Below, piece by piece: positions 1 through 34,181 of a stretch of 34,181 bases of DNA. The notes beneath the pieces are model-generated. The model saw nothing but the letters and a program-made list of their open reading frames with translations. It was not told the DNA's origin and did not search any database. Numbering within the stretch: the stretch's first letter is position 1; each line of letters opens with the position of its first letter. The position numbers and the translations under genes were made by a program. The DNA is from Bacteroidota bacterium (lineage in GTDB: Bacteria > Bacteroidota > Bacteroidia > Chitinophagales > Saprospiraceae): assembly GCA_011321935.1 (NCBI GenBank), contig DROJ01000335.1, positions 1 to 34,181 of the forward strand, in the 5' to 3' direction.

Positions 1-558
1 ACTTGCCAGTTGCAATTTTTCCGAAAAATACCAGGCATCCAAGTCTTCCATCATAATTTGCAAAATATCAAAACAATTGACTTTGGAAGTCTGCGGATGA
101 TAGTAATAGTTATGGCTCAATAGCAGCCGCTCGATTAAAGCAATTGGATGTTTTATTGATTTTTCTCCGAGGCCGCTGATTAGGTTGTTGGTGTTTTTTT
201 CAAAATACTCATATAAATTTCTACGGCCATAAGATTTGACCAGTAGCTTATCCCTTTCCATAGGTTCTTTTTCCAATTCCAAAATGATTAGATAACGTTC
301 TACTGTTTTTGTCATTTTCGACATCAGGTTTCTCATTTTGATATCACTGTATTCAGTGCCAGGAAACACCTTTCCGAACACCGCCCCCCTCTCCAAGCCC
401 TTGTTTTCAAACTCGGGATAATGCCTCCCCAGCACCCGGTACAGCCGCACCAGGTTCTTGTCGGTATTAAAATAATCGGACTTCACGAACCAGCCCAAGT
501 ACTTGAACTCCCCCTTGTCCAGCGTCCGCATGATTTTTACGAGCTTGCTGTTTTGCAT
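1..558 (-). CDS. Unknown helical protein, 5' part only (paralog of 13445-14851)
   Basis: The reading frame starts at the ATG at 558 and runs off the window edge, giving the first 186 residues. I do not recognise a named family. It begins MQNSKLVKIMRTLDKGEF and contains FVKSDYFN, close to MQNTNLHHHLRRLAPRDF and FVRSPYFN in the complete protein at 13445-14851. Both then share a VFP motif near residues 60-70, a KT-hydrophobic-YL stretch and an LQ...DL...F..E.L pattern near the end of the visible part. The two are therefore paralogs on the same strand. No signal peptide or membrane segment is visible, so it is probably cytoplasmic, and the predicted make-up is mostly helical. It is divergent from the kinase gene that follows. 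Confidence 0.85.
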   Translation of the reverse strand, partial: MQNSKLVKIMRTLDKGEFKYLGWFVKSDYFNTDKNLVRLYRVLGRHYPEFENKGLERGAVFGKVFPGTEYSDIKMRNLMSKMTKTVERYLIILELEKEPMERDKLLVKSYGRRNLYEYFEKNTNNLISGLGEKSIKHPIALIERLLLSHNYYYHPQTSKVNCFDILQIMMEDLDAWYFSEKLQLAS

Positions 559-934
559 TTTAGCTTAATTATTGGATTACACATCAGTTCGCTAAATTAG
601 TTTTAAATCATTGAAAACCAATATTTAATAAAAATACATTTCATTTATAATGCTAAAAATAAAATTACAAGACCAATAATTTGTCTAAGAAAAAGAAACA
701 AAAACCCCGGATATTTGACCCACAGAAAGAAACCGTCCACATTCCCGGCAGGCCTGCTCAACCAAGACGGCTTTCCCAAAAGTTAACAACTGCGTTCAAG
801 TGCCTTTAACCGCGGTGATGCACCGGCATCACCATATCAACCTATGCCTGTATGCAACATGCCGGGTGCCTTGTTTTTTGGTAACCAATGAACGGCGCAT
901 TCTGCACCTTGCCACTTGGCGACCAATAAAAAAC
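559..934. other. Divergent intergenic region
   Basis: This AT-rich gap separates two divergent genes and should hold both promoters. The only promoter-like match is GATATTTG at 710-717, one base from the TAnnTTTG consensus, without a well-placed -33 box. A small hairpin (GGTGATG/CATCACC) lies near 824-842. An open frame upstream of 935 would extend the kinase N-terminally, but that stretch is rich in His, Cys and Arg and does not look like protein. No gene is supported here. Confidence 0.5.
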
Positions 935-2017
935 ATGCTAAAACTCCTCCCGTACATCCTCCTTTGGTCAGGGCTTTGGTCACTGTACTTCCCTCTGGCC
1001 GACCGATACCCTTTCAGGGCGGCCCCTTCCGTCTCGCCCCCTCCGACAGCCAATGCCCCAAATGCACCCCGCGCCATTTTTACTGGTTATAACCCAATTG
1101 ACTATCCAGCTTATTTTTCACAAAAAACACAACACGGAGGAACTGCACAGGCGAAAGATGCTTGGAAAGCATGGTTTGCCCTATCTGGCATGGCCATGCT
1201 TTCCTTCGCCTTTTGGGTGAAAGGAAAAGACAAAAAGAAACAGCAGTACAAAGACCGAGCGGTCTTCCAAAAAATAAGCGAACTCGAACAGGCCGCCCTG
1301 CGCTCGCAGATGAACCCGCATTTCATTTTCAATTGCCTCAACTCCATCCAACTGCTCATTTTGAAAGAAGACATGGACGGCGCCATGCGGTACCTCACCC
1401 GTTTTTCGAGGCTGCTCAGGGCCACTTTGGAGGCTTCCCTCACCGACGAAGCCACCCTTTCCGATGAGGTGCAGATGCTCACCGACTATTTTGACCTCGA
1501 AAAATTGCGTTTCAAGGAAGCCTTTCAATTCGAGATAAACATCCACCCGGCCATTGACCAGTACGAAACGGTACTGCCGCCGCTCATCCTGCAGCCATAT
1601 GTCGAGAATGCGCTCGTACACGGCATGGCCAATAAAGTGGCCGGAGGAAAAGTCAGCGTCAATTTTGGAGCAGAAAAGGGCTATCTTTTAGCGACCATCA
1701 CCGACAACGGCCCGGGCATTTACAGCAAAAAAACCACTGGCCCAGCCCACCAATCCGTCGGCATGACGCTGACCCGCCGCCGCCTCGAACTGCTGGACAA
1801 AAACAGGGACGACGCACTGGTACGGGTGCAGGAGATCGTCGGTGAAAACGGACAGGTTGCAGGGACAAGGGTAGCGGTGCGGATCCCGCAGTTGGTCAGT
1901 AACACGGACGGAAGTCCGTGCCCCCCCCACGGACGCAAGTCCGTAAAAAAGCCCCCACGGACGCAAGTCCGTAAAGCCCCAAAAAAACACCCCCCAAAGC
2001 CCCGCAATATGCCGTAA
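935..2017 (+). CDS. LytS-type sensor histidine kinase, short sensor region
   Basis: Two-component kinase of the LytS/YehU group (His_kinase plus HATPase_c domains). Starting from the ATG at 935, the phospho-acceptor motif MNPHFIFNCLNS puts the active His near residue 129. The ATPase N-box is LQPYVENALVHG and the G1 box DNGPGI. Two hydrophobic stretches (about 4-21 and 79-95) suggest a tiny two-TM sensor with a Pro-rich loop of about 55 residues, far shorter than the TPR or 7TM sensors common in Bacteroidota. The frame is open up to 800, but the 45 extra residues do not look like protein. The expected LytTR response regulator is not adjacent. The natural end seems to be near RVAVRIPQ; the last 36 or so residues are translated intergenic repeats, and the stop codon lies in a terminator hairpin. 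Confidence 0.88.
   Translation: MLKLLPYILLWSGLWSLYFPLADRYPFRAAPSVSPPPTANAPNAPRAIFTGYNPIDYPAYFSQKTQHGGTAQAKDAWKAWFALSGMAMLSFAFWVKGKDKKKQQYKDRAVFQKISELEQAALRSQMNPHFIFNCLNSIQLLILKEDMDGAMRYLTRFSRLLRATLEASLTDEATLSDEVQMLTDYFDLEKLRFKEAFQFEINIHPAIDQYETVLPPLILQPYVENALVHGMANKVAGGKVSVNFGAEKGYLLATITDNGPGIYSKKTTGPAHQSVGMTLTRRRLELLDKNRDDALVRVQEIVGENGQVAGTRVAVRIPQLVSNTDGSPCPPHGRKSVKKPPRTQVRKAPKKHPPKPRNMP
1903..1972. repeat. Three copies of a CACGGACGSAAGTCCGT palindrome
   Basis: Hairpin units lie at 1903-1920, 1928-1944 and 1956-1972. Each has GGAC/GTCC arms around a GCAA or GGAA tetraloop and C- or A-rich spacers. They overlap the 3' end of the kinase frame but fall in three different reading frames, so their conservation is at DNA or RNA level and not protein level. 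Confidence 0.85.
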
Positions 2018-2033
2018 TATTGCGGGGCTTTTT
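1999..2033 (+). terminator. Rho-independent terminator containing the kinase stop codon
   Basis: A perfect 12-bp stem (GCCCCGCAATAT with ATATTGCGGGGC) closes a 6-nt loop and is followed by five T residues. The TAA stop of the kinase frame starts in the loop (2015-2017). This supports the view that the kinase frame reads into non-coding DNA. Confidence 0.85.
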
Positions 2034-2037
2034 ATTG

Positions 2038-2149
2038 GTAGCACAGCGTTCACGCTGTCCCGGTCACGGACGTTTACGTCCGGGGGATGAAAGCAGAGCA
2101 TACAACGGCGTAAACGCCAACGGCCAGAACAGCGCAAACGCTATGCTAC
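2038..2149. repeat. REP/BIME-like composite: GTAG, four hairpins, CTAC
   Basis: The block opens with GTAG followed by the hairpin ACAGCG-TTCA-CGCTGT, continues with CGGACG-TTTA-CGTCCG and GGCG-TAAA-CGCC, and closes with AGCG-CAAA-CGCT followed by CTAC. The ends GGTAGCA and TGCTACC are inverted. A GTAG tetranucleotide next to a hairpin, arranged in inverted pairs, is the layout of REP sequences processed by Y1 (RAYT) transposases. No such transposase is in the window, so the link is inference. Confidence 0.7.
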
Positions 2150-2174
2150 CGGGCCAAAATACCACTCAATTTTT

Positions 2175-3563
2175 ATGAAAAAAACATTCCAGGCCATCAG
2201 CCCCGTTGACGGCTCCGTTTACTTTGAGGGCGAACTCGCCGATGCCAAAACCATCGAGCAATCGCTGGCCAAAGCACAGGCCGCCCGTCAGATTTGGCGC
2301 GGCACTCCCCTGCCCGACCGCATTGCCATTTGCCGAAAGGCGCTAAATTATTTTATAAAAAACAGCGGAGAGATTGCGGAGGAAATCACCTGGCAAATGG
2401 GCCGCCCCATCCGCTATTCCGGTTTTGAGATCAGCAAAGGCTTCAAAGAGCGGGCGGAGCATATGATGGGCATAGCGGAGGAAGCACTGGCCGATATAAA
2501 AGTGGCGGAGCAAGCTGGTTTTCAGCGGTTTATACGCCGCGAACCCATCGGCACGGTGCTGGTGCTCGCCCCGTGGAACTACCCCTACCTCACCTCCGTC
2601 AACGTTGTTTTCCCTGCCCTCTTGGCCGGCAACCCGGTCATTTTGAAACACTCCGGACAGACGCCGCTCTGTGCCGCAAGGTACGCAGCGGCATTTGCGG
2701 AAGCGGGCCTTCCGGAAGGCGTTTTCCAGTACCTCCACCTCGCCCACGCGCAGGTGGCAAAGGTGATCGCCGACGGGCGCATCGGCTACGTGGCCTTCAC
2801 GGGTTCGGTGGCCGGCGGGAGGGCAGTGCAGCAGGCCATCGGCGGGCGTTTCATCGGCGCGGGGCTGGAACTGGGGGGCAAAGACCCGGCCTATGTACGG
2901 GCCGATGCAGAACTCGAAAATGCCATCGAAAACCTGGTGGACGGCTCGTTTTTCAACTCCGGCCAGTCCTGCTGCGGCATCGAGCGGATCTATGTTGACC
3001 AAGCGCTTTTCCCCGCTTTTGTGGAGGGTTTTGTTGAACTGACCAAGCAGTACCTTTTGGGCAACCCATTGGAACAGGCCACCACTTTGGGGCCGATGGT
3101 CAAGGCTTCGGCAGCCGCATTTGCGCAAGCGCAGATCGAGGAGGCGGTGGGCAAAGGGGCCAAGGCATTGATCGAACCCCGTCATTTTGCGAAGCATAAA
3201 ATAGGCACTCCGTACATGGCGCCGCAGGTGCTGGTAAATGTGGACCACGGCATGGCCATCATGCGGGAAGAAACCTTTGGCCCAGCCGTCGGCATCATGC
3301 CCGTAAAGGGCGACGCCGAGGCCATCCAACTGATGAACGACAGCCCCTATGGCCTCACCGCCTCCGTTTGGTCGGCCGATGTGGAGGCGGCCATCCGCAT
3401 CGGCGAACAGGTGGAAACGGGCACCTGCTTCCTCAACCGCTGCGACTACCTCGACCCCGCTCTCGCTTGGACGGGGGTGAAAAATTCGGGCAAAGGTTGT
3501 ACCCTTTCTCCCCTCGGTTTTGGGGCACTGACGAGGCCAAAGTCTTTTCACCTGAAAATTTGA
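2175..3563 (+). CDS. NAD(P)-dependent aldehyde dehydrogenase
   Basis: Cytosolic ALDH-superfamily enzyme that oxidises an aldehyde to a carboxylate. At 462 residues it has the usual length. The cofactor-binding PWNYP lies near 133-137 and the following Lys is in VILKHSG (K158). The general base is Glu232 in GLELGGKDP and the catalytic Cys is C266 in NSGQSCCG. The sequence resembles the succinate-semialdehyde dehydrogenase/acyl-CoA-reductase-like branch of short ALDHs, but the substrate cannot be read from sequence. An unusual second Cys follows the catalytic one. The ATG is preceded by an AT-rich leader with no Shine-Dalgarno site, as is normal in this phylum. It is transcribed alone, between the REP-like block and a bidirectional terminator. 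Confidence 0.95.
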   Translation: MKKTFQAISPVDGSVYFEGELADAKTIEQSLAKAQAARQIWRGTPLPDRIAICRKALNYFIKNSGEIAEEITWQMGRPIRYSGFEISKGFKERAEHMMGIAEEALADIKVAEQAGFQRFIRREPIGTVLVLAPWNYPYLTSVNVVFPALLAGNPVILKHSGQTPLCAARYAAAFAEAGLPEGVFQYLHLAHAQVAKVIADGRIGYVAFTGSVAGGRAVQQAIGGRFIGAGLELGGKDPAYVRADAELENAIENLVDGSFFNSGQSCCGIERIYVDQALFPAFVEGFVELTKQYLLGNPLEQATTLGPMVKASAAAFAQAQIEEAVGKGAKALIEPRHFAKHKIGTPYMAPQVLVNVDHGMAIMREETFGPAVGIMPVKGDAEAIQLMNDSPYGLTASVWSADVEAAIRIGEQVETGTCFLNRCDYLDPALAWTGVKNSGKGCTLSPLGFGALTRPKSFHLKI

Positions 3564-3604
3564 ACCCCTGGGGCCAAGAGGAAGGAACGGGGAAAATGAA
3601 AATG

Positions 3605-3643
3605 AAATAGCTTGTCCCGAATTCACTTCGGGACAAGCTATTT
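3605..3643. terminator. Bidirectional terminator hairpin
   Basis: A perfect 17-bp stem with loop TTCAC is flanked by A-rich and T-rich sequence. It sits between the convergent aldehyde dehydrogenase and PHP genes. Its centre, CCCGAA-TTCAC-TTCGGG, recurs in several other gaps of this window. Confidence 0.85.
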
Positions 3644-4762
3644 TCATTTAAAAACCTCCATCTCCAGAACGGGATTGGCCCGCGGCGCCGTCACCGCATT
3701 CAGCACCCGGAATTTCAAAGTAAAAGCCTCCAACTGCTCCAGCGTTTTTACCTCGATTTTTGTGGTCGTATTGGGGTGCAACTGCACGATGCCATGCCCG
3801 TTGTGCAGGCCAAATCCGCTTTCGTTCCGTAAAATAAACTCCACGTCGCTGTCATTTTTCAAATGCACTTCCATGATGGCCGCCGCTCCCTGGTAAAAAG
3901 ATTTTTCGACAGAAACAGACGCCCCGATCAGCGGCGACAGCCACTCTTCCCTGCCCACCAGAGTATTGTTGAACCAGACCACGGTGCGCCGTTTTTGCAG
4001 CCCTTCCTTGATAGCCGCTGCCGTTTTTTCTTTTGCAAAAACCAAGGTCACCGGCCGGTGTCCACCTTCCGGGATGCCGTATTGCCAGTCCACCAAACCA
4101 TGAATATCGGAAGTGCCCATGATGGTCAGGTTATAGTCGAGGGCAATCTGCAGCGCCTCGTCCGAGAAGGTCAGGTCGTTCACCACTTCGATGCCTTGCA
4201 GCAGGCCTTCGGCCAGCAGTTTTTTGTGGAAACCGGTCAGCCGAGCAATGCCGTCAGCGTATTGGGCAATCCAATTTGGGTGGTTCCAAAAAGTAAAAGC
4301 CCCCTGCCGCTGGGCTTCTTTGAAAACCTCCAAACTATCTTCGATCAGCAGCTTGTTGGCATCTTCGATGAAAATGGCATTGCAGTGCCCCGGCGGCATC
4401 CGGCGGGTAATTTCGGCGCCCTTGACCACGATCAGGCCATAGGGCCGCGCCGATTTTTCGGCGAGTTCGTAAGCCCTGTTCCGGTCGGGGTGAGGGAGGT
4501 CTTTTTTGTGGGGCTGGTACTCCAAATGCTCCGTCAGGGAGATGGCATCTACTGAATCGCGCAGCGCTTCGCCCACCCGTATATCGGGCCAAACGCTGCC
4601 ATCAGAAAAGACGGTGTGCTGGTGGAAATCACAAACCAAAGTGCGGTAACCGGGCAAGTCGGGAAAGTGGATAGCCCGGTCATGCACATGCTCGTGGGCT
4701 ATTTGCGAAAAAACATTTTGACAAAAAAAGAAAAGAAGGGAAAGGAGGGTGGCTTGTTTCAT
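3644..4762 (-). CDS. Secreted PHP-domain metal-dependent phosphoesterase
   Basis: A 372-residue protein with an N-terminal signal peptide (about 1-20, ending FSQ), so probably periplasmic or exported. The PHP metal-binding motifs are intact: DFHQHTVFSDG (H47, H49, D54), TEH (H79), KGAEIT (E117), NHPN (H161) and GTSDIH (D219, H221). PHP enzymes use two or three metal ions to hydrolyse phosphoesters. This one resembles exported phosphodiesterase-type PHP proteins found in Bacteroidota. The C-terminal 110 residues or so look beta-rich and may form a sandwich domain. It ends at the bidirectional terminator shared with the aldehyde dehydrogenase and is divergent from the RsmB-like gene. The substrate is unknown. 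Confidence 0.88.
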   Translation of the reverse strand: MKQATLLSLLFFFCQNVFSQIAHEHVHDRAIHFPDLPGYRTLVCDFHQHTVFSDGSVWPDIRVGEALRDSVDAISLTEHLEYQPHKKDLPHPDRNRAYELAEKSARPYGLIVVKGAEITRRMPPGHCNAIFIEDANKLLIEDSLEVFKEAQRQGAFTFWNHPNWIAQYADGIARLTGFHKKLLAEGLLQGIEVVNDLTFSDEALQIALDYNLTIMGTSDIHGLVDWQYGIPEGGHRPVTLVFAKEKTAAAIKEGLQKRRTVVWFNNTLVGREEWLSPLIGASVSVEKSFYQGAAAIMEVHLKNDSDVEFILRNESGFGLHNGHGIVQLHPNTTTKIEVKTLEQLEAFTLKFRVLNAVTAPRANPVLEMEVFK

Positions 4763-4778
4763 GTTTTTCGTTTTGGAC

Positions 4779-4829
4779 CGTCGGCAAGGAATTAAAACCC
4801 CCGAAAATTCGGGGCAATCGCTGCCGACG
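4779..4829. repeat. Nested palindrome between divergent genes
   Basis: Outer arms CGTCGGCA and TGCCGACG enclose an inner hairpin CCCCGAA-AA-TTCGGGG at 4799-4814. The inner part is another version of the CCCGAA/TTCGGG module seen at 3605-3643. It lies in the leader of the PHP gene. Confidence 0.75.
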
Positions 4830-4852
4830 TTTTAAAAGTAAAAAGTCTTTTG

Positions 4853-4860
4853 TATCGTTG
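4853..4860 (+). promoter_or_regulatory. Possible -7 promoter element of the rsmB-like gene
   Basis: TATCGTTG differs by one base from the Bacteroidota -7 consensus TAnnTTTG and lies 15 nt before the chosen ATG. No clear -33 box was seen at the expected spacing. Confidence 0.35.
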
Positions 4861-4875
4861 CGAAAATACGATAAA

Positions 4876-6141
4876 ATGCAAAAACCTATCAAACTCCACC
4901 GCCCGCTCGTCAACGGCGTTGTCTCCGCCATCCGGCAAACCTGCCTGTCCGGCAGGCAGGTATTCGGAAAGGGAAAATATGCCGACAAGGTCGTTCCAAA
5001 ACTCCTCCAGGCCAACAAAAAATGGGGCAGCCGCGACCGTTCATTTGTTGCCGAAAATGTTTATGAAATGGTGCGCTGGTGGAGGCTGCTTTCAGCGCTC
5101 AGTCGGCAGTCGGCAGTCGGCAGTCCCACCGTAGATAGTTCTTTAAAAGATGAAGAAATAATTGAGATGCTGGGGGTGAATTTGATTTTGAAAGGTTTTG
5201 AACTGCCGGAATGGGAGGAGTTTGCGGGGCTTGATGCGGCTACCGTTTTGGAAAAGAAAAAAGAATTGGAAAGCAACAGGAAGGTCATACAGTCCATCCC
5301 CGATTGGCTGGATGAAATGGGCGCTGCGGAACTGGGCGACAGGTGGGACGAGGAAATAGCCGCCCTCAACAAACCGGCCCCTTTGGCCTTGCGGGTCAAT
5401 ACGTTGCGGACGAGCAAAAAATGGCTCGTCGAAAAACTGGCCGAAAAAAACAACTGGCGGGCAACGGGCAGTTCGCTCTCCCGCACGGCGCTCGTTTTAC
5501 AAAAAAGAAGGAACGTCACGTCCAGTTATTTTTATAAAAAAGGCCATTTTGAAGTGCAGGATGTCGGCTCGCAATGTATCGCCCCCTTCCTGCAAGTGAA
5601 GCCGGGAATGGCCGTGATAGATGCCTGCGCCGGGGCGGGCGGCAAGTCTTTGCACCTCGCCGTTTTAATGAAAAACACCGGACAGATACTCGCCCTCGAT
5701 ACCGAACCTCATAAACTGGTCGAACTGCAAAAACGGATCGTACGCAACCGCACAAAAATCATCCAAACCCAACTGGTAGCCCCGAACAGGCACATGAACA
5801 TGTTCACCAATTCGGCTGATCGGCTGCTCCTCGACGTGCCCTGCTCTGGCCTCGGCAGGCTGCGCCGAAGCCCGGACACCAAGTGGAAACTCACGCCGGC
5901 ATTTATCGAAAAAGTAAAAATAAAACAGGCGGAAATCTTCCAGGAATACAGCGGCATGTTGAAAGCTGGCGGCAAACTGGTTTACGCCACCTGCAGTATT
6001 TTGCCTTCGGAAAATGAAAAACAGGTGGAACGTTTTTTGGCAAACAACAAAAATTTCAAACTGGAAGATGAGCGGTTTATTTCTCCGGCAAAGGATGGGT
6101 TCGACGGGTATTATATGGCGAGGATCGGGCGTTTTAAATGA
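4876..6141 (+). CDS. RsmB/RsmF-family 16S rRNA (cytosine-C5) methyltransferase
   Basis: SAM-dependent RNA m5C methyltransferase acting on rRNA in the cytoplasm. From the ATG at 4876 the protein has 421 residues; a TTG six codons upstream is less likely. The SAM motif is DACAGAGGKS (249-258), motif IV is DVPCSGLG (C323), and the motif VI Cys in YATCSILPSEN (C373) is the catalytic nucleophile in this family. The N-terminal part, with YADKVV and GSRDRSFVAENVYEMVRWWR, is typical of the Bacteroidota form. Two features are odd. Residues 22-28 (TCLSGRQ) are exactly encoded by an intergenic-type palindrome, and residues about 75-88 include a tandem heptamer. Both keep the frame, so the enzyme may still be active. 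Confidence 0.92.
   Translation: MQKPIKLHRPLVNGVVSAIRQTCLSGRQVFGKGKYADKVVPKLLQANKKWGSRDRSFVAENVYEMVRWWRLLSALSRQSAVGSPTVDSSLKDEEIIEMLGVNLILKGFELPEWEEFAGLDAATVLEKKKELESNRKVIQSIPDWLDEMGAAELGDRWDEEIAALNKPAPLALRVNTLRTSKKWLVEKLAEKNNWRATGSSLSRTALVLQKRRNVTSSYFYKKGHFEVQDVGSQCIAPFLQVKPGMAVIDACAGAGGKSLHLAVLMKNTGQILALDTEPHKLVELQKRIVRNRTKIIQTQLVAPNRHMNMFTNSADRLLLDVPCSGLGRLRRSPDTKWKLTPAFIEKVKIKQAEIFQEYSGMLKAGGKLVYATCSILPSENEKQVERFLANNKNFKLEDERFISPAKDGFDGYYMARIGRFK
4939..4961. repeat. Palindromic mini-element inside the rsmB-like gene
   Basis: Arms ACCTGCCTG and CAGGCAGGT enclose TCCGG. The same CCTGCCTG/CAGGCAGG core occurs between genes near 32157-32174 and, degenerated, near 19058-19092. Here it adds seven codons in frame. 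Confidence 0.75.
5100..5125. repeat. Tandem heptamer CAGTCGG, about 3.7 copies, in coding DNA
   Basis: The heptamer is repeated within the rsmB-like coding sequence and encodes part of the SRQSAVGSP stretch. A gain or loss of one unit changes length by 7 nt and would shift the frame. The stretch lies in a linker before the catalytic domain. Confidence 0.85.
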
Positions 6142-6278
6142 AAATTAAAATGAAAATGAAAATGAAAAACTCCATCCGTTGCATGGCTTGGGACAGGTTT
6201 TTTTCTTTGATAGAAACCACTCCCAAGCCATGCAACGGGCGGAGTTTTTCATTTTCATTTTCATTTTAATTTTAATTT
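6142..6278. terminator. Large inverted repeat after the rsmB-like gene
   Basis: Arms of more than 50 bp start directly after the stop codon, with TGAAAA hexamers outside and a TTGCATGGCTTGGG module inside. A smaller GGTTT/AAACC hairpin sits in the loop. The TTGCATGGCTTGGG module occurs a third time near 7151-7164. It probably ends transcription from both sides, since the toxin gene converges on it. Confidence 0.75.
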
Positions 6279-6320
6279 AAAGAGGTTGGATATGAAACTT
6301 CAAGTGGTACATTGGCATCT

Positions 6321-6605
6321 TTAGAAAGGGTGCTGCATCCGGTTGTAAAAAAAAGCAACCAATTCAATTTCGTTCCCGGAAGTTCGATAAGCCAAAGATA
6401 AATGTTTGGAAACAACACACCTGCGAGTACCTTCTGTTTTCAAGGAAGGTGGGCATAAATGACTGTTGTATTCAAGTGACCTGATCAGCTGCTCCACTTT
6501 GTCGTCCATTTTGATAGCAGTATCAAGTGGGAAATTATCCATCACATAATTTAGGATGGCAGCGTAAGTGTCTTTTGCTTCTTCTGACCAATAGATTTGG
6601 TTCAT
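6321..6605 (-). CDS. ParE/RelE-superfamily toxin
   Basis: A 94-residue protein of normal length for this family, starting MNQIYWSEEAKDTYAAIL and ending with the typical strand ELVAFFYNRMQHP. The conserved Arg (SLKTEGTRRCVV) and the Tyr in LAYRT fit the ParE/RelE fold. Such toxins inhibit gyrase (ParE) or cut mRNA on the ribosome (RelE); the sequence alone does not decide which. Its partner is the small gene at 6838-7086, transcribed first. The two are now 232 nt apart because of an inserted MITE; the empty site would leave about 20 nt, a normal operon spacing. Whether the toxin is still co-expressed is uncertain. Confidence 0.85.
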   Translation of the reverse strand: MNQIYWSEEAKDTYAAILNYVMDNFPLDTAIKMDDKVEQLIRSLEYNSHLCPPSLKTEGTRRCVVSKHLSLAYRTSGNEIELVAFFYNRMQHPF

Positions 6606-6620
6606 AATTTCAGGGCTTTA

Positions 6621-6829
6621 GAGCTTGTTGGGAGTTTTGATTTCGAGTGAAAAATTGTCAATAATTTGATGAGATAGTTTATCCCGAATTTACTTCGGGA
6701 AGGCAAAAAATTGGAAACATAGTGGGGCTACGTGACCAATTTTTCAACAGAGTATCATCAAATTAGAGCCTGCCCCGATTTCACATCGGGGGGCAGTTTT
6801 TCGCCGGAAGCAAAACTCCCAACAAGCTC
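6621..6829. mobile_element. MITE, 209 bp, inserted inside a toxin-antitoxin operon
   Basis: Perfect 19-bp terminal inverted repeats GAGCTTGTTGGGAGTTTTG lie at 6621-6639 and 6811-6829, flanked by a TTA duplication (6618-6620 and 6830-6832). The interior has no coding capacity but holds hairpins (CCCGAA-TTTAC-TTCGGG near 6683, CCCCGAT-TTCAC-ATCGGGG near 6774) and an AAAAATTGG/CCAATTTTT repeat. A GAG terminus with a 3-bp TNA target duplication fits IS1031/ISL2-like members of the IS5 family, which is inference. No parent transposase is in the window. Confidence 0.85.
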
Positions 6830-6837
6830 TTAGTGTT

Positions 6838-7086
6838 CTATTTTTTCAAAAGCTCGTTGATTTGTTTACGCACCTCTGCATGTGGAAACCGTTTTCCATT
6901 TTCCAATTGCTGCAACCCTCTTTTTATGGATATTTTTTCCTGCTCGCTAATTATGTCCCACCAATCTGTTTTTTCATCCCCTTTAATGAGGGTATCAAAA
7001 ATAACTTTTATTTTCTGCAGGACATTGATATCGTCTGTTTCCACGACCATGCGGTGCAAATCATTTTTTATTTCTGCTGTTAACAT
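6838..7086 (-). CDS. Antitoxin of the ParE/RelE-type module
   Basis: An 82-residue, charged, helical protein with the segment SEQEKISIKRGLQQLENGKRFPHAEV, typical of antitoxins of the addiction-module family that pair with ParE/RelE toxins. The central WWDIISEQEK and the GLQQLENG stretch likely form the toxin-binding part. It precedes the toxin on the same strand, the usual order. The 209-bp MITE lies between its stop and the toxin start. Antitoxins of this type usually repress their own promoter, but no clear operator was found in the leader beyond 7086. Confidence 0.78.
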   Translation of the reverse strand: MLTAEIKNDLHRMVVETDDINVLQKIKVIFDTLIKGDEKTDWWDIISEQEKISIKRGLQQLENGKRFPHAEVRKQINELLKK

Positions 7087-7184
7087 AAGGCATATTTATT
7101 TTGAAGGAAAATACTGTTTGTAAAAATAAGGGAAAAATACCAAACCTGCCCCAAGCCATGCAACAGATGGTGTTTTTCATTTTC

Positions 7185-7201
7185 CCCGAAGTGAATTCGG
7201 G
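7185..7201. repeat. CCCGAA-GTGAA-TTCGGG hairpin
   Basis: Another copy of the recurring module, in the opposite loop orientation to that at 3605-3643 and followed by the same ACAAGCTATTTT flank. It lies between the antitoxin promoter region and the 3' end of the glycosylase gene, next to a TTGCATGGCTTGGG-type module near 7151-7164. Confidence 0.75.
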
Positions 7202-7211
7202 ACAAGCTATT

Positions 7212-7931
7212 TTAATTTTCATTTAAAAACGCTTCCAAGTACCCCTCCACATATTCCCCAACTTTTTTCCGCCGGTACTGCATGATAAATCGCGGGTGCG
7301 CCAGCGGCACTACCTTTTCAAAGTAGCCTTCCTTTTTGTTCAATTTCGAGAGGTACTTGAAATTTTTTCCCTGTCCCAGACAGAAGCAGACCTTGTTGCC
7401 CATACCGAGTTCCAGCAGTTTTTCAAAATGGTATTTGATGAGCGGTTCCATCGTTGACTGCAGTTTTTTGTCGTCGTAATAATTGTAGTTTTTGCCGTCT
7501 TTCACAAAGCCGAAGGGCACCACTGAATTGATGAAAAAACGGCGGTTGAACTTTTCCGCCCCACCGAAGGCATTTATCATTTGCCAGATAAAAATGGCGG
7601 AGAGTTCCTTCTTTTTCGGGAAGCTGCTTTCGATGCCGCATTCCGTTTCGAGGTAATAGGGATCGGTAAACGCGACATTGGTGAGGCCTGCGCCAAAACG
7701 GCCGGGGTTGATGCCGAGGATGAGCGTTCTCGGCCCCTGGTCGCTGTAATATTTCTGCAAAAACAGTCGGCTGATCTTTGCCGTTTCGGGGAGTTCTTTG
7801 AGCGGCAGCAACCATTCCACGCCGTCGTCCAATTTGGGCAGTTTTTCCATCAAGTTGTAAAAATGCCTGTCCAAGCGCTCGGCCAATGTCCCGTCGGGGG
7901 CCTTCTTTTTTTGGATAAAATTATTTTCCAT
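7212..7931 (-). CDS. SMUG2-like uracil-DNA glycosylase
   Basis: A 239-residue member of the uracil-DNA glycosylase superfamily, SMUG branch (the DUF4918 group found in Bacteroidota). It would excise uracil or damaged pyrimidines from DNA in base-excision repair. Motif 1 is LILGINPGRFGAGLTNVAF (N75 in GINPG), matching the GMNPGP-type motif of SMUG1, and motif 2 contains the catalytic-type His212 in AHPRFIMQYRRKK. FFINSVVPFGFV is the usual strand after motif 1. It has no signal peptide. The gene stands alone, with palindromes at its 3' end and an AT-rich leader. Confidence 0.82.
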   Translation of the reverse strand: MENNFIQKKKAPDGTLAERLDRHFYNLMEKLPKLDDGVEWLLPLKELPETAKISRLFLQKYYSDQGPRTLILGINPGRFGAGLTNVAFTDPYYLETECGIESSFPKKKELSAIFIWQMINAFGGAEKFNRRFFINSVVPFGFVKDGKNYNYYDDKKLQSTMEPLIKYHFEKLLELGMGNKVCFCLGQGKNFKYLSKLNKKEGYFEKVVPLAHPRFIMQYRRKKVGEYVEGYLEAFLNEN

Positions 7932-8103
7932 ATTTAAATTTTCATTTCAATTTGCATCTATACCTCAAAAAACCGTATTTTGCGGCTCGTTAAGAAAACA
8001 ACACTTCCCTTTCATTTCCTCCTTCCTTTGGCTATTCTACACGTACTATGTGATTTAACTGCACTTCCCCTCAAGGTAAGATTATTGTTAACCTGCCATT
8101 GTT

Positions 8104-8940
8104 TTGGTGAATAAAACCTGCACCAAACGACCCGGCAAAATACACACTACCGTGAGAACACAGCAGTTGATCGCCAGCTTAAAAAATGTTTTTTTGAGCT
8201 GCAAAGCTTTTGCGAAAGCACCCAAGTCCCATCTTCTCCAATTTCAACAAAAATTGGGGGCATCCATTCTGGGCGCAGAAAAATGGCTGAAAAATTTCCA
8301 GCCCGCACCTTTTGTCCCCGCAATTTCAGTATTGTTTTTTACCGTTATTTTAGTGGGCGAATCAAAGCCCAGGGAATACAGCACGGAAATCAGCAAAGCC
8401 GGGCTGACCTCAGAGGAAGGCACAAAAGACAAGCACCTTTCGGCAAGCTCCCTCTTTGACGACATCCCGGCCGGCGAGAGCATTCCACAAGACAATAAAA
8501 CATTGACAAAAGAGGCCTTGAGATGGCTCTACGTGCTGGGCACTTACAATGATTTTTCTTTGTCGAACGAACAGTTGGCCACCAAGTTCAAAGACATGGG
8601 CATCGCCTCCACCATCCTCAGTTTGACGGCCGATGGGCCGATCCGCAAAAAATATTGGTCGGAGCGGGCCGTCACTTATGGCAGGCGCTCGGTAGGCGTA
8701 ATGACGGGCATGGTGCCCCATCCCAACGAGCTTGACCTGGAGGAGATCCATACCCGGCTGTTGATCGCAATGGCCGTCAATTATTACGAAGGCGGGGACA
8801 TCAGCGAGGAAGACCTGAGCGAACAGTTTGAAAATATTTCAAAGACCTTTTTGCTAAGGACTGGTTTTTGCAACAACAAAATACTGAGGGCACTGGACGA
8901 CGATTCGATCATCCGCCTGCCGCAACTTTCGCTCCTTTAA
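8104..8940 (+). CDS. Unknown protein with one central membrane segment
   Basis: I do not recognise this protein. The frame is open from the TTG at 8104; no ATG is available near the start, so GTG at 8107 or a later GTG/TTG may be used. The N-terminal 65 residues are basic, followed by a single hydrophobic segment (about 68-84, PFVPAISVLFFTVILVG). The C-terminal 190 residues are soluble, with KEALRWLYVLGTYNDFSLSNEQLATKF and an acidic helical end. By the positive-inside rule the basic N-terminus would be cytoplasmic and the C-terminal domain periplasmic. It stands alone and is followed by a Rho-independent terminator. Confidence 0.7.
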   Translation: MVNKTCTKRPGKIHTTVRTQQLIASLKNVFLSCKAFAKAPKSHLLQFQQKLGASILGAEKWLKNFQPAPFVPAISVLFFTVILVGESKPREYSTEISKAGLTSEEGTKDKHLSASSLFDDIPAGESIPQDNKTLTKEALRWLYVLGTYNDFSLSNEQLATKFKDMGIASTILSLTADGPIRKKYWSERAVTYGRRSVGVMTGMVPHPNELDLEEIHTRLLIAMAVNYYEGGDISEEDLSEQFENISKTFLLRTGFCNNKILRALDDDSIIRLPQLSLL

Positions 8941-9003
8941 ATACGGACAGATTCATTTGAAACTACTTTTTTAAATTCAGCATATAAACACAAAAACGTG
9001 ATG

Positions 9004-9033
9004 GCGCAGTGGCTTTGCCGCTGCGCTTTTTTT
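9004..9033 (+). terminator. Rho-independent terminator
   Basis: GCGCAG and CTGCGC arms, continued by GGC/GCC inside around a TTT loop, are followed by seven T residues. It lies about 65 nt after the stop of the unknown one-TM protein. Confidence 0.85.
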
Positions 9034-9303
9034 GTGGCCGACTCTTCGTTTCCGCTAAACCAGCCCGCAAAGGCATCATCTCATGGCCCCGGGCTTTACC
9101 TTTATATATACCACGTCCGGTAAATCAGGATTCCTTTACCATTTGCCGATAGGCGAAAACAAAAAGCGGCAATGTGCTGATAACATGGCTGCCCGGCTCT
9201 TTAAAATATTCAATTTCAAGAGCCGTCCCGCCTAGCCGGCAAATGGGAATGGAGCATTGAACCGGCAGCACCGGTAAATACCAAAAGAAGGATTGGGCAT
9301 GAA

Positions 9304-9407
9304 TATACCGCACCATTTTAGGTTTTGTGCATTTGCCCTCGCCAGCCCCCAGCCCCAGAAGGGGAGAACCAGCCCTCAATGCACAAAACCTAAAATGGTG
9401 CGGTATA
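9304..9407. repeat. Long hairpin repeat, copy 1 (30-bp arms)
   Basis: Perfect 30-bp arms (9304-9333 and 9378-9407) run from TATACCGCACCATT to GTTTTGTGCATT. The loop is CT-rich with CCAGCCCC and GGGGAG stretches. The same structure with substituted but still paired outer arms is at 24217-24320. Confidence 0.9.
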
Positions 9408-9473
9408 AACAACCCTTCCTCTATCAATTTTCCACAATCGTCCAAGCAGGCATGGAGGTAAAGGGGAAAACCT

Positions 9474-9481
9474 TACCTTTG
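9474..9481 (+). promoter_or_regulatory. Candidate -7 element for yidC
   Basis: TACCTTTG matches the Bacteroidota TAnnTTTG consensus exactly and lies about 100 nt before the yidC start. No good TTTG box is found 19-21 nt upstream, so the call rests on the -7 box alone. Confidence 0.45.
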
Positions 9482-9582
9482 CTGCCGATTTTCGCAAGCA
9501 CCCAAATTTGATTGGGCAACCTTATCTAAATAATAAAATATAAGAGCCGGCCCAATGAACCGGGCGGCCACAAATAACACGA

Positions 9583-11499
9583 ATGGACAAAAATACCATC
9601 ACTGGGTTTATTTTGATCTTTGGCATCTTGCTGGTCTGGAACATGACCATGAAACCGGATGTGGACAAGCAGTTGCAGGAACAGCAGCATATCCAAGATT
9701 CGATAGCCCAGGCCGAAAAGCAACCAACCGAAACCCAGGCTCCCGTTGCCCCGCCTACCGCCCCAACTCCGGGCGAGCCCGATTCCAGCAACCTTGCAAA
9801 CGAGCAGATGCAGCTCCAGTTCAAATACGGGGCATTTGCCCCTGCGGCCACGGGCGAAGAGCAGGAATCCGTTTTGGAAAACGATAAAATGCGCATTGTT
9901 TTCAGCAACAAGGGCGGGCGCATCAAAGAGGTGCTGCTGAAGGATTATTCCAAAATAACATTCGATTCGAGCCACCAAGAACACAAACTGCCGCTCAAAT
10001 TGCTCGAAGACGAAAAGAACCGCTTCGAGTACCTCCTTCCGGTAAAAGGTGCTGCCGTCGGAAAGGTCAAAACCCAAGACCTCTTTTTTGAAACCACCAA
10101 AAACGGCAACTCCATCACCTTCCGGGCAAACGCCGGGCAGGGGCGCTATTTCGAACAGGTTTATACCCTCAACGACAGCTACGAAATGGATTACTCCATC
10201 GGCTTCGAGAACCTCGGCCAAGTGCTCGACACCCCCGACGGCACCGTCGAACTCAAGTGGCTCGACTACCCCGACCGCATCGAATGGAACTATACCTACG
10301 AGCAGCGCTATTCCACTGTTTATTTCAAAGAGACGGACGAAGACTACGACTATTGCTCCTGTGTGCAGGCCGACAAAGAGGAACTCAACTCAAAACCCAT
10401 TGACTGGATGGCCCACTCCAACCAGTTTTTTGCCAGCATTTTGATGAGCGATGGCCGGCCCTTCAAAGGCGGCGAATTTGAAGTCGAAGTGTTCAATAAA
10501 GACGAGCTCAAAAACAGCCCCGACCTGAAAATATTCAAGACCAGCCTGCAGGTGCCCGCCGACAACGGCACCTTCGCAATGCAGATGTACCTCGGCCCAA
10601 AAGACTATAAAATCTTGAGCGAGTATGGCAGGGAGATCAAGTACATCGTGCCCTTTGGAAGGAGCATCATCGGTACGGCCAACCGCTGGGTCATCCGCCC
10701 GCTGTTCAATTTCCTGTCTTCTTTTATCGGCTCAAAAGGTATCGTTATCTTGGTGCTCACCCTGATCGTAAAATTGGTGCTCTACCCATTGACCTATAAA
10801 ATGCTGCACTCGCAAGCGAAAATGGCCGCCCTGAAACCCCGTTTGGCTTCGCTAAAAGAACGCTTTAAAGACGACCAGACGCAGGCGCAAATGGAGAGCA
10901 TGAAACTCTACCGGGAGTTTGGGGTCAACCCGCTGGGCGGTTGTATGCCCATCGCCTTGCAGATGCCCGTTTGGTTTGCGCTTTACCGGTTTTTCCCTGC
11001 CTCCATCGAGTTCCGGCAGGAGCCTTTCCTCTGGGCGACCGACCTTTCGAGCTACGATATTTTTTACTGGCTGCCCTGGGAGATACCATTTTACGGGCAG
11101 CACGTCAGCCTGTTCACCCTGCTGTGGGTCATCACCACCCTCATCTACACCTATTATAATATGCAGCAGATGGAAATGGGGAACATGGGCGGCGCCAACG
11201 CCAAAATGATGAAGTACATGCAGTTTGCCATGCCGGTATTCTTCCTCTTTTTCTTCAACAACTTCGCCTCCGGCCTGACCTGCTACCTCGTTTTCAGCAA
11301 TACCTTCAATATCGCCCAAACGCTGATTACCAAAAACATCCTCATTGACCACGACAAAATAAAGGCCGACCTGGAAGCCTATAAAAAGAAACCAAAAAAG
11401 AAAAAGAAGGGCGGCTTCCAAGCCCGCATGGAAGAAGCCATGAAACAGCAAAAAGCCATCGCCGCCCAACGGGAAGCGGCCAAAAAGAAGAAGAAGTGA
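9583..11499 (+). CDS. yidC: Membrane protein insertase YidC
   Basis: A 638-residue YidC/Oxa1 insertase that places membrane proteins with or without SecYEG. It has the Gram-negative layout: a first TM helix (about 6-21), a large periplasmic beta domain (about 60-350), and a C-terminal five-helix insertase core from about 360. The conserved positive charge of the hydrophilic groove is K397 in LIVKLVLYPLT, followed by the cytoplasmic coiled hairpin ALKPRLASLKERFKDDQTQ and the NPLGGCMPIALQMPVWFALYRF signature. The C-terminus is a Lys-rich tail, expected to touch the ribosome. The stop codon is the first TGA of a tandem heptamer array. No rnpA, yidD or dnaA neighbours are present, unlike in many other phyla. 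Confidence 0.97.
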   Translation: MDKNTITGFILIFGILLVWNMTMKPDVDKQLQEQQHIQDSIAQAEKQPTETQAPVAPPTAPTPGEPDSSNLANEQMQLQFKYGAFAPAATGEEQESVLENDKMRIVFSNKGGRIKEVLLKDYSKITFDSSHQEHKLPLKLLEDEKNRFEYLLPVKGAAVGKVKTQDLFFETTKNGNSITFRANAGQGRYFEQVYTLNDSYEMDYSIGFENLGQVLDTPDGTVELKWLDYPDRIEWNYTYEQRYSTVYFKETDEDYDYCSCVQADKEELNSKPIDWMAHSNQFFASILMSDGRPFKGGEFEVEVFNKDELKNSPDLKIFKTSLQVPADNGTFAMQMYLGPKDYKILSEYGREIKYIVPFGRSIIGTANRWVIRPLFNFLSSFIGSKGIVILVLTLIVKLVLYPLTYKMLHSQAKMAALKPRLASLKERFKDDQTQAQMESMKLYREFGVNPLGGCMPIALQMPVWFALYRFFPASIEFRQEPFLWATDLSSYDIFYWLPWEIPFYGQHVSLFTLLWVITTLIYTYYNMQQMEMGNMGGANAKMMKYMQFAMPVFFLFFFNNFASGLTCYLVFSNTFNIAQTLITKNILIDHDKIKADLEAYKKKPKKKKKGGFQARMEEAMKQQKAIAAQREAAKKKKK

Positions 11500-11635
11500 T
11501 CAGTGATCAGTGATCAGTGATTAGTAGAGCAGTGATCAGTGCGCCCTAACCTAATCACTGCTCCACTGATTACTAATCACTAATCACTAATCTACTAATC
11601 ACTGCTCTACTGCTCCACTAATCACTAAACCACTA
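11497..11635. repeat. TGATCAG/TGATTAG heptamer array with inverted half
   Basis: The array starts in the yidC stop codon with TGATCAG units and continues, after a short spacer, as the inverted form (TAATCAC units). The two halves can pair into an imperfect long hairpin. It ends just before the start of the lipoprotein gene and so fills the whole gap. The same heptamer forms the outer arms of the structure at 18820-19289. Confidence 0.8.
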
Positions 11636-11638
11636 AAC

Positions 11639-12175
11639 ATGAAAGTAGCCATTCTCGTCCTCACCGTCCTTGCCGCATTGGTGGCATTCACTTCTTGCGA
11701 CCAAAAAAAAGCACGGCAGACCACTACCGATGTAAAAGAAACAGTGCCCGATCACCCGGGCACAAAACCCGAAAAGCCGAAAGAGGTCTATCAAATGGTA
11801 GGCTATCAAAAAACGGCCTGCTACGGGAAATGCCCTGTTTATCAGGTGAAACTTTATAACGACGGCACTGCCATTTGGGAAGGGAAAAGGTTTGTGGACA
11901 GGATGGGCGAATACAAAGCAAAAGTGAGCAAAGCCACCCTCGACGCCATCAAACAAAAAGCCTACGACGTGGGCTATTTTGATTTTTATGAAAAATACCC
12001 CGTCAAGCACCGAGTGGCCGACCTGCCCTCGACCATCACTTACATGCGGGTGGGCGACGTGGTAAAATCCGTCAACAATACCCACGAGGGACCCGAAAAA
12101 TTGGCGGAGTTTGAGAAGTACTTGGAAGAGGTGATCGCTAAGATCGAATGGGTGAAGGTGCCAACAGACAAGTGA
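11639..12175 (+). CDS. Lipoprotein with DUF6438-like domain
   Basis: A 178-residue lipoprotein. The signal peptide ends in a lipobox with Cys20 (AFTSC), so it should be anchored in the outer or inner membrane. After a Pro/Lys-rich linker (about 21-50) comes a small domain with YQKTACYGKCPVYQVKLYND (C61 and C65), which is the hallmark of DUF6438 proteins, common and uncharacterised in Bacteroidota. The domain continues with DGTAIWEGKRFVDRMGEY and a helical C-terminus. The function is unknown. It lies 139 nt after yidC, across the heptamer array. Confidence 0.85.
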   Translation: MKVAILVLTVLAALVAFTSCDQKKARQTTTDVKETVPDHPGTKPEKPKEVYQMVGYQKTACYGKCPVYQVKLYNDGTAIWEGKRFVDRMGEYKAKVSKATLDAIKQKAYDVGYFDFYEKYPVKHRVADLPSTITYMRVGDVVKSVNNTHEGPEKLAEFEKYLEEVIAKIEWVKVPTDK

Positions 12176-12198
12176 CTTTTTGTGTGTCCGCATCCGAC

Positions 12199-12263
12199 AA
12201 CCGAGGATATAAATCCTCGGTTCTTTATGCCCGCTCCCGGCAGCCGAGGATATAAATCCTCGG
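12199..12263. repeat. Two tandem CCGAGGAT-ATAA-ATCCTCGG hairpins
   Basis: Copies at 12199-12222 (with AA/TT extensions) and 12244-12263 are separated by about 20 nt. They follow the lipoprotein stop closely and have the same design as the other short hairpins: variable GC arms around an A/T-rich tetraloop. Confidence 0.85.
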
Positions 12264-12299
12264 TTCTAAAATTCATGATAAGCGACCGAATCTGTCAAG

Positions 12300-12472
12300 C
12301 CGTCTCCGTGCCCTTCCGAAAGGGGGGGAATTAATTCCCCCCTTTTCGGAAGGGCACGGAGACGGGGTCAAACATACCGTACTTTTTCTCTTTAAATGCG
12401 GATGACAGGTTAAAAAAAACTACTGATTGTCAGGGGGGGAATTAATTCCCCCCCTTTCGGAAGGGCACGGAG
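12300..12472. repeat. Nested palindrome and adjacent half copy
   Basis: At 12300-12365 arms GTGCCCTTCCGAAAGG... enclose a central GGGGGGAATTAATTCCCCCC. A second copy at 12433-12472 keeps the centre and only the right arm (TTTCGGAAGGGCACGG), ending two bases before the stop codon of the TIR gene. It may act as a terminator for the TIR gene. Confidence 0.8.
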
Positions 12473-12474
12473 GC

Positions 12475-13305
12475 TTACTTCGATACCGTCTCGAAAACCC
12501 TTTGCATCCCTGCCTCGAAGTTGTCGCCGCTAATGTCAATGGTCAGCCGGTTTTTCAGCGTAGCGATGATAGAGGGGAGTTTTGATTTCAGTTCATTGTT
12601 GCGGGTCATTTCGTTCTGGATGTCCTCGATGCCGACCCCGTTTTCCCTCCGCCATTTCATTTCCTCGTCAATTTTAGCGATTTTTTCATTGATGGTGCCG
12701 ATGGCCTTGCGCATGAACCCCATGTCAAAAAAATCAGATTCCAGTGAGCAGGCGATGAACTGTTTGTCGGCAATGCCCTCCCCTGTCAAGGTCAAAATAG
12801 ATTCCATGCCCACCCATCCAGAAAGCAGGCTGTTTGTAGAGACCAACGAAAGGGTAACGGAACTCGCCTTGATACAGCGGTTGATGAAAGACTGGATGTC
12901 CTCCCCGGCGTTCATCTCCTCCACATCAATCAAAACAGGGATGTTTTTTTCTTCAAAAAATGCTTTCACCCGGTGGGCGTGTTCCTTGTCCTTGTGGTTG
13001 TAAGAAATGAAAACCTTTGGGCCGCCTGTCTGTCCGCCGCCGCCGTTACCACCTCCGCCTACATCTATTTTCACATCGTCCGGCAATTTCTCCACCATGT
13101 TCAGCAGAGCACTTTTGATGCGGTTGCGCGACATCATGGCAAACTCGGAAGAGATCAGCCCTTTGTCAATGTCTTTTTTGAGGCCGTTCCAGCGGGAGGC
13201 CTGCAGGATGATGTCGTTGTTGCCGGGCATGGCTTTTTGCATGGCGGCTATGGCCTGCTCGATTTCGCTTTCGTTGATGAGGTCAATAATGGCTTGTTTT
13301 GACAT
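12475..13305 (-). CDS. EAD11-TIR domain protein (probable immune effector)
   Basis: A 276-residue protein. Residues 5-75 match effector-associated domain 11 (INESEIEQAIAAMQ, LQASRWNGLKKDIDKGLIS), a small adaptor known from bacterial conflict systems in which EADs join effectors to sensors by like-with-like contacts. A Gly-rich linker (about 81-95) follows, then a TIR domain (about 97-190) starting KVFISYNHKDKEHAHRV. The WxxxE motif of NAD-cleaving TIRs is present as W164-VGM-E168. The C-terminal 80 residues are charged and partly coiled coil (about 205-240). TIR effectors deplete NAD+ or make signalling nucleotides upon infection. A strong promoter match lies upstream. No second EAD protein, NTPase or peptidase partner is in the window. 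Domain identity is firm; the antiviral role is inferred. Confidence 0.88.
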   Translation of the reverse strand: MSKQAIIDLINESEIEQAIAAMQKAMPGNNDIILQASRWNGLKKDIDKGLISSEFAMMSRNRIKSALLNMVEKLPDDVKIDVGGGGNGGGGQTGGPKVFISYNHKDKEHAHRVKAFFEEKNIPVLIDVEEMNAGEDIQSFINRCIKASSVTLSLVSTNSLLSGWVGMESILTLTGEGIADKQFIACSLESDFFDMGFMRKAIGTINEKIAKIDEEMKWRRENGVGIEDIQNEMTRNNELKSKLPSIIATLKNRLTIDISGDNFEAGMQRVFETVSK

Positions 13306-13345
13306 GGAATGGGTGTTTGTGATTTTAGTTTTTTTGATGAAGTTC

Positions 13346-13377
13346 CAAAAGTAGTTTCTGTAAAGTATTTAGACAAA
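13346..13377 (-). promoter_or_regulatory. Promoter of the EAD11-TIR gene
   Basis: On the minus strand TTTG is followed after 20 nt by TACTTTTG, an exact match to the Bacteroidota primary-sigma consensus (TTTG, 19-21 nt, TAnnTTTG). The -7 box ends about 40 nt before the ATG. This is the best promoter match in the window. Confidence 0.7.
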
Positions 13378-13401
13378 TATGTATGTAAAAAACTGGGATT
13401 T

Positions 13402-13438
13402 GAGGCGATGCCCCGAAGTGAATTCGGGGCATCGCCTC
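13402..13438. repeat. 16-bp hairpin combining GAGGCGATGCC and CCCGAA modules
   Basis: Perfect arms (13402-13417, 13423-13438) enclose loop GTGAA. The outer half (GAGGCGATGCC) is also the outer arm at 32899-33033; the inner half is the recurring CCCCGAA/TTCGGGG module. It ends a few bases from the stop of the gene at 13445 and can serve as its terminator. Confidence 0.85.
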
Positions 13439-13444
13439 GTCGCC

Positions 13445-14851
13445 TCACGGGCTACATTTTTCCAGCAGCCACTCCTTTTCTGCGACGTGTTCGGTCTGCA
13501 TGATTTCCGATTTTAGTTTTATCAAAGCCGCCTTGCCCCTGGCATCCGCTTTCATCAGTTTTTTGATAAAACGCACCAGGTTGAGGTAATTTTGGCGGTG
13601 GTAGCCCGCATCCTTTTGCCGCCGGATGTAGGTCTGGAAACTGTCGAGCAAACTATCGAGCGCCGTGAATTCTTTCAATTCAAAATAACTGCGCAGCAAC
13701 ATGCGCCGGGCATCGAGGTTGTTCAGCACATCTTTGAATTCGACAAAGCGCAGCAGGCGCATGGCCTGCCCATAATCGGCCTGCTGGAAATGAAAAAACG
13801 CGAGGTTGTAGCGCCAACTGTTGTCCCGTTCTCGGGGCGGCAGGTGCTTTTTGAAATCTTCCAAAAACCGGCCGACCCACTCCGTTTCGCCGAGGTTCAT
13901 GCCCAGCCGGGTGATGTTTTTATAGGTGTAAGATGAAAGCATCCCGTTTTCCAAAAGCGCTTTGTTTTCGAGGCCATGCTGATAAAGGTCAAACGCTTCC
14001 CGGATGTACTGCTTCTCCCCTGCATTCAATTTTTTGATACAAAAATTGATGGCCAGCAAATAAATGTCCCGCAGCTCATGCTGCGGAAATTGGCCGCTTA
14101 TGCCCTCTATCCAGTTTTTCAATTTCAAAAAATGCCCCTCCTCCCCTGCCCCCGACAGCGCCATGAAAGCATGGAAATAAACCATCACCGCAGGCACTTC
14201 CCCATAGCCCCCTTGCCCTACCAAGGCCAAAACTTCGTCCAGCAGTTTCAGGTCATATACCTGCTTCGACATGGTTTGGTGCGACAAGATGGTACAGCCC
14301 TGCCGGAGCGTTTCGGCGATGAAAAAAGTGGTCAGTTCATCGTGGACAGTTTGCAGGTTCATTTCGCCGCTGCGGCGCTGGTGCATGGTGTGGGCCGCTT
14401 TTTCGCGTTCCAGCAGGTAGCGGTCGTAATGGAAACGGGTATTGCGGCGGGCCTGCTTTTTCAGGAGCGTTTCGGCGGCGGCCATTTCTTTTTCAAAAGG
14501 TTTTTCGAAGCCCCTTTTTTGCAGTGCCCGGCAGAGGTGTAGCTGCTGCTGAAGCCCGTCTTGTTCCAACTCCGATTGGGCGAGGTACTGTTTGATGGTT
14601 TTTAATAAAAAAGAAGAAGTGTAGTGCAGGGTTTTGTCGTTGAACGGCTGCTTTGGGAATACGGCTTTCCATACTTCCTGCTTTTTTACGGAGCCGCCTT
14701 TTTTGCCGTTCAGCACTTTATCGAAATGGTCGAACAGGCGGGTCACGTCGTCGCGTTGGTTGAAATAAGGGGAACGGACGAACTTGCGGAGGTGGCGGAA
14801 GTCGCGGGGGGCGAGGCGGCGGAGGTGGTGGTGGAGGTTGGTGTTTTGCAT
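13445..14851 (-). CDS. Unknown helical protein, 468 aa
   Basis: I do not recognise a named family. The sequence is almost wholly helical, basic and leucine-rich, with no signal peptide or membrane segment, and could form a TPR- or HEAT-like solenoid (for example YNLAFFHFQQADYGQAMRLLRF is TPR-like). The N-terminus MQNTNLHHHLRRLAPRDFRHLRKFVRSPYFN is conserved in the truncated gene at 1-558, so at least two paralogs occur within 15 kb. It lies upstream of and on the same strand as the EAD11-TIR gene, but the TIR gene has its own promoter and a hairpin separates them. A possible -7 box (TATCTTTA on the minus strand, 14918-14925) lies about 70 nt before the start. Confidence 0.85.
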   Translation of the reverse strand: MQNTNLHHHLRRLAPRDFRHLRKFVRSPYFNQRDDVTRLFDHFDKVLNGKKGGSVKKQEVWKAVFPKQPFNDKTLHYTSSFLLKTIKQYLAQSELEQDGLQQQLHLCRALQKRGFEKPFEKEMAAAETLLKKQARRNTRFHYDRYLLEREKAAHTMHQRRSGEMNLQTVHDELTTFFIAETLRQGCTILSHQTMSKQVYDLKLLDEVLALVGQGGYGEVPAVMVYFHAFMALSGAGEEGHFLKLKNWIEGISGQFPQHELRDIYLLAINFCIKKLNAGEKQYIREAFDLYQHGLENKALLENGMLSSYTYKNITRLGMNLGETEWVGRFLEDFKKHLPPRERDNSWRYNLAFFHFQQADYGQAMRLLRFVEFKDVLNNLDARRMLLRSYFELKEFTALDSLLDSFQTYIRRQKDAGYHRQNYLNLVRFIKKLMKADARGKAALIKLKSEIMQTEHVAEKEWLLEKCSP

Positions 14852-15054
14852 TTCTACTTATTGATAATAATTTTATAAATAGCTTATAATTAATAACTTA
14901 TAAAAAAATAACGTTGGTAAAGATACGAAAATGTCTTTCTTTAATACTAAAGAATCTATCATCTTTGCTTCAGTTCAAAAGTTATCATTGAAAATCAAGT
15001 TCAGTATTCACAAGGAACTGCAGTCATTCTGCTTTTCCAATAAAAAATTGAGTT

Positions 15055-17937
15055 ATGAAAAATCTAATTACTACAACATGCTTTTTCTTTTTTTTACTAT
15101 CGGCTTCTTTCTCACAAGGATGGGAAAGAGAGTATGATTTCGGAGATTATGAGTCCATCAGCAAATTAGCAGTTTTACCAACGGGAGGAGTGATCGCTGG
15201 CGCAAGGTGGGGCGCACAGGATGAGTTTAAATTATTTGCCGTAGATGATGACGGAGAGCTAGTTTGGCAAAAAGAAATAGGTCATCAGCAACCAAATGGA
15301 TTGGATATTTCCGACCTGTTAATTTCAACAGATACAAATATCATAATGATCACTTTGACCGCTACCACTTTCAACCCAATACCTCCAGATACTATCACAG
15401 CTTATGGGAATAAATTTTTTATTCATAAATTGGATTTACTCGGCAATCAAATTTGGGAAAAAGAACTCGACATAGCACACCCTTTTTATTCTGACAGAAC
15501 GGTAGTGACCAATACCCATGATGGAAATTTATTGGTAATGTCCTCACCCCAAGGTGAATTGATAAAAATAAATTTAGACGGAGACATCTTATGGTCAAAT
15601 GAAATAACAATTCCTGATTTCAAAGCAGGAGAGATTATTTCAAGCCCAGACAATAGTTTTATAATAGTTGGACAGTCAGGAATAAGCGGTACGGTAGGTG
15701 GTGAAGATATAATAGTTATAAAAATAGATGCCAATGGAAATTTGATTTGGGAAAAACGATACGAGCATGAAAATAGCCAGTGGATTCGAGAAGGAATTAT
15801 AACTTCCGACGACCACATCCTTTTGGGAGGCCTATTGTTTCCAAATATGGCAGGTGCAGGCAGCATTGATTTTTATTTGCTGAAATTAGATTTGGATGGC
15901 AATTTTATTTGGGAAATCACCTATCCTGATTTAATGGGGACAGAGGATATAGGTGGCCTTACAGAATTAAGGAATGGTGATTATGCTATCATTGGTTGGT
16001 CAGACACGTTTTCCACGAATGGTCCTGGCCACGGGGCTGTTGCCAGAAGGGTTAGCCCGAACGGAAACTTCGTTTCAGATAATTATTATTCTTGCGAAAA
16101 CATCTATGATGTGGCTCAAGATGCCTCAGGGAATATATACATGGGCGCTCTTTATACAAACCGTAATTATGGACTACCACAAAGTGCCAATGCTTATATC
16201 ATTAAATCGGACAGCAATTTAGTTTCGAGGTCAAATTTAATTCAGGGAAACATATCTAAAGACAATGATTTTGATTGCCAAAACTCCGCCAATGATTATG
16301 GCCTTAAAAATTGGTTCATCAACTTATCGGGCGATTTTTCAAATTATCAATTAAGTGATTCATCGGGGGATTTTTCATTCAGGGTAGAGACTGGAAATTA
16401 CTATGTTAAAGCAATTCCACCGATCCCATATTGGGATTTATGCTCAACAATAGATTCATTTACATTTAACAATGAGTTTGATACGGTCAACCTTGAAATA
16501 TCGGCCCAAGCAAATATCGAGTGCCCGTGGATGGAGGTTTCCATAAATACACCAATTTTAAGAAGGTGTTCCGACAGCCGATATTATGTCCAATATTGCA
16601 ATCATGGGACACTGGCTGCCGATTCTGCTTTTATTAGGGTTTTGCTCGATCCGTTTTTGAATATATTTGACGCAAGTATCCCCTACACCAGCCTCGGAGG
16701 AAATGTTTATCTTTTTGAATTGGGGCTTGTCGGCATCGGCCAATGCGGCCAATTCACTTTTGATGCAGAAGTAAGCTGCAATGCCGCACTCGGCCAGACC
16801 CATTGCGTGGAAGCACATATATACCCCGATTCGCTCTGCCTTCCGACCAACGGATGGGCAGGCGCCAGCATCGAAGTCAGCGGTATATGTGTCGGCGATT
16901 CTATTCATTTTAATATAAAAAACACGGGCAGTGCGCCCACCTCACAGCCGCTCGAATATATAGTCATCGAGGACGATGTAATCTTATATGAAGACGAAAT
17001 AGCCTTTTTAGGAATTGGAGAAGTACGCGAAATAATAATCGAAAATACCGGCGCCACCTACCGCATGGAAGCCGAGCAAGAACCCAACCATCCCGGCAAC
17101 AGCCACCCGACATATATCATCGAAGGCTGCGGGCAGGGCTTCACGCCAGGCTTCGTAAATATATTCCCCATGAACGATGCCGATCCATTTATTGACATTG
17201 ACTGTCGGCAAAATATAGGCAGCTATGACCCCAACGATAAACTGGCATTTCCGACAGGTGTCCATGACGAGCACTTCATCAAACAAAATACGGACATTGA
17301 ATATATGATCCGCTTCCAAAACACGGGAACGGACACCGCTTTCAGGGTAGTGATAAGGGATACGCTCTCTCCATTTTTGGATGTGGCATCGGTTCGTCCC
17401 GGTGCGTCGAGCCATCCATATGAATTTGATATTTCCGGGCCGGGTGTTTTGAAATTTACTTTTAATGATATTCTGTTGCCGGACAGTTCGGCCAATGAAG
17501 CGGCCTCGCACGGGTTTATCAAATACCGCATTTCACAAAAAGAAAATGTGCCGCTGGGTTCTGAAATAAATAATAGCGCCGCCATATATTTTGATTTTAA
17601 TGCGCCCGTCATTACCAATACGACCTGGCATACGGTGGGCGAAAATTTTGTTGAAATTTTTGTTTCGGTAAATAATAAAACATATAAAAACGCAGCCGTG
17701 AATATATATCCAAACCCATTTTCAAAAACGGCAACGGTTGAATTAAAAGGGCTTGATATGTCCGGCGAAAGCACGTTTTTATTGTACGACCCGGTGGGGC
17801 ATTTAATGCAGCAATATATTTTTGAAAACAATAAACTGGAAATAAACGGCGGCCATTTGCCGAACGGCGTATATATTTTTCAAATAAAAAACGAGGGAGG
17901 GATAGTGGCGACGGGGAAGGTGGTGGTGGTGGAGTGA
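15055..17937 (+). CDS. Large T9SS-exported surface protein with propeller-like repeats
   Basis: A 960-residue secreted protein. The signal peptide (1-20) ends SFSQ. Residues about 25-380 contain repeated units of the form GxLxWxKE (GELVWQKEIG, GNQIWEKELD, GDILWSNEIT, GNLIWEKRYE, GNFIWEITYP), as in beta-propellers. A middle part holds beta-sandwich segments. Residues about 722-870, starting SYDPNDKLAFP, resemble the conserved DUF11-like domain that often precedes sorting signals in Bacteroidota. The end (about 882-960, NIYPNPFSKTATVE ... GVYIFQIK) is a type A T9SS sorting domain, which directs export and cell-surface attachment. The first half is visibly more AT-rich than the second. The role is probably adhesion or surface display; no enzyme motif was seen. 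Confidence 0.88.
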   Translation: MKNLITTTCFFFFLLSASFSQGWEREYDFGDYESISKLAVLPTGGVIAGARWGAQDEFKLFAVDDDGELVWQKEIGHQQPNGLDISDLLISTDTNIIMITLTATTFNPIPPDTITAYGNKFFIHKLDLLGNQIWEKELDIAHPFYSDRTVVTNTHDGNLLVMSSPQGELIKINLDGDILWSNEITIPDFKAGEIISSPDNSFIIVGQSGISGTVGGEDIIVIKIDANGNLIWEKRYEHENSQWIREGIITSDDHILLGGLLFPNMAGAGSIDFYLLKLDLDGNFIWEITYPDLMGTEDIGGLTELRNGDYAIIGWSDTFSTNGPGHGAVARRVSPNGNFVSDNYYSCENIYDVAQDASGNIYMGALYTNRNYGLPQSANAYIIKSDSNLVSRSNLIQGNISKDNDFDCQNSANDYGLKNWFINLSGDFSNYQLSDSSGDFSFRVETGNYYVKAIPPIPYWDLCSTIDSFTFNNEFDTVNLEISAQANIECPWMEVSINTPILRRCSDSRYYVQYCNHGTLAADSAFIRVLLDPFLNIFDASIPYTSLGGNVYLFELGLVGIGQCGQFTFDAEVSCNAALGQTHCVEAHIYPDSLCLPTNGWAGASIEVSGICVGDSIHFNIKNTGSAPTSQPLEYIVIEDDVILYEDEIAFLGIGEVREIIIENTGATYRMEAEQEPNHPGNSHPTYIIEGCGQGFTPGFVNIFPMNDADPFIDIDCRQNIGSYDPNDKLAFPTGVHDEHFIKQNTDIEYMIRFQNTGTDTAFRVVIRDTLSPFLDVASVRPGASSHPYEFDISGPGVLKFTFNDILLPDSSANEAASHGFIKYRISQKENVPLGSEINNSAAIYFDFNAPVITNTTWHTVGENFVEIFVSVNNKTYKNAAVNIYPNPFSKTATVELKGLDMSGESTFLLYDPVGHLMQQYIFENNKLEINGGHLPNGVYIFQIKNEGGIVATGKVVVVE

Positions 17938-18007
17938 TAGATTACCCACGTCCTTTTATGGCCACCTTCCAGGCTCCATCAGAATCCTTCTTATACTGAA
18001 CCATAAA

Positions 18008-18049
18008 CCATAATAGGTTTTCCCGAAGGGTCGGGAAAACCTATTATGG
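18008..18049. terminator. Hairpin between convergent genes, shares outer arm with repeat at 24217
   Basis: Perfect 19-bp arms CCATAATAGGTTTTCCCGA enclose AGGG. The preceding TATACTGAACCATA (from 17992) and the arm CCATAATAGGTTTT are the outer arm of the repeat at 24217-24320, but the core here is TCCCGA/TCGGGA. It is placed to end transcription from both neighbouring genes. Confidence 0.75.
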
Positions 18050-18104
18050 ACGAGTATAAAGAGGTCGAGTAAATTTAAAAAAAAAACGGCACTGTCAAAC
18101 AAGC

Positions 18105-18773
18105 TCACTCCAAGCCCTCGGCAAACTCCAGCACTTTCGCCACGCCTTCCGCCGAATCGATCTTTATTTTATTTTTTTTCAAAAAAGTTTCGATTTCTTT
18201 TTTATGCCCCAAATATTGAACAATGTTTTTCTTTTTTAATTTAAAAATACTCAGCTCCCCGTCTTCCAATAAAAAATAACGGGCCTTTGGGGCGAAGCGT
18301 TTGACGTGCAAGGTCTTGCCCGGTGTTTCCGTTTTGTATTCAGATATAGTCACCAAAAAATCATTGAACACTTTTCTTTTTTCACCATCATATATGAGTT
18401 GCACAAAACGGCCATCGAATTGGCCGATCTGGGTAGTCACAAAAACCGTTTTGGTCGTGTCGCCGTTTTTGCCGGCCAAGGTTACTTCCACCATATCATA
18501 GGCACCTTCTTGCAGTTCGATATATTCGTCCCTTCTCCTTACCTCTATATTGTGGGTATATCCGTTGAGGTTCAGTTTCACTTTATCATAAACCTCCCCT
18601 CCTATACCATGAATGGTACCTTCGACAAAATCTTTAAAAAAAAACGGGCTTCCTTTTATGTCCGAATACCGGTTTTCATCCCATTTCAGTGGGTTGTTAA
18701 AAAGGGTGAACTTTTGGGCGAACAGAGAAAACCCGATCAGTAAAAAACTGGTTACAAGCGTACATTTTTTCAT
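18105..18773 (-). CDS. Small secreted protein of unknown function
   Basis: From the ATG at 18773 the protein has 222 residues; eight more upstream residues are possible but would spoil the signal peptide. The signal peptide is MKKCTLVTSFLLIGFSLFAQ. The mature part starts with KGSPFFFKDFVEGTI and a beta-rich region (KVKLNLNGYTHNIEVR), like the SP(Y/F)(L/F) DxFxxG proteins common in Bacteroidota, and ends in a Lys-rich helical segment (FKLKKKNIVQYLGHKKEIETF). No catalytic motif or sorting domain is present, so it is probably periplasmic. The function is unknown. It converges on the T9SS protein gene. Confidence 0.78.
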   Translation of the reverse strand: MKKCTLVTSFLLIGFSLFAQKFTLFNNPLKWDENRYSDIKGSPFFFKDFVEGTIHGIGGEVYDKVKLNLNGYTHNIEVRRRDEYIELQEGAYDMVEVTLAGKNGDTTKTVFVTTQIGQFDGRFVQLIYDGEKRKVFNDFLVTISEYKTETPGKTLHVKRFAPKARYFLLEDGELSIFKLKKKNIVQYLGHKKEIETFLKKNKIKIDSAEGVAKVLEFAEGLE

Positions 18774-18819
18774 GTCTTTTATTTTTTTTGTGAGCAACTA
18801 TTTAGTGAAGTGATTAGTG

Positions 18820-19289
18820 ATTAGTTGATTAGTGATAAGTGATTAGTCCGCCAAATCCCTGATAATGCAACATTTAACCAAAAACTAAATGGTTAGCTAA
18901 TTACGATTTGTACCATTAGCAAGGTCAAATAAACAGATAGAAACAGAAAAAAACAAGTGCGGCATTTGGTAGTGGTAAAAAGTACGTGATGAATAAATTT
19001 TCAGGTAACTGTTTAGCCCCACAGAAAACCTGTTGAATTCACTAACCCCCGACTTCCCGCCTACCGGTACGTCCGCATGGACAGGCAGGCAGTCGGGGGT
19101 TAGTGAATTTTACAAGTTAACCGAGGGTGGTCATCACGTACTTTTTACCACTACCCATCATTTTTATAAGCAAATGTCGTAGTGGTTCGATTCGTAATTA
19201 GCGAACTATTTATTTTTTGGTTAAATGTTATATTATCAGGGATTTGGCGGACTAATCACTAATCAACTAATCACTAATCACTAATCACT
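18820..19289. repeat. Giant nested palindrome, about 470 bp, at least five layers
   Basis: From outside to inside: TGATTAG heptamer arrays plus GTCCGCCAAATCCCTGATAA and its complement; a TTAGCTAATTACGA-type pair; GTGGTAAAAAGTACGTGATG with its complement; a GGTAACT/AGTTAACC pair; AATTCACTAACCCCCGACT with its complement; and a degenerate CCTACCGG/GGCAGG core. Loops between layers are unpaired. It fills the gap between two divergently facing flanks and has no coding potential. Confidence 0.88.
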
Positions 19290-19310
19290 GCAGTAGCCCC
19301 CTCGCTGTAC

Positions 19311-20345
19311 TCAGCCCCTCCCGAACAACTTCTCCCTTTCCAGCCACATCACCGTAATCCCGTCGTTGGCCTTAAAAATATTGTCGAGGCTGTTGGTAAG
19401 CGGCAGCGACCATTTTTGCAGCAGCATGGCCAGTTTGGAATCGGGCAGGTCGGTGCTTTGGGTGGGCGGTTTCATCACCGAAGCGGGGAAGCCCATCAGG
19501 TAGAGCAGCGGGCTGAACAACCAGCGCAGCCAATGCCAGGGGTTGGCCGTGCCGGTAAAAATATAACGGCTGGCATTGACGTGCAGGTAGTCCGTTTTAC
19601 GGAGGAAAAAACGCCCGCTAGGGCTGTGCTTAAAAGCGTTTTTATAATCCTCCACCCTGCGGCGGGTGATGCTTTCGTGCTGGTATTTTTTGGTGGCCGT
19701 CTCTTCTACCAGGATGACCCATTGGCGGGACACCCTTGCCGCCTCGTCCACCACCCGTTTCATTTGGCGGTCGTCGGCAATGTGCTGCAGCTCGAACATC
19801 ACGAACACCACATCGAAGGATTTGTCGGGAAAGGGCAGGTTGCGGGCATCGGCCACAGAGAGGTCGGCATTGATGCCTTTGGTGTATTCTTTGGCCAGGG
19901 CGATGGACTCCTCTGAGCTGTCCACACCGTAAATTTCCTTTGGGCCGTACTTGCTCATTTCGAGCAGCAGGTCGCCGATGCCGCAGCCGATTTCCAGCAC
20001 CGAGCGGTTGCCGACGTACCTCCCGAAATTCAACAGTTGGATGAGCTTGCGGCGGCGGTAGCCATCAAAAGGGGTTTTGGGCAAAGGAAGTTGCACCGCA
20101 GCTTTTGGGGCAGAGGCGGGCAACAGTTTGTCCTTCCGCTGCTGCGCCTGGGCTATCAGGGCGGGGAGTTTGAAATCAGGGAACTTGTCGCGGAAGAATT
20201 TTTTCAAAATAAAAAAATGTGGTTTCTGATCGCTTTGGTTTTGGTTGGACAGGGCAAATCTAAAGCATTTTGCTAATGTTGCGACGACAACGACGGGCTT
20301 GAGATGGATTGGCCGGGCATCCCTCAACCATCTCAGCCCCCTCAA
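19311..20345 (-). CDS. Class I SAM-dependent methyltransferase
   Basis: Methyltransferase of the Methyltransf_11 type. Motif I is VLEIGCGIGD (about 116-125, counted from the farthest start), the acidic residue that binds the ribose is in GVDSSEES, and the motif IV region is FDVVFVMFELQHI. The C-terminal part has a hydrophobic stretch (WLRWLFSPLLYLMGF) that may dip into the membrane, suggesting a lipid-like or membrane-bound substrate. The only farthest start is a TTG at 20345, which would leave just 24 nt to the divergent oxidoreductase gene. The true start is probably further in, somewhere before residue 60, but no ATG marks it. The substrate is unknown. Confidence 0.82.
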   Translation of the reverse strand: MRGLRWLRDARPIHLKPVVVVATLAKCFRFALSNQNQSDQKPHFFILKKFFRDKFPDFKLPALIAQAQQRKDKLLPASAPKAAVQLPLPKTPFDGYRRRKLIQLLNFGRYVGNRSVLEIGCGIGDLLLEMSKYGPKEIYGVDSSEESIALAKEYTKGINADLSVADARNLPFPDKSFDVVFVMFELQHIADDRQMKRVVDEAARVSRQWVILVEETATKKYQHESITRRRVEDYKNAFKHSPSGRFFLRKTDYLHVNASRYIFTGTANPWHWLRWLFSPLLYLMGFPASVMKPPTQSTDLPDSKLAMLLQKWSLPLTNSLDNIFKANDGITVMWLEREKLFGRG

Positions 20346-20369
20346 CCATCTATCTCAACCTTTTCAAAA

Positions 20370-21332
20370 ATGAAAGCAATTTTATTAAAAAAATTCGGCG
20401 GCGTGGAAGAACTCTACCTCGGAGAAACGCCGACGCCAAAAATATCGGCCGACGAAGTGCTGGTAAAAATAGAGGCCACTGCCCTCAACCGCGCCGACCT
20501 CCTGCAACGGCGGGGGCTTTACCCGCCACCGCCCGGCGAGAGCGAAATATTGGGACTGGAAATGGCGGGCACAGTGGCCGAAACAGGCAGCCAAGTAAGG
20601 GATTGGAAACCCGGCGACCGGGTGTTTGCCCTGCTTGCCGGGGGAGGCTATGCCGAGTACGCAAAAGTCCACCACGGCATGTTGATGCCCATCCCCGCGA
20701 ACCTGGATTTTGCGGAAGCAGCCTGCATTGCGGAAGCATTTTTGACCGCTTGGCAGGCGGTCGTTTGGCTGGCCAAATTGAAAAAAGGCGAGTCCATTTT
20801 GATACACGCCGGGGCAAGCGGCGTCGGCACTGCCGCCACGCAAATCGCCAAAAGCAGGGGCGCAAACGTGACCGTTACCGCCTCGGCCGGCAAACATGGT
20901 TTCTGTAAAAAAATGGGCGCCGACCGCTGCATTGACTACCGCAGCCAAGACTTCGGCGAAGTGCTCGCCAACCATGCCGACGTGCTGATTGATTTCATCG
21001 GCGGCCCTTATTTTACGAAAAACATGAAGGCGCTGAAAACTGATGGCCGCATGGTCATCCTCGGTTTTTTGGGCGGCACCAAAGCGGACAGAACCGACAT
21101 TGCCCCCATTTTGCGCAAGCGCCTAAAAATAATGGGCTCGACCCTCCGCTCACGGACGCTGGAATACAAGACCGCCCTGACCAAAGATTTTCAAAAACAC
21201 TGCCTGCCCCTTTTTGAAAATGGGAAAATACGCCCCGTGGCCGATGCTGTTTTCGACTGGAAAGACGTGCAAAAGGCCCACCTTTACATGGAAGCCAACA
21301 AAAACAAAGGGAAGATCGCGATGACGGTATAA
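20370..21332 (+). CDS. NAD(P)H quinone oxidoreductase, PIG3/TP53I3-like
   Basis: A 320-residue zinc-free medium-chain dehydrogenase that reduces quinones or other enones with NADPH. The ATG at 20370 fits the family start MKAILLKKFGG. NRADLLQRRGLYPPPPG (about 40-56) is the signature of the PIG3 group, the nucleotide-binding loop is HAGASGVGTAA (146-156), and the DFIGGPYF segment follows. Zinc ligands are absent, as expected. It is divergent from the methyltransferase gene and seems to be transcribed alone. Confidence 0.92.
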   Translation: MKAILLKKFGGVEELYLGETPTPKISADEVLVKIEATALNRADLLQRRGLYPPPPGESEILGLEMAGTVAETGSQVRDWKPGDRVFALLAGGGYAEYAKVHHGMLMPIPANLDFAEAACIAEAFLTAWQAVVWLAKLKKGESILIHAGASGVGTAATQIAKSRGANVTVTASAGKHGFCKKMGADRCIDYRSQDFGEVLANHADVLIDFIGGPYFTKNMKALKTDGRMVILGFLGGTKADRTDIAPILRKRLKIMGSTLRSRTLEYKTALTKDFQKHCLPLFENGKIRPVADAVFDWKDVQKAHLYMEANKNKGKIAMTV

Positions 21333-21524
21333 AGGTTTACCGGTGTAAAGGAAGATGGGTTCTAAAAGGTGAAAGCCCTGGCCCGAAATCCGAAGAACAT
21401 GCAGCCGTTAAACCAATAAACCTTTAGGCCAATAAACCAATAAATCAATTAACCCTTAATTATTTTGCAGCTATCAATAATTTATTACTACATTTAAACC
21501 GAGTTTTAAAAATACTCCCCCTCT

Positions 21525-22304
21525 ATGCAGAAATACCTACAATACCTCCTCAGCGATATTGAGGCCTTGATCGAACAAGCGCCCGTACTGCCCGACAACG
21601 CATGGTCGCCCGGCTATGCCGAAGAGGAGGAGGACGATTATGGCCTTGCTGCCCGCTCAGTAAAAATCAGCGATTTTGTTGGATTGGAAAAAATGGCTTT
21701 CCCGCCCGAGCACCTGCTGACCGATATGCAGGTGATCGAGCTGGTGGAAGGCATCCTCGACCTTTGGACGGCATGGAACCTGCATGTCGAACTGCCCCCA
21801 AAACTCCCTTTGCGCAAGCAATACACTGCCCTCGTCGGGGAAATGGACGGACAAGTTTCCTTCCATCCTGAATACGGAGGCGATGTCCATATCTGCCAGT
21901 ATGAAGCAGGGAAAACCTGCCCCTTCCAGCCCGGAAACGATTATTGCCAATGCCGCGAAACCGAAGAGGCCGCCAAGCACGACATTGCACTTTGGGAAGA
22001 ATACGTGCGCTCGCAAGGACTTGACCCCTACCGGGAAATAACGCCGGAGGAGGAATCCCGGTTTGAGGAACAAATGCGCCAACGGGTGCTCAAAAAACGC
22101 TTTGGCAAACACTGGCGCAGGTATGAAGAAGAATATAATTTCTTTTTTGACGGCGATCTCAACCCCGACCAACAAGAAGCAATCCTCCATGCCCTCGAAG
22201 CAGCAGACGAACTGTTGGGCCTGATTTTGGACACCCTCTCCGACTTCGATAGCGACGGCGGGCCGGACGAGGAGGAAGAGGACGGTGCCGACTTCCCTTT
22301 TTGA
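21525..22304 (+). CDS. Unknown acidic protein with Cys/His cluster
   Basis: A 259-residue cytoplasmic protein with no recognisable family. It is strongly acidic, with an EEEEDD stretch near residue 35 and a DSDGGPDEEEEDGAD tail. The middle holds a cluster, VHICQYEAGKTCPFQPGND followed by YCQC, giving four Cys and one His within about 25 residues, which could bind a metal. The rest is predicted helical, with a charged Arg/Glu-rich stretch near 180-205. The start follows an AT-rich leader. It does not overlap its neighbours, and the next gene lies beyond a repeat-filled gap. Confidence 0.75.
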   Translation: MQKYLQYLLSDIEALIEQAPVLPDNAWSPGYAEEEEDDYGLAARSVKISDFVGLEKMAFPPEHLLTDMQVIELVEGILDLWTAWNLHVELPPKLPLRKQYTALVGEMDGQVSFHPEYGGDVHICQYEAGKTCPFQPGNDYCQCRETEEAAKHDIALWEEYVRSQGLDPYREITPEEESRFEEQMRQRVLKKRFGKHWRRYEEEYNFFFDGDLNPDQQEAILHALEAADELLGLILDTLSDFDSDGGPDEEEEDGADFPF

Positions 22305-22362
22305 TACCCCCTGCCAACTATTTTTTTGCTTACCTCCGTTTTAGCCAGCCATTCCCTTTTAT

Positions 22363-22370
22363 TATATTTG
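22363..22370 (+). promoter_or_regulatory. Candidate -7 element upstream of the AGMO-like gene
   Basis: TATATTTG matches TAnnTTTG exactly. A weak GTTTTA lies about where the -33 box should be. It is 400 nt before the start at 22772, so the leader would contain the nested palindrome and the octamer array. Confidence 0.45.
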
Positions 22371-22417
22371 CGACAAGAGTTTTCTTATAAAATCACGAAC
22401 ACATTTTACAAGAAAAT

Positions 22418-22650
22418 CTTAGATAACTAAAGTTACGCGCCGCTAATTTCATTCAGCCCCAGCGGGGCGACCCTGTTTGTAGAAATCGTATTCAAATCAT
22501 TTTATTAGCCCCAGCGGGGCGGCAATGTTTAAAGCCGTCGAACATCACCGCCCTGCTGGGGCTAATAAATAGGCCGGGGACATATTTCTACAAACAGGGC
22601 CGCCCCGCTGGGGCTGAAAAAACTGCACTGCGCAACTTCAGTTAGATAAG
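22418..22650. repeat. Triple-nested palindrome with GCCCCAGCGGGGC modules
   Basis: The outermost arms (CTTAGATAACTAAAGTTACG and its imperfect complement at 22630-22650) enclose a 35-bp perfect pair (22452-22486 and 22584-22618, TTCAGCCCCAGCGGGGCG...). This encloses a third pair (about 22502-22529 and 22541-22569, TTATTAGCCCCAGCGGGGCG). Layers two and three carry the same GCCCCAGCGGGGC module in different flanks. Confidence 0.88.
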
Positions 22651-22700
22651 TATAATGACCTAAATAGAGTCTTTAATTAAACGACAGTTGTTGTCCAACC

Positions 22701-22762
22701 ATTAAACCATTAAACCATTAAACCATTAAACCATTAAACCATTAAACCATTAAACCATTAAA
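22701..22762 (+). repeat. Octamer array (ATTAAACC), about 7.8 copies
   Basis: Perfect tandem copies end nine bases before the ATG at 22772. The array therefore replaces the normal leader and ribosome-binding region. Slippage would change the leader length in 8-nt steps. Confidence 0.95.
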
Positions 22763-22771
22763 AATCTAAAT

Positions 22772-24043
22772 ATGGAAGCATACGCACAAGTCCTTAATTA
22801 CGCCATCCCGTTTTTTGTTTCGCTCATTATCATTGAGCAGGTGGCTGCCCATTTCATGGGCAAAAAAATCAACCGGGGAGCAGATGTCATTTCCAGCCTC
22901 AGCTCGGGCAACAGCAACACCATAAAAGATGTGCTCGGCCTCAGCATTGCCATCGTGAGCTACTCATGGCTGGTGGACAAGGTGGCCGTTTTTGACATAA
23001 AAGCAACTTGGGCAGTGGCCGCTATTGCCTTCGTGGCAAAGGATTTTGCCGGCTATTGGATGCACCGCTGGGAACACGAGATCAACTTCCTCTGGAACCG
23101 GCACATCATCCACCACAGCAGCGAGGAGTACAACCTTTCGTGTGCGCTTCGGCAGAGTGTTTCGGAGGTGTTTTCCATATTTGCCCTGCTCATGCTGCCT
23201 GCGGCAATCATGGGGGTACCGGCCGAAATAATAGCCGTGGTGGCGCCCCTACATTTGTTTGCCCAATTTTGGTACCACACCCGCCTGATCGGCAAAATGG
23301 GATGGTTCGGGAAGGTCTTTGTCACCCCGTCGCACCACCGCGTCCACCATGCTATCAATTCGATATATTTGGATAAAAACTACTCGCAGGTATTTATTAT
23401 TTGGGATAAAATATTCGGCACTTTCCAACCCGAACTCGCCGAGGTACCTCCTGTATATGGTGTAAAAAAACCGGTCAGGACATGGAACCCATTATTGATC
23501 AATTTCCAACATTTTTGGTTGTTGTTCACTGATGCCTGGCATACTAAAAGCTGGAAAGACAAATTCCTTTTATGGTTCAAGCATACCGGTTACCGCCCTG
23601 CCGATGTCGCAGAAAAATATCCCGTAAAAATAATCAACGACCCATATAGCCTTGATAAATACGACCCAAAATTGTCCACTCCCCTGCTCTATTGGTCATG
23701 GTTTCAGATGGTTGCCAACTTTGCGTTCATGCTCTGGCTTTTCAATCATATTGCTGAAATAGGCATGCCGGATATGTTTTATTATGGTGCGTTTTTAATT
23801 ATCGCTATATTCAGTTATACTACTTTAATGGACAGATCAAAGTATGCATTGTTGACCGAATTTATTAAAGCTGCGCTCGGCCTCGGGTTTATTTATTGGC
23901 AGGGAAATGATTGGTTCGGCATGAACGCCGTTTGGCCGGTGGGCACTTATATTATTGTTGCTTATTTTGTTTTGTCACTGGTGGTGGTGGCCTATTTTGT
24001 CAAAACGGAATGCGGGGAGGAAAAGGAGGTTGCTTTGGCCTAG
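22772..24043 (+). CDS. Alkylglycerol monooxygenase-like / sterol desaturase-family di-iron enzyme
   Basis: A 423-residue integral membrane enzyme of the fatty-acid hydroxylase superfamily. The eight-His di-iron site is intact: HRWEH (98-102), HIIHH (111-115) and SHHRVHH (188-193). The arrangement and the long C-terminal part with several further TM segments resemble alkylglycerol monooxygenase (TMEM195), which cleaves ether lipids, more than C5-sterol desaturase. It probably oxidises a membrane lipid. About eight hydrophobic segments are visible. An octamer array lies directly before the start, and a 62-bp-arm hairpin starts right at the stop codon. It is transcribed alone. Confidence 0.9.
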   Translation: MEAYAQVLNYAIPFFVSLIIIEQVAAHFMGKKINRGADVISSLSSGNSNTIKDVLGLSIAIVSYSWLVDKVAVFDIKATWAVAAIAFVAKDFAGYWMHRWEHEINFLWNRHIIHHSSEEYNLSCALRQSVSEVFSIFALLMLPAAIMGVPAEIIAVVAPLHLFAQFWYHTRLIGKMGWFGKVFVTPSHHRVHHAINSIYLDKNYSQVFIIWDKIFGTFQPELAEVPPVYGVKKPVRTWNPLLINFQHFWLLFTDAWHTKSWKDKFLLWFKHTGYRPADVAEKYPVKIINDPYSLDKYDPKLSTPLLYWSWFQMVANFAFMLWLFNHIAEIGMPDMFYYGAFLIIAIFSYTTLMDRSKYALLTEFIKAALGLGFIYWQGNDWFGMNAVWPVGTYIIVAYFVLSLVVVAYFVKTECGEEKEVALA

Positions 24044-24185
24044 TTTCCCACCGGTAATTATTTCCCGCAAAGTACGCAGGGTTATACGCAGAGAACGCAG
24101 GGTTTATCGGAGTCATCTCCACAAAACCCTGCGTTCTCTGCGTATAACCCTGCATACTTTGCGGGAAATAATTACCGGCGGGAAA
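24044..24185. terminator. Long hairpin with 62-bp arms
   Basis: The left arm starts at the first base after the stop codon (24044-24105) and the right arm is 24124-24185, with two mismatches and an 18-nt loop. Each arm includes the tandem-like ACGCAGGG, ACGCAG, ACGCAGGG series. It lacks a classical T-run but is ideally placed as a terminator. Confidence 0.8.
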
Positions 24186-24216
24186 CATACTTCATTTAAT
24201 TACAACAATACAATGA

Positions 24217-24320
24217 TATACTGAACCATAATAGGTTTTGTGCATTTGCCCTCGCCAGCCCCCAACCCCAAAAGGGGAGAACCTGCGCTCGATGCACAAA
24301 ACCTATTATGGTTCAGTATA
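24217..24320. repeat. Long hairpin repeat, copy 2 (29-bp arms)
   Basis: Homologous to 9304-9407: the inner arm GTTTTGTGCATT and the loop with GCCAGCCCC and GGGGAGAACC are nearly identical. The outer arm is TATACTGAACCATAATAG here, where copy 1 has TATACCGCACCATTTTAG, and each change is matched on the other arm. Copy 2 shares this outer arm with the hairpin at 18008. Confidence 0.9.
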
Positions 24321-24376
24321 AACATAACCGCCATTTGCGGCAGTACCAGAAACAAATCTGTCAATAAAGATATTCT

Positions 24377-24756
24377 GGTTCTTCTCCCTTTTTAGTGGGT
24401 GCAATGCAGATGTATTGTTATTACAATTGGCGCACAAATCTCATTTAATGAAAAATTGTATCATTATAAATACCTGGGGTAAATGCACAAAATGCTCACT
24501 CGGCTCCACTGTTTTTTTGTTCCCGATTTTCGGGACAGGCTATCCGCTTTAGCGGAACTGCAACGTGATGAGGGAAGCCATGAACACCGCACACACCAGA
24601 CATCGCAGTTCCGCTAAAGCGGATAGCCTGTCCCGAAAATCGGGAACAAAAAAACAGCGGAGCCGAGTGAGCATTTTGTGCATTTACTCCGGATATTTAA
24701 AATGATACATTATAAGCCTGTTTTTAAAATTTACCCACTAAAAAGGGAGAAGAACC
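24377..24756. repeat. Giant nested palindrome, 380 bp, inner arms of 83 bp
   Basis: The outer pair is a perfect 24-bp arm (24377-24400 and 24733-24756) containing TTCTCCCTTTTTAGTGGGT. Inside lies an imperfect TGTATCATT...CCTGG pair and then 83-bp arms (24479-24561 and 24605-24687) with one mismatch and a 43-nt loop. The 83-bp arm is itself composite: GTAAATGCACAAAATGC, a TCCCGA-TTT-TCGGGA hairpin and a CCGCTTTAGCGG hairpin. No coding potential. Confidence 0.9.
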
Positions 24757-25005
24757 AATTTTTCAAAATATAAATTTTGCGTCACGAATAATAAAGTCAA
24801 TTATTATTTTATTATTTTTTTATAAATAAATAGAATGCCTGCCAACTAAAAATATTTGGAACAGTTTCAGTTATACACCGTTAAGACCCCTTCACACAAA
24901 CGTTCCATTTTTTCACTGTATAAACAATTAACTATCAATGGGCTACCGACATCGGGAGGTCATTTTTTTTGCGCTGAAATGTCCGCAAAAAAAGGGGGGG
25001 ATATT
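24757..25005. other. AT-rich intergenic stretch
   Basis: Between the giant palindrome and the SulP leader I see no gene, hairpin or promoter that can be supported. A short open frame at 24856-25059 has no recognisable protein features. Confidence 0.5.
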
Positions 25006-25087
25006 GTTGGCCATGAAATTAATATGCCCAATAATATAGCCCGTAAAAAACGGCACTAACACATGGCCAACTAAAACGATACCTTTG
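25006..25087 (+). promoter_or_regulatory. Inverted repeat plus -7 promoter element of the SulP gene
   Basis: GTTGGCCATG (25006-25015) and CATGGCCAAC (25062-25071) form a 10-bp inverted repeat around a small CCGT-AAAA-ACGG hairpin. TACCTTTG at 25080-25087 is an exact -7 match, about 95 nt before the ATG. The repeat could be an operator or another nested palindrome. Confidence 0.5.
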
Positions 25088-25181
25088 CCGCTTTTTTAGA
25101 AAAACTAAAGGGATTGGCAGGCAAGAGTTGATAGAGTTTATCAATCTTTATCAGCCCCAATCAACATTTTCAAATTATACA

Positions 25182-26795
25182 ATGAAACGCATAATTTCAA
25201 ATTTTACCCAAAACCCAAAAAACGATATTTTATCGGGCTTGACAGTCGCTTTGGCATTGGTGCCGGAAGCGGTCGCATTTTCTTTTGTTGCCGGCATTGA
25301 CCCCTTGGTGGGGCTGTACGGCGCATTTATGATGGGACTGATTACCGCACTTTTTGGGGGCCGTCCGGGAATGATTTCCGGGGCGACCGGGGCCATGGCC
25401 GTGGTGATGGTACATATGATCCAAAAAGGAAATGAAGTCGGTATTGGACTGGAAACGCCCGTCGAAAACCTGGGGCTTCAGTGGCTATTTATTACCTTAT
25501 TAATTGTCGGTGGAATACAGGTATTGGCTGGTATATTTAAAATGGGAAAATTCGTCCGGCTTATTCCGCATCCAGTCATGATGGGCTTTGTAAATGGATT
25601 GGCCATCGTTATATTTTTATCTCAATTAGGTCTTTTTAAAGAAAAAATAAATGGCCATATGCAATGGCTGCAAGGTGGCGAATTATGGACAATGGTCGGC
25701 TTGGTGGGACTGACGATGGCCATCATGTATATACTCCCAAAAATTACCAAAAAAATGCCTGCCGCATTGACCGCAATAATAGTGGTGGCGAGCATTACTA
25801 TATTCGGGAATATTGATGTCAATACTGTCGGCTCATTTATTATAGAAGGTGGCGGCAACGGATTGCAAGGCACATTACCTGTTTTTCATACACAATTATT
25901 TAGCTTTATACATACACTTGATGGGCATTGGGGATTGATTGTTTCCACCGCTTTTATATTGGCTGCCGTCGGCCTGATCGAATCATTGATGACATTGAAT
26001 TTAATTGATGAATTAACAGAAACGCGGGGCAGTGGCAACCGCGAATGTGTGGCACAGGGGGGCGCCAATATATTAAATGGATTGTTCGGCGGAATGGGCG
26101 GCTGCGCGATGATCGGCCAATCTTTAATTAATGTGGAGTCAGGCGGAAGGGGCAGGCTGTCGGGCATTGTTGCGGCGGTGGCATTATTGTGTTTTATTTT
26201 ATTTGGTGCAACATTAATCGAACAGATTCCATTGGCGGCATTGGTGGGGGTCATGTTCATGGTGGTGATCGGTACATTTGCGTGGAGCAGTTTTAGGATA
26301 TTGCATAAAATACCTAAATCGGATGCCATTGTTTTGATTGCTGTTTCGGCCATTACTGTTTGGAAAGATTTAGCGATTGCCGTTATTGCGGGCGTTATTA
26401 TTTCGGCATTGGTATTTGCATGGAAAAATGCAAAAATGATACGGGCGCGCAAACGGATAAAAGAGGACGGTACAAAAGTTTATGAAATATGGGGCCCCTT
26501 GTTTTTTGGTTCGGCGCAGGTTTTTAGTTCTAAATTTGATGCAAAAAACGACCCCGATAAAATTGAAATAGATTTTATAGAATCAAAAGTAAACGACCAC
26601 TCCGGCATCGAAGCCGTCTGGAATATTACCAATAAATACCTCGAATTAGGAAAGGATATAAAATTGACGCACCTTAGCCCCGATTGTATTTCGCTGTTGC
26701 TGAAAGCTGACCCGAAATTCGAAAATATAATTGAGAGGTCTATTGACGACCCGAGGTATTATGTGGTGACGGATATGGTGGATGCAGAGGTGTGA
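25182..26795 (+). CDS. SulP-family anion transporter with STAS domain
   Basis: From the ATG at 25182 the protein has 537 residues; an upstream alternative start (25128) adds a polar stretch that does not fit. The membrane part starts DILSGLTVALALVPEAVAFSFVAGIDPLVGLYG, the SulP signature, and has about 11-12 TM segments (GGRPGMISGATGAMAVV; GMGGCAMIGQSLINVESGG). The C-terminal STAS domain (about 440-530) includes DPDKIEIDFIESKVNDHSG. SulP proteins carry sulfate, bicarbonate or other anions into the cell; the substrate cannot be told here. No carbonic anhydrase or sulfate-assimilation gene is adjacent. Confidence 0.93.
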   Translation: MKRIISNFTQNPKNDILSGLTVALALVPEAVAFSFVAGIDPLVGLYGAFMMGLITALFGGRPGMISGATGAMAVVMVHMIQKGNEVGIGLETPVENLGLQWLFITLLIVGGIQVLAGIFKMGKFVRLIPHPVMMGFVNGLAIVIFLSQLGLFKEKINGHMQWLQGGELWTMVGLVGLTMAIMYILPKITKKMPAALTAIIVVASITIFGNIDVNTVGSFIIEGGGNGLQGTLPVFHTQLFSFIHTLDGHWGLIVSTAFILAAVGLIESLMTLNLIDELTETRGSGNRECVAQGGANILNGLFGGMGGCAMIGQSLINVESGGRGRLSGIVAAVALLCFILFGATLIEQIPLAALVGVMFMVVIGTFAWSSFRILHKIPKSDAIVLIAVSAITVWKDLAIAVIAGVIISALVFAWKNAKMIRARKRIKEDGTKVYEIWGPLFFGSAQVFSSKFDAKNDPDKIEIDFIESKVNDHSGIEAVWNITNKYLELGKDIKLTHLSPDCISLLLKADPKFENIIERSIDDPRYYVVTDMVDAEV

Positions 26796-26805
26796 TTTTT
26801 ACGTA

Positions 26806-26932
26806 ACCGGAAGCGCTGCTTCCGGTCGCACAGACGGTCAAGCCAACTCGGAAGGGATAAAAAAAAATAGGTAACTGCTTATCCCGCCCCCCTCGAAATC
26901 CCTCCGGGATTTCGAGGGGGGTAGGTAGTTAC
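26806..26932. repeat. Two palindromes after the SulP gene
   Basis: ACCGGAAGC-GCT-GCTTCCGGT lies at 26806-26826. A nested one at 26871-26932 has outer GTAACTG/AGTTAC, then CCCCCCTCGAAATCCC with its complement around TCC. The GAAATCCC-TCC-GGGATTTC core is close to the arm palindromes at 32115-32213, and GTAACTG is close to modules at 19015 and 30066. Confidence 0.8.
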
Positions 26933-27048
26933 AAAAATAGTTGATGGGTATGCCTATGGCCTAGGTTCGGATTTTTAATTCGTGTATTAGCGGCAAAATA
27001 TTTTAATCTACCAATTAGTGACACATCTTTTTTATTTTATTATTGCAA

Positions 27049-27486
27049 ATGAAAAACGAACATTTCAAAAAACTGGAAAGAATGTATTTACAGGCCAATG
27101 TAAATACCATGATATTCGACACCACGACCTGCATTATTTCCGAAGGGAAAGCAGAAATAGGATTGAATATTTCAGAAAAATACTTTCACGCACTGGGTGC
27201 TATCCATGGTTCGGTATATTTTAAATTATTGGACGATGCCGCCTTTTTTGCCGTCAACTCAATAGTGAAAGATGTCTTTGTTTTGACCACTTCATTTAAT
27301 ATACACCTCGTCCGCCCGGCCAATAAAGGGCTGCTGAAATCAATTGGGAAAGTAAAATTCAAATCCCGAAACCTATTTGTAGCGGAGTCTATTTTATACA
27401 ATGAAGAAGGAAAAGAAATTGCTTTCGGGACGGGGGATTTTATGAAAAGCAAAATTCTGTTGTCTGAAAAGATTGGGTATAAATAA
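27049..27486 (+). CDS. Hotdog-fold thioesterase, PaaI/YiiD-like
   Basis: A 145-residue cytoplasmic protein starting at the ATG at 27049 (a TTG two codons upstream is possible). The hotdog signature HALGAIHGSVYFKLLDDAAFFAV, with the conserved HG followed by an acidic residue in the central helix, matches the PaaI-type acyl-CoA thioesterases, which hydrolyse acyl-CoA thioesters. The final strands (LLKSIGKVKFKSRNLFVAESILYNEEGKEIAFGTGDF) are typical. The physiological acyl-CoA is unknown. The remnant of a regulator gene follows directly. Confidence 0.87.
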   Translation: MKNEHFKKLERMYLQANVNTMIFDTTTCIISEGKAEIGLNISEKYFHALGAIHGSVYFKLLDDAAFFAVNSIVKDVFVLTTSFNIHLVRPANKGLLKSIGKVKFKSRNLFVAESILYNEEGKEIAFGTGDFMKSKILLSEKIGYK

Positions 27487-27504
27487 TAAAAGCAACTATT
27501 TGAC

Positions 27505-27906
27505 TTGCCGCGAATTACATTGGTTTTCAGGAATATGTTCAAATATACGCCTATCTATTCCGGCGGCAATGCCCCTCAAATGATAGAGGAAGACGTGTTC
27601 AAAATGATTGTGCCGCTGTCTTTTGAGGAGGAAGGAGTGGTGCAGAAAACTACCCAGAAAAATCAAATAAGGTTGGGTGAAGTGTTGGGTGAAAGATTGG
27701 ATGAAAAGTTGGGTAAAAACCAGCTTCAAATCATCAATTTAATGAGAAACAAACCAGCTATTTCAATAGTTAAAATAGCTGAAAAATTGGGGATCAGCGA
27801 TACCGCAGTTGAAAATAACATTAAGAAACTAAAGACGCTGGAAATAATTAAACGCATCGGCCCCAACAAGGGCGGCCATTGGGAAGTGGTCAAAGGAAAA
27901 CCATGA
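27505..27906 (+). pseudogene. 3' remnant of an AlbA_2/RecG-like ATP-binding transcriptional regulator
   Basis: The 133-residue frame looks like the C-terminal quarter of the schlafen AlbA_2-type regulators: LVFRNMFKYTPIYSGGNAPQMIEEDVFKMIVPLS is the last strand of the ATPase-like domain, and the rest is a winged-helix segment (QLQIINLMRNKPAISIVKIAEKLGISDTAVENNIKKLK). The N-terminal AlbA_2 domain and most of the ATPase domain are missing. The frame starts only 18 nt after the stop of the thioesterase gene, without a good start codon (TTG). It is probably a degraded gene, though expression of the HTH part cannot be excluded. Confidence 0.75.
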
Positions 27907-28108
27907 ACGGGCTGCACGGGTATTCGGATGTTTTACAGAAACAGAATTATTTGTGATCGGCAATTTTTTCGGGCAGGCAGCCTTGCTTTTGCCCTCTCCC
28001 AAACAAAACCTCCGTTTCCATTCCACTCAATAAGCGGATATACTTAGTTTTACCCTTTCTTTTGTCTCCAATGGGACGATCCAACACTACTCATCAACGA
28101 AAATAATC

Positions 28109-29791
28109 ATGAAAAAAACACTACTCCAGACTTTTTTGCTTTCCGTAATTTTGAGCGTCCAGCTATCGGTGAACGGCCAGACCCTTGGCCTCATGGACTA
28201 CCAGGCCGGCTCGCTCAACGGCTATACTTTGTTCTCTCCTTTCTTTTCCAAAACTGCCTTTTTGATAGACAACTGCGGCAGGGTGGTCAACAAGTGGGAA
28301 GGCGATTATTTCCCTGCCGTTTCCCTCCAACTGACCGAATACGGGGAGCTGCTGCGCACTTCGAGCAGCGGTATTGCCTCCAACCCCGTCTTCGCTTTTG
28401 GCGGGGGGGGCGAGAAAATACAACGGCTGGGCTGGGACGGCACGCTGCTCTGGGAGTTCAGCTATTCCGACAGTACCCACCGCATACACCACGACTTCGT
28501 GCTGATGCCCAACGGCAACCTCCTCATGCCCGCTTGGGAACTCAAAACCGCCGACGAGGCCATCGCCGCAGGCCGTGACCCCGACCTGCTCCCCGACGGG
28601 GTGCTGTGGGCCGAATACGTCATCGAAGTAGATCCGACCACGGGCGAAATCGTTTGGGAATGGCACCTCTGGGACCACCTCGTTCAGGACTTCGACGCCA
28701 CAAAAAACAACTTCGGCGTCATTGCCGAACACCCCGGCCTCTTCGACATCAACCTCACCGGCGGGCCGACCGCAAATGGCGGCAAAAACCAACTGCACAT
28801 CAACTCCATTGACTACAACCCGATGATGGACCAAGTGCTCATCAACTCCTTCTTTATCAGCGAATTGTATATCATTGACCACAGCACCACGACCTCGCAG
28901 GCGGCCAGCCATTCGGGCGGCAACAGCGGCTTCGGCGGCGACCTCCTCTACCGGTGGGGCAACCCCCAAAACTACGACCACGGCACTGCCGACGACCGCA
29001 CTATATATGGTGCGCACCACGTCCACTGGATTCCCGACGGGCTGGACGATGCCGGCAAAATCATGTTCTTCCACAATGGCAACGGGCGGCCCGACGGCTC
29101 CTATTCTTCCGTTGACATCATCGTGCCGCCCGTGGACGACTATATCACCGGGCGCTATATTTACGACCCCGGCGTGGCCTATGCGCCCGCGGCTGCGGAG
29201 TGGTCGTATGTGGCCGACCCGCCGGAAAGTTTTTATTCCAATTTTTTGTCCAGCGCACAGCGGCTTTCCAATGGAAATACTTTGATCTGCTCTGGTGCAA
29301 ACGGACGTTTTTTTGAAATAAACAAAGACAAAGAAATTGTTTGGGAATATATCAACCCGGCCATTAATGGAAGTATCCTTTCGCAGGGCGATACCGTTCC
29401 CGTTATCAATGGGCGCAACGCAAATATCGTTTTCCGCTGCACGAGGTATGAGCCTGGTTACCCCGGCTTGCTCGACGCCGACCTGACACCGGGCGACCCC
29501 ATCGAACTTGATTTTCCGCAGCCATATGATTGCGAAATTATCAGCGGAACAACGGAAGAAGAAATAAAAGAAATATTTATTTCGCCAAACCCCACCGCAG
29601 ATTTTATTAAAATAAATGTGCCGCAATTGCAAAAAGCAGAGGTGCTTGTTTTTGATATTATGGGCCGGGCAATGGATATAAATGAATTAAATTCGGGGCA
29701 ATTGGAACTCGATGTTTCTGCTTATCCGCAAGGATTGTATTTTATTAAAATAGAAAAAGTGGGGCTGAGGAAAATAGTGGTGGGAAGGTAG
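28109..29791 (+). CDS. Arylsulfotransferase-like secreted protein with T9SS sorting domain
   Basis: A 560-residue exported protein. The signal peptide (1-23) ends NGQ. Residues about 25-470 resemble the arylsulfotransferase (ASST) six-bladed propeller: LIDNCGRVVNKWEGDY, LGWDGTLLWEFSYSD, HHDFVLMPNGNLLM, HHVHWIPDGLDD and RLSNGNTLICSGANGRFFEIN are blade motifs with conserved His. True ASSTs transfer sulfate between phenols using an active-site His; activity here is not proven. The end (about 490-560, ISPNPTADFIKIN ... GLYFIKIEKVG) is a type A T9SS sorting domain. From about 29220 onward the gene becomes clearly AT-richer than the GC-rich upstream part. Confidence 0.88.
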   Translation: MKKTLLQTFLLSVILSVQLSVNGQTLGLMDYQAGSLNGYTLFSPFFSKTAFLIDNCGRVVNKWEGDYFPAVSLQLTEYGELLRTSSSGIASNPVFAFGGGGEKIQRLGWDGTLLWEFSYSDSTHRIHHDFVLMPNGNLLMPAWELKTADEAIAAGRDPDLLPDGVLWAEYVIEVDPTTGEIVWEWHLWDHLVQDFDATKNNFGVIAEHPGLFDINLTGGPTANGGKNQLHINSIDYNPMMDQVLINSFFISELYIIDHSTTTSQAASHSGGNSGFGGDLLYRWGNPQNYDHGTADDRTIYGAHHVHWIPDGLDDAGKIMFFHNGNGRPDGSYSSVDIIVPPVDDYITGRYIYDPGVAYAPAAAEWSYVADPPESFYSNFLSSAQRLSNGNTLICSGANGRFFEINKDKEIVWEYINPAINGSILSQGDTVPVINGRNANIVFRCTRYEPGYPGLLDADLTPGDPIELDFPQPYDCEIISGTTEEEIKEIFISPNPTADFIKINVPQLQKAEVLVFDIMGRAMDINELNSGQLELDVSAYPQGLYFIKIEKVGLRKIVVGR

Positions 29792-29820
29792 CCCGGGTTT
29801 CCCGGTCCGGATGGCCAATA

Positions 29821-30045
29821 GAGGCTGTCTCATAAGTCAATTTATTTTACAAACTAAATTTATTTTTTTTGTAAAACACTCATTTTGAGTAAAAACAGAT
29901 TTACTGAATTTTAAATTTGGTAAATCCCGACTTATGAGACAGCCTGGGTGTATTTCAAAATTTCGGTGCGGGACGGCCACCCTACTGGGGACTAAGGGGC
30001 CAAGCGGAGGAAAGACCGAAGTTTTGAAATACACCCGACAGCCTC
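29821..30045. mobile_element. MITE A, interrupted by MITE B
   Basis: The 18-bp left end GAGGCTGTCTCATAAGTC (29821-29838) matches the right end at 29929-29945, whose last bases are completed at 30037-30045 because MITE B sits in the terminal repeat. TA on both sides (29819-29820, 30046-30047) is the likely target duplication. Without MITE B and its duplication the element is 126 bp. GAGGCTGT ends with a TA target fit IS5-family (IS427-like) elements, by inference. No coding capacity. Confidence 0.85.
29946..30036. mobile_element. MITE B, 91 bp, inserted in the end of MITE A
   Basis: Inverted ends GGGTGTATTTCAAAA(T/C)TTCGGT (22 bp, one mismatch) are flanked by an 8-bp duplication GACAGCCT (29938-29945 and 30037-30044) made from the terminal repeat of MITE A. 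Eight-base duplications occur in several IS families (IS1595, ISL3, IS256, IS66); which one mobilised it is unknown. Confidence 0.88.
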
Positions 30046-30065
30046 TATTTTAATTAAAACTAAAA

Positions 30066-30164
30066 GCAACTGTTCAGCACCCTCTCAAAATTATTGATTT
30101 CACTAACCCCGAGTACTCGGGGCTAGTGAAATCAGCAGTTTAATGGAGGGCGCTGAACAGTTAC
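30066..30164. repeat. Nested palindrome, GCAACTGTTCAGC outer and CACTAACCCCGA inner
   Basis: Outer arms (30066-30084, 30146-30164) have two mismatches. The inner 40-bp palindrome (30095-30134, TGATTTCACTAACCCCGAGT and complement) has one. Both layers recur, altered, inside the structure at 18820-19289 (GGTAACTGTTTAGCC outer, CACTAACCCCCGA inner), in the same order. Confidence 0.85.
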
Positions 30165-30186
30165 AACTAAAAAATAAAAAACTATA

Positions 30187-31023
30187 ATGAAACAAATTTT
30201 TATAGCTGCCGCAATATTGATTTCCGGCAATTTATTGTTCGCCCAAAAAACAGACGCAAGGTACGACGGGAAAAATATATTCCCATTTGGGGTGGTCGAA
30301 GAAATAGATTCAAAACCGCTTTCTGAAAAAAGGGTACTGAATATATATTTGCCAGACGGCTACCATCCCGATTCCGTAAAAACCTATCCAGTAATATATG
30401 TTTTGGATGGCTCGGCAAACGAAGATTTCCCGCATATTGCAGGGCTTGTTCAATTTATGAACATGTACGGTTTAATGCCAAAATCAATTGTGGTGGGAAT
30501 TGCCAATGTGGACAGGTACCGGGACTTCACTTATCCGAGCAGCGTGAAAAGGGATAAAAAAGATATTCCGACAAGCGGCGGCTCCGAAAAATTTATTGCT
30601 TTTGTCGAAAAAGAAGTGCAGCCGCTTATTGAAAAAAATTATAAAACGAACGGGCACAAAACAATTGTCGGCCAGTCATTGGGCGGGCTGTTGGCCACCG
30701 AAATCCTTTTTAAAAAACCTTATCTTTTCGATGACTATATTATCGTCAGCCCCTCCCTGTGGTGGGACAATGAAAAAATGGTGAACAGTGCCGATACTTA
30801 TTTAAATACACATAAAAATCTGAATAAAAAAATATACGTCTCGCTGGGAAAAGAACACCCCGTCATGCACGAGGTCGCCGATAAATTGGTAAAAGCAATC
30901 CGGGATACGAACAATAAAAATATCGAATTATATTATGAACCGATATTGGAAGAAAACCATGCAACGATCCTCCATAAAGCAGTTTACGCTGCTTTTGAAA
31001 AATTGAACGGGGGTGGTGAGTAG
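30187..31023 (+). CDS. Secreted esterase, Esterase D-like alpha/beta hydrolase
   Basis: A 278-residue protein with signal peptide (1-20, LLFAQ). It is an alpha/beta hydrolase of the putative-esterase (EstD/IroE-like) family: YPVIYVLDGSANED is the strand and oxyanion region, the nucleophile is S164 in VGQSLGGLL, and the catalytic His is likely H258 in LEENHATILH. The acid is probably one of the acidic residues between them. It would hydrolyse carboxylic or siderophore-type esters in the periplasm. A small AraC regulator follows on the same strand after 100 nt and could control it. Confidence 0.9.
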   Translation: MKQIFIAAAILISGNLLFAQKTDARYDGKNIFPFGVVEEIDSKPLSEKRVLNIYLPDGYHPDSVKTYPVIYVLDGSANEDFPHIAGLVQFMNMYGLMPKSIVVGIANVDRYRDFTYPSSVKRDKKDIPTSGGSEKFIAFVEKEVQPLIEKNYKTNGHKTIVGQSLGGLLATEILFKKPYLFDDYIIVSPSLWWDNEKMVNSADTYLNTHKNLNKKIYVSLGKEHPVMHEVADKLVKAIRDTNNKNIELYYEPILEENHATILHKAVYAAFEKLNGGGE

Positions 31024-31039
31024 TTGGTTGGTGACCAAT

Positions 31040-31111
31040 CGAAAGTTACGGAAAATTGATATTTTTAGCGGATTTAAGCTATTTTTTTATTTGGATGAAA
31101 TGTAACTTTCG
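31040..31111. promoter_or_regulatory. Inverted repeat before the AraC gene
   Basis: CGAAAGTTAC (31040-31049) and GTAACTTTCG (31102-31111) are separated by 52 AT-rich bases and end 11 nt before the AraC start. It could be an operator for autoregulation or a remnant of a small palindromic element. Confidence 0.45.
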
Positions 31112-31122
31112 GCCTGTAAAAT

Positions 31123-32004
31123 ATGATACTCATACCACAGAAATTATTCGCTGACAAACAAGTCACAACGATCCTCCGCGATGGAAATGCTTGCATATTG
31201 AGCAAAGAATTGACTGATGAAGTTAAGGGCAAAGAAGGTTACGTCTCTAATCATGTCATTTCCATTTTAATTTCCGGTGAACAGCAAATAAGGACTTACG
31301 ATGATAATTTAATAAAAGTATATCCGAATGAAGTGCTGTTCATGCCGAGGGGCGTTTATTATTTGACCGACTTGATTCCAAAAGGCGGGACATTTAAAAT
31401 ATTGCTCTTCTTTTTTGATGACAGCATTATCCAAGAATTTTTATCTTCTTCTAAAATACACGAAATCTCCAAACAATCGGTGCCCGATCATTTAAAATTT
31501 GGGGTAGTCCCCAAACTGAATTTATTTGCAGATTCTTTGGTGAGCTTATACCAAAACAACCAATTGCAAAACAAAGCATTTCTCCGCCTTAAAATATTAG
31601 AACTGCTTTTTTTGTTGAACAGTATCGCCAAAGAACAGGCCTTCGCCGATTTCCTTTTCCGGCTGACTTTACCGAAAAAAAGGAACATCAAAACCTTTAT
31701 GCAAAAGAATTTTGATAAGCCCTTAAAAATAGAAGATTACGCATATCTGACGGGTAGGAGCCTCAGCACTTTCAGGCGGGACTTTAAACAATATTACGAT
31801 ATAACGCCCCAAAAATGGATCAAAGAAAAACGCCTCGACAAAGCTTTGGAAATATTAAAAACAAAAGAAATAAGCGTCACCGAACTGGCATATGAAGTTG
31901 GCTACGAGAATATATCTTATTTTATAAAAGAATTTAAAAACAGGGTAGGGCAGTCGCCCAAACAATACATCCTTTCCGAATACCGCAATACGCTGCGCAA
32001 ATAA
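31123..32004 (+). CDS. AraC-family transcriptional regulator
   Basis: A 293-residue DNA-binding protein. The C-terminal domain has the two AraC helix-turn-helix units: about 202-223 (KIEDYAYLTGRSLSTFRRDFK) and about 249-272 (EISVTELAYEVGYENISYFIK), followed by the VGQSPKQY signature. The N-terminal 180 residues are a cupin-like sensing domain (GEQQIRTYDDNLIKVYPNEVLFMPRGVYYLTD). Neighbouring targets may be the upstream esterase or the downstream azoreductase; an inverted repeat lies just before its start. The inducer is unknown. Confidence 0.93.
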   Translation: MILIPQKLFADKQVTTILRDGNACILSKELTDEVKGKEGYVSNHVISILISGEQQIRTYDDNLIKVYPNEVLFMPRGVYYLTDLIPKGGTFKILLFFFDDSIIQEFLSSSKIHEISKQSVPDHLKFGVVPKLNLFADSLVSLYQNNQLQNKAFLRLKILELLFLLNSIAKEQAFADFLFRLTLPKKRNIKTFMQKNFDKPLKIEDYAYLTGRSLSTFRRDFKQYYDITPQKWIKEKRLDKALEILKTKEISVTELAYEVGYENISYFIKEFKNRVGQSPKQYILSEYRNTLRK

Positions 32005-32114
32005 TTTCCTGACGTAAAATTGATAGTTTTAAAGTTTATCGGTTAGTTATAAAACCGTGGTTTCCTGAATTTTGCATCGTTGATTTATTCTTTTTGACAA
32101 TTATTCTGCGTCTC

Positions 32115-32213
32115 TCGAAATCCCGGAGGGATTTAACATGAATAACCCCGGATGCCTACCGGCAGGCAGGCATCCGGGGTTATTCAAATTTAATTCCTTC
32201 GGAATTTCAAGAG
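32115..32213. repeat. Nested palindrome with self-palindromic arms
   Basis: Inner arms GAATAACCCCGGATGCCT (32141-32158, 32169-32186) enclose ACCGGCAGGC. The outer arms pair imperfectly and each is a small hairpin itself: AAATCCC-GGA-GGGATTT on the left and AATTCC-TTC-GGAATT on the right. The core resembles the CCTGCCTG/CAGGCAGG element in the rsmB-like gene. Confidence 0.8.
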
Positions 32214-32249
32214 GTGTTGAGTAGATACCTTTTCATAAAAATTCAAACG

Positions 32250-32864
32250 ATGAAAAAATTATTGAGAATTGATGCAAGTTCAAGGCAAAAAGATTCCCGC
32301 TCACGGGAAGTGGCCGATTATTTTCAAAAAAAATGGGAGGCGGGAAACCCAGCGGGGACAGTCGTTCTCAGGGATTTAGTATTGTCTCCATTGCCGCATA
32401 TAAAAGATGCGACCATACAGGGTTTTTATACCCCTACCGAAAATTTCACTCCTGAATTAGTGGAAGCAACTGCTCTTTCTGATCAGGTAATAAATGAAAT
32501 GAAATCCGCCGATGATATATTGATTAGCACCCCGCTTTATAATTTTAGCATCCCCTCTGCATTAAAGGCATATATAGATCATTTGTCCCGCATAAACAAA
32601 ACTTTTGGTATGGATGCGGAGGGCAATTTTTTTGGAATGCTAAAAAATAAAAAGACATATATCGTGACATCAAAAGGAGCGGTATATAAAGGTACGCCAA
32701 TCGAAGCATTGGATATGCAGGAACCATATCTGAAATTAATATTGCCGTTTTTGGGATTGGAAATTGCGGATATATTCAGCGTAGAAGGGACAACTACCGA
32801 TGAGTCTATTTTTAATAAATCAAAAACAAATGCGCTGAAAAGGATTGAACAAATTTTTAATTAA
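32250..32864 (+). CDS. azoR: FMN-dependent NADH-azoreductase
   Basis: A 204-residue flavodoxin-fold oxidoreductase, usual length for AzoR. From the ATG at 32250, the N-terminus LLRIDASSRQKDSRSREVADYF binds the FMN phosphate, TPLYNFSIPSALKAYIDHL (about 94-112) is the conserved P-Y/M-NF-IP-LK motif, and VTSKGAVY is the third FMN-contact loop. These enzymes reduce quinones and azo compounds with NADH via bound FMN, often under electrophile stress. The AraC gene upstream could control it, but a nested palindrome separates them. Confidence 0.9.
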   Translation: MKKLLRIDASSRQKDSRSREVADYFQKKWEAGNPAGTVVLRDLVLSPLPHIKDATIQGFYTPTENFTPELVEATALSDQVINEMKSADDILISTPLYNFSIPSALKAYIDHLSRINKTFGMDAEGNFFGMLKNKKTYIVTSKGAVYKGTPIEALDMQEPYLKLILPFLGLEIADIFSVEGTTTDESIFNKSKTNALKRIEQIFN

Positions 32865-32898
32865 TTAAAACGTAAAATATAATTGTTGAGCAAGCCCC

Positions 32899-33033
32899 TT
32901 TGAGGTGATGCCTTTGCGGGGCTATGCGGGAGGAAAGGCGTTGCCTCAAAAATCAAAAATCAAAAATCAAAAATCGGAGGTGTGAGTCAACGCCTTTCTC
33001 CCCGCACTGCCCCCGTAAAGGCATCGCCTCAAA
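32899..33033. repeat. Nested palindrome with CAAAAAT heptamers in the loop
   Basis: The outer pair is TTTGAGGTGATGCC...GCGGGG with its complement near 33011-33033. The inner pair is GCGGGAGGAAAGGCGTTG with CAACGCCTTTCTCCCCGC (32926-32943, 32988-33005). The loop holds four perfect CAAAAAT heptamers (32947-32974). The outer arm is shared with 13402-13438. Confidence 0.85.
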
Positions 33034-33078
33034 GAGCCTGCTATACAGTTAGCGTTTAATTGAGTAAAACAAAAAAAT

Positions 33079-33942
33079 ATGAAAATAACATTTATCGGAT
33101 TAGGGATAATGGGAAGCCGAATGGCCGCCAACCTATTAAAAAACGGAGCGGATATTACCGTATATAACCGCTCCAAAACCCCCGTCAATATATTGGTAAA
33201 AAAAGGCGCAAAAACCGCCGCCTCAATAAATGCCGCTGTCGAAAATGCCGACATTGTTTTCAGTATGATTTCCACGCCGGAAGCAGTGGCGCAAGTGTTT
33301 TTAAAAGAAAGCGGCGCATTATCGGCGATGAAAAAAAATGCCATTTGGGCGGACTGTTCAACGGTCAATCCCTCCTTTAGTTTAAAACAAAAAGCGGCAG
33401 CAGATAAAGCAGGAATCCGTTTTTTAGATGCACCCGTCGCCGGAACAAAACCCCATGCGGAAAATGCGGAATTGGTGTTTTTTGTGGGAGGGAAAAAATC
33501 AGTTTTAAAAGAGGTCGAACCATATCTAAATTTTATGGGCAAAAAAATAATGTACGTTGGCGGAGCAGGAAAAGGTGCGTCCTTTAAAATGCTGGTCAAT
33601 ATAATGCTTGCGCAATCCATGATTATATTTTCGGAAGCAATATTGCTGGGCGAAAAAATGGGGATGGAAAAAGATTTTTTATTAAATGTAATTCCGGGTT
33701 TGGTAGTCGCTGCGCCGTTCACCAAATTCAAATCAGAAATGTTGCGGTCGGGAAATTATGAAGTACAATTTCCATTGGAGTGGATGCACAAAGATCTGCA
33801 CTTGGCCGCTGTCACTGCATATGAGTTGGGCCAGCCCTTATACCTTGCTAATATTGCAAAAGAAATATTTGCTGGCGCAAATAAAAAAGGATTGGGGCGA
33901 TTGGATTTTGCTGCGGTTCATCGGTATTTGGAAAAGGGGTAG
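33079..33942 (+). CDS. Beta-hydroxyacid dehydrogenase (HIBADH / glyoxylate-succinic semialdehyde reductase-like)
   Basis: A 287-residue NAD(P)-dependent oxidoreductase. The Rossmann motif is IGLGIMGSRMAANLL (GLGIMG at 7-12), the substrate loop is DCSTVNPS, DAPVAGTKP follows, and the catalytic Lys is K170 in GAGKGASFKMLVN. YNRSKTP after the second strand, with an Arg, suggests NADPH use. Family members reduce 3-hydroxyisobutyrate semialdehyde, tartronate semialdehyde, glyoxylate or succinic semialdehyde. The segment AELVFFVGG is slightly different from the common G(T/A)L(T/S)IMVGG. It is followed by a terminator hairpin. Confidence 0.92.
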   Translation: MKITFIGLGIMGSRMAANLLKNGADITVYNRSKTPVNILVKKGAKTAASINAAVENADIVFSMISTPEAVAQVFLKESGALSAMKKNAIWADCSTVNPSFSLKQKAAADKAGIRFLDAPVAGTKPHAENAELVFFVGGKKSVLKEVEPYLNFMGKKIMYVGGAGKGASFKMLVNIMLAQSMIIFSEAILLGEKMGMEKDFLLNVIPGLVVAAPFTKFKSEMLRSGNYEVQFPLEWMHKDLHLAAVTAYELGQPLYLANIAKEIFAGANKKGLGRLDFAAVHRYLEKG

Positions 33943-33968
33943 TTTTTGTCATTTGAACTTGAACAATT

Positions 33969-34001
33969 AAAAGGTTTTTCCGTTTTTCGGGAAAGCCTTT
34001 T
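33969..34001 (+). terminator. Terminator hairpin of the dehydrogenase gene
   Basis: A 14-bp stem starting AAAAGG and ending CCTTTT, with two G-T pairs and loop TTTTT, followed by TGTTGTTTT. It lies 26 nt after the stop codon. Confidence 0.8.
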
Positions 34002-34040
34002 GTTGTTTTATATAAAATGAGAGAAGGTGGCGGTTTCCTT

Positions 34041-34073
34041 AGGTTTACTAAACTTTTAAAGTTTAGTAAACCT
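34041..34073. repeat. Perfect 33-bp palindrome
   Basis: AGGTTTACTAAACTTT and its complement around a single central base. It follows the terminator and has no neighbouring gene inside the window, so its role is open; it matches the general style of short palindromes elsewhere in the window. Confidence 0.8.
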
Positions 34074-34181
34074 AACCCTAAATGAACGAGGTTTTACAAA
34101 AAAATAAATTACGTTTGGTATTGCTTGCGAGTTTGCTAATTTAGCGGCTTTATCCGGTTTTCAAAGCAAAATAATATATGG

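Follow-up and report, generated by a model that had tools for sequence, protein, structure and literature searches.

Nested palindrome in a Saprospiraceae genome as a probable stack of separate short mobile elements

The nested palindrome at about 18794-19296 is very probably a stack of separate short mobile elements, namely MITEs arranged around REP-like hairpin cores, that became nested step by step. The window, i.e., the whole stretch of DNA analysed here (34,181 nt), is the entire contig C335 of a draft genome of 6.74 Mb in 633 contigs, assigned to a Bacteroidota bacterium of the Saprospiraceae. The nested inverted structure occupies about 490 bases of intergenic DNA between two minus-strand reading frames, 3′ of a methyltransferase gene (19311-20345) and 5′ of an ORF without Pfam hit (18105-18797). 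The original prediction described one palindrome of five or more layers at 18820-19289. Its layers are indeed nested, but the outermost symmetry results from two insertions, and a single hairpin is formed by the inner layers alone; the limits of the structure are about 18794-19296.

Three pairs of inverted arms lie within one another: outer arms of 116 nt (18803-18918/19180-19295, 84% complementary), middle arms of 25 nt (18968-18992/19131-19155, 100% complementary) and inner arms of 45 nt (19018-19062/19083-19127, 80% complementary). The proposed symmetric stacking holds for these pairs and breaks down at AACTGTTTAGC (19007-19017), which is without a matching partner on the right. The components of the structure, and two C-family elements found elsewhere in the window, are as follows.

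18794-18805, plus strand: C-type end GCAACTATTTAG, entered by the left X; removing X and one TTAG gives GCAACTATTTAGCAAGG
18802-18805 and 18916-18919 (right copy), no strand: TTAG, target duplication of the left X (CTAA/CTAA on the minus strand)
18806-18915, minus strand: element X, subfamily XA, from sequence comparison and flanking duplication
18920-18967, no strand: spacer between the left X and B, from direct reading
18968-19155, plus strand: element B, MITE-like, with 25-bp perfect terminal inverted repeats GGTAGTGGTAAAAAGTACGTGATGA, from its inverted-repeat arms
19005-19017, plus strand: C-end-like motif GTAACTGTTTAGC within B, on the left side only, from direct reading
19038-19107, no strand: core hairpin K, TTCACTAACCCC ... 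GGGGTTAGTGAA, from module strings
19048-19097, no strand: mini-hairpin CCCGACTT/CAGTCGGG, its dyad opened by a 34-nt insert (50-nt form)
19056-19089, no strand: T, a 20-bp palindrome (CCCGCCTACCGG/CAGGCAGG) opened by 14 nt
19068-19081, no strand: innermost 14-nt piece TACGTCCGCATGGA, within the small hairpin GTCC-GCAT-GGAC
19183-19292, plus strand: element X, subfamily XB, with the GTAG duplication at 19179-19182 and 19293-19296
26871-26932, plus strand: 62-bp C-family element, too short for the K core, with the exact 8-bp duplication AAAAATAG
30066-30164, plus strand: C-family element, K core with tip CCCGAGTACTCGGG, ends GCAACTGTTCAGC/GCTGAACAGTTAC (GTAACT type)

Folded as single-stranded DNA, 18803-19295 reaches -151.7 kcal/mol, far below all 100 dinucleotide shuffles (-45.4 +/- 4.6 kcal/mol; 0/100 as good). 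A very stable intergenic hairpin between the methyltransferase gene and ORF 18105-18797 could be read as a functional structured RNA or a two-way terminator under selection, and the Rfam mir-4436 model matches 19036-19109 with E-values of 2.9e-8 and 1e-6. However, the two matches, at 44.7 and 39.1 bits, stay below the gathering score of 74 and represent both strands of a near-perfect hairpin; the Rfam search returned no family at gathering score, and the mir-4436 match is probably just a hairpin resemblance. The sequence is, moreover, composed of dispersed repeats, and we consider a selected RNA very unlikely. The structure would be explicable without any cellular function.

Palindromes are common in this genome: in a sample of 128 kb, inverted repeats with arms no shorter than 18 nt formed 99 pairs on 14 of 20 contigs (picked by contig number, up to the first 20 kb of each, overlapping pairs counted separately), compared with 0 pairs in one mononucleotide shuffle. 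One inverted repeat of the window, at 24457-24709, has arms of 110 nt that are 94% complementary with 33 nt between them, and is a cleaner palindrome than 18794-19296.

The outer arms, taken for unique sequence in the original prediction, are copies of element X, the left end of which occurs at no fewer than 195 places in this genome (at least 195, with at most 3 mismatches), whereas the same pattern read backwards occurs at 1. X is generally about 103 bp long, both window copies being 110 bp, starts with TGGTAC and ends with CACTGCA; two subfamilies, XA (TGGTACAAATCG) and XB (TGGTTCGATTCG), can be told apart. The previously described heptamer arrays are present, but they do not constitute a layer of their own: the array (GTGATTA) is the sub-terminal part of X. 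Heptamers of this kind also gave matches in further genomes at genus, family and order level. The ends of X (TGGTTCGATTCGTAATTAG/TGCAGTGATTCGTAATTAG), compared by eye, resemble each other imperfectly: 15/19 positions agree in XB and fewer in XA.

X is flanked by a duplication of constant length, 4-bp NTAN, as in MITEs. The duplication is exact in 41 of 54 candidate copies (those without a recognised right end excluded; one looks like a false hit), whereas 10,000 re-pairings of the flanks gave 8.4 on average and never more than 18; it is also exact in 51 of 66 copies of an enlarged, overlapping set from which copies lacking either flank were left out. At 16 X sites among the matches listed for the left end, 19 left ends were found, ten of them belonging to full-length elements with exact duplications; seven of the other nine have no X right end in the searched range (some are cut by contig ends), and two fall into neither group. 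The X sites that were read showed no autonomous X; the transposase families covered by searches were PF12762, PF03050 and PF01797.

The two window copies lie in opposite orientation and each has its own duplication, TTAG on the left and GTAG on the right. As these duplications differ, the outer symmetry is that of two X insertions. The same difference bears on a rival reading, in which the whole nested palindrome is one composite mobile unit that moves as a single fixed repeat. Inverted XA-XB pairs do recur, at L004/L060 and L087, and back to back at L090 and L091, as such a unit would predict; however, the sequence between the two X copies varies among L004, L087, L090 and L091, and the full 493 bp has a whole-length match in this genome only at its own place, with partial matches elsewhere (40 of 440 candidates scored). 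With differing X duplications and many partial forms, one fixed composite unit was rejected and seems to us barely credible. The finding that the original prediction named as contrary to it, a fixed whole unit without intermediates, was not encountered; intermediates exist. Across 60 genomes of the genus, family and order, the 493-bp query was matched in 13 (its own included), mostly at heptamer ends, and in a plasmid collection a single record matched, its best place covering query positions 1-45 only. The neighbouring ORF 18105-18797 was not found at any of 15 other loci matching the methyltransferase (three of them weak paralogues; flanks of up to 1.5 kb), and a search for an orthologous empty site in 13 congeneric genomes did not find this gene.

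Between the two X copies lies element B, the 25-bp end of which has 14 matches in this genome, while a search of 13 congeneric genomes gave 0. B combines terminal inverted repeats with target duplications, as MITEs do. Its ends are of the GGTAGTGG type and are flanked by 8-9-bp duplications; besides the window copy, four complete copies were found, and all four have exact 8- or 9-bp duplications (L002, GTCAAAAT; L003, TCATTTAT; L108, GAAAATCT; L106, the 9-mer TGACAAATA). The window copy is flanked by CGGCATTT and CATCATTT, which agree at 6/8 positions and are weak evidence on their own. An IS1595 origin may be considered for B and an IS5-type one for X. The IS1595 origin of B was dropped because a profile search of this genome for the corresponding transposase domain (PF12762) gave 0 matches.

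The third family, C, comprises elements of 61-353 bp with varied palindromic interiors, including the K core common to B. Among candidate C end pairs in the fetched loci, 23 of 72 have an exact 8-bp duplication and 8 more agree at 7/8 positions, the 72 being all combinations of left and right ends, many of which are not true elements. The element at 30066-30164 is bounded by the exact 8-bp duplication AACTAAAA (30058-30065 and 30165-30172). It had been singled out as carrying inner modules of the palindrome in the same order, and this stands for CACTAACCCC and AACTGTTYAGC, but CCTACCGG/GGCAGG is absent and the tip is CCCGAGTACTCGGG. C elements also enter one another: at L170, a copy at 349-701 (GTTAGGAG) contains another at 406-609 (TAAAATTT), both with exact 8-bp duplications.

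GTAA ends together with 8-bp duplications are usual for IS66. At L235 of this genome, positions 595-2314 hold an intact IS66-like element, with a PF03050 protein (1.5e-11), inverted ends GTAAGTACTCAATAG and the exact 8-bp duplication GAATTATG. Like IS66-family insertion sequences, C has an 8-bp target duplication, and the ends of the L235 element start with GTAA as those of C do; however, C is too short for a transposase gene, has palindromic interiors, and agrees with the intact element in the outer end bases only, the inner end sequences being different. A congener has an IS66-like element at L238 that is similar but not identical to that of L235 (ends ATAAATATTTAGG/CCTAAGTAGTTAC; TTTTTAAT present twice). 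No bounded element with a duplication was found around the second PF03050 copy of this genome (L236) or at L239 in G007. Judging from the outer ends and duplication length, C is likely to be mobilised by an IS66-type transposase.

The order in which layers were added can be read where X lies in a C-type end, as at seven loci (the window, L071, L087 (also L034), L162, L175, L177 and L301). When X and one 4-mer are removed, the C-type elements prove to be bounded by exact 8-bp repeats at 4/7 loci (L071, GATAATTT; L087, AATTGTTT; L162, AGAAATAA; L177, GTTTAGAA); because removal of X restores the duplication, C came first and X later at these four. X has been inserted in both C arms at L087, and a symmetric outer layer can therefore arise from two later insertions. 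L301 seems to be a case like L087: CTAA borders a slightly shortened right X at either end, the left X being cut by the edge of the stretch, and at L175 no partner C end with a duplication was seen. The window is not the cleanest example of this order, as its C partner end is missing: no right partner was found for the C-type end at 18794-18805.

The concentration of X in such places raises the possibility that palindromic elements act as landing pads, with X favouring C and B ends and tips collecting smaller hairpins, so that nests would be self-reinforcing rather than products of chance and survival. X lies in C ends at 7 of 66 sites, where 0.69 would be expected for random sites with the same 4-mers, but these seven are a biased set: L162, L175 and L177 were fetched via the nest motif, one is the window, and the remaining three, L071 and the two arms of L087 (scored under L034), were retrieved with a query that contains the nest. 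X lies in B-type ends at 3 of 66 sites, with 0.70 expected by the same measure. Among the 16 sites picked by the X end only, one (L301, missed by the automatic scoring) lies in C arms. We regard the landing-pad idea as possible but doubtful.

The inner layers form a series of hairpins. The core hairpin of B, CACTAACCCC...GGGGTTAGTG, holds the mini-hairpin, which holds the 20-bp palindrome T, which in turn is opened by 14 nt; this 14-nt piece, TACGTCCGCATGGA, also follows CCGG at L087 and L175. The tip of K varies: it may be CCCGAGTACTCGGG, or the 16-nt CCCGACTTCAGTCGGG, or the latter with an insert of 20 nt (36 nt in all) or of 34 nt (50 nt in all, the window form). A search of this genome with the mini-hairpin pattern CCCGACTTN{1,31}AGTCGGG returned two lengths only within its range of 16-46 nt, namely 16 nt (57 sites) and 36 nt (17 sites); the pattern misses longer forms, such as the window's own 50 nt, and the g14 tip. 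One perfectly palindromic site is entered twice, once for each strand. The 20-nt insert T is also found on its own, its core GCCTACCGGYAGGC having 62 strand-matches in this genome and 78 in the relative G010 (many at contig ends) and being present in 7 of 14 genomes. A T-like palindrome of 21 nt, CCTGCCTGTCCGGCAGGCAGG, lies at 4940-4960 of the window within ORF 4858-6141, the frame of which is intact.

The K core hairpin is common to B and C, bare in some cases and with further layers in others. The sites with fewer layers anticipated by the original prediction were found within this genome in many module combinations (K-g14-K alone, C-K-g14-K-C, C-K-m16-K-C, C-K-M36-K-C, C-K-m16-D-D-m16-K-C and B-K-M36-K-B); in the longer forms, a hairpin D lies between two tips. 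Its proposal that the nesting is inherited or repeated and not random is partly supported by these partial-layer combinations, though not as one five-layer palindrome.

The nesting of T could mean that hairpin tips are a preferred target and that small palindromes insert at the dyad of other palindromes. T lies exactly at the dyad of CCCGACTT/CAGTCGGG and of GGGTTT/TAACCC, and near the centre of CCCCGGATG/AAATCCGGGG. However, when 46 T contexts (T copies with enough flank in the fetched loci) were merged by similarity into 14 groups, a junction stem score of at least 6 was reached by only two groups, with a shifted control rate of 0.02; the largest group merges two host hairpins, so three may be the fairer count, and the others have no clear stem. 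Tip-targeted insertion, striking as it is in amplified copies, was therefore set aside as a general explanation, which we judge unlikely.

Another rival has the palindrome growing by template switching during replication, one arm with its inserts being copied onto the other (quasipalindrome correction). The first 40 nt are identical in both arms at L029, L159 and L250; the mini-hairpins of a pair, found with one pattern, have the same form in 20/21 cases and are inverted in 21/21; and over 33 C elements similarity is 0.81 between the two arms of one element and 0.63 between arms of different copies (0/10,000 re-pairings as high), but this comparison mixes subfamilies with different interiors. 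In the 20 elements with a K core, the values are only 0.735 and 0.71 (73/2000 re-pairings as high), and common descent may also explain the agreement within pairs. Tips differ, moreover, at L015, L017, L019, L030, L108, L165 and L174 (g14 with m16), L166 (m16 with M36) and L033 (m16 with M50), while the window arms belong to different X subfamilies with different duplications. Homogenisation of arms is thus at best weak, and growth by arm copying appears quite unlikely.

An assembly of 633 contigs invites the suspicion of misassembled repeats, the more so as at least L117, L121 and L127 start or stop inside palindromes. However, the outer arms are imperfect (only 84% complementary), each layer turns up again within other contigs in different arrangements and usually with its own target duplication, and the distinct target duplications agree with the layering; for these reasons we consider misassembly very unlikely.

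For the stack of separate elements, we propose the following course of events. C would be mobilised in trans by an IS66-family DDE transposase, and X and B by other DDE transposases. T and, by analogy, the mini-hairpins may represent REP-like units that spread through Y1/HUH single-strand transposition or are copied along with their carrier. At other loci, X did enter one or both arms of older C elements, producing a symmetric nest from independent events. Insertions that preserve a hairpin would survive better: those at the tip or in the ends would leave the palindrome foldable and mobile, and thus able to survive and be amplified, whereas insertions elsewhere would destroy it.

The REP-like component can be compared with the Y1 transposase genes. 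Y1_Tnp (PF01797) occurs at four places in this genome (L288, L289, L290 and L291), each of them flanked on either side by palindromic repeats, the kind of which differs from place to place. At L289, the gene is flanked by E hairpins, of which the upstream one contains T and the downstream one has a T-like tip; the arrangement typical of REPs, the same hairpins flanking a Y1 RAYT-type gene, was thus found for T and the E hairpin, at this one locus. Among eight Y1 loci of relatives, the same palindrome stands on both sides only at L284. Neither K nor the mini-hairpin was observed next to the four Y1 genes of this genome, and no constant GTAG or CGTC tag was recognised by eye at the hairpin foot in the contexts of T, K or the mini-hairpin. 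K and the mini-hairpin are not classed as REPs because of this absence from Y1 genes and of a constant tag. In the window, GGGGGGAATTAATTCCCCCC hairpins at 12285-12472 are like the palindromes beside the Y1 transposase gene of L290.

Several known systems resemble parts of this structure. Described REP/RAYT systems and REP dimers likewise comprise small dispersed palindromes and Y1 genes flanked by palindromes (PMC3733652), and the REPtron idea of the same source is matched by L289, where E hairpins, elsewhere carriers of T, flank a Y1 gene. REP elements or dimers within other palindromes are reported there for A. variabilis, T. roseum and H. neapolitanus; in contrast to the present structure, the insertions reported for these species have two layers, and T, K and the mini-hairpins here show no constant tag by eye. 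MITEs, as described in the accessible text of PMC10969869, are alike in being short and non-coding, with terminal inverted repeats, target duplications and many copies. The same text mentions IS1111 integrated in QMITE2 copies, i.e., one element inside another; it does not contain the word "nested", whereas here at least three families plus core hairpins lie several layers deep. The Rickettsia palindromic elements described in it occur in-frame inside genes, as does the T-like palindrome at 4940-4960, but are about 150 bp long compared with about 20 bp here, the comparison being by description only (PMC10969869).

Nesting of palindromic elements is thus already known; new here are the depth and the mix of families. 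Our literature search, with subscription papers mostly outside its coverage, found no title or abstract on multi-layer nested palindromes like these. Many stages of nest building stand side by side in this genome, and target duplications make the order of insertion readable, so the origin of complex intergenic palindromes becomes directly testable rather than a matter of guesswork. For annotators, this means that such loci can be mobile-element debris, to be considered before a regulatory RNA. It also raises the question of how this bacterium copes with palindromes hundreds of bases long and manages to replicate them.

Other repeats of the window include a 109-bp hairpin repeat in two copies (88%; 9303-9411 and 24216-24324) with perfect arms of 29-30 nt, one arm of which is TATACTGAACCATAATAGGTTTTGTGCAT; similar sequence occurs at L016, L288 and L292. 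A perfect tandem array of AACCATTA with 8.2 copies lies at 22697-22762, just upstream of an ORF starting at 22772, and a degenerate relative of this array is found at 21409-21454.
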